45,932 nt of DNA from Bacteroidaceae bacterium (GTDB lineage: Bacteria; Bacteroidota; Bacteroidia; Bacteroidales; Bacteroidaceae): the NCBI GenBank assembly GCA_017560945.1, contig JAFZDY010000027.1:1-45932 (forward strand). Direction: 5' to 3'. A program made the translations under genes and the position numbers. Below are positions 1-45,932 of this stretch, one piece after another (within the stretch, counting starts at the first letter, position 1; each line of letters begins with the position of its first letter). The notes beneath the pieces were generated by a model. It ran no database searches. It was given only the letters and a program-made list of their open reading frames with translations, and was not told the origin of the DNA.

Positions 1-140
1 CCATGCAAGCATTCAGCATCGACTGGGTAAAGTGGGACCCCAAGGAGGATGAAAAGAAAAAGGACGACTCCACCAACGAACCTGAGCCCGAAGAACCGGA
101 CAATGGCGGTGGCAGTGGCACTGGGGGAAATCCGTTGTAA
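1..140 (+). CDS. C-terminal end of an acidic, glycine-rich-tailed protein (possibly HU-like), cut by window edge
   Basis: The frame is open from the left edge to the TAA at 138-140. It encodes about 46 residues: a short segment (AFSIDWVKWDPKED), then a lysine/aspartate stretch, then a low-complexity tail of Glu/Pro/Asp and Gly/Ser ending in GGNPL. Bacteroidales HU/IHF-like DNA-binding proteins often end in such acidic, glycine-rich tails, so an HU-like protein is a reasonable guess, but the diagnostic core lies outside the window. The ATG at position 3 may be internal. A palindromic repeat begins 10 bases after the stop. Real coding seems likely; the function is inferred. Confidence 0.5.
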   Translation, partial: MQAFSIDWVKWDPKEDEKKKDDSTNEPEPEEPDNGGGSGTGGNPL

Positions 141-149
141 AGAGGAGAA

Positions 150-280
150 GGACCCCATCCCAACGACCCCAACCGGACCCTCCCCCTGCCCCTCCGCAAG
201 GGAGGGGAGTGAAATGTCTTTCTTATATTTTGTAGGAGTATCTACTCCTTCCCCTTGGGGAAGGTAAGGGATGGGGTCCG
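150..280. repeat. Palindromic dispersed repeat with 12-bp perfect terminal inverted repeats
   Basis: The ends GGACCCCATCCC (150-161) and GGGATGGGGTCC (268-279) are exact reverse complements. Inside lies a second palindromic block beginning GGACCCTCCCCCTGCCCC with a CCCCTCC..GGGAGGGG hairpin, then ACTCCTTCCCC/GGGGAAGG sequence. Related copies lie at 19108-19352, 19788-19850, 22694-22785, 23984-24080, 24775-24868 and 45587-45722. It encodes no protein and behaves like a MITE/REP-type element. Confidence 0.85.
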
Positions 281-297
281 CTTCTTCTTTGAATCTT

Positions 298-431
298 GAT
301 TCCCTAAAAAGTCCGCAATGAAAATTCGTTTAATCATTCATCCTTAATACTTTACATGTTAATGGATGTTAATTTAAAAATAACATGGGCAAATATTTGC
401 AAACCACCCCTTCCGTGTTGTATCTTTGCAA
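298..431 (+). promoter_or_regulatory. Promoter-bearing repeat module, copy 1 (drives the lipoprotein gene at 454)
   Basis: It contains a Bacteroidota promoter: TTTG at 396-399, 21 bp, then TATCTTTG at 421-428, giving a start near 435 and a leader of about 20 nt before the ATG at 454. The whole 134-bp block is similar to the reverse complement of 19511-19642, including CTAAAAAGTCCGCAAT, CATTCATCCT and a TTTGCAAACC..CCCCT..TGTTGTATCTTTGCAA promoter core. The promoter therefore seems to belong to a dispersed repeat, not to this gene alone. Confidence 0.75.
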
Positions 432-453
432 CACAAATAAACAAAGTGAATAT

Positions 454-1803
454 ATGAAATTAAGAATGATTATTAGACCCTGTTTTTGGGCTATATTGAC
501 GATGGTTGCATTTGTAGCATGCAACAATGACGAAGAAATGAGTGCAGATGAGATAAAGAATATTTTGGGAAAATCTAATATCTCGGATGCAAAGTATATC
601 TATATTCGTCAAGCTTCTGCTACCAGAACTGAAGGAGTTGAGATTGACCCCAAAGACCAGATAGGTGCATGGAAAGTAGACAAGGATGGCAACGAGACTA
701 AGGTGAGAATATACGACACCAAAGGTAAGGAGTTGGACACATATATTGAGAATATTGAAAAATGTGGCGACAACTACATACGAATGTACCTGAGAATAGG
801 GGTTGGAAAACCTGCTATTGAAGGTGTAAACATGATTATCCTGGTGGATAAGATTACCAATAAGATATATGATTGCCCTATGTACTTGTGGGGTGAGGCA
901 ATTCCAGCTGATGAGTATTCGAAGGGGATTCTATATTACTCTGCAGCTGGATTGCGTAAAGCAACAGTTACACCCACAGAAATTGTAGAAGAGTTGTTGA
1001 CATTGTACGAGGATGCAGTGGGCGGTTTCTTTATTTCCAAGGGTGAAGTGGCGTATTTTAATGATTCATTTTATAATCCTTATTATGGTGGAGGAGAAAT
1101 TATGATGCCAAGCAAGCGCCGTTACCCTGTAAAGGATGATTATGTATTCATGACAGGAAATAGAGATCTCCTCTCAATCAAAAAGCCCGAAGAGGACATG
1201 AGCGTTCCTCCTTATTTACCTGATTCATTGAGAGATTATAAATTCGAATTGTACCATTGGGAAATGGTGTCGGATACGCAGATGGAACGAGTAAAGGTTG
1301 GTAATTTCCCTGGCGAACCCAACTGGTTCTTACCGATGAACAAACTGAATGGTAAAGCAGTGGCATTTTGCAGAAACAACCACAATGGTTCTTACTACAT
1401 TTGCGAAGTGGACAAAGAATCGATTGTCATCAAGAAATCGTACACTACTGATGATGAAAAAGCAATGTTTGACAAATATTTGGAGTCGATAAGTAGTCCG
1501 ATTTATAATTTCTATGTCAAACTTTCATTGGGTGATTGCAACTATTGCTTGAATGACAACTTTATCATGAATTTTGATGCGAATACGTACGAAATCACAG
1601 AGGCAGAATTTGTCATTCCTGAAGATGAATATAAAGTAAGAACTAAGGAGATTGACTCTTCTACCGGTAAGGTTGTATTCAAAGCCATTCGCTACATTGA
1701 CAGTGCCAATGTATTAGGGGAAGTAGATAAAAATGGTGTAGTCAAAATCGTCAGTGTAACTCATCCTCAATATCAGATTACAACATATTGTGCGTTGAAT
1801 TAA
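454..1803 (+). CDS. Secreted lipoprotein of unknown function
   Basis: The protein has 449 residues if started at the ATG at 454. The in-frame ATG at 385 is rejected because a clear promoter (396-428) lies between the two. The N-terminus MKLRMIIRPCFWAILTMVAF followed by VAC is a lipoprotein signal with the lipidated Cys at residue 23, followed by NNDEE, an acidic stretch that in Bacteroidota often accompanies surface export. The rest is a soluble mixed alpha/beta sequence with no catalytic motif I recognise. A hairpin terminator follows at 1831-1870, so it is probably monocistronic. It could be a surface binding or structural lipoprotein, but the function is unknown. Confidence 0.8.
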   Translation: MKLRMIIRPCFWAILTMVAFVACNNDEEMSADEIKNILGKSNISDAKYIYIRQASATRTEGVEIDPKDQIGAWKVDKDGNETKVRIYDTKGKELDTYIENIEKCGDNYIRMYLRIGVGKPAIEGVNMIILVDKITNKIYDCPMYLWGEAIPADEYSKGILYYSAAGLRKATVTPTEIVEELLTLYEDAVGGFFISKGEVAYFNDSFYNPYYGGGEIMMPSKRRYPVKDDYVFMTGNRDLLSIKKPEEDMSVPPYLPDSLRDYKFELYHWEMVSDTQMERVKVGNFPGEPNWFLPMNKLNGKAVAFCRNNHNGSYYICEVDKESIVIKKSYTTDDEKAMFDKYLESISSPIYNFYVKLSLGDCNYCLNDNFIMNFDANTYEITEAEFVIPEDEYKVRTKEIDSSTGKVVFKAIRYIDSANVLGEVDKNGVVKIVSVTHPQYQITTYCALN

Positions 1804-1830
1804 AACTGAATTCTGTAAAATAAAATACTA

Positions 1831-1870
1831 AAAGGGAGGGCGTATCAAAACGATGCACCCTCTTTCTTTT
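1831..1870 (+). terminator. Rho-independent terminator of the lipoprotein gene
   Basis: AGGG-c-GTATC pairs with GATGC-a-CCCT around an AAAAC loop, with flanking AAAG/CTTT pairing and a T-rich tail (TCTTTCTTTT). A hairpin with the same TCAAAACG loop region occurs at 21085-21124. Confidence 0.7.
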
Positions 1871-1871
1871 A

Positions 1872-2214
1872 TCATCACTATGGATTTTCACCTCCTCGCT
1901 TAACGCCTTTCTGTTTAAGGTCGGGGAAACCATCCGTCGCATTAACCCATGCGGGTGATGACTATTGGCTATGGCTATAACAATAACAATTGCGATTTCC
2001 TTCAACCTTTGACCTAAAAAAAATGAAACGAGAAATTTGGAAAATTGTGATTTAGACACTCATCACCATCCTTACGGCGATTGGAACAAGCATTGGGGTG
2101 ACAAGTTGCATGTAGGTTAATTTTGGAATGGATTACTTGGTGAGAAATAAGTGAAAAATCAAATAATTCATTTTCTTTTTTTGATGGAGAATCTGTTTTC
2201 TGCAAAATAAACTA
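1872..2214. other. Intergenic stretch with no convincing gene
   Basis: About 340 bp between the terminator and the next promoter. Short reading frames on both strands lack starts and recognisable families. A 48-codon open stretch on the plus strand ending at 2120 (..GDWNKHWGDKLHVG) looks protein-like but has no start codon or homologue that I recognise. A decayed gene is possible. Confidence 0.4.
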
Positions 2215-2222
2215 TATATTTG
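2215..2222 (+). promoter_or_regulatory. Bacteroidota -7 box (TATATTTG)
   Basis: TATATTTG 35 bp upstream of the ATG at 2257 matches TAnnTTTG. No good TTTG -33 element was seen at 19-21 bp. Confidence 0.55.
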
Positions 2223-2256
2223 CAAAAAAATTAACCATATCAAGTAAAATATAATC

Positions 2257-4080
2257 ATGAATAGAAAACACTCTATTTTTGCCAATGCGGCTAAGACGAT
2301 GGCTATGATTTGGCGTGTAGGAATCCTTGGTATAGCCATGTGTGCTGTGCCCCTGGTTGGATGTAGTGAGTTGGAAACGTTGCTTAACGGGGAGGAGGAT
2401 GAGGAAGAGGAGGTTATCGAAAATCCATTTAAAGAGTATGACGACTCTCCCGAAGCCATGATTCTGAAATGGAAGACACAACCTGCTGAGGGACTTTACG
2501 GCTCGGGCGAGATGGATGACCCTTATTTGATACGCAATGCATCGGAATTCCGCTACTTTATCAATGCAGTGAGCGATGGTTCGTTGGAAACTACGAATAA
2601 GAATTTCCGCTTGATGAACGACATCACGGTGGACGATCAGTATCAATGGTATCCGATTGGTGGCCCACAAACATTCAAAGTATCAGTACACCCTAATGAT
2701 TGTCATACGTTTTATGGACGTTTTGACGGAAACGGATATAGCATCAAGGGAGAGTTGAACTTACAACCCCTATGGGTTGAAGGAGACAGACTCACGGGGC
2801 ATTTTGGACTGTTTTACCATATTGGTGGCGCTAATTCCGATTATATCATAAAGGATTTGACCATTGATGCCGATGTGAATATCGTTGGTGGATCTGTAAG
2901 TAATAGTGAGACATTGAGTAGAGCAAGTACAAAGGCGATGATTGGTGTGTTGGCCAGTAGGACCAGTGGATATCCGATTTTCCGAAATTGTCACATTTTC
3001 AGTAAAGTAAAGATGAAATTTGACTGGAGAGTGAATGCAATGATGTTGGGCGGATTCTTTTCTGTCACAGGATGGAGTGAGTTTCACGATTGCTCATTCA
3101 ATGGTAGATTAGGCTTGGATGGCCGTGTAGCTGCTTCGGGTATAAAAATAGGAGGCATAGTTGCTGAGGTTTACGAACGAATAGTGTTTGAGAACTGCGT
3201 AAACAATGCCGACATCAATGCTAACGATGCTACATGTGAAAGCATCTGGATAGGTGGCATCTGTGGTGACTATGGAGGTCAACGTTTCGGAGGTGAAAAC
3301 CTGACGTTCTTAAATTGTAAAAATACAGGCAACATCAGTTCCAACAAGCTGACAATGCAGCTTCCCGGGGTAGGTTATCATGTGGGCGGTATCGTGGGAC
3401 ACATGAATTCGTCATTCAGTTATACTGAAGGTGGCCGAATTTTTTCCGATTGTGAAAACACGGGTGACATCACCTTCGGAGAAATTCTGCGTGGTGACGA
3501 CACACCTGATGAAGAGTCAAACCCTTACTTCTGCATGGGTGGTATTGTCGGACAGAATCTCAATGGAGTTGCATTGGAGCGCTGTGTAAACACTGGAAAC
3601 ATTACTGCCGGAAGCACTGATTTTGGCCCTTATGTAGTATCATGTACTGGAGGTATAGGAGGTTATATGAACACAGAGGGTCTTACCCAATGCAGTAGTA
3701 CGGGTGATATCAAGGGTATGCAATTTGATGAAAGTGTAATGTATGACGATTATTATTATGATGAAGGCACAGCTAATGGTACCGCTTCGTATGTAGGCGG
3801 ACTTGTGGGCAGCTATGGTTCTTCATTAATATGTTCATGCTATACATCGGGTAACATACAATCTTCAATGTATGCAGACAAACAGTACTTAGGTGCACTT
3901 CTGGGGTATGGAGGAATATATGCTCCCTTTATCGGTAGTTGTTGCTCATCGGATGCAAGCATTGATGGTAAGCCCTTGTCTTATATTGAATCTGCTACAG
4001 GTTCTGCAATAAGTAGTTATATCGGTAATTCTAAATTCTTTTCTGAAGAGGATTATTACTTTCAATGTAATAAACATTAA
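2257..4080 (+). CDS. Surface lipoprotein with GLUG-type repeats
   Basis: 607 residues. A signal segment (residues about 15-35) ends in VGC with the lipidated Cys at 36, followed by a strongly acidic linker (residues about 46-55, mostly Glu/Asp). From residue about 80 it has the pattern FRYFINAVSDG..FRLMNDI..GRFDGNGYSIKGEL, typical of the entry to GLUG/beta-helix domains. Then come at least six repeats of the form GGIVG..C.NTGNI.. (near residues 300, 335, 375, 425, 465 and 515), as in the GLUG motif family. Such proteins are extracellular and presumed adhesive or binding; no enzyme motif is visible. It has its own promoter at 2215. Only a hairpin without a good T-run follows. Confidence 0.8.
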   Translation: MNRKHSIFANAAKTMAMIWRVGILGIAMCAVPLVGCSELETLLNGEEDEEEEVIENPFKEYDDSPEAMILKWKTQPAEGLYGSGEMDDPYLIRNASEFRYFINAVSDGSLETTNKNFRLMNDITVDDQYQWYPIGGPQTFKVSVHPNDCHTFYGRFDGNGYSIKGELNLQPLWVEGDRLTGHFGLFYHIGGANSDYIIKDLTIDADVNIVGGSVSNSETLSRASTKAMIGVLASRTSGYPIFRNCHIFSKVKMKFDWRVNAMMLGGFFSVTGWSEFHDCSFNGRLGLDGRVAASGIKIGGIVAEVYERIVFENCVNNADINANDATCESIWIGGICGDYGGQRFGGENLTFLNCKNTGNISSNKLTMQLPGVGYHVGGIVGHMNSSFSYTEGGRIFSDCENTGDITFGEILRGDDTPDEESNPYFCMGGIVGQNLNGVALERCVNTGNITAGSTDFGPYVVSCTGGIGGYMNTEGLTQCSSTGDIKGMQFDESVMYDDYYYDEGTANGTASYVGGLVGSYGSSLICSCYTSGNIQSSMYADKQYLGALLGYGGIYAPFIGSCCSSDASIDGKPLSYIESATGSAISSYIGNSKFFSEEDYYFQCNKH

Positions 4081-4169
4081 TACAAATCGAGGTGAGTTAT
4101 AATTGTGTTTTTAAGTTTTGAAGATTCAATTCTTTTAGAGGGAGATGGATATTTATTTTTAGAAGTGTA

Positions 4170-4213
4170 GGAGGCAGGAGTGTAGGAACATCACTCCTAT
4201 ACTCCTGTACTCC
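4170..4213 (+). repeat. Imperfect inverted repeat downstream of the GLUG lipoprotein
   Basis: Left arm 4170-4187 (GGAGGCAGGAGTGTAGGA) pairs with 4195-4213 around a short loop, with one or two mismatches. It lacks a T-run, so it may be an mRNA 3'-end stabiliser, not a terminator. Confidence 0.5.
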
Positions 4214-4249
4214 ATTACTTCTTCACTCATAGTCACTAGTCACTTGAAA

Positions 4250-4510
4250 TCACCCCAACAACTCCTGGGGTACTTGGTGGAGTGTATCGGGTTTGCCTAC
4301 GTCGATGAGTTGAAGGTCGCTCTTGGGAACTCCTATGATGGGTACTTGGTTGGCAATGGAGAGGTAGAAATCGATGATGGAAAAGCGGGTGGGCCATGCC
4401 TCCATAAGGGGTAGGAGCGAAGGACTGAAAAGGTGGATTCCTGCAAAGGCATACATGCGACAATCCTCGACACGCAGGTTGGGGTAGGGCGACTTCACTT
4501 CGCCTGTCTG
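4250..4510 (-). pseudogene. Remnant: C-terminal part of a sugar nucleotidyltransferase
   Basis: About 87 codons read like the C-terminal third of an NDP-sugar/MurNAc-1-P nucleotidyltransferase: a TGEVKSPY region, YAFAGIHLFSPSLLPLM (family pattern F.GIH...P.l), FSIIDFYLSIA, and the diagnostic end DVGKPDTL. The N-terminal two thirds, with the nucleotide-binding GxGTRl..T..PKp motif, are absent. Upstream sequence (4511-4700) shows no continuation, so the open frame extending to 4594 is probably fortuitous. A truncated, non-functional relic fits best. Confidence 0.6.
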
Positions 4511-4785
4511 AACAGAATGACACCTGTACAAGCACGATAGAATGAAGGGAAAAATACAGAAAAAATGGATAAGCTTTAGAGAAATAGTCATCAAAGGAAT
4601 GCGGATTTAAGAAAATGTCATAGATTTGCATCCCCGACAAAGAATGTTCTGCTCATGACAGAACAAGAATAGGCAAAGAGGGACACTTCTTCGTTCTTCT
4701 CTTGCTTGTTGAAAATAAAATGGAGTAAACCTATTTCATGACTAAGTTAAAAACAGGTCAACGTGAATTAAAAATAAAGTTTAAC

Positions 4786-5008
4786 TCAGTCAACCTCGAC
4801 TATAAAGGGCTCAAAGTAGTCAACGGGAATCGTTAACATACAGCCACAGCATTCATAGAATGCATAGTCACCAATATATATTACCTCGGCCTGAATGGTA
4901 TCAGGCGAGGTGAGGTTATACCAAATGTTATCAATCTGCACATTGGTTTGTGCACTCACCAGCATAGGCAACAGAGCGACAAGGAGAAAAAAATAGATGT
5001 TTCTTCAT
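4786..5008 (-). pseudogene. Remnant of a BspA-like leucine-rich-repeat surface protein, frameshifted in the signal peptide
   Basis: Read leftward, the ATG at 5006-5008 starts MKKHLFF, then a run of seven T (4987-4993 as A on the plus strand) breaks the frame. One base fewer would give MKKHLFFLLVALLPMLVSAQ, a good signal peptide. The second frame continues with IDNIWYNLTSPDTIQAEVIYIGDYAFYE, matching the N-terminal pattern of Bacteroidales BspA/LRR_5 proteins, and stops after about 60 codons. The usual long repeat region is missing, so this is a truncated relic. Phase variation at the T7 tract is formally possible but would yield only a tiny secreted peptide. Confidence 0.55.
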
Positions 5009-5050
5009 ACCTGTACGTAAAGTTCAAAATGCGGGCGTAGGGATGTGGAG

Positions 5051-5707
5051 TTACTTCGTTGCTTTCTTGTGACCGGCTGTACCTTTATATATAAGGAAAG
5101 CGAGGATGAGGACTACGACAATGACAATAACAAGACCAATCTCGTGGCTATACTCGTTGACCTTCGCAAGGAGTTGTTCCTCTGTCTCGATGCCTGGCAC
5201 TTTAGAGAGGTAGTGACCGATGGCGGCAAGTACTATGTTCCAAATGCCTGCTCCCAATGTGGTGAAAAGGATGAAGGTGCTGAGTTTCATGCGAGCAAGA
5301 CCAGCAGGAATGGAGATGAGCTGACGAACTACAGTGGTGAGTCGGCCTATGAAGGTGGCAATGGCTCCGTGCTTTTCGAAGAATTCTTCGGCGTGCTGTA
5401 CCTTAGTTTCATCGATGAGACACATGTGTCCGAAGCGACTGTTTGCAAACTTATAGACTATGGGACGACCGAGCCACTTGGCAAGGAAGTAGTTGATGAG
5501 TGCTCCCACATTGGCTCCGATGGTAGCAAAGAGGACTACCAGGTAGATGTTGAGTTCGCCATTGCCTGCGGATGCTTTCCATGCGGCGGGAGGAACTACT
5601 ACTTCAGAGGGAAAGGGAATGAATGAACTTTCGATGGTCATCAAAAGGGTAATTGTCCAATAATTGAGGTGGTCGAGACACCATTGGATGAATGCGACTG
5701 ATTCCAT
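5051..5707 (-). CDS. DedA family inner-membrane protein
   Basis: 218 residues, usual for DedA. Visible family features are an amphipathic entry (ESSFIPFPSEVVVPPA, residues about 26-41), a central FIGRL...VRQLISIPAGLARM block (about 119-140, the conserved F.GR....R...PAG..M motif), and hydrophobic segments near 10-30, 52-72, 140-165 and 190-210. DedA/VTT proteins are thought to move phospholipids, undecaprenyl phosphate among them, across the cytoplasmic membrane and support envelope homeostasis. It is the last gene of a leftward group glnS, TPR, DedA, 39 bp after the TPR gene, and is probably cotranscribed with it. The C-terminus is Lys-rich and cytoplasmic. Confidence 0.9.
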   Translation of the reverse strand: MESVAFIQWCLDHLNYWTITLLMTIESSFIPFPSEVVVPPAAWKASAGNGELNIYLVVLFATIGANVGALINYFLAKWLGRPIVYKFANSRFGHMCLIDETKVQHAEEFFEKHGAIATFIGRLTTVVRQLISIPAGLARMKLSTFILFTTLGAGIWNIVLAAIGHYLSKVPGIETEEQLLAKVNEYSHEIGLVIVIVVVLILAFLIYKGTAGHKKATK

Positions 5708-5746
5708 TTCGTGTTTGTTTAGTGTTTATGTTTCTGGGTGATTATC

Positions 5747-6844
5747 TTACTTCATTCTCCTGAGTAGTTCTGACAAGCCTTCGTCATTGGGGTCTATCTT
5801 GAATGCTCGATGATAATACTCTGCCGCACGCTTCATGTCGCCTGTCTCGATGTATGAGAGTGCGAGGTTGAAACATGTAGAGAAGGAGTAGATAGAAAGG
5901 TCGCCATATACGGTATAGGCGTAGGTCAAGTGGGGGATGGCATCCTGATAGAGTTCGAGAGCTGTCTCCATCACTCCACAAGTGTAACTGGCAAGAGCTT
6001 TGTCATAACCGCGTGCAAGACAGGTGCGGTATATTTCGAGGGCCTTTCCCTCGTTACCCAATAGGGCGAATGAGTGTCCTTTGGAAAAGAGTGCATCAAG
6101 GTTTTCGGGCTCAATGGCAAGTGCATAATCGAGGGCATCTATGGCTTCTCCAAATCGCTCCATCTGATTATAAACATTGCCAAGATTCAACCAATTACTC
6201 ACTTCGAAGGGTTCTTCGTCCAACATATGATTGAGTTCAACTACTGCCTCTTCCAATCGTCCTGCATTGCGCAGGCATTCAGCCGCAAGGCTACGCACAA
6301 TCATGGTTGTACGTGGTTTCCATTGCTCGCGTTGAGCCTTTTCCAATGTAGCAAGTGCCAATGAGGTAGCTTCGTGAAAGTAGTTGTAATCAAGGTGTAA
6401 CTCTATGATGTCTTGCACAGTCAAGGCATACTCCTTGTGTGATGTTTCGTTCTCCAACAGGGAACTGACAAGAAGGGTTTGGGCTTCGGCTTGACGCTCT
6501 TCAGTAAGCATCAGTTCGGCATACAGGAATGTGACTTCGCGGTCTGACTGGTCGGGAATGGAGTTGGCTACCTGATACGCCGTTTTCAAGTCGCCTCGTA
6601 GCATATAAGTACGTGCCCGAAACACCATAGGGTCGGTACTACCTGGATGCATAGCCAAGGCATAGTCGATAACCCGTTCGGCATCCTTCTCGCGATTGCG
6701 TGTGGCATAGTACTCGGCAATGTCGGTCAGTTGCTCAGGGTCGAAGTAAGCCCGTTCACCGCGCATGGTCATTGCCTCGTATCGTGCGAGGGTATCCTTG
6801 AATTCGGGTTGCTCAAAATAGGCGCTATAGTCTTTTTCTGTCAT
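5747..6844 (-). CDS. Tetratricopeptide-repeat protein
   Basis: 365 residues with no signal peptide or membrane segment, so probably cytoplasmic. Helical repeats of about 34 residues run through it; the clearest TPR units are near residues 205-275 (LNLGNVYNQMERFGEAIDAL and DALFSKGHSFALLGNEGKAL) and 320-360 (CFNLALSYIETGDMKRAAEY). TPRs mediate protein-protein contacts; the partner is unknown. It lies 101 bp downstream of glnS and 39 bp upstream of the DedA gene on the same strand, suggesting an operon. The start was chosen at the ATG giving MTEKDYSAYF; the stop overlaps nothing. Confidence 0.85.
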   Translation of the reverse strand: MTEKDYSAYFEQPEFKDTLARYEAMTMRGERAYFDPEQLTDIAEYYATRNREKDAERVIDYALAMHPGSTDPMVFRARTYMLRGDLKTAYQVANSIPDQSDREVTFLYAELMLTEERQAEAQTLLVSSLLENETSHKEYALTVQDIIELHLDYNYFHEATSLALATLEKAQREQWKPRTTMIVRSLAAECLRNAGRLEEAVVELNHMLDEEPFEVSNWLNLGNVYNQMERFGEAIDALDYALAIEPENLDALFSKGHSFALLGNEGKALEIYRTCLARGYDKALASYTCGVMETALELYQDAIPHLTYAYTVYGDLSIYSFSTCFNLALSYIETGDMKRAAEYYHRAFKIDPNDEGLSELLRRMK

Positions 6845-6944
6845 CTATCAATCGGAAGACAATGTACAAAGTGACGAGCCACATACGGCCAATGAACCTT
6901 GATGACTCGTCACTTGTGTATCCTGTTGTTAATGTTGTTCTTGT

Positions 6945-8690
6945 TTATTTCTTACTCCACGTATCCTTGAGTCCTACAGTACGGTTGAACACCAAGTGGT
7001 CGGGGGTTGAATCCTTGTCGACATTGAAGTATCCGATACGTTGGAATTGCAGGTAGTCGAGCGGCTTGGCTTCGGCCAGGAACTTCTCCACGTAACATCC
7101 AGTGAGCACCTTCAATGAGTTGGGATTTATCATCTCCTTCATAGCTTCCAATGCATCGCAATTCTTGGCTTCGCGGATAGCAGCCAATTCATCACGAGGA
7201 TTTTCGGCTGTCCACAAGCGGTCGTAGAGACGTACTTCGGCTTCGAGGCAATGTGCGCAACTTACCCAGTGGAGAGTCTTTCCCTTGATTTTGCGGTCAG
7301 CACCAGGCATACCGCTACGAGTCTCGGGGTCATAGGTACAATAGATGGTGGTTACACGTCCATCTGCATCCTTGTCACAAGGGTGATTCTCGTCGCACTT
7401 GATGATATATGCATTCTTCAAACGGACTTCCTTACCTGGAGCCAGACGCATGAACTTCTTCTCGGCAACCTCCATGAAGTCGTCACGCTCAATCCAAAGT
7501 TCGCGGCTGAACTCAACGGGATGTGTACCTTCTGCTTCGTTCTCGGGATTGTTCACAGCTGTAAGCATCTCTACCTTATCCTCGGGATAGTTGGTTATAA
7601 CGAGTCTTACAGGGTCGAGCACTGCACTCACACGTGTAGCACGTTGGTTGAGGTCATCGCGTACGGCACTCTCAAGCAAAGCAAAGTCGTTGAGAGCATC
7701 GTAAGTGGTGTATCCAATCTTGTCGACAAACTTGCGGATACTTTCGGGAGAATATCCACGACGACGAAAGCCACAAAGAGTCGGCATACGGGGGTCATCC
7801 CAACCATTTACAAGTCCTTCCTTCACAAGGATAAGCAGATTGCGCTTGCTCATAAGGGTATAGTTGAGATTGAGCTTGTTGAATTCATACTGACGAGGGC
7901 GATTGTCATCCAAGTCCTCACCATTCTTCACCCAATCGACAAAGAGGTCATACAACGGACGATGGGGAACAAATTCCAAGGTGCAAAGTGAGTGTGTAAC
8001 TCCTTCAAAGTAGTCGCTCTGTCCGTGTGCAAAGTCATACATAGGATATGCCTTCCATGTAGTACCAGTGCGATGGTGAGGATGATTTACTACACGATAG
8101 ATGATGGGGTCGCGGAAGTGCATATTGGGGCTTGCCATGTCAATTTTTGCACGCAATACCATGCGTCCTTCCTCAATTTCACCTGTATTCATCTTCTCGA
8201 AAAGAGTCAAACTCTCCTCAATGGGACGGTCACGATAGGGGCTATTTGTACCAGGAACAGTGGGAGAGCCCTTTTGCTGAGCAATCTCCTCGGCCGACTG
8301 TTCATCGATGTAAGCCTTTCCTTCCTTGATGAGTTGCACAGCAAAGTCCCACAACTGCTGGAAGTAGTCACTTGCATAGTATTCATTTCCCCATTGGAAG
8401 CCCAGCCATTGGATGTCTTCCTTAATAGCCTCTACGTACTCGGTGTCTTCCTTTGTAGGGTTGGTGTCATCGAAACGCAGGTTGCACACTCCACCATAGT
8501 TGGCAGCCGCACCAAAGTCCATACAGATGGCCTTTGCGTGTCCAATGTGCAAGTATCCATTCGGTTCGGGCGGGAAGCGTGTCTGTACACGTCCTCCGTT
8601 CTTACCCTCTTTCAAATCTTTCTCGATGGCCTGTTCAATGAAGTTCAGGCTCTTTTTTTCCGTACTTTCGGTTGAGATGTTTTCTACCAT
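6945..8690 (-). CDS. glnS: Glutaminyl-tRNA synthetase
   Basis: 581 residues from the ATG at 8690. A longer reading to 8732 would use a TTG that overlaps the promoter -7 box and is rejected. Class I signatures are present: FPPEPNGYLHIGHAK (HIGH at 48-51) and MSKRN (280-284, the KMSKS equivalent), followed by the GWDDPRMPTLCGFRRRGY block typical of GlnRS. The C-terminal half forms the anticodon-binding beta barrels. The enzyme charges tRNA-Gln directly with glutamine, so this organism need not use the amidotransferase route for that tRNA. First gene of the leftward group with the TPR and DedA genes. Confidence 0.97.
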   Translation of the reverse strand: MVENISTESTEKKSLNFIEQAIEKDLKEGKNGGRVQTRFPPEPNGYLHIGHAKAICMDFGAAANYGGVCNLRFDDTNPTKEDTEYVEAIKEDIQWLGFQWGNEYYASDYFQQLWDFAVQLIKEGKAYIDEQSAEEIAQQKGSPTVPGTNSPYRDRPIEESLTLFEKMNTGEIEEGRMVLRAKIDMASPNMHFRDPIIYRVVNHPHHRTGTTWKAYPMYDFAHGQSDYFEGVTHSLCTLEFVPHRPLYDLFVDWVKNGEDLDDNRPRQYEFNKLNLNYTLMSKRNLLILVKEGLVNGWDDPRMPTLCGFRRRGYSPESIRKFVDKIGYTTYDALNDFALLESAVRDDLNQRATRVSAVLDPVRLVITNYPEDKVEMLTAVNNPENEAEGTHPVEFSRELWIERDDFMEVAEKKFMRLAPGKEVRLKNAYIIKCDENHPCDKDADGRVTTIYCTYDPETRSGMPGADRKIKGKTLHWVSCAHCLEAEVRLYDRLWTAENPRDELAAIREAKNCDALEAMKEMINPNSLKVLTGCYVEKFLAEAKPLDYLQFQRIGYFNVDKDSTPDHLVFNRTVGLKDTWSKK

Positions 8691-8729
8691 ATTGTTTAAT
8701 GTTATTTTTTCAATTTCTTTTTGAAGCTG

Positions 8730-8737
8730 CAAAAATA
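8730..8737 (-). promoter_or_regulatory. -7 box for glnS (TATTTTTG)
   Basis: The minus strand reads TATTTTTG, matching TAnnTTTG, about 40 bp upstream of the chosen glnS ATG (8690). This supports the shorter start. Confidence 0.6.
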
Positions 8738-8889
8738 GTATTTTTTTGCCGATAAACCTTATGTAAGGAGAACTTTATTTTATAAATAGGTTCTCATGCG
8801 CGTGGAATACGCTAAACAAGTACATTAAATTATAATCACAATTTGTAAGGAAGTATTCATAAATGTGTTATATAACATATTTAGCACAT

Positions 8890-8920
8890 TTTGTCACCAT
8901 TTTAAAATAGCTTAATTTTG
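8890..8920 (+). promoter_or_regulatory. Consensus Bacteroidota promoter upstream of a candidate small RNA
   Basis: TTTG at 8890-8893, exactly 19 bp, then TAATTTTG at 8913-8920. This is a full match to the -33/-7 consensus. No open reading frame follows before a hairpin terminator at 8984-9025. Confidence 0.7.
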
Positions 8921-8925
8921 CATGT

Positions 8926-9025
8926 GAAATCCTAAAACAATCTTTTTACCTTAAAAAATTAGTACCAAGTAGAAATACTTTTCGAGAGGTCTCACAGCGA
9001 TTGTGAGGTCTCTCTCTTTCTTTTT
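8926..9025 (+). ncRNA. Candidate small RNA (about 100 nt) with its own promoter and terminator
   Basis: A consensus promoter (8890-8920) is followed by about 60 AT-rich bases with no start codon plus frame. A hairpin comes next: GAGAG-gt-CTCACA (8984-8996) pairs with TGTGAG-gt-CTCTC (9002-9014) across a GCGAT loop, then a pyrimidine/T tail. The next gene has its own -7 box (9159-9166), so this is not needed as its leader. No known RNA family is claimed; the transcript is inferred from the two signals. Confidence 0.5.
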
Positions 9026-9135
9026 AGTAAGTTACCAACCACAGGTATATCGACAGAAAAAGGGTTGAAATGTATTTTTTAATGTAAAAACTCACCCATA
9101 AAAAATTAAAAAACTCTAACGACCACCTGTTTTCA

Positions 9136-9166
9136 TTGCAACAAAAAATAATAGATTGTACTTTTG
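9136..9166 (+). promoter_or_regulatory. Promoter of the DUF4369 lipoprotein
   Basis: ATTG at 9136-9139 (near-match to TTTG), 19 bp, TACTTTTG at 9159-9166. The predicted start is about 40 nt before the ATG at 9212. Confidence 0.6.
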
Positions 9167-9211
9167 TATCACTTTTCGAGAAAAAACCATCACAATACTA
9201 TTTAGAAAAAG

Positions 9212-9889
9212 ATGAGAAAACAGTTGTTACTACCCATTTGTTTCGCATTGCTACTGCCTTCGTGCGCATCCTATCGCGTAGAAGGTACAACCAATGTACG
9301 CACACTGAATGGGCAACATCTCTATCTGAAAGTACCTTATCAAGGGGGAATCCTCGACCTCGACTCGTGCGAAGTGATACATGGTGCCTTCCAAATGGGA
9401 GGTGAACTGGATTCGGTAGTGTTGGGTGAGTTATACTTAGGCAGTGAAAGTCTGATGCCTATTGTAGTAGAAAAAGGTAAAATCAATATTTCCATAGAAA
9501 ACTCGGGCTTAGAGGCAAGCGGCACTCCCTTGAACGAGCGTCTGTATGGATTCATCCGAGAGAAGAATCTGCTCGAAGAGCGCCTTTCGGATATTCACCA
9601 CAAGCAGATGCAACAGATAATGGATGGAGTATCGGCCGACGAAGCCGAACGACAAGCAGAGATGGAAAGCGAAGCATTGGTTGAGGAGATGAATCAATTG
9701 ATTGCCAACTTTGTGACAAGTAATTTCGACAATCCATTGGCCGTACAGATATTCTCAATATATTGTATGAGTTTTCCTCAACCGACTATAAATAAGACAA
9801 TTCAAGAAATCTTAGATAAAGCACCGACCTCCTTTAAAGAAGATGCTTTTGTAAAAGAATATCTCCAACACATTGAAGAAAACAAGTAG
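9212..9889 (+). CDS. DUF4369-domain lipoprotein
   Basis: 225 residues. The signal segment MRKQLLLPICFALLLPS ends at Cys18 (PSC lipobox). Residues about 22-115 have the DUF4369 pattern: a small beta domain with TLNGQHLYLKV, LDSCEVIHGAFQMGGELDS and a PIVVEKGKINISI strand, as found at the N-terminus of Bacteroidales thiol-disulfide/AhpC-TSA lipoproteins. The thioredoxin domain that often follows is absent; instead residues 120-225 are helical and charged. It is therefore a stand-alone DUF4369 protein, anchored in a membrane facing the periplasm. The function is unknown. It is monocistronic, with its own promoter and a terminator at 10004-10052. Confidence 0.8.
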   Translation: MRKQLLLPICFALLLPSCASYRVEGTTNVRTLNGQHLYLKVPYQGGILDLDSCEVIHGAFQMGGELDSVVLGELYLGSESLMPIVVEKGKINISIENSGLEASGTPLNERLYGFIREKNLLEERLSDIHHKQMQQIMDGVSADEAERQAEMESEALVEEMNQLIANFVTSNFDNPLAVQIFSIYCMSFPQPTINKTIQEILDKAPTSFKEDAFVKEYLQHIEENK

Positions 9890-10003
9890 AAAACAAGGAG
9901 AGGAGAATCGCACAAGATATTAGAGAGAAAGAAGGGTAGAAGAGATAACAATTGTCAAAAGAGAGTAAGTGTACGCAGACAAACATCTTTTCTATAAAAA
10001 AAG

Positions 10004-10052
10004 AAAGTCGGAAGTGAAGAGTAAATCGTGCTCCTACACTTCCGACTTTTTT
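10004..10052. terminator. Bidirectional terminator between convergent genes
   Basis: A perfect 13-bp stem, AAAGTCGGAAGTG (10004-10016) with its complement at 10037-10049, flanked by A-rich sequence on the left and a T-run on the right. It can serve the plus-strand lipoprotein gene and the minus-strand OmpA gene. Confidence 0.85.
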
Positions 10053-10093
10053 ACCCTACCTACAAAAACGTTCTTGCAGATAGGGAAAAAACA

Positions 10094-10783
10094 TTATTGC
10101 AATGTACCGTTATTAGCGGCTTCAATCATTTCCTTTGAAGCATAGAGATAAATCTCTACACGACGATTTTCAGCAGCACTCTTAGAATCGTCATACTCCT
10201 GATAGTCCTTACCTTCAACGGTTACCAACTGGTCAGCAGCTACGCCCAATCCCTTCAAGAAGTTCTGTACAGACTCAGCACGTTGCTTAGAAACGCGTTG
10301 GTTAACTTCCAAAGTACCACTCTTATCTGTGTGTCCGAAGATGGCAACATCCATATCAGTGTTGCTCTTCAAAATAGCAGAGAACTCAGTCAAAGAAGTG
10401 CGAGCAGCAGCCTTCAAAGTGCTTGAGTTGAGGTCAAAGAGGATACCGCTATCAAATGTAACCTTCACTGCTTGCAAACCATTAGCATCCTGAACGCTTT
10501 CAACCTGAGCAGCAGCAATAGCCTCGGCCTCGGCCTTAGCCTTATCCATCTTCTTACCAATAAGAACACCAGTAGTAGTACCAACAGTAGTACCAATAGC
10601 AGCACCAATAGCAGCACCCTTAGCCTTATCGCTCTTACCGCTAACCAAAAGGCCTACAGCCGCACCAATAGCAGCACCTGAACCACCACCAATCAAACCA
10701 CCTTTTGCAGTGTTGCTCATACCGCAACTACCCAACATGAGAGCAACGCTCATGAACAGGGCCATGAATTTCATCTTTTTCAT
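10094..10783 (-). CDS. OmpA-family lipoprotein with glycine-zipper N-terminal region
   Basis: 229 residues. The lipoprotein signal ends LGSC (Cys20). Residues 27-80 are an Ala/Gly-rich glycine-zipper region (GGGSGAAIGAAVGLL, then GAAIGAAIGTTVG), likely membrane-associated or oligomerising. Residues about 100-215 are an OmpA-like peptidoglycan-binding domain: FDSGILFDLNSSTL, the FGHTDKSG turn, NQRVSKQRAESVQNFL and ENRRVEIYL are the conserved blocks. It should tether the outer membrane to peptidoglycan from the periplasmic side. Convergent with the DUF4369 gene; -7 box at 10830-10837. Confidence 0.92.
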   Translation of the reverse strand: MKKMKFMALFMSVALMLGSCGMSNTAKGGLIGGGSGAAIGAAVGLLVSGKSDKAKGAAIGAAIGTTVGTTTGVLIGKKMDKAKAEAEAIAAAQVESVQDANGLQAVKVTFDSGILFDLNSSTLKAAARTSLTEFSAILKSNTDMDVAIFGHTDKSGTLEVNQRVSKQRAESVQNFLKGLGVAADQLVTVEGKDYQEYDDSKSAAENRRVEIYLYASKEMIEAANNGTLQ

Positions 10784-10829
10784 ATTTCCTAAATTTTGTT
10801 TTAAAATAGTTTATTTAGATATTTGGGTG

Positions 10830-10837
10830 CAAATATA
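10830..10837 (-). promoter_or_regulatory. -7 box for the OmpA-like gene (TATATTTG)
   Basis: The minus strand reads TATATTTG 47 bp upstream of the ATG. A TTTG lies 15 bp further upstream, closer than the usual 19-21 bp. Confidence 0.55.
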
Positions 10838-10942
10838 TAAAAATGTTTCAATCAAAGTAACATTTTTCCAATAGAAAATATCAAATTGTCGACTAAAAAC
10901 TTTTTTCGCAATATTAAATAGGTAAGTAATCAGTTTTTTTAG

Positions 10943-10950
10943 TAATTTTG
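10943..10950 (+). promoter_or_regulatory. -7 box for proS (TAATTTTG)
   Basis: TAATTTTG matches TAnnTTTG. It would give a leader of about 155 nt before the proS ATG at 11116, containing a small TGGCA..TGCCA hairpin (10994-11012). No riboswitch class is recognised there. Confidence 0.5.
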
Positions 10951-11115
10951 CACTTTGTTAGTAAGCCCGCATAGCGACACACACTGAAGACATATGGCAA
11001 ACGAATGTGCCACGAACGAAAAACCTTCGGAGTACTCGCAAGCAACGTGGCTGATGATATAAAACAGGAAAAGAGAAAAAACAATCATATAATATAGAAG
11101 AGACAAGAAGTATTT

Positions 11116-12606
11116 ATGGCAAAAGAATTGAAAGAGCTCACCAAGCGGAGCGAAAATTACAGCCAATGGTACAACGACTTGGTAGTGAAAGCTGACCTTG
11201 CCGAGCAGAGTGCCGTGCGCGGATGTATGGTGATTAAACCTTACGGATATGCTATTTGGGAAAAGATGCAACGTCAGTTGGACGATATGTTCAAGGAGAC
11301 AGGTCACGTGAATGCGTATTTCCCCTTGCTTATCCCAAAATCATATTTGAGCCGCGAAGCCGACCACGTAGAAGGGTTTGCTAAGGAATGCGCCGTGGTG
11401 ACTCACTACCGATTGAAAAATGCTCCTGATGGAAGTGGAGTAGTGGTGGACCCCGCCGCTCGTTTGGAAGAAGAGTTGATCATCCGTCCCACATCAGAAA
11501 CCATCATCTGGAGTACATATAAGAACTGGATTCAGTCATACCGCGACCTGCCTATCCTATGCAACCAGTGGGCAAACGTAATGCGTTGGGAAATGCGTAC
11601 TCGCCTTTTCCTTCGTACCGCAGAGTTCCTTTGGCAAGAAGGACACACCGCACATGCCACTCGTGAAGAGGCTGAAGAGGAGGCACAGAAGATGCTTCAC
11701 GTCTATGGCGACTTTGCAGAGAAATACATGGCTGTACCTGTGGTGAAGGGTGTTAAGAGCGCCAACGAGCGTTTTGCAGGAGCTCTTGACACATACACTA
11801 TCGAAGCTTTGATGCAGGACGGTAAGGCACTTCAGAGTGGTACTTCACATTTCCTTGGACAGAACTTTGCCAAGGCTTTCGATGTACAATTCGTTGACAA
11901 AGAAAACCAATTGCAATACGTGTGGGCAACCTCATGGGGTGTTTCTACTCGTTTGATGGGTGCGCTCATCATGACTCACTCCGATGACAATGGTCTTGTA
12001 CTTCCTCCGAAACTCGCCCCCATACAGGTAGTCATCGTACCCATTTATAAGAATGAAGAACAACTCAATGCCCTCAACGAAAAGTTAGGTACTATTGCAA
12101 ACAATTTGAAGGCTATGGGCATCAGCGTGAAGTACGACAACGCTGATAACAAGCGCCCAGGATTCAAGTTTGCCGAATACGAATTGAAGGGTGTACCTGT
12201 ACGATTGGTAATGGGTGGCCGCGACTTGGAAAACAACACCATGGAGGTTATGCGTCGCGACACATTGGAAAAGCAAACTGTTACTTGCGAAGGCATCGAA
12301 GAGTATGTAAAGAACTTGCTCGACGAAATCCAAGCAAACATTTTCCAAAAGGCTCTCAACTATCGCGAAGCTAATACTACCAAGGTGGATACTTACGACG
12401 AGTTCAAGGAGCAAATCGAGAAGGGTGGCTTCATTCTTGCACACTGGGATGGTACTCCTGAAACAGAAGAGCGCATCAAGGAAGACACCAAGGCTACTAT
12501 TCGATGCATCCCCTTCGAGGCTGATGAAGAGAGCCTCACACCAGGTGTATGTATGGTAACAGGCAAACCCAGTGCTCGTCGTGTATTGTTCGCAAGAGCA
12601 TACTAA
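11116..12606 (+). CDS. proS: Prolyl-tRNA synthetase (eukaryotic/archaeal-type)
   Basis: 496 residues. The short form, without the bacterial editing insertion, has class II motif 2 ([24 protein letters not shown], about residues 156-179) and motif 3 ([19 protein letters not shown]). The C-terminal domain ends in the characteristic ARAY. It attaches proline to tRNA-Pro in the cytoplasm. Lack of the INS editing domain makes a free-standing trans-editing enzyme useful, and a YbaK-type deacylase is present at 35648-36136. Probably monocistronic: long leader upstream, terminator at 12658-12710. Confidence 0.97.
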
Positions 12607-12657
12607 AAATCATTCCATCGAATACTCCAAACGACGTTTAAGTATTTGACAAATAAA

Positions 12658-12710
12658 AAGAGTGAAGAATCCTATAATCAATGCATTAAGGTTCTTCACT
12701 CTTCTTTTTA
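12658..12710. terminator. Terminator after proS, probably also serving tamB
   Basis: AAGAGTGAAGAATCC (12658-12672) pairs with GGTTCTTCACTCTT (12690-12703) with one bulged base, followed by CTTTTTATT. A-rich sequence on the other flank makes it plausible in both directions, although the tamB stop is about 200 bp away. Confidence 0.75.
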
Positions 12711-12906
12711 TTCCTTATAATTTAGCCTGTCTTTTTTCTTAGAACTTGCTTCTCTTTATTGCAAATTCTCTTTTCTATTCTTATCTATTTTCAATTATAA
12801 CTTTATAGTAAGGGAGGGGATGAGTAGAGGGAGCACACGCGCACACCACATTAGTGTATGTATTAGTCTATTCGAGAATATTTTTCACTCAAAAGGCTCT
12901 TCTCAT
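12711..12906. other. AT-rich convergent intergenic stretch, nothing recognised
   Basis: About 195 bp between the proS terminator and the tamB stop. It is T-rich; short frames here are shadows of tamB. No RNA or repeat was identified. Confidence 0.5.
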
Positions 12907-15900
12907 TTACTTCTTCTTCAAGCGGAAGAAGTCACGCCAATTGTCAAACTCGCGTTTATAAATAAGACCTATACCTTGAGTGGTAAATGTCTGCTTGGCA
13001 AAGTATCGGTCGTTGGTCAAACTATAACCTTTTGCACGGAAGTTAGGAGTGAAGAGGTATTGCACATCGAAGTCACCCACAAAGTTACTATTGCGCATTT
13101 GATTCTCACGATAGCCAAAGTTTCCGTTAATAATCAGTCGGTTGTTCAGCATACTTCCACTGAGAATACCTTCCACTTCCAAGTCACTCCAACCCTCTTG
13201 GCCAGTAGACAGGGTACTCGAGAAGTTCCAGTTATTCATATTCAATGCTTGCGAAAGCAAGTTATTGAGTTGTCCGCTCAAGGTCGAACTAAGGATAGAG
13301 GTCAAAGCATTGCTCGATTGTTGTCCCTCTATAGTTCCATAGTCAAATGTGTAAAATTTACCTACTCCAAGTAGATACACTATCTGTGTACGCATCTGTT
13401 CATCAGTACTAATGGCCGAGCGTACAAGTTGTCGTTCTTCCTCGTTGATGGTAGGCAACTCCAAGTCAAAGTTAAGGGTGGGAGCATCCAACTTACCGCT
13501 CATATTGATGATACAGTTCACCTTCACCGTGTTTTGGTTAAAACTTGCCTCAGGCACAAGGTCGGAGAGCGAAGCCGAGTTAACTGTATGCACGGCCTTT
13601 ATGTCAAGTTCAGTCTCTCCACCATTTCCTGTAAATATCACCTCACTTCCCTGTTGTAGCAGGAAGTCCTTACGAATTAGGTCTTGAATAGACATCTTGT
13701 ATTGTCCACTTTCAACCACATAGTTACCGCGTAGGGTAGTGCTTTCGTTGGTGTAATTCACTTGTATACTTCCTGCGCCATTAGCCGTTATATGGTCACC
13801 CGAACGCATATCCATAATCACACGCACGTTAGCATCGGGTGTAGCATCTATATTGGCGTTAATGAATACCTGTAGGGGATTTCCATCTACATATTCCTTC
13901 TCATTTTCATGTTGGAAAAGTCGCAGGTTATCCACCACCACACGGTTCGGTCGCGGTGTACGATCTACAAAAGTTACAAAGTAATTATCCGTAAGTGCAT
14001 CGGGTTGCGACATATTGACCACAAAGGTTGTACCTCGCTCCGAAGTGACATTACCATCCAAGTTCAATTGGTTTCCTTCACCATACAGGTGAGCATTTCC
14101 GCTTGCGTACACCTTTCCATGGAAGGGCATTCCTCCAAAGTCATCCGTGTCGTACACACACGCATGGTCAACGTTGAAGTGGAAGTCATATCCCATGTCC
14201 TTCAAATGTTGGTGAGTCACTTTACCGCTCAGTTGTACAGGGTTTCCGTCCACATCCTTAGCGGACACGTTAGAAAATACAATGGCATCCTTTGTGAGCA
14301 CTACCGAGTCTTTATCGATACTGAAGGGGGTGTTCAGTATCCTTGGTTTAAGACTTGCATTTGCCACGGCTTCACCCTCGAGGTTCAGTTCCTTGAACGA
14401 GCCGTGCAATCGCACGTGTCCTGTGCCTCGTCCCTTCACATCGGCAAATATTCCTCCTATGAACGAGTTAAGAAAGGATAGGTTAGTATTCTCGGCTTCG
14501 ATATTCAAGTCGAGTCCCTTCTGTTGAGGGCTGATGAATCCACTTACTTTCGTATGTGACAAGGTATCTGCTTCGCGAATGTCACCAGCCAGTACCACAC
14601 CTATTTCGTCATCCCATCGAGCACTCACATCCAAGTCACCCAATAGGCCTTGATTGAAGTGAAAGTCCTTCACATACAAGTCGGTGCTTGCCTTCATGTC
14701 GCCCAATGCTCCGTTCACATACACCTTACCTGTGGCCTTTCCGCTAAATTTAACGGCTTTGAATCGTACTACATCCAAAACATACTCTATGGCCACATCG
14801 CTCAAGTCCACAACCAACGAGTCGGTGGGTTTATCCGTCAATCGTCCATTGATGACCAGGTACTGACCTCCATGTCGTATGCCAACACCCTGTATGTCGG
14901 TCGATTTCGCATCCCATTTGATGGTAGAGGAAGCTACGTCCCATATAGTATCATTGATGATGATTTCCGAGGGTTTTATTTTCACCTCGGCTTGTAATTG
15001 TTTGTTACTGTTCACTTGGAAATGAGTCTCGGCCTCTACACTTCCTGCATAGGTGAGGGGAGAGTCATTACCCCACGACACCTGCGTGCTCAAGCGGTCG
15101 TCCTCAGCATGTGCATCAACCATCATAGTCACCCGCGTGTTGTTGGCCATCTGCTTCGATATGCTAAAGTTGGCCATCACCCTCTCGGGCGAGTTGTAGC
15201 ATCGCACGTTGCCTATCTCGTACACTGCATCCTTGTACTCAAGGTGAGGCACATCACCCATCACCTCCACCAACTCCTGCTTGTTCGAGATGAATCCCTT
15301 GAGTGTGGCCGAGGGGCTTATCTTCAACGGAAGGTCAAGTACATAGGTGTAGAATTTACTTTCATTGAGTTTCACATCAAAGTTGAACTCGTTGTCGGCC
15401 TTACGTACCTGTTTCTGCTTGGGTCCAAAGAGTGAGGGCAGGTATTTTCCCAATATCTGTACAAAACTTATGGGCAATGTCTCGTAGGTGTACACTCCCT
15501 CGATGCGGGCTTGCACCACGTCCGACTCTATGGTAATCAAGTTCTGTCCGTCGTTCATCTTCCCTGCACATGCTATCAGTTGTGGAAGGAAGAAGGTGTC
15601 TTGCGGAAGTCTTGCCTCCAGACTATCAATGCACAGTGTTCCCTCAAAGTTATTAGGATTGTTACCACTGAAGTGCGCACTCACTACGGCCGCATACTCA
15701 TAACCCTCGCGAGTATTGGTCAGCAACAGGTCGTGCGGACGAAACTTTTCGATGCGAGTAGTCAAGTCAAAAGAGGGTATAGTGCCTAATCCCACATGTC
15801 CGTCCATCCTCAGTGTAATGTTAGGGTCTTCCAACGATGCCCATCCGTCGAAACTCTTTCTATTAAGGTTACCATCCACTGCTATCTGTTGATACCTGTA

Positions 15901-17331
15901 TCCCTTGTATTGCAAGGTAGGTACGACACCTTTCAGGTAAATGATGGGGGCATTCTTAGCCACCTTTTTCATATCAAAGTCAAGGTTCAGCGCCACCACT
16001 CCCAACTCCTGTTCGTCGCCCAGCAGAGTGTACATATTCAACGAGTCGGTCTCTACATGTCCCTTGCACACCCATATTTGTTCGGGCAAAGAGCGCAAGT
16101 TGACCTTTGCCCTCACTTCGCCTACGGCCGTTTTCAGTTGTCCACAAGCATTCAAGTGGCTCAGCACACCGTTCACCTCGCCATTGAAGTCTACCATACC
16201 TATTCGGCTCACCATCTCGGGCATAGGTTTCTCGTCGCTCATCATATTTTTCCATAGGTAGGGTATTCCTTCTGGAGTCACCTTCAGCATTGGCACTGCG
16301 GCTCTTATCCCCATCTCGTCCAAAGAATCGGCAGGCAAGCTCAGTGTCACATCGTCCAACTCCAGGGACACAGAGTTGTCACTCGACCACACATGTACAT
16401 CGGGGAAGCACCACTCTCGTCCATCGGATTCCATCCTTGCTGTCAGGTACAATTCGTCATCAAAATATTGCAGGGCTGGCACCAATGGGGCTATGTCCGA
16501 CGGAGTCACGTAGGAACCGCTCAGCGTCTCGCCCTTTACCACCATTTTTCGCTTGGCCGTGCTATCGCCTTCCTCGGCCACTAGATTCATGTCTATGGTG
16601 TCGAACTTCAGGCGGCTATGTGGCAAGTTCATGTCCAACTCGTGCAAACTGATGCTCTCTGTATTTGCCAACAGGTGCATCTGCAATCCATCAAGTCTGA
16701 ATCCGCTCTGTTCATTCATGTCTAGGCGTTTCACCTGCACGTTCATCGAGTCTCTGCTCAGTGCCTTCAGCACCATCGTGGCATTGATGTTGTTTACCGC
16801 CACATGATGGGGGTTGAACACTCCAGGAGTCTGTTCCTCCGATGCTACATCGTAGTGCAAGTCGCATCGGCGAACCAGCAGGCTATTGATGCGCAAGTCC
16901 ATAGCCGACTTCTCACTTTGCTTCTGCGAGGCAAACACATCCAACAAAAATTGAATGTTTAACTCATCCTCGATTGTCGTCCGACTGATGCGTGCATGCA
17001 GGCCGAATATCTGAGCCGTGTGTATCGATACTCGTCCATGAGAGAGTAGGGGAATCCACTCAAATCGAGCCGACAATCGCGCCGCACGCAACAGAGGTTT
17101 TCCCTCCAGATCGTCTATCTCCACATCGTCCAACACCAGTCGGTTGGGGTAACCCATGGTGATGTGCCCTATCGACACGTGGGTGTGTAGCAAGGTCTCC
17201 AGTTCCTCCTCCACAGCTTCACTCACATGGTGTTGCACAATGGGCAGGCTCAGCAGCATCACTACCAATCCGTAAACCACCACCAGGGCGATGGCCACTC
17301 CGCGCAGAAATATCAGACACTTTCTCAACAT
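12907..17331 (-). CDS. tamB: TamB-like translocation/assembly protein (AsmA/DUF490 superfamily)
   Basis: 1474 residues. A single N-terminal membrane anchor (residues about 8-30, LRGVAIALVVVYGLVVMLLSLP) is followed by a very long beta-rich repeat region, the hydrophobic-groove architecture of TamB/YdbH/VPS13-like lipid-transfer proteins. The C-terminal domain (about 1080-1470) has the DUF490 hallmarks: DLELPTINEEERQLVRSAIS, YLLGVGKFYTFDYG, GQLNNLLSQALNMNNWNF, GSMLNNRLIINGNFGYREN and a final aromatic beta signal region. It is periplasmic, anchored in the inner membrane, and works with a BamA-family partner or in phospholipid transport to the outer membrane. No tamA lies next to it. The -7 box is at 17406-17413. 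Confidence 0.93.
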   Translation of the reverse strand: MLRKCLIFLRGVAIALVVVYGLVVMLLSLPIVQHHVSEAVEEELETLLHTHVSIGHITMGYPNRLVLDDVEIDDLEGKPLLRAARLSARFEWIPLLSHGRVSIHTAQIFGLHARISRTTIEDELNIQFLLDVFASQKQSEKSAMDLRINSLLVRRCDLHYDVASEEQTPGVFNPHHVAVNNINATMVLKALSRDSMNVQVKRLDMNEQSGFRLDGLQMHLLANTESISLHELDMNLPHSRLKFDTIDMNLVAEEGDSTAKRKMVVKGETLSGSYVTPSDIAPLVPALQYFDDELYLTARMESDGREWCFPDVHVWSSDNSVSLELDDVTLSLPADSLDEMGIRAAVPMLKVTPEGIPYLWKNMMSDEKPMPEMVSRIGMVDFNGEVNGVLSHLNACGQLKTAVGEVRAKVNLRSLPEQIWVCKGHVETDSLNMYTLLGDEQELGVVALNLDFDMKKVAKNAPIIYLKGVVPTLQYKGYRYQQIAVDGNLNRKSFDGWASLEDPNITLRMDGHVGLGTIPSFDLTTRIEKFRPHDLLLTNTREGYEYAAVVSAHFSGNNPNNFEGTLCIDSLEARLPQDTFFLPQLIACAGKMNDGQNLITIESDVVQARIEGVYTYETLPISFVQILGKYLPSLFGPKQKQVRKADNEFNFDVKLNESKFYTYVLDLPLKISPSATLKGFISNKQELVEVMGDVPHLEYKDAVYEIGNVRCYNSPERVMANFSISKQMANNTRVTMMVDAHAEDDRLSTQVSWGNDSPLTYAGSVEAETHFQVNSNKQLQAEVKIKPSEIIINDTIWDVASSTIKWDAKSTDIQGVGIRHGGQYLVINGRLTDKPTDSLVVDLSDVAIEYVLDVVRFKAVKFSGKATGKVYVNGALGDMKASTDLYVKDFHFNQGLLGDLDVSARWDDEIGVVLAGDIREADTLSHTKVSGFISPQQKGLDLNIEAENTNLSFLNSFIGGIFADVKGRGTGHVRLHGSFKELNLEGEAVANASLKPRILNTPFSIDKDSVVLTKDAIVFSNVSAKDVDGNPVQLSGKVTHQHLKDMGYDFHFNVDHACVYDTDDFGGMPFHGKVYASGNAHLYGEGNQLNLDGNVTSERGTTFVVNMSQPDALTDNYFVTFVDRTPRPNRVVVDNLRLFQHENEKEYVDGNPLQVFINANIDATPDANVRVIMDMRSGDHITANGAGSIQVNYTNESTTLRGNYVVESGQYKMSIQDLIRKDFLLQQGSEVIFTGNGGETELDIKAVHTVNSASLSDLVPEASFNQNTVKVNCIINMSGKLDAPTLNFDLELPTINEEERQLVRSAISTDEQMRTQIVYLLGVGKFYTFDYGTIEGQQSSNALTSILSSTLSGQLNNLLSQALNMNNWNFSSTLSTGQEGWSDLEVEGILSGSMLNNRLIINGNFGYRENQMRNSNFVGDFDVQYLFTPNFRAKGYSLTNDRYFAKQTFTTQGIGLIYKREFDNWRDFFRLKKK

Positions 17332-17405
17332 ACTATTTTACTCGAAGCCCATACTTTCGCATCGCGCACGCGCGCAAAAGAATGCTCATATAGCCTTACA
17401 AAGCG

Positions 17406-17413
17406 CAAAGATA
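17406..17413 (-). promoter_or_regulatory. -7 box for tamB (TATCTTTG) in the 337-bp divergent region
   Basis: TATCTTTG on the minus strand, about 75 bp before the tamB ATG. The remainder of the divergent region (17332-17668) holds an imperfect TA-C-TTTG at about 17471 that may serve the plus-strand peptidase; otherwise nothing recognisable. Confidence 0.6.
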
Positions 17414-17668
17414 CTAAATATTTCTCTTTTTCCACCACACTTTTTTGCTCGTCACAAAAATATTTCCGTACTTTGTCGATGAAAATATGAAAACACAGGG
17501 GAAGGGGGAGATTCATCCAAGGGAAGACCAACGAAAAACGAAAGCCTCACCTCCCGAACCAAGGAGTTAAATATTAAAGATTTAAAAGTCAAATTTTACA
17601 AAATCAAGTAAGGACACCTATCCGTAGGAGAAACGCAAGAAAACAATTAAAATAAAACCATAAATTCG

Positions 17669-19057
17669 ATGAAGAAACAAACTATTTTCACCCTCATGCT
17701 GGCCGCCACACTTGTCGGTCACGCTCAGCAGGGCGGCATCAGTTCCGATATGCTGAAACAGATTACCAATGCCTACCAAGGCTCCACCACCGATCGTGCG
17801 CTCATGAATGCCATTTCGGCCAACGATGTGCGCACCCTTGCCCTTAACCAAGAGAACCTTCGTGGAGGGCTCGACACCCACTTCACCCATCGTGTAGAGT
17901 CCAAGGGCATTACTAATCAGGAGCAGAGTGGTCGATGCTGGCTCTTTACAGGCTTCAACGTCCTTCGTGCCAAGGCCATGGCTCGTCACGGATGGAGTCA
18001 GTGCGAATTTTCACAGGGTTACACCTTCTTCTGGGATCAGTTGGAGAAGTCCAACCTCTTCCTCCAAGGCATCATCGACACACGCGAGCGACCCCTCACT
18101 GACCAGATGGTAGAGTGGCTCCTCAAGCACCCCCTGAGCGATGGAGGAACCTACACAGGCGTGGCAGACCTCGTGGCCAAGTACGGCATTGTACCAGCCG
18201 AGGTAATGCCCGAGACCTATAACACCAACAACACCTCGCGCGTCACCTCACTCATCAAGCAAAAACTCCGCGAGTACGCCCTCCAATTGCGCGACACCAA
18301 GGAAAGCGACAAGGAACTCCAAAAACTCAAGACCGAGATGCTCGGCACCATTTACCGCATGCTCGTCCTCTCCATGGGCGAACCTGTGAAGGAGTTCACC
18401 TGGGCACCCAAGGACGCATCGGGCAAGCCCTTAGGCAAGGCACAGACCTACACCCCACAGAGTTTCTATAAGAAGTGGATAGGCGAGGACCTCAATGCCG
18501 ACTACGTCATGCTCATGAACGACCCCAGCCGCGACTATTGGAAGGTGTACGAAATCGACTTCGACCGCCACGTCTACGACGGACACAACTGGCTTTATGT
18601 CAACCTCCCCATCGAGGAAATCAAGCACATGGCCTTTGCTAGCATCCAGGACAGCACCATGATGTACTTCTCGTGCGACGTCAACAAGGAACTCAATGCC
18701 ACCCGTGGCCTCCTTGATATGAACAACTACGATTATGCTTCCCTCTTTGGCACCACCTTTGGCATGGACAAGAAGCAACGCATCCAAACCTTCGATAGCG
18801 GCTCCTCACACGCCATGACCCTCATGGCCGTAGACGTAGACCCCGATGGCACTTACAACAAGTGGATGGTCGAGAACAGCTGGGGAGCCTCTCATGGCTA
18901 TCGTGGTCACCTCATCATCACCGACGAGTGGTTCGACGAATACATGTTCCGCCTCGTAGTGAACAAGAAGTACGTCCCCTCAAAAGTAATGGATGTACTC
19001 AAGCAGAAGCCCATCCGCCTTCCCGCCTGGGACCCCATGTTCGCCGAGGAGGAGTGA
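17669..19057 (+). CDS. pepC: Secreted C1-family aminopeptidase (PepC/bleomycin hydrolase type)
   Basis: 462 residues. The cleavable signal peptide MKKQTIFTLMLAATLVGHAQ predicts export to the periplasm, unlike the cytoplasmic PepC of Firmicutes. The papain-like triad is visible: Cys90 in QEQSGRCWLFTGFN (preceded by the oxyanion Gln84 or Gln86), His381 in GSSHAMTLM and Asn403 in VENSWGASHG. The C-terminus is short and acidic (MFAEEE). It should trim amino-terminal residues from peptides. Codon use is rich in C-ending codons compared with flanking genes. Divergent from tamB. No clear T-run terminator is seen; repeat DNA starts about 50 bp after the stop. Confidence 0.93.
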   Translation: MKKQTIFTLMLAATLVGHAQQGGISSDMLKQITNAYQGSTTDRALMNAISANDVRTLALNQENLRGGLDTHFTHRVESKGITNQEQSGRCWLFTGFNVLRAKAMARHGWSQCEFSQGYTFFWDQLEKSNLFLQGIIDTRERPLTDQMVEWLLKHPLSDGGTYTGVADLVAKYGIVPAEVMPETYNTNNTSRVTSLIKQKLREYALQLRDTKESDKELQKLKTEMLGTIYRMLVLSMGEPVKEFTWAPKDASGKPLGKAQTYTPQSFYKKWIGEDLNADYVMLMNDPSRDYWKVYEIDFDRHVYDGHNWLYVNLPIEEIKHMAFASIQDSTMMYFSCDVNKELNATRGLLDMNNYDYASLFGTTFGMDKKQRIQTFDSGSSHAMTLMAVDVDPDGTYNKWMVENSWGASHGYRGHLIITDEWFDEYMFRLVVNKKYVPSKVMDVLKQKPIRLPAWDPMFAEEE

Positions 19058-19107
19058 TTTCAAGGTTCAAAATTCAATTTAGACACGGATGACACGGATG
19101 AATAGGT

Positions 19108-19352
19108 GGACCCTCCCCCTTGCCCCCTCCAAATGAGGGGTGAAATGTGTTATCCTAATGAAGGCGAGCCTAAGGTTAATAATTGGTTGTCTTGGCAGAC
19201 CCTTTACCTGTCTTCCCTTTTGTTTGCCGACTTTATTGGGTGGGGAGTATCAAGTTCTGCAGCACTTTCTACTCCCCTCCATAGAGGGCGATTGCGAGCT
19301 GGCACAGCAATCGGGGAGCCTTAGCGACGGAGGACGGGCAGGGGGAGGGTCC
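19108..19352. repeat. 245-bp MITE-like element with long terminal inverted repeats
   Basis: The left end GGACCCTCCCCCTTGCCC (19108-19125) and right end GGGCAGGGGGAGGGTCC (19336-19352) are reverse complements apart from one extra T. The interior is not related to any gene I recognise. It belongs to the family at 150-280 and in the nqr operon. Just outside both ends are CACGGATGACACGGAT / CCGCGTCATCCGCGTCAT repeats in opposite orientation (19084-19102 and 19361-19390). Confidence 0.8.
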
Positions 19353-19455
19353 GCCTATTTATCCGCGTCATCCGCGTCATCTGCGGATGAAGAATTGCCA
19401 CGTGCCGCATGGCTCCTTTGAATTTTGAATTTTGAACTTTGAATTCTCTACTCGT

Positions 19456-19525
19456 TCACTGATTTCCGCCCACTGCGTACATGGGTTGACATCATTTCCC
19501 GACTGACATTGCAAAGATACAACAT
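19456..19525. repeat. 70-bp dispersed repeat, copy 1
   Basis: Nearly identical to 45740-45809, with a single difference (T/C at 19477) by eye. In both places it sits just beyond a GGGAGGGTCC element end. On the minus strand its distal end is the -7 box TATCTTTG and it encodes the short frame MMSTHVRSGRKSV. Confidence 0.9.
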
Positions 19526-19642
19526 AGGAGGGGCGGTTTGCAAATTTTTCTCTCTCTCATTTCAAAATTAACAATCCGTAACACGTAATATATTGAGGAT
19601 GAATGGTTAAGTGAAAAACGATTGCGGACTTTTTAGCGATTC
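19511..19642 (-). promoter_or_regulatory. Promoter-bearing repeat module, copy 2 (orphan)
   Basis: On the minus strand: TTTG at 19541-19544, 21 bp, TATCTTTG at 19512-19519, the same spacing as copy 1 at 298-431. Similarity to copy 1 continues upstream to CTAAAAAGTCCGCAAT (19621-19638). It points leftward into repeat DNA and would transcribe a 70-bp repeat and a 15-codon frame, then run antisense to the end of the peptidase gene. Confidence 0.7.
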
Positions 19643-19675
19643 CTTTAAAAAGAAGTCGGCGGATTATTGAGAGGA

Positions 19676-19850
19676 TTCAAAGTTCAAGGTTCAAAGGTTC
19701 AATTATCGTAGAGGCAGGGTCTGCCAGCCCTCTTACAATGATTAGTTCGCTACTGCTCATCAAGCTACGCAAGTCAATGTTCAAAGGATGTCATTAGCAA
19801 ATCATTTCACTCCTTCCCCCCCCCGTAGAGGTGAAGGTCGGGTGGGTCTC
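19676..19850. repeat. Cluster of repeat pieces: TTCAARG heptads, 37-bp repeat, partial GGGTC element
   Basis: 19676-19707 is a run of TTCAAAG/TTCAAGG heptads. 19741-19777 is a 37-bp sequence (ATTAGTTCGCTACTGCTCAT then CAAGCTACGCAAGTCAA) found inverted at 41529-41565 with two differences. 19788-19850 begins with a 26-bp sequence (containing GTCATTAGCAAATCATTTCA) shared with 45587-45612 and ends GGTGGGTCT, a degenerate half copy of the palindromic family. There is no coding capacity. Confidence 0.75.
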
Positions 19851-19963
19851 TGGTCAGGAGGATGGGGCTATTTTTTTGTCTATCCAAGAAAAAAATATCT
19901 CGAGTAGGGTAGAAATTTCGGAAGGTGTAATGCACCATTTTTTGTATCGTAAAGTAAGAATGT

Positions 19964-20125
19964 AGTCAGTTTAGTCAGTTATTTTTGCGGGGGGTATTGA
20001 CACCCATCTAAAATTGTGTAAACAAATTTTTATTATATATATATAATAAAATCTATTTTCAGGTATTGGGGGATTAGTAGGGTAGTCCAAAAAAAACTGA
20101 CTAAACTGACTATACTGACTATACT
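19964..20125. repeat. Inverted arrays of a 9-bp unit around an AT palindrome
   Basis: AGTCAGTTTAGTCAGTT (19964-19980) is the exact complement of AACTGACTAAACTGACT (20095-20111). The right array continues as tandem ACTGACTAW units, about 3.4 copies to 20125. Midway, 20028-20051 is a 24-bp perfect palindrome of A and T only. The layout resembles a replication or recombination site, but the function is unknown. Confidence 0.75.
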
Positions 20126-20144
20126 GTGTCTTTTCCTGAAAAAG

Positions 20145-20310
20145 GTTGACTCTTTTTAGGCCTTGTTTTTTAACACTTGCTTATCCATACGGATTTGGTT
20201 GACTATCTCGTCTCCAGTATAGTTGACTACTTTCACTGGAGAGGTTGACTCTTTTCCTAAGAACGTTGACTTTCGACGGAAATTGTTTACTTTCATCTGT
20301 TTTGTTTACT
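20145..20310 (-). repeat. Iteron-like array of AGTMAAC heptamers
   Basis: On the plus strand GTTGACT/GTTTACT starts at 20145, 20198, 20222, 20244, 20265, 20285 and 20304. The last six are direct repeats with intervals 24, 22, 21, 20 and 19 bp, close to two helical turns. It could be an iteron cluster for a replication initiator or an operator array. It overlaps the small frame at 20156-20296. Confidence 0.6.
20156..20296 (-). CDS. Short open frame (46 codons), possibly the N-terminal remnant of a mobile-element protein
   Basis: ATG at 20294-20296, stop at 20156-20158, with an in-frame stop just upstream. The product is Lys-rich and ends KVVNYTGDEIVNQIRMDKQV.., which reads like a genuine protein N-terminus. 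I cannot assign it firmly; a VirE-like primase relic is only a guess. It overlaps the heptamer array, so the frame may be a by-product of the repeats. No convincing ribosome binding site. Confidence 0.25.
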   Translation of the reverse strand: MKVNNFRRKSTFLGKESTSPVKVVNYTGDEIVNQIRMDKQVLKNKA

Positions 20311-20333
20311 TCGTACTGAAAAGGTTGTCCGTC

Positions 20334-20355
20334 CCTTCGCGTTTTAACGCGAAGG
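20334..20355. repeat. 22-bp palindrome
   Basis: CCTTCGCGTT and AACGCGAAGG separated by TT. There is no T-run on either side, so a protein-binding site or cruciform is more likely than a terminator. Confidence 0.5.
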
Positions 20356-20411
20356 TGGTGAGTATGGCATTTTCAATTCGCCTAAATTGCAAATAATATG
20401 ATTTTAAAAGC

Positions 20412-20454
20412 GCATTATAAATGCTGATATTCGATACATTTGCATTATAAATGC
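20412..20454. promoter_or_regulatory. Two 13-bp palindromes 30 bp apart (operator-like)
   Basis: GCATTATAAATGC occurs at 20412-20424 and again at 20442-20454, each an inverted repeat GCATT-ATA-AATGC. The centre spacing of 30 bp places both on one face of the helix. A TACTTTTG -7-like box follows at 20488-20495. This is the typical layout of a dimeric repressor operator pair, though no regulator gene remains nearby. Confidence 0.5.
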
Positions 20455-20539
20455 AGATGGACAGGGCTTCAAATGTACCATATTGACTACTTTTGCCTTT
20501 ATCGTAGGATTTCTCAACATTTTCAAGTACCTTTGCAGC

Positions 20540-20743
20540 TTAAATAGAGGTTGAACTATTCAGTGCATTGCTCGTTGAAGAGCCACTTATGATTAGTTTG
20601 ACCTCTGTTATTTTATAATCATAAGCCTTATTCTCTTTATCCTTAAACTCAAGAATAGTTATTTTAGCATGGTAAATCTTTCCGTCTATATCAACTGCAC
20701 CATATAGTCTGTGAACAAGCAGATTGTCTTTGTCAACTTTTAG
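20540..20743 (-). pseudogene. C-terminal fragment resembling a phage-type (PBECR) barnase/EndoU/colicin-like nuclease domain
   Basis: Minus-strand frame with stop at 20540-20542 and upstream stop at 20744-20746, and no start codon. The 67 residues contain LLVHRLYGAVDIDGKIYHAKITILEFKD and KAYDYKITEVKLIISGS, ending in a Ser/Asn-rich tail. The order (beta hairpin with G..Y.aKiTv, then AY.Y.vTEv.Li.GS) matches what I know of the PBECR-type nuclease domains at the ends of Bacteroidales phage and conjugative-element proteins. The rest of the protein is absent. Treated as a relic of a mobile element. Confidence 0.5.
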
Positions 20744-20755
20744 CTAACTATTATC

Positions 20756-21277
20756 TGTAATATGTGATAACTATGATGGCGAAAGTTCATACATTCATCA
20801 CAAAATTTTGCATAAAAATCGAATCAATCGAGCATATTTTTTGCTACTGTATAGTAAATATTTTTCATTAATACTTTATTTTTTTTATCGTCAATACCAC
20901 CGCTCGATTTCCTCCTTTTTGCACAAATCGTGAGCTGCCTTTTGAGAACTTTTTGAACCTTAGTCTTTTTGTATCCATGAGAGAATGATCATGGTTATCA
21001 CAGATCACAGTTACCTAAAATTCAATTTTTGCCATTGAGACGAGAATAAAGGAGGGGAGGGTGATTGAAAAATACGAGTAAAGCGGATGGTGGTTCAAAA
21101 CGCGACGCCATCCCTCTTTTTTTTATGTATGCGCTCACCTTGCCATTGTCAACCCCACATTGCAATCTATCCCTAAAGGCATGAAAATGGAGGATGAGAG
21201 AGGGTAATAGGTGAAAAAATCGGTAGTTCATCCTTTTTTTGTTTACAAAAAAGGGGGCGCATCCCGCCTTTTTTCAG
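20756..21277. other. Gene-free stretch upstream of nqrA, with a terminator-like hairpin
   Basis: No convincing coding. 21085-21124 is a hairpin (GGATGG..CCATCC) followed by CTCTTTTTTTT, in plus orientation although no gene remains in front of it, consistent with a deleted or decayed gene. 21246-21275 is an AAAAAAGG..CCTTTTTT inverted repeat. Confidence 0.5.
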
Positions 21278-21285
21278 TAACTTTG
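21278..21285 (+). promoter_or_regulatory. -7 box for the nqr operon (TAACTTTG)
   Basis: TAACTTTG matches TAnnTTTG; leader of about 40 nt to the nqrA ATG at 21332. No clear TTTG at -33. Confidence 0.6.
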
Positions 21286-21331
21286 CAGCATATTTGAATA
21301 TATTAACTATTTCACATATTTTTTAATTTAT

Positions 21332-22678
21332 ATGGCAAACTTAGTAAAGTTACGTAAAGGTTTGGACATCAATCTGAAGGGAAAACCTGCACGGGAATTG
21401 CTCGAAGTGAAGCAGTCGGCAAGTTATGCACTTTGCCCCGATGACTTCACTGGTGTTACTCCCAAAGTGGTTGTCAAGGAGGAGCAGATGGTCAAAGCCG
21501 GGGAGGCCTTGTTCATTGACAAGAATCATCCCGAAGTAAAATTCGTTTCGCCTGTTAGCGGTAAGGTGACACTGGTTGAGCGTGGTGCTCGTCGTAAGGT
21601 GCTCAGTATTCGTGTAGAAGCAGTTGGAAACGAAGTAGTAGATTTTGGAAAGAAGAGTGTGGCATCGCTCAACGGTGCTCAGGTGAAGGAGGCTCTGCTC
21701 GAGGCTGGTCTTTTCGCATTCTTCAAGCAGCGTCCTTACGACGTAGTTCCTAATCCCGAGGTGGCTCCTCGTGCCATCTTCGTGTCAGCATTTGACTCTC
21801 AGCCTTTGGCTCCCGAGTTTGAGTATGTGTTGAATGGTCAGGAGGCTGATTTCCAAACAGGATTGGACGCCTTGGCAAAGGTGGCTCCTACTTACTTGGG
21901 CGTGAGCGCTAAGCAACAATCAGTTGCATTGACTCAGGCTAAGAATGTAACAGTAACCGTGTTTGATGGTCCTCACCCTGCAGGTAATGTAGGTGTACAG
22001 ATCAATCATGTGGCTCCTGTAAATAAGGGCGAAGTGGTATGGACATTGGGTGCTGAGGAGGTAATCTTCATTGGTCGCTTGTTCAACAATGGTTGTGTAG
22101 ACTTTACTCGCACTATTGCCGTAGCTGGTTCGGAGGTAAATGCTCCAGCTTATGCTCGCGTGAAGGTGGGAGCTCAGATTGAGAGCGTGTTGAAGGGTCG
22201 CTTGGCTGAAGGTAAGAACTTGCGCATCATCGATGGTAATGTATTGATTGGATGCAAGAGCTCAATGGAGGGCTTCGTAGGTGCACACTCAACTGCCTTG
22301 ACCGTGATTCCCGAAGGTGACGACGTGCATGAAATGCTCGGATGGATTATGCCTCGCTTCGACCAATATAGCACAAGCCGTAGTTACTTCAGCTGGTTGC
22401 TTGGTAAGAAGGAGTACACCATCGATGCTCGTGTGAAGGGTGGCGAGCGCCACATGATCATGAGTGGTGAGTATGACCGCGTGTTCCCCATGGACATCAT
22501 GCCCGAATACTTGGTGAAGGCCATCATCGCTGGCGACATCGACCGCATGGAGGCTTTGGGTATTTATGAGGTGGCTCCTGAGGACTTTGCCCTGTGTGAG
22601 TTTGTTGATTCATCAAAATTGGAGTTGCAACGTATTGTCCGCGAAGGATTGGATGCACTCAGAAAGGAGATGGAATAA
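21332..22678 (+). CDS. nqrA: Na+-translocating NADH:quinone reductase subunit A
   Basis: 448 residues, usual for NqrA. The N-terminus carries the conserved K.G.DI.L.G.P entry (KLRKGLDINLKGKPA), then CPDDFTGVTPKVVVKEEQMVKAGEALF and a VSPVSGKVT barrel-like hinge. NqrA is the hydrophilic subunit on the cytoplasmic face and contributes to quinone binding. First gene of nqrABCDEF, which couples NADH oxidation and quinone reduction to Na+ export and provides the sodium motive force in Bacteroidales. nqrB follows after a 122-bp gap filled by a palindromic repeat. Confidence 0.97.
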   Translation: MANLVKLRKGLDINLKGKPARELLEVKQSASYALCPDDFTGVTPKVVVKEEQMVKAGEALFIDKNHPEVKFVSPVSGKVTLVERGARRKVLSIRVEAVGNEVVDFGKKSVASLNGAQVKEALLEAGLFAFFKQRPYDVVPNPEVAPRAIFVSAFDSQPLAPEFEYVLNGQEADFQTGLDALAKVAPTYLGVSAKQQSVALTQAKNVTVTVFDGPHPAGNVGVQINHVAPVNKGEVVWTLGAEEVIFIGRLFNNGCVDFTRTIAVAGSEVNAPAYARVKVGAQIESVLKGRLAEGKNLRIIDGNVLIGCKSSMEGFVGAHSTALTVIPEGDDVHEMLGWIMPRFDQYSTSRSYFSWLLGKKEYTIDARVKGGERHMIMSGEYDRVFPMDIMPEYLVKAIIAGDIDRMEALGIYEVAPEDFALCEFVDSSKLELQRIVREGLDALRKEME

Positions 22679-22693
22679 ATTAAATAAAGAAGA

Positions 22694-22785
22694 GGACCCC
22701 ATCCCAGCCTTCCCCAAGGGGAAGGAGTAAGTAGAGTTCAAATTCTATTCACTCCCCTTTCTTGAGAGGGGCAGGAGGAGAGTCC
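22694..22785. repeat. Palindromic repeat between nqrA and nqrB
   Basis: 92 bp from GGACCCCATCCC to GGAGAGTCC. Internal hairpins: CCTTCCCC-AA-GGGGAAGG (perfect) and CCCCT..AGAGGGG. As RNA it could form a closed outer stem with two inner hairpins. It occupies nearly the whole intergenic space. Confidence 0.85.
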
Positions 22786-22800
22786 AATATTAGAAAGATT

Positions 22801-23970
22801 ATGAAAGCGTTAAGAAATTATCTCGACAAAATAAAGCCTAACTTTGAGGAGGGAGGCAAGCTTCACGCGCTGCGTTCGGTGTTCGATGGCTTTGAAACAT
22901 TCTTGTTCGTGCCTAACACCACCACTCGCCGCGGTGTGAACATTCATGATGCCATCGATTCGAAGCGCATCATGTCATTCGTGGTAATCGCGTTGATTCC
23001 GGCTTTGTTGTTCGGTATGTACAACGTAGGTTATCAGCACTACACAGCTGCTGGGCTGATGGCGAGTGCAAGTTTCATCGAGGTCTTTGGCTATGGCTTC
23101 TTGGCCGTGTTGCCTAAGATTTTGGTGTCTTATATCGTAGGTCTTGGCATTGAGTTTATCATTGCTCAGTTGAAGAACGAAGAGATTCAGGAAGGTTTCC
23201 TCGTATCAGGTATGTTGATTCCGATGATTGTGCCCGTGAACTGCCCGTTGTGGATTTTGGCCGTGGCTACAGCCTTCTCAGTAATCTTTGCAAAGGAAGT
23301 GTTCGGTGGTACAGGTATGAACGTGTTCAACGTTGCTCTCATCGCGCGCGCGTTCCTTTTCTTTGCTTATCCTACTCAGATGTCAGGTGACACTGCTTGG
23401 GTGGCTACTGAAAGCATTTTCGGCCTTGGTGCTAACTTGCCCGACGGATTCACCGCCGCAACAGCCCTTGGTGAGGCTGCCACCGTGGGTGTACCAGCCT
23501 TTGACATGAACATGGTATGGGGCTTCATCCCTGGCTCTATCGGTGAGACAAGCGTTATCGCTATTCTCATTGGTGCAGCTATCCTCCTTTGGAGTGGTGT
23601 AGCTAGCTGGAAGACTATGCTCAGCGTATTCGTAGGTGGTGCATTGATGGCTCTCGTATTCAACACCTTCGGTGGTGAAGGCAACTACATGGCTCAGATG
23701 CCTTGGTATCAACACCTCGTACTCGGTGGTTTCTGCTTCGGTGCTGTATTTATGGCTACTGACCCCGTGACTTCTGCACGTACCGAAACAGGTAAGTTCA
23801 TCTTCGGTTTCCTCGTAGGAGCTATGGCGGTAATCATCCGTGTGCTCAACCCTGGTTACCCCGAAGGTATGATGCTTGCCATCCTGTTGATGAACGTATT
23901 TGCTCCGCTGATTGACTACTATGTAGTACAAAGCAACATCAATCGTCGTGCGAAGAGAATGGTAAAATAA
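22801..23970 (+). CDS. nqrB: Na+-translocating NADH:quinone reductase subunit B
   Basis: 389 residues from the ATG at 22801 (MKALRNYLDKIKPNF). The longer in-frame reading from 22762 starts inside the repeat and is rejected. Multi-spanning membrane subunit: hydrophobic segments from residue about 57 onward. The covalent FMN site family motif appears as DGFTAAT (215-221), so Thr221 is the likely flavinylated residue; the usual form is DGxSGAT, so two positions differ. NqrB also binds riboflavin and forms the Na+ path with NqrD/E. Second gene of the operon. Confidence 0.95.
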   Translation: MKALRNYLDKIKPNFEEGGKLHALRSVFDGFETFLFVPNTTTRRGVNIHDAIDSKRIMSFVVIALIPALLFGMYNVGYQHYTAAGLMASASFIEVFGYGFLAVLPKILVSYIVGLGIEFIIAQLKNEEIQEGFLVSGMLIPMIVPVNCPLWILAVATAFSVIFAKEVFGGTGMNVFNVALIARAFLFFAYPTQMSGDTAWVATESIFGLGANLPDGFTAATALGEAATVGVPAFDMNMVWGFIPGSIGETSVIAILIGAAILLWSGVASWKTMLSVFVGGALMALVFNTFGGEGNYMAQMPWYQHLVLGGFCFGAVFMATDPVTSARTETGKFIFGFLVGAMAVIIRVLNPGYPEGMMLAILLMNVFAPLIDYYVVQSNINRRAKRMVK

Positions 23971-23983
23971 TAAAGGAAACAAA

Positions 23984-24080
23984 GGACCCCATCCCAGCCT
24001 TCCCCTCTATGGGAAGGAGTAGATGGTAAAACAATACATTTCACTCCCCTCCATAGAGAGAGGGGCACGGAGGAGGGTCT
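23984..24080. repeat. Palindromic repeat between nqrB and nqrC
   Basis: 97 bp, GGACCCCATCCC to GGAGGGTCT. Inner hairpins CCTTCCC-ctctat-GGGAAGG and CCCCT..AGAGGGG. Same plan as the copies at 22694 and 24775, with diverged loops. Confidence 0.85.
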
Positions 24081-24095
24081 GTTGATTTAAAGATT

Positions 24096-24764
24096 ATGAA
24101 TACAAATAGTAATAGCTATACAATTATCTATGCTTCGGTAATGGTTATTATCGTAGCATTCCTGCTTGCTTTTGTAAGCTCTTCACTGAAGGAGACACAA
24201 AACAAGAATGTGGAGTTGGATACTAAGAAGCAGATTTTGGCTGCCCTCAACATCACAGACGTGAAGGATGCCGAGGCTGCTTACAACACTTATGTGAAAG
24301 GCGATATGCTGATGGAGGCTGACGGTTCACTCATAGCTAACAACGGAGCCTTCAACACTACTTACAAAGGTGAGATTGCCGAAGGTCGTCTGCATGTATT
24401 TGAGTGCGAAGTAGACGGAGCCAAAAAGTATGTTATCCCTGTATATGGTGCAGGTCTTTGGGGTCCAATTTGGGGATACATCGGCTTGAACGAGGATAAG
24501 AACACTGTATATGGTGTTTACTTCTCTCACGCAGGTGAAACTCCGGGTCTTGGTGCTGAAATCACTTCACCCAAGTTCCAAGGTCAGTTCCCTGGTAAGA
24601 AGGTGTTCGATGGTGCTAACGTAGGTCTCAGCATTGTGAAGAACGGCCGCGTAGCCAACCCTGACTACGAAGTGGACGGAATCTCAGGTGGAACAATCAC
24701 CTCTAACGGTGTAGATGCCATGCTGAAGGATTGCTTGAAACCTTATGAGAAGTTTTTAAAATAA
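24096..24764 (+). CDS. nqrC: Na+-translocating NADH:quinone reductase subunit C
   Basis: 222 residues. One N-terminal membrane anchor (residues about 9-30) and a periplasmic FMN-binding domain. GETPGLGAEI (147-156) and DGISGGTITSNGV (195-207) are the family signatures; Thr200 in SGGTIT is the expected attachment site for the covalent FMN by ApbE. The usual core is SGAT, so Gly replaces Ala here. It carries electrons between NqrF/D/E and NqrB. No apbE is visible in this window. Confidence 0.96.
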   Translation: MNTNSNSYTIIYASVMVIIVAFLLAFVSSSLKETQNKNVELDTKKQILAALNITDVKDAEAAYNTYVKGDMLMEADGSLIANNGAFNTTYKGEIAEGRLHVFECEVDGAKKYVIPVYGAGLWGPIWGYIGLNEDKNTVYGVYFSHAGETPGLGAEITSPKFQGQFPGKKVFDGANVGLSIVKNGRVANPDYEVDGISGGTITSNGVDAMLKDCLKPYEKFLK

Positions 24765-24774
24765 GAATAAATAA

Positions 24775-24868
24775 AGACCCCATCCCAGCCTTCCATCTAT
24801 AAGAAGGAGTAGATGGAAAGCAAAACATTTATTACACTCCATAAAAGGAGGAACACGGAGAAGGGTCT
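24775..24868. repeat. Palindromic repeat between nqrC and nqrD (diverged copy)
   Basis: 94 bp, AGACCCCATCCC to GAAGGGTCT. The inner hairpins are retained in reduced form (CCTTC-catctataa-GAAGG; CTCC-ataaaa-GGAG). Paired bases have shrunk on both sides together, suggesting selection on, or mechanism-based maintenance of, pairing. Confidence 0.8.
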
Positions 24869-24886
24869 GATAATTAAATTTAAAAT

Positions 24887-25525
24887 ATGGCTAGTTTATT
24901 TTCAAAGAAGAATAAAGAAGTTCTCTTTACTCCGCTTGGCTTGAACAACCCTGTGACCGTACAGGTACTCGGTATCTGTTCAGCCTTGGCCGTGACTGCT
25001 CAACTCGAGCCGGCCATTGTGATGGGACTTTCGGTGACCGTAATTACTGCTTTTGCAAACGTGGTCATCTCTCTGTTGCGCAACACCATCCCCAATCGTA
25101 TCCGTATCATCGTACAATTGGTAGTTGTAGCTGCGCTCGTAACCATTGTGAGTGAAATATTGAAGGCCTTTGCTTACGACGTGAGTGTACAACTCTCAGT
25201 GTACGTGGGTCTTATCATTACTAACTGTATCCTGATGGGACGTCTCGAAGCCTTCGCTATGCAGAATGGCCCGTGGGAGTCTTGCCTTGATGGTATCGGA
25301 AACGGACTTGGCTATGCTAAGATTCTTATCATTGTGGCTTTCTTCCGCGAGTTGCTCGGCTCAGGCACTTTGTTTGGCTTCCGCATCATTCCTGAGGTTT
25401 GCTACGAATGGGGATACCTTAACAATGGCCTTATGTTGATGCCTCCTATGGCACTCATCATCGTGGCTTGCATTATTTGGTACGAGCGTTCAAAGCATCC
25501 CGAATTGCAAGAGAGTAGTAACTAA
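24887..25525 (+). CDS. nqrD: Na+-translocating NADH:quinone reductase subunit D
   Basis: 212 residues, an integral membrane protein with about six helices. Typical blocks are NNPVTVQVLGICSALAVT (the Cys of the NqrD/E half-site motif), YVGLIITNCILMGRLEAFA (second Cys, in the conserved ITNC) and LLGSGTLFG. NqrD and NqrE are paralogues forming an inverted pair that holds an intramembrane 2Fe-2S centre between paired cysteines. The extreme C-terminus is short and polar. Position in the operon and length are standard. Confidence 0.96.
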   Translation: MASLFSKKNKEVLFTPLGLNNPVTVQVLGICSALAVTAQLEPAIVMGLSVTVITAFANVVISLLRNTIPNRIRIIVQLVVVAALVTIVSEILKAFAYDVSVQLSVYVGLIITNCILMGRLEAFAMQNGPWESCLDGIGNGLGYAKILIIVAFFRELLGSGTLFGFRIIPEVCYEWGYLNNGLMLMPPMALIIVACIIWYERSKHPELQESSN

Positions 25526-25620
25526 TTATTAATTATAAATTATGAATTATGAAAGTGTAATTGCTGAAAGGGTAAAATGCTCATCCAGAATTTACAATTC
25601 AGAATTCAGAATTATTTAAT
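25526..25620. repeat. AT-rich repeat between nqrD and nqrE
   Basis: 95 bp. AATTATAAATTATGAATTATGA at the left and GAATTTACAATTCAGAATTCAGAATT at the right are loosely inverted heptad-like repeats, unrelated to the GC-rich palindromes in the three preceding gaps. Dispersed repeats of this style also occur as TTCAARG clusters elsewhere in the window. Confidence 0.6.
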
Positions 25621-26217
25621 ATGGAATATTTAAGCTTATTTGTAAAGTCCATCTTTGTGGACAACATGATATTCGCCTACTTCTTGGGAATGTGTTCCTA
25701 CTTGGCAGTATCTAAGAATGTGAAGACAGCTCTTGGCTTGGGTATCGCCGTTACATTCGTGTTGTTGGTGACCCTTCCTGTGAACTATCTATTGGAGAAC
25801 TTTGTGCTCAAGGCCAATGCCCTAGTCGAGGGAGTTGACCTCTCGTTCCTCTCATTCATCCTGTTCATCGCCGTGATTGCAGCTATCGTGCAATTGGTAG
25901 AGATGATTGTTGAACGCTTCAGCCCTTCGTTGTATGCTTCGCTCGGTATCTTCCTTCCGTTGATTGCCGTTAACTGCGCCATCATGGGTGCTTCGCTCTT
26001 CATGCAGCAGCGCCTTTTCAGCGATATGGGTGAAGTACTCTGCTATGCTGCAGGTTCAGGTATTGGTTGGTTGCTTGCCATCGTAGGCCTTGCCGCCATT
26101 CGCGAGAAGTTGGCATACTCTGACGTGCCCGCTCCTTTGAAGGGCCTCGGTATCACCTTCATCACCGTAGGTCTCATGGCTATGGCGTTTATGTGTTTCT
26201 CTGGTTTGAAAATCTAA
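25621..26217 (+). CDS. nqrE: Na+-translocating NADH:quinone reductase subunit E
   Basis: 198 residues, about six membrane helices. NqrE signatures: [30 protein letters not shown] (Cys26 in LGMC) and [16 protein letters not shown] (Cys120 in VNCAI), the two cysteines that with those of NqrD bind the intramembrane 2Fe-2S cluster. It starts directly after the AT-rich repeat and is followed by nqrF after only 21 bp, the one tight junction in the operon. Confidence 0.96.
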
Positions 26218-26238
26218 TAAAGAAAGGAGAATTTATCA

Positions 26239-27504
26239 ATGACGAATTTAATATTAGCGAGCATCGGAGTATTCCTCGGCATCGTCCTCGTGTTGGTGAT
26301 TATGTTGCTCGTAGCAAAAAAGTATTTGTCGCCCAGCGGCAATGTGAACGTTACCATCAATGGTAAGGACACTATCTCAGTGGAACAGGGTAGTAGCTTG
26401 CTCAACACCCTTTCGGCTCAAGGCATTTACCTCTCATCAGCTTGTGGTGGTAAAGGCTCATGCGGACAGTGCAAGTGTCAAGTTGTTGAGGGTGGTGGCG
26501 AAATCCTCGATTCAGAGAAGGGCCACTTCACTCGTAAGCAAATCAAGGACAATTGGCGTTTGGCTTGCCAATGCAAGGTTAAGGGCGATCTCGGCATTAA
26601 GGTGGACGAGAGCGTAATGGGTGTGAAGGAGTACGAATGTACTGTTATCAGCAACAAGAACGTGGCTACCTTCATCAAGGAATTCAAGGTACAACTTCCC
26701 GAAGGTGCACAGATGGACTTCCTCCCTGGTTCTTATGCACAAATAAAGATTCCTGCATTCTCTATGGATTATGACAAGGATATCGACAAGAGCCTCATTG
26801 GCGACGAGTATCTCCCTGCATGGGAAAAGTTCGGTCTCTTCCCCTTGAAGTGTGTCAACCCCGAGGAGACCGTTCGTGCTTACTCTATGGCTAACTATCC
26901 TGCCGAGGGTAATGTATTTATGCTCACTGTACGTATCGCTACACCTCCTATGAAGGCAGACCGTAGCGGATTTATGGATGTGAACCCTGGTATCGCTTCA
27001 TCTTACATATTCACCCTTAAGCCCGGTGATAAGGTAATCATGAGCGGTCCTTACGGTGACTTCCACCCACATTTCGACTCTAAACGCGAAATGATTTGGG
27101 TAGGTGGTGGTGCAGGTATGGCTCCTTTGCGTGCACAAATCATGCACATGACTAAGACTCTTAAGACAACTGATCGCGAGATGCACTACTTCTACGGCGC
27201 ACGTGCCTTGAACGAAGTGTTCTACTTGGAGGATTTCCTCGGTATCGAGAAGGAATTCCCCAACTTCCACTTCCACTTGGCTCTCGACCGTCCCGATCCA
27301 GCCGCCGATGCAGCTGGCGTGAAGTACACCGCAGGTTTCGTTCACCAGGTAATGCTCAACACTTATCTAAAGGATCACGAAGCTCCAGAAGATATCGAGT
27401 ACTACATGTGTGGTCCTGGCCCGATGTCAAAAGCTGTGGTAGCAATGCTTACCGACCTTGGCGTAGAGGAAAGTAGCATCATGTACGATAACTTTGGTGG
27501 ATAA
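26239..27504 (+). CDS. nqrF: Na+-translocating NADH:quinone reductase subunit F
   Basis: 421 residues. One N-terminal membrane helix (4-26); a plant-type 2Fe-2S ferredoxin domain with Cys69, Cys75, Cys78 and Cys110 (ACGGKGSCGQC and LACQC); then an FAD domain (RAYSMANYP, the RxYS motif) and an NADH-binding domain (GGGAGMAPLRAQI; C-terminal YDNFGG). It is the entry point: NADH reduces FAD, then the 2Fe-2S centre. A preceding AAAGGAG ribosome binding site is unusually strong for this phylum. A terminator follows at 27548-27582, closing the operon. Confidence 0.97.
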   Translation: MTNLILASIGVFLGIVLVLVIMLLVAKKYLSPSGNVNVTINGKDTISVEQGSSLLNTLSAQGIYLSSACGGKGSCGQCKCQVVEGGGEILDSEKGHFTRKQIKDNWRLACQCKVKGDLGIKVDESVMGVKEYECTVISNKNVATFIKEFKVQLPEGAQMDFLPGSYAQIKIPAFSMDYDKDIDKSLIGDEYLPAWEKFGLFPLKCVNPEETVRAYSMANYPAEGNVFMLTVRIATPPMKADRSGFMDVNPGIASSYIFTLKPGDKVIMSGPYGDFHPHFDSKREMIWVGGGAGMAPLRAQIMHMTKTLKTTDREMHYFYGARALNEVFYLEDFLGIEKEFPNFHFHLALDRPDPAADAAGVKYTAGFVHQVMLNTYLKDHEAPEDIEYYMCGPGPMSKAVVAMLTDLGVEESSIMYDNFGG

Positions 27505-27547
27505 TTTTGCAAAGAAAATTAAAGCAAAATAAAAACTAAATTAAGAG

Positions 27548-27582
27548 AAGAAAGTCACTGTTTTTCAGTGGCTTTCTTTTTT
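27548..27582 (+). terminator. Terminator of the nqr operon
   Basis: AGAAAG-t-CACTG pairs with CAGTG-g-CTTTCT around a TTTTT loop, followed by TTTTT. Confidence 0.85.
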
Positions 27583-27721
27583 ATGTATATAAAGATAGAA
27601 ACCTCCTTACCATAGTCTCCAAGTACTTTGAGAAAGCCACGAATATTTTCTCTTCATAAGCAATTGGAAAAATTAAATAAAAACAAGGGAAAGGAAATAT
27701 TAAATTGTCAGAGAAAAGAAT

Positions 27722-27729
27722 TAACTTTG
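27722..27729 (+). promoter_or_regulatory. -7 box for the ftsZ-like gene (TAACTTTG)
   Basis: TAACTTTG 30 bp before the ATG at 27759. It lies downstream of the alternative TTG start at 27705, supporting the shorter protein. Confidence 0.55.
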
Positions 27730-27758
27730 CGCAAAAGAAAAACAAACATAAAATTAGC

Positions 27759-28997
27759 ATGAATAACGATTCATTAAATGACATACCTTTGGAATTTAAC
27801 TTTCCTAAAGACAAAACGGAAAACATCATCAAAGTGATAGGTGTGGGTGGCGGTGGAGGAAATGCCGTAACTAACATGTATAAACAAGGAATTTGCAACG
27901 TTGCATTTGCCGTATGCAATACGGATAGTCAGGCTTTGGCTAAGTGCGAAGTTCCTGTGAGAATACAATTAGGAGAATCAGGACTTGGCACTGGAGGTAA
28001 TCCTGATAAAGGTAAACAGGATGCAGAGGAAGACATTGCAAGAATAGAAAAGCTATTCGATGATGATACCAAAATGGTGTTTATCACGGCTGGTATGGGA
28101 GGAGGAACAGGTACTGGTGCAGCTCCCGTTGTGGCTCGTGTAGCCAGGGAACATGGTATATTGACTATAGGAATAGTAACCATCCCTTTCCGCTTCGAAG
28201 GAAAAGTTCGTATCAAAAAAGCATTAAAGGGTGTGAATGAGATGAAAAAGAATGTAGATGCGATACTAGTCATCAACAATGAAAGATTGATAGATTTATA
28301 CGGAAATGAAATGATGGATGCAGAAAGTGCTCTAAATAAAGCGGATGAAATACTTACCATTTCAACTAAAAGCATAGCAGAAATCATCACCGTAAGAGGT
28401 ATCATCAATCGTGATTTCCAAGATGTACAAACGGTAATGAAGAAGGGGGGTATGAGCCTTATCTCTGTAGGTGAAGCAAGTGGTGAACATCGCATTCAAA
28501 AAGCATTTATGAAAGCCCTAGAATCGCCTCTACTGAGCAATATGTATGTGGAGAAAGCACAAAAACTGCTCTACATTATCTATTCATGCGAAGAGAAGCC
28601 AGTAGGAATGAATGAATTAGGTGAAATAAATAACTTGATGGAAGAATTCGCAGAAGACATGGAGATGCTATGGGGACTCTATAGAGACAACACCTTAGGA
28701 GATAAGGTGAAGGTTGCGATAATAGCCTCAGGATTGGAAGAAAATGCGTCCTCAAACTTGCCCTCACAAATAGAGGATGAGGAATTTATCCGCCAAATGG
28801 AATCGTACTACGGAGTAAAAAGAAATGACATTACCCCCCAAGAAACCTCTACTGAGGAGAAAGACAAGGAAGAAGAAGAAGAAATAGCAACTACTTTGGA
28901 CGAATCCGTCCCCAAAAAACATGTAAAAAAGAGTTTCTTAGAAAAGTTGAAAGAGACATTAAACAACTTGTGTGATCAACTGACAGAGGAAGATTGA
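27759..28997 (+). CDS. FtsZ-family GTPase (stand-alone, divergent)
   Basis: 412 residues from the ATG at 27759. Tubulin/FtsZ signatures are intact: KVIGVGGGGGNAVTNM near the start, the tubulin signature GGGTGTGAAP, and the synergy loop NRDFQDV with its catalytic Asp. The C-terminal part is unusual: a long Glu/Asp/Lys linker (EEKDKEEEEE) ends in a helical segment KKSFLEKLKETLNNLCDQL, with no conserved FtsA/ZipA-binding tail of the usual type. The gene lies alone between nqrF and an outer-membrane barrel gene, with no ftsQ or ftsA nearby, whereas the main Bacteroidales ftsZ normally sits in the dcw cluster. A second, specialised FtsZ is likely; it could also be the only copy, relocated. Confidence 0.9.
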   Translation: MNNDSLNDIPLEFNFPKDKTENIIKVIGVGGGGGNAVTNMYKQGICNVAFAVCNTDSQALAKCEVPVRIQLGESGLGTGGNPDKGKQDAEEDIARIEKLFDDDTKMVFITAGMGGGTGTGAAPVVARVAREHGILTIGIVTIPFRFEGKVRIKKALKGVNEMKKNVDAILVINNERLIDLYGNEMMDAESALNKADEILTISTKSIAEIITVRGIINRDFQDVQTVMKKGGMSLISVGEASGEHRIQKAFMKALESPLLSNMYVEKAQKLLYIIYSCEEKPVGMNELGEINNLMEEFAEDMEMLWGLYRDNTLGDKVKVAIIASGLEENASSNLPSQIEDEEFIRQMESYYGVKRNDITPQETSTEEKDKEEEEEIATTLDESVPKKHVKKSFLEKLKETLNNLCDQLTEED

Positions 28998-29103
28998 GTT
29001 ATATTATGCAAAACTCAAACTTCCGCAAATCACCCATTGTTAAAGGTAAAAATCAGTATACAAAGTTCCTGAATAACTAATTTATAGTTTATAGTTTTAG
29101 AAA

Positions 29104-29823
29104 TCATTTTGTCAAGTCGAAAAGATATGTGACTTTACCATAAATGGTAGAGAGTCCTGAACGAGAGAAATCATCCTTCTTGCTATTACCATAAATGTCA
29201 GAAAGTCCATAGTAATATCTTCCTTCGAAAAGGAAGTGACCGATGCCTGTGAGCAACTCTACACCTAATCCACCAGTGATACCATAGTCAAGTTTGTTTT
29301 CAACAGCCTTACCATATTGGTAAATCACATTATTGGGTCGATGGCTAGGATCCCATGGTTCTTGTCCGCCTCTCTCTTCCTTGTCGTTCATAAAAAAGGC
29401 AAACTGAGGGCCCGCATTGATGAAGAATCGTGTTCCACGATTATCGGCACCGAAAGCGAGGTGAGCAAGGAAAGGTAATTCCACATAATTGAGTGTACGC
29501 TGATAGGTATTTCTAGTACCATCCTCAATTTTTTCCTTCCATCCACGTTGACTGAAGTTGCACTCTACCTGAAGACCACATATCATGGAAAAGTACTTCT
29601 CACTAATGTATCGGGCAGTGAAGCCTCCAACAATACCCTGATGAAAACTCTGCTTGACATTGGGCGAGAAGGTGATATTGTTGAACGTAACACCGCCATT
29701 AAATCCTACGGCAAGATTGTTGCGATATTCGGTAATCTGAGCGTTGATTTGTGCCTTAATCGATTGGAGTCCTCCAAAAAGTAAAAGAAGGACAAATGAT
29801 ATGCGGAGTAGGTGACGAGTCAT
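29104..29823 (-). CDS. PorT-like outer-membrane beta-barrel protein
   Basis: 239 residues. Signal peptide (MTRHLLRISFVLLLLFGGLQSIKAQ) followed by about eight beta strands of alternating hydrophobic/aromatic residues: NLAVGFNGGVTFNNI, GIVGGFTARYI, LNYVELPFLAHLAFG, RFFINAGPQFAFF, LDYGITGGLGVELL, GHFLFEGRYYYGLSDI. This is the PorT/OMP_b-brl_2 pattern. PorT proteins take part in type IX secretion or have unknown roles; the family is broad, so the T9SS link is only a possibility. It lies 50 bp downstream of the LysM gene on the same strand, probably in one transcript. Confidence 0.85.
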   Translation of the reverse strand: MTRHLLRISFVLLLLFGGLQSIKAQINAQITEYRNNLAVGFNGGVTFNNITFSPNVKQSFHQGIVGGFTARYISEKYFSMICGLQVECNFSQRGWKEKIEDGTRNTYQRTLNYVELPFLAHLAFGADNRGTRFFINAGPQFAFFMNDKEERGGQEPWDPSHRPNNVIYQYGKAVENKLDYGITGGLGVELLTGIGHFLFEGRYYYGLSDIYGNSKKDDFSRSGLSTIYGKVTYLFDLTK

Positions 29824-29873
29824 AGATTTTCCTATTTTATTATTTCGGATTTTAAGGATTTAATTTAGAGACC

Positions 29874-31739
29874 TTATTGTTTGAACTCCATCTTTATGAG
29901 TTCGTGATTACGAGTCATATGGATGAAAAATACCTTCTTATTGATAAATCCTCCCCAATTGTTTACACGTTCGAAGTGGAAGCCTGTCTGTACAGGTACG
30001 ATGTCGAAAGTATTAAGGTTATCCTCCAACTTAGAGCCGTGAGCGCTAAGTCCTAAAAGGAAATAGTATGCGGTGTCGAAACCTAACATACCATACTTGG
30101 GGTAGGCAACACGCATTTCCTTGTTAAACATGTTGCGAAATAGGGTATGAAATCTTTTCGAACTTGGTAACAAGTTATTGGTATAGAAGGATGAATAGAA
30201 GTAGGTATCAAGTTCATAAAAGGCCTGTAGGTGATCATTGTAGTACTTTTGCCACTCGGGATATCCAAAGAGGTGTACATCATAGGGCGTCTCAAAGGTG
30301 CGTATCACAAGTTGAACAATAGGCAGAAGTCTCACAAGGGTAGTATTGGCACCAGATGTGGGGATAAGGATGTTTTGCTTAGTAGAGTCGAGCGCTTCGG
30401 TGAGAATTGGCACGGTAATGACAGGTTCTTTGCTATCTTCTTCCTCAACCTCAACAACCTCTGGCATTGCAATGGTTTGGTATGATATAGCTCGTGTGTC
30501 AAGTTCTTGCTTCAAGCCACGTATATACTCATCCTTATCGTTTCCATCTGCTGCATCCACAAAGATAATATTGTAGTGACTGAACTGATCGGCAAACAAC
30601 TTATATACCTGAGCATAAAGGTAGGATTGGGGTGTATTGATTTGATAAAGATAGGGATTAGTAAACACGTCACTATCCTTGGATGTAAAGGGTACTACGA
30701 GACGAATACCATTCTCCTTGGCAAAATTAGAGAATGCATTGACGTGCTCGGCGTGTCCAGGGCCAAAGATGACATCCATCTGCTTGAGTTCTGGCTTAGT
30801 AAGCAACTCGTCCACCGAGGCGTTACGGTCTCCAGTATCGAAGACATGAAGATTGATATTGACTCCTTGTCGTTTTAGACTATCTACGGCCAATAGAAAA
30901 CCTTCGTAATACTCCACCATCAATGGTTGATGACCATTAGCAGCATCGAGTTGGAAGGGTAGGACAAGGGCCGCATCGATGAAATCGATATTCTTCTCCA
31001 TCGGTTGGTGTTGAGCTATGAGTTCTTCGTTAGTAGGAACGTGTTCGACCTCAACGGGCTTCTGCACAACCTCCTTTTTCTCAGGGATGCAGAGGAAACT
31101 TCCCTTTTTCAAACTTTCAGTTTTTAACTCAGGATTGGCGTCAATGAGTTCTTGCTCGCTAATGCCATACTGACGACTAATGCTGAAGATTGTCTCTTTG
31201 CGCTTTACCTTGTGTATCTCGCGACAAGGAGAAGCGGGTGAAGAACCAATCTCCTGCTCGGGTTGAATTTGTGACTCAGTTGCAAGTTCAACCTCAGAGG
31301 GAGCATCGGTCTTCTCTACTGTATTTTCGGTGATTGGGATGACAATGACCTGTCCTGTACGGAAGTTTTGCGCACTTAAGCCAGGGTTTGCCTTGCAGAT
31401 GACATCGGCTCCCACTTGGTACATTTGCGTAATGCGGTAGAGAGTTTCACCAGCCTGTATTGTATGAAAGTGAAGACGAGTCTCCACGGTACCATCTGAT
31501 GCTATTTTCTGTTGAGGGATGCGTATAGTTTCGCCGGCTCTCAGTTGTTTGTCAGTACCAGGATTAAGGGCAACTATGTCGTCAATACTCACACCATACA
31601 TGGTAGAAATCGAATAGAGTGTTTGTCCGCGCAATACAGTGTGCGAAAAAGAGTTATCGGATTGAGGAACTTGTGCCCAACCTGTAATCGAACTACCCAT
31701 CAATAGGAGGGCAAGGGATATGTGTTTGATAAACTTCAT
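29874..31739 (-). CDS. Exported LysM protein fused to a periplasmic ligand-binding-like domain
   Basis: 621 residues. Signal peptide to residue about 22 (GWAQ). Three LysM domains at about 33-77, 90-136 and 175-220 (each with the G/E-TL-Y/F-I-S pattern, for example HTVLRGQTLYSISTMYGVS), the third more diverged. Residues about 250-610 resemble a type I periplasmic-binding protein (ALVLPFQLDA, YYEGFLLAVDSLKRQGVNINLHVFDTG, DVIFGPGHAEHV, RLVVPFTSKD). LysM should bind peptidoglycan; the second domain could sense a ligand or act as a scaffold, since no ABC transporter genes are adjacent. Cotranscribed with the PorT-like barrel. Confidence 0.88.
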   Translation of the reverse strand: MKFIKHISLALLLMGSSITGWAQVPQSDNSFSHTVLRGQTLYSISTMYGVSIDDIVALNPGTDKQLRAGETIRIPQQKIASDGTVETRLHFHTIQAGETLYRITQMYQVGADVICKANPGLSAQNFRTGQVIVIPITENTVEKTDAPSEVELATESQIQPEQEIGSSPASPCREIHKVKRKETIFSISRQYGISEQELIDANPELKTESLKKGSFLCIPEKKEVVQKPVEVEHVPTNEELIAQHQPMEKNIDFIDAALVLPFQLDAANGHQPLMVEYYEGFLLAVDSLKRQGVNINLHVFDTGDRNASVDELLTKPELKQMDVIFGPGHAEHVNAFSNFAKENGIRLVVPFTSKDSDVFTNPYLYQINTPQSYLYAQVYKLFADQFSHYNIIFVDAADGNDKDEYIRGLKQELDTRAISYQTIAMPEVVEVEEEDSKEPVITVPILTEALDSTKQNILIPTSGANTTLVRLLPIVQLVIRTFETPYDVHLFGYPEWQKYYNDHLQAFYELDTYFYSSFYTNNLLPSSKRFHTLFRNMFNKEMRVAYPKYGMLGFDTAYYFLLGLSAHGSKLEDNLNTFDIVPVQTGFHFERVNNWGGFINKKVFFIHMTRNHELIKMEFKQ

Positions 31740-31867
31740 TGAATCTACTAAACGAAAATGTTATTTATGGCTGCAAATTTACAAAAAAATATCTACTCTA
31801 TACACGAAATAGCATTGTTTAGCAAATAATAATACCTCTTTTCGGCCGTTATTTCAGTAGGAAACAC

Positions 31868-31875
31868 TATTTTTG
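31868..31875 (+). promoter_or_regulatory. -7 box for the CHU_C protein gene (TATTTTTG)
   Basis: TATTTTTG 31 bp upstream of the ATG at 31906. This excludes the longer start at 31873. Confidence 0.55.
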
Positions 31876-31905
31876 CATTTTAATAGAAACGAAGAGTTCA
31901 ATCTT

Positions 31906-32625
31906 ATGAAGAAAAAGAAGATATATCTCGCACTGATTCTTTTCCTAAGTACATGGATAGGTGCTATCGCTCAAGTAGCCGACCCTGTCGGACGTGTATT
32001 GGAGGAAAACGGGGGACCTGTAGAGGAGGAAACCCTCATCACTGGTGGAGAAAACTACACGGCATCTGCCCCTTTAAAAGTGTCCTTCGAAGCCAATCCC
32101 ACCGAGGAAGAGGGATACACCTATGCATACGAATGGATAATCTACCCTGCAGACAACCCTCAGGATGCTATTCTTCGCCGCTTTGAGCCAGAGACAGAAT
32201 ACACTTTCTACGAAGCAGGTACATTCGGTGTACAACTGAAGATAACCTACTCGGCCATTGATGGTACATCAGAGCCTATAGAGGAAGAGAGTGAACCCAT
32301 CATCATAGTTATCAGCGAATCATCCTTGAAAGTCCCCAATGCATTCTCACCCAATGGCGATGGAGTGAATGATGTGTACTACATTACCTTTCAATCATTG
32401 GTAAAATTAGACGTTTCCATCTTCAACCGATGGGGACAACGTGTGTGCGAGAGGAACTTGAGTAATATTGACCAAGGATGGGATGGTACATACGGAGGTA
32501 AGGAGGTGAGCGACGGAGTTTACTTCATTGTAGTACAAGCCGTTGGGTCGGATGGTATAAAGTATAACATAAGACGAGACATCAACATCCTACGCGGACA
32601 AGGAGGGTTAAACGGAGGACGATAA
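31906..32625 (+). CDS. Type IX (type B) secreted protein with gliding-motility-type C-terminal domain
   Basis: 239 residues from the ATG at 31906 (MKKKKIYLALILFLSTWIGAIAQ signal). Residues about 30-140 look like a PKD/Ig-like beta domain (YEWIIYPADNP, FYEAGTFGVQLKITY). Residues about 145-235 are the CHU_C/gliding-motility C-terminal domain: VPNAFSPNGDGVNDVYYI, VSIFNRWGQRV, WDGTYGGKEVSDGVYFIVV. This domain directs export through the type IX system. It continues about 12 residues past the usual end (RGQGGLNGGR). With only one small domain besides the signal, it may be a carrier or structural surface protein. Divergent from the LysM gene. Confidence 0.88.
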   Translation: MKKKKIYLALILFLSTWIGAIAQVADPVGRVLEENGGPVEEETLITGGENYTASAPLKVSFEANPTEEEGYTYAYEWIIYPADNPQDAILRRFEPETEYTFYEAGTFGVQLKITYSAIDGTSEPIEEESEPIIIVISESSLKVPNAFSPNGDGVNDVYYITFQSLVKLDVSIFNRWGQRVCERNLSNIDQGWDGTYGGKEVSDGVYFIVVQAVGSDGIKYNIRRDINILRGQGGLNGGR

Positions 32626-32775
32626 TTGCGAATATATAGAGCCTCTACCCATATGGTGATAATAGTCACATGAATCCATACATTTGACTACCTTAACACT
32701 ATAATAAGCCAACCTTAACCCTATGATGAGGTCACACAAAAAAACACTAGTAAACGAGTCACTAGTAACTAAGAA

Positions 32776-35601
32776 ATGAACGAAGAAGAAAAGATAAATG
32801 TTTGGGGAGCACGTGTCCACAATCTGAAGAATGTGGATGTGGAAATCCCCCGCAACCGATTGGCCGTGATTACAGGATTGAGCGGAAGTGGTAAGTCTTC
32901 GTTGGCTTTCGACACCATATTTGCCGAAGGTCAGCGCCGCTATATTGAAACCTTCTCGGCCTACGCACGCAACTTTTTAGGAGGAATGGAGCGCCCTGAT
33001 GTGGACAAGATTACAGGCCTAAGCCCTGTAATCTCCATCGAGCAGAAGACAACAAACAAAAATCCACGCTCTACCGTAGGTACAACTACCGAAGTATTTG
33101 ATTACCTGCGCCTTCTCTATGCACGTGCAGGTACTGCCTATTCATACTTGTCGGGCGAACCTATGGTGAAGTACACCGAGGAGAAAATCCTACAACTCAT
33201 AGCCGAACAATACATAGGCAAGCGCATCATGATACTTTCCCCCGTGGTTCGTAGCCGTAAGGGACACTATAAGGAACTCTTTGAACAAATACGACGCAAA
33301 GGTTACCTATATGCTCGAGTTGATGGCGAAGTAACTGAGTTGATGCCAGGCTTAAAACTCGACCGATATAGGAATCACGACATAGAGATCATCATCGACA
33401 AGATGCGTGTAAGTGGTACAGATGAAGAGCGTCTGCGCCAAAGTGTAGCCACGGCTATGCAACAAGGTGATGGATTGATACTTATCTTAGATGCTGACAC
33501 CAACGAAGCGCGCCACTATAGCAAGCGACTGATGTGTCCCGTCACAGGTCTTGCTTATCGCGAGCCAGCGCCTCACAATTTCTCTTTCAATTCCCCTCAC
33601 GGATCTTGCCCTCGTTGCAAGGGACTTGGAGTGGTAAATTTGATTGATGTTGATAAGGTAATCCCTGACCGTTCACTCTCCATTCACGATGGAGCATTGA
33701 CTCCACTTGGAAAATACAAGGGCACAATGGTTTTCTTCCAAATAGCAGCCCTGCTCGAGAAGTACGAAGCCGACCTTAAGACGCCAGTCAACCAATTGCC
33801 CGACGAAGCCATTGAGGAAATTCTCAACGGCTCAGATGATCGTTTGCGCATCAAGGCAAGCCTCATCCATACGACATCCGACTACTTTGTCACCTACGAC
33901 GGATTGGTGAAATATATACAAATGCTCCAAGATCAAGACTCTAGTACCAACGAACAAAAGTGGGCAGAGCAATTCTCACGCACGGCCGTATGCCCTGAGT
34001 GTCAAGGTCAACGACTCAATCGCGAAGCCCTCAGTTATCGCCTTCATGACAAAAATATCATGGAGTTATCCGAGATGGATATCAGCGAATTATACGAGTG
34101 GTTAGAAGGAGTGGAGCAACACCTCACGGAGAAGCAATTGACTATAGCGACCGAAATTTTGAAAGAGATACGTACTCGTCTGCGCTTCCTACTTGATGTA
34201 GGATTGGATTATCTCTCACTCAACCGCGCCTCCATGACCCTCTCAGGCGGAGAGAGCCAACGCATCCGTTTGGCTACACAAATAGGTTCACAATTGGTGA
34301 ATGTACTTTACATCCTCGACGAGCCGAGCATAGGCCTGCATCAAAGGGACAATAGACGCCTTATAAACTCACTATCTGCCCTTCGAGACTTGGGAAACTC
34401 AGTAGTAGTGGTGGAGCATGACAAAGACATGATGTTAGCCGCTGACTGGGTAGTAGACATGGGACCTCGTGCAGGACGATTGGGTGGTGAAGTAGTTTTC
34501 CAAGGAACTCCCGAAGAGATGCTAAAGCAAGACACACTCACCTCAAATTACCTTAACGGAAAGTTAAAAATAGAGGTACCCACCGAGCGCCGAAAAGGTA
34601 ATGGAAAAAGCCTCATAATTCGCGGAGCACGTGGAAATAATTTAAAGCAAGTAGACGCGGAATTTCCCTTAGGTAAACTCATCTGTGTGACAGGTGTGTC
34701 GGGTAGTGGAAAATCAACCCTCATCAACGAAACCCTGCACCCCATACTCTCACAAAAGTTTTACCGCTCGCTCAAGGAGCCTTTGCCCTACGACTCTATT
34801 GAGGGGTTAGAATACATTGATAAAGTAGTGGATGTGGATCAGTCGCCCATCGGACGTACCCCACGCTCAAATCCTGCGACCTACACCAATGTATTTGCTG
34901 ACATTCGTAACCTTTTTGTTGGGCTTCCTGAAGCAAAGATTCGTGGATACAAGCCTGGACGATTCTCATTCAACATTAGTGGTGGACGATGCGAGGCTTG
35001 TAGCGGAAACGGATACAAGACTATAGAGATGAACTTTCTGCCCGATGTGATGGTGCCTTGTGAAGTGTGTCATGGTAAACGCTATAATCGTGAGACATTG
35101 GAGGTTCGTTACAAGGGTAAGTCCATAGCTGATGTACTGGACATGACCATTAACCAAGCCGTGGAGTTTTTCGAAAACGTACCTAACATACTTTCCAAGA
35201 TAAAGGTTCTTCAAGATGTTGGCCTCGGTTATGTGAAACTTGGTCAACCCTCTACAACCCTTTCTGGAGGTGAAAGTCAACGTGTAAAATTAGCCACCGA
35301 ACTTGCCAAGCGCGATACAGGAAAGACACTTTACATCCTCGACGAACCTACTACAGGACTTCACTTCGAGGATATACGTGTATTGCTAAACGTGCTCAAC
35401 CGATTGGTAGACAAGGGAAATACGGTTATCGTCATCGAACACAACCTTGATGTCATCAAGATGGCTGACTACATCATAGACATGGGTCCTGAAGGCGGAC
35501 GAGGTGGGGGAGTGCTACTCTCATGTGGCACACCCGAGGAAGTGGCAAAGTCTGAAAAAGGGTACACTCCCAAATTTCTTAAAGAAGAGTTGGCTCTCTA
35601 A
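32776..35601 (+). CDS. uvrA: Excinuclease ABC subunit A
   Basis: 941 residues, normal for UvrA. Two ABC modules: Walker [10 protein letters not shown] near residue 34 and GVSGSGKST near 640; signature motifs [13 protein letters not shown] and [13 protein letters not shown]; Walker [13 protein letters not shown] and [12 protein letters not shown]. Zinc modules CPRC.. near 280 (paired with CPEC near 410) and CEAC..CEVC near 735. It recognises bulky DNA lesions with UvrB. Followed 46 bp later by ybaK and the ferredoxin gene on the same strand, a likely operon. The duplicated GSGKS pattern excludes ordinary ABC transporters. Confidence 0.98.
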
Positions 35602-35647
35602 GATGATATTTTTGGGATATTCCTTATTTAATCTCTAAAAATGAATA

Positions 35648-36136
35648 ATGGCAAAAGATAAAATACAGAAAACCAATGTTGCCCGCTTGATGGACAAGGC
35701 GAAAATTGCCTACGAACTTATCCCATACGAAGTGGACGAAAACGACTTGAGTGCTTACCACATAGTGGCTCAGTTAGGCGAGAATATCGAACAGGTATTC
35801 AAGACACTTGTCCTCCATGGTGATAAGACGGGACACTTCGTATGCGTAATCCCTGGAGGCGATGAAGTTGACCTTAAAATGGCCGCCAAGGTAAGTGGAA
35901 ACAAGAAGTGCGACCTCATACCTATGAAAGAACTTCTCCCCCTCACTGGATACATTCGCGGAGGATGTTCTCCCATAGGGATGAAGAAACACTTTCCAAC
36001 CTTCATCCACCATACGGCACTCAACTTTCCATATATATACGTCAGCGCAGGTGTGCGAGGCCTTCAAATGAAACTACACCCCGCTGATCTCATACGTGCA
36101 TCACAAGCTACTACATGTGAATTGTTTGGAAAATAA
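35648..36136 (+). CDS. ybaK: Cys-tRNA(Pro) deacylase, YbaK/EbsC family
   Basis: 162 residues, typical of the family. Conserved blocks: QVFKTLVLHGDK (substrate-facing Lys in KTL), VIPGGDEVDLKMAAKVSG, the GYIRGGCSPIGMKK motif and YVSAGVRGLQMKLHPADL. It hydrolyses tRNA-Pro mischarged with cysteine. ProS in this window (11116-12606) is the form without its own editing domain, so the two fit functionally although not adjacent. Sits between uvrA and the ferredoxin gene with short spacing (46 and 13 bp). Confidence 0.95.
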   Translation: MAKDKIQKTNVARLMDKAKIAYELIPYEVDENDLSAYHIVAQLGENIEQVFKTLVLHGDKTGHFVCVIPGGDEVDLKMAAKVSGNKKCDLIPMKELLPLTGYIRGGCSPIGMKKHFPTFIHHTALNFPYIYVSAGVRGLQMKLHPADLIRASQATTCELFGK

Positions 36137-36149
36137 ATAAAAATAAGGA

Positions 36150-36995
36150 ATGATAGGATCACAAAAAATTGTAACCTTCTGTTTCTCTCCAACAGGCACA
36201 TCGCGCAAAAACATGATGGCCGTAGTGAGTGGAATGACACCAATCGAGTACAAACACATTGATTTCACCTACAAGACCCCTGAGGATGGGTTGATGGTTA
36301 GTCGCGAGGATGTGGCCATCTTCTCCGTCCCTGTATATGGTGGAAAGGTGGCACCAATCGCCCTCCAACGCATGGATAAAGTAAAGGGGAATATGACACC
36401 AGCCGTCCTAATAGTAACTTATGGAAACCGAAACTTTGAACAAGCATTGGTGCAACTGGAAGAGTTTGTCAGTGCGCGTGGATTCCTCCCTATAGCAGGT
36501 GCAGCACTGATAGGCGAACACTCGTATAGCAATGCACAATATCCCATAGCCATAGGCAGACCTGATACGAAGGATCTGGATTCAGCCAGAAAATTCGGAG
36601 AAAAGGTAATGAACAAAATACAGACGGGAGAAATCTCATGCAAGCATAGTATCGACATTGCGAAAAACATGTCCGCTTTAGAAACTCCTGAAACCGCATT
36701 ACTTGCCTTTCGAACCTTTATACAGGAGTACACCCGCCAACAACAGGAAAATCCTATGAAAGTGTATCCTTCGGCCACTGCTGAAGTATGCTCGCATTGC
36801 GGTATGTGTGTAGATGTTTGCCCCACTCAAGCCATTATCATAGGACATGAAGAGGTGACAGACACATCACGTTGTATCAGGTGTTGTGCTTGTGTCAAAG
36901 GATGTCCGTCAGGGGCACGTACATTCGTTTCTCCCTTTGCACGCCCGTTGTTTGAGAACTTCCAAATGAGACGCGAACCTCTTTATATTTTCTAA
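36150..36995 (+). CDS. EFR1-type flavodoxin-like plus 2x[4Fe-4S] ferredoxin protein
   Basis: 281 residues. The N-terminal half is flavodoxin-like: VTFCFSPTGTSRKNM (phosphate-binding loop region), then VAIFSVPVYGGKVAPIAL and VLIVTYGNR. The C-terminal part has two 4Fe-4S motifs, CSHCGMCVDVCPTQAI and CIRCCACVKGCPSGA, an arrangement of the EFR1-family ferrodoxins. No membrane segment or signal, so cytoplasmic. A redox carrier or small oxidoreductase is expected; the partner is unknown. The short spacing after ybaK points to one transcript with uvrA-ybaK. Confidence 0.88.
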   Translation: MIGSQKIVTFCFSPTGTSRKNMMAVVSGMTPIEYKHIDFTYKTPEDGLMVSREDVAIFSVPVYGGKVAPIALQRMDKVKGNMTPAVLIVTYGNRNFEQALVQLEEFVSARGFLPIAGAALIGEHSYSNAQYPIAIGRPDTKDLDSARKFGEKVMNKIQTGEISCKHSIDIAKNMSALETPETALLAFRTFIQEYTRQQQENPMKVYPSATAEVCSHCGMCVDVCPTQAIIIGHEEVTDTSRCIRCCACVKGCPSGARTFVSPFARPLFENFQMRREPLYIF

Positions 36996-36998
36996 TTC

Positions 36999-37030
36999 AT
37001 TGGAAAATCAAAGAATTATGTGTATCTTCG
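36999..37030 (+). promoter_or_regulatory. Promoter of the POT transporter gene
   Basis: ATTG at 36999-37002, 20 bp, TATCTTCG at 37023-37030, a one-base variant of TAnnTTTG. Leader of about 48 nt. Confidence 0.5.
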
Positions 37031-37084
37031 CGCCGAAAACGTTGAAAAACTAATTTATCTATAAACTTTAAAACTCTATTTATT

Positions 37085-38632
37085 ATGTTTGAAGGACATC
37101 CAAAAGGTCTTTGGGCATTAGCCCTTGCCAACACTGGTGAGCGTTTTGGCTACTACACCATGTTGGCCGTGTTCCTGTTCTTTTTGCAGGACAATTTCGG
37201 TTTCTCAATGGGAACCTCCAGTTCTATCCAAGCTGCTTTCTTGGGAATAGTTTACTTTGTTCCCCTTTTCGGTGGTATGTTAGCCGACAAATTTGGCTTT
37301 GGTAAGATGGTAACCATCGGTATTTTCGTAATGTTCATGGGTTACTTCTTATTGGCACTTCCCCTTGGAGCAGGTACAGTAGCTTTGGGAGTAATGGCAT
37401 TGGCATTGTTACTTGTATGCGTAGGAACAGGTTTGTTCAAGGGTAACTTGCAAGTGTTGGTAGGTAATCTTTATGACGAGGCAAAGTATTCTGCCAAGCG
37501 TGACGAAGGTTTCAGTATCTTCTACATGGCCATCAACCTTGGTTCAATGTTTGCCGCAGCCGTTGCTCTTTCTATCATGGCTTGGACACAAGAGGCTTAT
37601 GGCATCAGCAAGGCTGACTCTTACCACTTTGCATTTGCCGTTGCTTGTGTATCGTTGATCCTTTCAATCGTTATCTATTACGCTTTCCGTAAAACATTTG
37701 TTCATGCTGATCGTGCAAAAGTTGCCGCTAAGGGTACTGAAGTAGTTGAAGAACAATTGACTCCTGCACAAACAAAGGAGCGTATCATCTGCCTCTGCTT
37801 GGTATTTGCTGTGGTTATCTTCTTCTGGATGGCTTTCCATCAGAATGGTATCACTATGAACCAATTTGCACGCGAATACACTGCAACATCTGAGACAGGT
37901 TTCATGAGCCTCTTCCTCAGCAAGTCATTGAGCTTTACTGAGATCAGAAGTTTTTGGAATCTTATCTTGTGTGTATTGATGGTCTATGGTATACTTAATA
38001 TTTTCCAATCAAAGACTATCAAGGGAAAATCTATTGCAACATTCCTTACCGTAGCAGCTGGTGGTGTACTTGCTTACAAAGCTATGAATGTTACAGGTTC
38101 AGTTGAAGTAGAAGCCCCCATCTTCCAGCAATTCAATCCTTGCTTCGTTGTAGCTTTGACACCTATTATCGGTCTTGTATTCGGTGCATTGGCCAAGAAG
38201 GGTAAAGAGCCTTCATCTCCCATGAAGATTGGTCTCGGTATGCTCGTCGCAGGTTTTGCATTCGTTATTCTTTTGGTTGCATCATTGTCATTACCCCCTG
38301 CAGGTGAACAACTCGCAGCTGTAGAGGCAGGTACTGCAACATTGGTTTCTCCCAACTGGTTGATCAGCACTTATTTCGTATTGACCATTGCTGAGTTGTT
38401 ACTTTCACCCATTGGTATTTCATTTGTAACCAAGGTTGCACCTCCTAAGTACAAGGGTATGATGATGGGAGGATGGTTCGTAGCTACTGCTATCGGTAAC
38501 TTCCTCATCATGGTTCCTGGTCGTATGTGGGGTATGGATCTCACTATCATTTGGGGTGTACTTATTGGCATTTGCCTTGTTTCTGCACTCTTCATTTTCT
38601 CTATTTTGAAGCGTTTGGAAAAGGTTGCATAA
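37085..38632 (+). CDS. Proton-dependent oligopeptide (POT/PTR2) transporter
   Basis: 515 residues with about 12-14 membrane helices. POT signatures: the N-terminal NTGERFGYYTMLAVFLFFL (the ExxERFxYY-type motif), the GGMLADKFGFGKMV loop, GLFKGNLQVLVGNLY, and DEGFSIFYMAINLGSMF (PTR2 signature). It imports di- and tripeptides with protons across the inner membrane. This fits a peptide-using lifestyle and the secreted peptidases in the window. Monocistronic: own promoter and a strong terminator at 38659-38699. Confidence 0.94.
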   Translation: MFEGHPKGLWALALANTGERFGYYTMLAVFLFFLQDNFGFSMGTSSSIQAAFLGIVYFVPLFGGMLADKFGFGKMVTIGIFVMFMGYFLLALPLGAGTVALGVMALALLLVCVGTGLFKGNLQVLVGNLYDEAKYSAKRDEGFSIFYMAINLGSMFAAAVALSIMAWTQEAYGISKADSYHFAFAVACVSLILSIVIYYAFRKTFVHADRAKVAAKGTEVVEEQLTPAQTKERIICLCLVFAVVIFFWMAFHQNGITMNQFAREYTATSETGFMSLFLSKSLSFTEIRSFWNLILCVLMVYGILNIFQSKTIKGKSIATFLTVAAGGVLAYKAMNVTGSVEVEAPIFQQFNPCFVVALTPIIGLVFGALAKKGKEPSSPMKIGLGMLVAGFAFVILLVASLSLPPAGEQLAAVEAGTATLVSPNWLISTYFVLTIAELLLSPIGISFVTKVAPPKYKGMMMGGWFVATAIGNFLIMVPGRMWGMDLTIIWGVLIGICLVSALFIFSILKRLEKVA

Positions 38633-38658
38633 TAGCATAAAAACATACGTTTAAAGAT

Positions 38659-38699
38659 AAAGGGTTGTGTCGGCATTGACACAACCCTTTATTTATTTT
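38659..38699. terminator. Strong, probably bidirectional terminator
   Basis: Perfect 13-bp stem AAAGGGTTGTGTC (38659-38671) / GACACAACCCTTT (38678-38690), 6-base loop, AT-rich on both sides. Lies between the convergent POT and S41 protease genes. Confidence 0.88.
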
Positions 38700-38728
38700 G
38701 GTTTAGAGAAACAAATCCAAGGACATTA

Positions 38729-40141
38729 TTACATCTCTACCACTGGATGCAGGGAGATACTTGTTGTTTCAGGCTTTGGAAGTAACACAGAAGGCACATC
38801 TACTGCTCGTGTAGTGTTATTGTCGTTATCACCTCTTGTATAGCCCAAGATGGTAGCCAACGTAGTGTTGAGCATCATCTCACGCACATCGCCCAATGGA
38901 TAAAGAGGAGCGATATTCTGTAATTCATCCACACTCACTATAGGATTAAAGCCATTGGTGTAGTCACTCTCCCCATTGCCATTGTAGATAGTTGCTACTA
39001 TAGGGTGAAGCGTGTAGTCATAAGGGCTCTTAAAAGAGAGTGAGGCCACATTCTTTCCTTCTGTACGCCCTCCAACAAGAATAACATTGTCTGTCCCCAT
39101 GAAAGGAATCAAGCCATTGATAACGCACTCCGATGCTGATGCCGTGAGGCTACTGGTAATCACATAGATGCGTGACAAGCCAAGTCCTGCACCACCAGTA
39201 AGGTTTTCATCGAAAAGGTAAACCTCATTGTGTGTGGTGGATTGTGACTTATTGAACTCAAGTTTGCAGAAGATTTTTCCCATAGCTTTGGTCGGAGCTA
39301 ATAAACTTGACAATAATTGTGCACAACTCAGATAACCACCAGGATTATATCGAAGGTCAAGGATGAAATCAGTTGGTTGTTGACTCTTGAAGCGTTGGAA
39401 GATAGTACGCATTTGTGAATCATATTGCGTCTCATTACCTGTGTTATTGGGTCCTGTACTGAATCGATTGTACATTAAATAGGCAATACGGTGTCCTTGT
39501 AACTGATATAGAGTATCTACGTAAAAGGGATTGTCCTCCAAGTGACGACTTGCCCCAATCTCCACATTATGTACAGGCTCCCAATAGAGTGAATCCACAT
39601 TTCCATAGTTCAATACCGAGAGACCTAAAGTCGTAGCAGGGCCACTCACAAGCCCCAGGTAGTTCTGAGTAGTCAAATGCTCACCACCAATCTCAGTAAT
39701 CCATTGTCCACGCTCAATACCTACTTGAGCAGCAGGCGAACCTGGCAACACGTACAACACACGTGCCACACGTTCAATGGCACTTTGGCTTTGTGTCACA
39801 GGGTCAACATAAAGGGCAAAATCCATACCATAACTTGAGGAGAGGTTGATGCTTCTCGTGCTCTTGTTATTCGTTTCGTCCATCTCTATGTAACTGTACT
39901 TGTCATTCTTCACTACCAGTTTCTTGAAAAATGTCTCAGGTTCACCAAAGAATTGTGCTTCACTGGGTTGTATCATTTCACTATTCCTTAGATACCATTG
40001 ATTCATCACATCATATATCCATTGGCATCGTCCTGTCTTTTCCATATATTGAAAAGTACGATCCTCTCCGCATGCACCGAACAGCAAACCTCCACTCACA
40101 AGAATGGACATCAAACATTTATTTTTAGATATTTTCTTCAT
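38729..40141 (-). CDS. S41-family (C-terminal processing) protease, lipoprotein
   Basis: 470 residues. Lipoprotein signal ending FGAC (Cys24). A PDZ-like segment at about 125-175 (VLYVLPGSPAAQVGIERGQWITEIGG) precedes the tail-specific protease domain (about 210-400): DFILDLRYNPGGYL, then the catalytic TASASE (333-338; Ser335 the likely nucleophile) and GGRTEGKN (Lys363 the general base). The layout matches periplasmic S41 proteases of Bacteroidales, anchored in the outer or inner membrane. Substrates unknown. The C-terminal tail (about 430-470) is low in structure. -7 box at 40173-40180. Confidence 0.93.
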   Translation of the reverse strand: MKKISKNKCLMSILVSGGLLFGACGEDRTFQYMEKTGRCQWIYDVMNQWYLRNSEMIQPSEAQFFGEPETFFKKLVVKNDKYSYIEMDETNNKSTRSINLSSSYGMDFALYVDPVTQSQSAIERVARVLYVLPGSPAAQVGIERGQWITEIGGEHLTTQNYLGLVSGPATTLGLSVLNYGNVDSLYWEPVHNVEIGASRHLEDNPFYVDTLYQLQGHRIAYLMYNRFSTGPNNTGNETQYDSQMRTIFQRFKSQQPTDFILDLRYNPGGYLSCAQLLSSLLAPTKAMGKIFCKLEFNKSQSTTHNEVYLFDENLTGGAGLGLSRIYVITSSLTASASECVINGLIPFMGTDNVILVGGRTEGKNVASLSFKSPYDYTLHPIVATIYNGNGESDYTNGFNPIVSVDELQNIAPLYPLGDVREMMLNTTLATILGYTRGDNDNNTTRAVDVPSVLLPKPETTSISLHPVVEM

Positions 40142-40172
40142 TTATTTATCTTTATGACTTTACTTTATTTTG

Positions 40173-40180
40173 CAAAAGTA
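40173..40180 (-). promoter_or_regulatory. -7 box for the S41 protease gene (TACTTTTG)
   Basis: The minus strand reads TACTTTTG about 32 bp before the ATG at 40141. Confidence 0.55.
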
Positions 40181-40220
40181 TAAATTTAGTAAAGTAAATC
40201 GCACAGGAAAACCTATAAAT

Positions 40221-40251
40221 TTTGTCAACACACCAAAATATTGTAATTTCG
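40221..40251 (+). promoter_or_regulatory. Promoter of the nuclease gene
   Basis: TTTG at 40221-40224, 19 bp, TAATTTCG at 40244-40251, a near-consensus pair. Start about 17 nt before the ATG at 40275. Confidence 0.6.
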
Positions 40252-40274
40252 CACACGAAAAACATCAATAATCC

Positions 40275-41204
40275 ATGGCAAAAAGTAGAAAGAAGAAAAC
40301 TAAGAAGAGATATTCATCGTGGTTGGTCATTGTAGCAGCTTTAGTTATAGCCTCCTTCTTGCACCAAACTATCAATGGACGCAAATTACCGACATTTCAA
40401 CAAGTTACTGAACAAAGTCAAAATGTCGTCCAGCAAGCAACAAAGCTCAAGGAGAGAATTACCACTAATAACGAAAGCAAGGCCAACAGCAACGAGGTTA
40501 AAACCCCACTTACCGAGCAAGCATTCGAGACACCCAAGAGCCGTCCATCGGACACACGAGTGATGAGTCGTGCAGGGTACACTCTTTCGTTCAATGATGA
40601 GTGGCTGATGCCCAATTGGGTGGCTTGGCAACTTACTCCCGAGCGCCTGATGGGGAAGGAGAAGCGAACGGATGAATTTACAGGAGACCCCAATCTTCCT
40701 GAACATTTAAGGGTCGAACATCGCGACTATAGCCGTTCGGGATACGACCGAGGACACATGGCTCCAGCCGCCGACATGAAGTGGGACAAACTTGCCATGC
40801 AGGAATCCTTCTACATGAGCAATATATGTCCTCAGGCTTCCAACCTCAACAAGGGAGATTGGAAGGAATTGGAGGAACAGTGCCGTAAGTGGGCACAAAA
40901 CCACCACACCACCATCTACATTGCATGTGGCCCCATTGTGCACCCAGGGGAAAAGCACAAGCGAATCGGGCAAGGACACAAGGTGACCGTCCCCGATGGT
41001 TTCTTTAAGGTAGTACTGAAGTTGGGCAAAACTCCTGCAGCCGTAGGTTTCATCTATCCTAATGACGATTGCAATGCCCCCATTAATCACTATGCCATAC
41101 CAGTGGATAGTGTAGAGGCACTGACAGGGATTGACTTTTTCCACCTTGTCCCCGACGAATTGGAGAATGTGTTGGAGGCCACGAATGGCGTTGAAAAGTT
41201 CTGA
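40275..41204 (+). CDS. Membrane-anchored DNA/RNA non-specific endonuclease (NUC1/EndA type)
   Basis: 309 residues. A very basic N-terminus (KSRKKKTKKR) precedes one hydrophobic helix (15-31), so it is an inner-membrane protein with the catalytic part in the periplasm, or an uncleaved export signal. Residues 50-95 are a Thr/Ser/Lys linker. The beta-beta-alpha-metal nuclease core has YDRGHMAPAADMKW (His161 general base in DRGH) and SNICPQASNLNKGDW (Asn190 as metal ligand). Likely roles are nutrient scavenging, DNA uptake or degradation of foreign DNA. Divergent from the S41 protease. The gene is followed by repeat DNA without a clear terminator. Confidence 0.93.
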   Translation: MAKSRKKKTKKRYSSWLVIVAALVIASFLHQTINGRKLPTFQQVTEQSQNVVQQATKLKERITTNNESKANSNEVKTPLTEQAFETPKSRPSDTRVMSRAGYTLSFNDEWLMPNWVAWQLTPERLMGKEKRTDEFTGDPNLPEHLRVEHRDYSRSGYDRGHMAPAADMKWDKLAMQESFYMSNICPQASNLNKGDWKELEEQCRKWAQNHHTTIYIACGPIVHPGEKHKRIGQGHKVTVPDGFFKVVLKLGKTPAAVGFIYPNDDCNAPINHYAIPVDSVEALTGIDFFHLVPDELENVLEATNGVEKF

Positions 41205-41600
41205 TTTATCAATCACAAAAATCTATAAATGAGGTTGGTATATAACCCATTACATTTTTAGGCGCGAATGACGTGGAAAAATAAGCAGACACACCTAAAT
41301 CTTCACTGTGAGGGAGGACTTGATGAATGTCACGAACCAAGTTTAATGTTCAAGATTTAAAGTTCAAAGTTCAAGATTATTCGAGCAAAGCTCTCATCAA
41401 GCCACGCAAGTCAAAGAAGGAGAAAGGAGAAAAAGGCGAGTTGTTGAGCAAAAGCGAAAAATCTGTAAAATCCGTGTCATCCGCGCCTAAAAAATGAACC
41501 TTGAACTTTAAACTTTGATTTTTTAACCTTGACTTGCGTAGCTTGATGAGCGATAGCGAACTAATCTTGAACTTTGAACCTTGAACCTTGAATTTTGAAA
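41205..41600. repeat. Gene-free repeat region with an inverted 21-bp pair
   Basis: CTCATCAAGCCACGCAAGTC (41394-41413) recurs inverted at 41530-41549 (GACTTGCGTAGCTTGATGAG) with one difference; the longer 37-bp form at 41529-41565 matches 19741-19777. Between and beyond are TTCAARG heptads (41349-41375; 41497-41520; 41566-41600) and a TCCGTGTCATCCGCG piece (41478-41492) like those around 19.1-19.4 kb. No coding sequence. Confidence 0.7.
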
Positions 41601-41601
41601 T

Positions 41602-41630
41602 AAAAAAGGGCAGACACACTTGTCCACCCT
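41602..41630 (-). terminator. Terminator of trpS
   Basis: On the minus strand AGGGTGGACA / TGTCTGCCCT forms a hairpin with a small internal mismatch and is followed by TTTTTTA. It lies 58 bp after the trpS stop. Confidence 0.65.
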
Positions 41631-41687
41631 CTATTATAACATATTCTCTTTTGTGCAATGTCGGCACATTCATTCAATATCTATTCA

Positions 41688-42812
41688 TTACTTCACACCT
41701 TCGGCAAACTTGCGAGTGTGTTCAGCTATGAGTTCCGCATCATCGAAGTAATCAATTTTCATTGCACGACGTACATCGGCTAATGTAGAGGCGGCTACTT
41801 CGCGAGCATGTAGGCTTCCTTTGCGAAGGATTTCGTACACACCAGGGATGTCCTTTTCGTACTCTTTACGACGCTGGCGGATAGGCTCCAACATCTCCTG
41901 AAGGATGGCATTGAGGAACTTCTTCACCTTCACGTCGCCAAGTCCTCCACGCTGGTAGTGCTCCTTCAGTACATCCAGGTTGGGATACTCAGGCCAGTGT
42001 TTTTCAAATGAATCGGGTTGGCAGAAAGCATCCAGGTAAGTAAACACAGTGTTACCCTCTATCTGACCCGGGTCTTCCACACGGATGTGGTTGGGGTCGG
42101 TGTACATGCTCATGATCTTCTTGCGTACATCCTCTGCCGAGTCGGAGAGGTAGATGCAGTTGCCGAGTGACTTACTCATCTTTGCCTTACCATCCGTACC
42201 TGGCAAGCGTAGGCAAGCCGCATTTTCGGGAAGTTTCATTTCGGGAGTTACCAATGTCTCGCCATATACAGTGTTGAACTTATGTACTATTTCGCGTGTC
42301 TGCTCTATCATAGGCGCTTGGTCGGCACCCACGGGCACAGTGGTGGCACGGAAGGCAGTGATGTCCGATGCTTGGCTGATGGGGTAGGTGAAGAATCCTA
42401 CGGGTGTACCCTTCTTGTTCTGATTCTCGTCCTCATCGCCATCCGAGAAGCCACGAAGTTGGATTTCCTGCTTCACGGTAGGGTTTCTCTGCAAGCGTTG
42501 CACCGACACGAGGTTCATGTAGTAAAAGGCCAATTCGCACAACTCGGGCACTTGGCTCTGAATGAAAATGGTCACCTTCTCGGGGTCAAGACCTGCTGAG
42601 AGGTAATCCAATGCCACTTCGATGATGTTCTGACGTATCTTTTCGGGGTTGTCCGCATTATCTGTCAATGCCTGTGCATCGGCTATCATGATGAAAATCT
42701 TTTCAAACTCACCTGAGTTCTGAAGTTCCACTCGGCGCTTGAGCGAACCTACATAGTGTCCCAAGTGCAGGCGTCCAGTAGGACGGTCTCCGGTCAAAAT
42801 TACTTTTCCCAT
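41688..42812 (-). CDS. trpS: Tryptophanyl-tRNA synthetase
   Basis: 374 residues. Class I signatures: [18 protein letters not shown] (HIGH equivalent HLGH at 16-19) and [10 protein letters not shown] (KMSKS 211-215). Slightly longer than the common 330-residue bacterial form because of an acidic insert ([12 protein letters not shown], about 124-135), a form seen in many Bacteroidales. Cytoplasmic; charges tRNA-Trp. Leftward, downstream of the UvrD helicase gene with 122 bp between them; probably its own promoter, although no perfect TAnnTTTG is obvious there. Confidence 0.96.
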
Positions 42813-42934
42813 TGTTCTTCTTTTATCTATTTTTTATCTGTTTATTCTTTTTATAATTCTATTTTTTCCAAAATTGCAGGCAAATGTACAACTTTTCTTT
42901 GAAATTTCCGACACTCTGTCTGCATTTATGTACC

Positions 42935-45421
42935 TCAACCTATCACTTTGAAGCGTGCAAAGCGCAGGAGCAATTGCTTCTCGCCCACATTTCGGAAGCG
43001 TATGGTGGCCTTCATATTGTCACCCACACCCTCCACGCGCAACACCTCGCCTATGCCGAAGCGCTCGTGTTCGATGATCTGTCCTGTGGTCAATCCCGTA
43101 CGTGTGGTGGTCGACGACGGTGTGGCCGATGTCGAATGCCCGGCAACCGACGACACACGCTTCATCCCCTGAGGTATGGTGGGGCGTACGGGTGGGGGAG
43201 TTGCCGATTGGCGAATGGGGGTACGCTCTTCGTACCTCTTGTATCCATATCCGCCTCCATCACCCGATGAATAGCCACGGTCAGCCAACTCATCGTCGCG
43301 GAAGGTACTGTGTCGCGTGGTGGCCACGCGTTGTTCGTACGACGATGATCCACCTTGATAATTACTACTCTCGGGATTCCTCCACGAACTGAAGGGTAGG
43401 CGTCCACCACCTGCAGGTTCGCGTGTCTCGCGTCGTACAGGAGTACCCGCATCGGGCATATTCAGGTAGCGCGGGTCAATGTCCTTCAGGAATCGGCTGG
43501 GATTGCTGAACTCCGTCTTTCCATAGCGAAAACGGCTACGTGCAAAGGAGAGGAAACAATGCTCCTCGGCACGTGTGATGGCCACGTAGAAGAGGCGTCG
43601 TTCCTCCTCCATCTGCCTGTACGACTCTTGTGCCATAGGGCTGGGGAAGAGGTTCTCCTCCATACCCACTATGTACACCACTCTGAACTCAAGTCCCTTG
43701 GCCGAGTGTATGGTCATCAGTGTCAGTTTGTCCTTGTCCTCCTCAGTACCATTGTCCATGTCCATTTCAGAGAGCAGAGATACTTCGCTCAGGAAGTCGG
43801 ACAACAGTATGCGCTCGTTGCCTTCCTCCTCGCGTGTGGCGCAGAAGTCGTGTATGCTACTTGCAAACTCCTCCAGGTTCTCCTGTCGGCTCAGCCCTTC
43901 GGGTGTGCGGTCCTGCATGATGTCGTTCATGATGCCACTCCTTCGTACTATGTCCTGTCCCAGGTCATACGCATTGCGTGTGGTCGCCTCGGTGCGGAAG
44001 CCCTCCACCAGGTCGCGAAAACCCTGCAACTTGGCATGCGTACCCTTGTTGATGTTCAATCCGTACTCCAGTGGCGCACACAACACCTGCCACAGACTCA
44101 CACCTGCCTGTGTAGCTACCTCCGTTATCTTGTTCACCGTGGTGTTGCCTATGCCACGTGCAGGATAGTTGATGACACGTTTGAATGCCTCCTCGTCGTG
44201 TGGATTTACCGCCAGGCGGAAGTAGGCGATGATGTCCTTTATCTCCTTGCGCTGATAGAACGATATGCCTCCATAGATGCGACAGGGGATTGACCTCTTT
44301 CGTAAAGCCTCTTCGAAGATACGGCTCTGGGCATTCGTGCGGTACAGGATGGCCTGTTGGCTATAGGGTATCTCCTCGCGACGATGCAGCTCAGTGATCT
44401 TGTTGGCCACTATTTCGCCCTCCTCTATGTCGCTATAGGCACAATACACGCGCAGAGCCTCGCCCATGTCCTTTTCCGAGAACACCTCCTTGCGTATCTG
44501 CTCGCTATTCTTGGCTATCAAGCTATTGGCTGCATTCACTATCGTCTGAGTCGAGCGATAGTTCTGTTGCAACTTGAACAGGCGTGCCCCCTTGTATTGT
44601 TGTGTAAACTTCAGTATGTTGTCGATGTTTGCTCCGCGGAAGGAGTATATGCTCTGCGCATCGTCGCCCACCACACACACGTGCTGGTGCTCTGCCGTAA
44701 GTTGCCACACGATGGCGTGTTGTGCATAGTTCGTGTCCTGATACTCATCCACCAGCACATATCGGAACTGGTCGGCATACTTGGCCCTCACCTCGGGGTG
44801 TTGGTCGAGCAGCATCCAGGTATATATCAGCAAATCGTCGAAGTCCATGGCATCCGATTGTCGGCAACGCTCCCAATATCGGCGATATATCTCACCTATG
44901 GCAGGCATGCGAGCTGCCTCGTCGGCCTTTCGTAGTTGCGCATCCATGGCGTATGCCGATGGCAACAACAACCTGTTCTTGGCATTCGATATGTGGCTCT
45001 GCACGGTGCCGGGCTTGTACGTTTTGTCGTCCAGCCCCATCTCCTTGATGATGCTCTTTATCAGGCTCTTCGAGTCACTTGCGTCATATATGGTAAAGTT
45101 GTGTGTAAAGCCTATCTGTTCGGCCTCGGTGCGCAGTATGCGCGAGAATATGGAGTGAAACGTACCCATCCACAATCCCCTTGCCCTGTCGCCTACAAAT
45201 CGGCTGATACGACTCTTCATTTCCGCAGCAGCCTTGTTGGTAAATGTCAGTGCCAGTATGCTCCACGGAGCATATCCTTCGTTCAACAGGTGCGCAATTT
45301 TATATGTCAGCACACGCGTCTTTCCCGACCCCGCTCCGGCTATCACCAGTGCCGGTCCTTCGTTGTACGTCACGGCAGCGCGTTGCTCCTCATTCAATTC
45401 ATTCAAATAGTCATTCACCAT
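42935..45421 (-). CDS. UvrD/PcrA-type superfamily 1 DNA helicase
   Basis: About 828 residues from the ATG at 45421 (MVNDYLNELNEEQRAAV); an ATG at 45427 is equally possible. The promoter at 45440-45470 rules out the longer reading to 45469. Helicase motifs in order: Q motif LNEEQRAAV, Walker A AGAGSGKT (28-35), motif Ia TFTNKAA, DEYQDTN (about 225), QNYRST, LMTIHSAKGLE and VAITRAEE. The C-terminal region has a long Ser/Gly/Arg-rich linker followed by HERFGIGEVL..., the PcrA-like tail that binds RNA polymerase. It acts in nucleotide-excision repair, replication-conflict resolution and mismatch repair. Confidence 0.96.
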   Translation of the reverse strand: MVNDYLNELNEEQRAAVTYNEGPALVIAGAGSGKTRVLTYKIAHLLNEGYAPWSILALTFTNKAAAEMKSRISRFVGDRARGLWMGTFHSIFSRILRTEAEQIGFTHNFTIYDASDSKSLIKSIIKEMGLDDKTYKPGTVQSHISNAKNRLLLPSAYAMDAQLRKADEAARMPAIGEIYRRYWERCRQSDAMDFDDLLIYTWMLLDQHPEVRAKYADQFRYVLVDEYQDTNYAQHAIVWQLTAEHQHVCVVGDDAQSIYSFRGANIDNILKFTQQYKGARLFKLQQNYRSTQTIVNAANSLIAKNSEQIRKEVFSEKDMGEALRVYCAYSDIEEGEIVANKITELHRREEIPYSQQAILYRTNAQSRIFEEALRKRSIPCRIYGGISFYQRKEIKDIIAYFRLAVNPHDEEAFKRVINYPARGIGNTTVNKITEVATQAGVSLWQVLCAPLEYGLNINKGTHAKLQGFRDLVEGFRTEATTRNAYDLGQDIVRRSGIMNDIMQDRTPEGLSRQENLEEFASSIHDFCATREEEGNERILLSDFLSEVSLLSEMDMDNGTEEDKDKLTLMTIHSAKGLEFRVVYIVGMEENLFPSPMAQESYRQMEEERRLFYVAITRAEEHCFLSFARSRFRYGKTEFSNPSRFLKDIDPRYLNMPDAGTPVRRETREPAGGGRLPFSSWRNPESSNYQGGSSSYEQRVATTRHSTFRDDELADRGYSSGDGGGYGYKRYEERTPIRQSATPPPVRPTIPQGMKRVSSVAGHSTSATPSSTTTRTGLTTGQIIEHERFGIGEVLRVEGVGDNMKATIRFRNVGEKQLLLRFARFKVIG

Positions 45422-45439
45422 ATCCATCCTTTGAGTGTG

Positions 45440-45470
45440 CAAAGATAGTGCAAGGCGAGAGAAATACAAA
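45440..45470 (-). promoter_or_regulatory. Consensus promoter of the UvrD/PcrA gene, very short leader
   Basis: On the minus strand TTTG (45467-45470), 19 bp, TATCTTTG (45440-45447): a perfect match. Transcription should begin near 45435, about 8-14 nt before the start codon. The upstream half is duplicated at 45527-45558. Confidence 0.8.
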
Positions 45471-45558
45471 AAGAATCCAATTCTTTTTTATTGCCGAGCC
45501 GCAGCCTATCTTCGCATCAGCAAAGTAGTGCAAGGCGAGAGAAATACAAAAAGAATCC
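45447..45558. repeat. Tandem 32-bp duplication upstream of the helicase gene
   Basis: The 32 bases at 45447-45478 (starting AGTGCAAGGCGAGAGAAATA) recur exactly at 45527-45558, offset 80 bp. The copy retains the TTTG -33 element (45547-45550) but its -7 box has lost one base (TACTTTG), so it is probably a decayed promoter. Confidence 0.85.
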
Positions 45559-45586
45559 GCGTTCCCGCGTCATCTGCAGATGAAAA

Positions 45587-45722
45587 ATGTCATTAGCAAA
45601 GCATTTCACTCCCCTCCCTTGGGGCGTAGCAAGGCCTCGAGAATTGATTAAATATCAATTCGTGCCGTAGCGAGGGGAGCATAGTGCCCTATGCGACGGA
45701 GGATGGGCAGGGGGGAGGGTCC
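45587..45722. repeat. Half copy of the palindromic repeat family
   Basis: It begins with a block shared with 19788-19813 (GTCATTAGCAAAGCATTTCA) and ends GGGCAGGGGGGAGGGTCC. The matching left terminus is missing; inside there is an imperfect GAATTGATT..AATCAATTC-like inversion (45640-45662). Confidence 0.7.
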
Positions 45723-45739
45723 GTTTTTGTACCATTCGG

Positions 45740-45809
45740 TCACTGATTTCCGCCCACTGCGCACATGGGTTGACATCATTTCCCGACTGACATTGCAAAG
45801 ATACAACAT
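45740..45809. repeat. 70-bp dispersed repeat, copy 2, with minus-strand promoter
   Basis: Matches 19456-19525 with one difference by eye. On the minus strand TTGA (45824-45827), 20 bp, TATCTTTG (45796-45803) forms a promoter whose upstream part differs from copy 1. Beyond it, 45810-45932 shows nothing recognisable. Confidence 0.85.
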
Positions 45810-45932
45810 TTTACCCCCCTTTGTCAAGAGGCTTTTCGAAATTGGCGGAGATTTAACATTTGGATAAATGGCCTCAAACGCTGTGTATATCGGTATTTGA
45901 GCGCAGTTTTTAGAGGGCAAAAAATGAGTGTA

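Follow-up and report, generated by a model that had tools for sequence, protein, structure and literature searches.

Palindromes in three nqr operon gaps are probably copies of a dispersed repeat that also occurs in frame within conserved Bacteroidaceae proteins

The window, by which we mean the whole stretch of 45,932 nucleotides analysed, is contig C26 of a Bacteroidaceae assembly of 2.35 Mb and 82% completeness (G000, the own genome), and by gene assignment it carries on its forward strand an nqrABCDEF operon (21332-27504) that holds three copies of one element. These lie, all on the plus strand, in the nqrA-nqrB gap (22679-22800, 122 bp), where a copy of 92 nt spans 22694-22785, in the nqrB-nqrC gap (23971-24095, 125 bp), where a copy of 97 nt with the CTCTATGG loop subtype spans 23984-24080, and in the nqrC-nqrD gap (24765-24886, 122 bp), where a copy of 94 nt spans 24775-24868. 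An earlier note had described one related 92-97-nt palindrome in each of these gaps, and this is accurate in positions, sizes and ends. The three sequences are predicted to fold beyond chance when compared with dinucleotide shuffles (z-scores of -2.8 for A-B, -4.1 for B-C and -5.6 for C-D), but the further claim that every copy keeps an outer stem and two inner hairpins is in poor agreement with the predicted minimum-energy folds, which differ from copy to copy: an outer stem with three hairpins in A-B, one long hairpin in B-C and a rearranged fold in C-D. Neither does the third copy appear to have lost hairpin bases from both sides in concert, as had been suggested, since relative to its orthologue in the same-genus genome G004 it lacks one base on a single side of the first hairpin, the other single-base gaps falling outside that hairpin and being accompanied by several substitutions. 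Judged from these sequences, the C-D copy looks like a case of decay and not of coordinated shortening; its score in the covariance model described below is 63.2 bits, as against 97.5 for the B-C copy. When the B-C and C-D orthologue pairs are combined, pairing is kept in four of ten one-sided stem changes, and both C-D copies, those of G000 and G004, end AGACCC...GAAGGGTCT. The nqrD-nqrE gap is filled by an AT-rich palindrome of another kind (25526-25620), the AATTATGAATTATG arms of which are also found in the nqrC-nqrD gap of two relatives (L040 and L041).

Most copies of the element measure about 88-115 bp and have GGACCC or AGACCC as their left end and GGGTCC or GGGTCT as their right end. 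The left arm consists of GGACCCCATCCC, a hairpin CCTTCCCC..GGGGAAGG and then AGTGAAT or AGTAGAT, while the right arm reads TTCACTCCCCTCCC..GGAGGGG.AAGGGGGAGGGTCC, and each arm is able either to fold on itself or to pair with the opposite one. In one own-genome copy (L018) two right-type arms stand face to face, and the arms therefore look like diverged, inverted halves of one unit. Most arms furthermore conform to a sequence rule for intrastrand triplex hairpins rich in G/C (a pyrimidine stem, a loop, the complementary purine stem, a short loop and a mirror purine stem, with one mismatch allowed per step). Of the right arms 64 of 73 do so and of the left arms 52 of 73, as against fewer than 0.1% of base shuffles, triplex formation itself being a prediction from sequence. 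Among the window's nqr copies, both arms of A-B pass, only the left arm of B-C does and neither arm of C-D. Arm complementarity is pronounced over 74 aligned copies, with 94.3% of cells paired (49-68% in slid controls) and two-sided changes at 10 of 29 pairs (1-5 pairs in slid controls), figures that are to be read with the alignment having been fitted to the tested fold; such complementarity can also persist by copying of one arm from the other.

The window holds further copies, recognised by sequence match. One of full length (105 nt) occupies 175-279 on the minus strand with a partial left end alongside at 150-162, and a right-arm copy on the plus strand (45599-45722) has a hairpin loop that holds another palindrome, a second palindrome of the GGCGTAGCAAGG type or similar being likewise found within the element's hairpin loop at L014, L028 and L007. 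A degenerate, expanded copy to which no strand is assigned (19108-19352) is the innermost of three nested inverted-repeat pairs, enclosed by two others (19049-19453). Elsewhere, at L126, L130, L140, L158, L162, L168 and L173, a full element is immediately preceded by an incomplete left arm that breaks off close to the hairpin stem (CCTTC).

A 93-base copy used as BLASTN query matched the own genome at 44 places, counting halves as well as full copies. A covariance model built from 13 copies and run on 61 genomes, which takes up a count that the earlier note had proposed, found matches in 20 of them, and it establishes that the repeat family is dispersed and not specific to nqr. At least 29 matches are listed for the own genome and 17-49 for each of seven same-genus relatives, so that eight of 15 same-genus genomes fall at 17-49, counts that are rough because some palindromes score on both strands, filters were stricter and at most 69 candidates were scored per genome. 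G001 has four weak matches, the same search found none in six other genomes of the genus (G006 and G010-G014), and weaker matches occur in some other families; at nine loci (L100, L102-L108 and L110) the two-armed layout is, by eye, kept with a different sequence. The exact left-arm pattern, 34 positions long, was found in 33 stretches when a species-representative genome set was searched, their titles being without exception those of Bacteroidaceae or Bacteroides sp. assemblies from deer, goat and sheep guts, and it is absent from the viral contigs searched. A 94-base query likewise had no match in plasmid, phage and E. coli collections at the settings used, and an Rfam scan of the window gave no match at gathering scores. 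Homogenisation of copies within a genome by conversion was considered and rejected, as mean identity is the same within and between genomes (0.767). We consider it probable that the three nqr palindromes belong to a palindromic repeat which is dispersed and non-autonomous and has its home in ruminant-gut Bacteroidaceae, a conclusion held jointly with the insertion account given below.

NqrB was matched in 12 of the 15 same-genus genomes and at full length in 11, which form the basis for comparing gaps. The element occupies A-B, B-C and C-D in G000 and only B-C and C-D in G004, where an AT-rich palindrome takes its place in A-B; the A-B copy is hence confined to G000 among the 11, and the remaining nine genomes have no element in their nqr gaps. 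In three of these, G002, G007 and G008, which have 94-95% NqrB identity, the B-C gap is just 15-17 bp; the C-D gap is 19 bp in G008 and holds an AT-rich palindrome in G002 and G007, and several element-free relatives have unrelated palindromes in the corresponding gaps. The B-C and C-D copies of G004 are 95% alike, the best non-nqr copy reaching 87%, and their loop subtype is common to the G000 pair. By sequence comparison the B-C and C-D copies are siblings, one derived from the other, most likely before G000 and G004 split, and gene conversion between the two copies inside G004 is a possible alternative to such an old sibling origin. The A-B copy, by inference, was a separate arrival. Three copies in succession are less odd than they appear because copies cluster: among the matches listed, 14 adjacent pairs lie less than 1.6 kb apart where 1.45 are expected (127 positions).

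With flanks of up to 700-1500 bases on each side and a simple ORF caller, 73 copies were placed as 38 intergenic, 28 within open frames and seven across an edge. The enclosing frame is at least 150 codons long for 26 of the 28, and 21 of these 26 copies are hosted by recognised proteins: three in RNase R, two in LeuS (an identical protein on two contigs of G003), one in an ABC-F ATPase, three in a PAD_porph/agmatine deiminase-type protein, four in a glycoside hydrolase family 2 type protein, one in a FeoA-FeoB fusion and seven at two sites of one gene for a ResB-CcsB fusion. Two more share one protein without a family match, and the last three frames (L124, L134 and L176) may be due to chance. 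Ten proteins were scanned for families, namely nine representatives with whole elements and atpG with a half element, and a recognised family was found in eight of the nine and in atpG, other in-frame copies being assigned by common flanks. Besides its in-frame half element, this own-genome atpG (L027, 1228-2346) contains a translated TTCAAGG-type repeat. All three forward phases and the reverse strand are used to read the insertions, the typed consensus being open in two of six frames, and in RNase R or LeuS the predicted translation of the inserted segment is of the GPHP..LPQGEGV or SLPSL.EG.GEG type. Filled and empty sites can be compared directly at two genes. In leuS the element is present in G003 and absent from the 13 other genus genomes for which this position was read, leuS having had no match in G005. 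The place of the insert is taken in the relatives by other sequence, which means that target bases were replaced, and no duplication is visible. RNase R carries the insert in G000, G004, G007, G008 and G009, has by eye a shortened remnant of it in G002 and is without it in G001, G005, G010, G011, G012 and G014, the site having been read in all genus genomes but G003, G006 and G013. The earlier note had offered a mobile element with a strong preference for such gaps as one of two explanations, and in outline the mobile element stands, given that copies are dispersed and sometimes nested and that sites filled in one relative are empty in another; the strong gap preference does not, as 26 of 73 copies are enclosed by frames 150 codons long or longer and those in gaps are found in both orientations.

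As regards the manner of spread, where the comparison covers one genome per species and shows no recent movement, we propose that the element would insert by some activity in trans or by way of hairpin breakage, leaving no target duplication and being able to replace target bases; that gene-breaking insertions would be lost, the survivors being copies in gaps or in frame; and that in nqr one of the B-C and C-D copies would have arisen from the other by local copying, with A-B coming separately. At assigned ends, none of the 73 copies has a target duplication of three or more bases, and 2-base duplications number eight as against 6.7 by shuffling. Y1 transposition leaves no target duplication and REPINs likewise comprise two inverted hairpin units, so a REPIN-like element, in which two inverted REP units are moved by a RAYT/Y1 (IS200/IS605-like) transposase, would account for the two inverted hairpin units with their spacer and for the lack of target duplication. 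Such an identity is nonetheless improbable, since the Y1 transposase family PF01797 has no match in five of the eight high-copy genomes (G000, G002, G003, G005 and G007, with assemblies 65-91% complete, for which a lone absence means little and five together mean more), has a single match barely above the cut-off in each of G004, G008 and G009, and matches strongly in G012, where no copies were found; the outer ends of the 73 copies furthermore lack a GTAG or CGTC tag, and GTAG-type REP identity is rejected on this ground. A classical MITE, left behind without genes by an ordinary DDE insertion sequence, would explain terminal inverted repeats and intergenic copies, but it agrees poorly with the missing target duplications, with the replaced target bases in leuS and with the lack of a parent element with matching ends among eight candidates inspected, and we regard it as very improbable. 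None of these eight half-copy or paired-end candidates in the own genome, with ends 51-1183 bp apart, proved to be an autonomous version, there being ordinary genes, repeats or nothing between the ends. Genes for S23/23S-IVP proteins (PF05635) were also considered as an autonomous partner and rejected, since their flanks, where read, have other, often minisatellite-like arms and by eye no GGACCC arms. These genes often occupy gaps between other genes and are flanked there by inverted arms of a minisatellite-like kind. Of 28 loci, 14 (L060, L062, L064-L068, L072, L080-L082, L086, L087 and L089) have arm duplexes below -70 kcal/mol, mismatched arms having a mean of -46 (sd 13), and one such unit of S23 gene and inverted minisatellite fills the nqrA-nqrB gap of G007. 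A tentative version of the proposed account, which we consider unlikely as it stands, dispenses with a transposase altogether: extruded or triplex-forming arms would be cleaved at the tips of the hairpins, and another palindrome would serve as the repair template. If true, this would account for the absent target duplication, the replaced target bases and the local sibling copies as well as for partial arms ending at the hairpin beside full copies and palindromes nested in loops, and inverted minisatellites bearing S23 genes could enter those operon gaps in the same way.

The other explanation offered by the earlier note was that of RNA structures with a job in nqr, and in its fullest form it would have the hairpins selected as RNase III or other processing sites, or as barriers to decay, that set subunit ratios. 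The strong predicted folds speak for it, as do the fillings of some corresponding gaps in relatives by other palindromes and the retention of two of the three copies at the same positions in G004, where 90 of 98 (B-C) and 83 of 98 (C-D) positions are alike while fourfold sites of nqrA, nqrB and nqrC are at 54-57%. Across 33 orthologous pairs, not independent of one another, the element is without exception more alike than the fourfold sites of neighbouring genes, and in 11 of 11 intergenic pairs it is at 0.76-0.93 as against 0.35-0.71 for the neighbours' fourfold sites. Protein constraint could explain this for the 21 in-frame pairs but not for the 11 intergenic ones, whose excess identity a purely neutral passenger would not give, and this observation leans toward the RNA reading; the intergenic flanks that remain agree at only 99 of 154 positions, where the same alignment gives about 55% for random sequence, and the model search by which copies were found favours conserved ones, decayed copies being under-counted. 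A selected RNA function in nqr is however rather unlikely, since nine of the 11 genomes with full nqrB do without the element, three of them with the short B-C gaps described above, since the C-D copy is decayed, and since the family occurs in both orientations (15 gap copies with and 12 against co-directional genes, nine convergent and two divergent, orthologues included) and in frame within genes. The unrelated palindromes in the same gaps can also be held against a job of this particular element, and the comparison of relatives' orthologues for compensatory changes, which the earlier note had suggested, gives it no support. In nine intergenic orthologous pairs, three of which share loci, differences fall at 48 of 521 stem, 26 of 182 loop and 36 of 178 spacer positions; pairing survives 18 of 40 one-sided stem changes, chance expectation being 17.0 of 38 scorable, and one of four two-sided ones. 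There is accordingly no sign of selection on pairing in these nine pairs. We can conclude that the nqr copies are most likely tolerated passengers and not a dedicated control device, and that an nqr-specific RNA job is unlikely, even though the strongly structured RNA predicted between the nqr cistrons may alter processing or decay as a side effect.

The literature search, in which subscription journals were largely outside coverage, found no paper on a GGACCC-type repeat family, but known systems offer parallels. The element works like a protein-invading palindrome of the kind known as Rickettsia palindromic elements (RPEs) and has the build of an inverted PIT pair, and membership of RPE or TM-ECO proper is not claimed. 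The PIT/TM-ECO intrastrand triplex motif of E. coli, in the parts of Holder et al. 2015 (PMC4666352) consulted, consists of a C-rich stem, a loop, a G-rich stem, a 3-nt loop, a second G-rich stem and an optional GTC end; the same parts report five inverted pairs of two types each in K-12, no strand bias, no association with transposons, phages or plasmids, and an always intergenic location in MG1655. Arm layout, GTC end and pairing of two types are shared with what is described there, whereas the Bacteroidaceae copies studied are inverted pairs and are also found in frame in proteins, and a BLAST search of 20,395 E. coli records at E 0.01, with the low-complexity filter on, gave no nucleotide match. 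RPEs are described in excerpts of PMC2229807, PMC10969869 and PMC3767692 as palindromes of about 100-150 bp that are both intergenic and in frame in conserved protein genes, orthologues having common sites. In-frame insertion into conserved genes, empty sites in homologues and readability in more than one frame are shared with them, phylum and host are different, and the likeness is one of description. Set beside the REP/RAYT features given in the consulted portion of PMC3733652, the element is similar in having two inverted hairpin units, in being dispersed and in leaving no target duplication, and differs in the Y1 distribution and the outer tags discussed above. The BrickBuilt MITE of Porphyromonas gingivalis, strictly intergenic and minisatellite-containing according to an excerpt of PMC10969869, is likewise a repeat family of a Bacteroidales species, but the present element is made of hairpin arms and has copies in frame. 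Rickettsia and Wolbachia are known to carry palindromes in frame in conserved enzymes, and MITEs of enterobacteria and of Neisseria have been reported in frame too (PMC2229807 and PMC3767692). The present family, with its triplex-type arms, likewise invades proteins of gut Bacteroidaceae, and filled and empty sites can be compared between close relatives. It lends itself to testing how a palindrome of 100 bp can enter RNase R, leucyl-tRNA synthetase or a FeoA-FeoB fusion with the reading frame kept, and it serves as a warning that copies should be counted genome-wide before hairpins in operons are called regulators.
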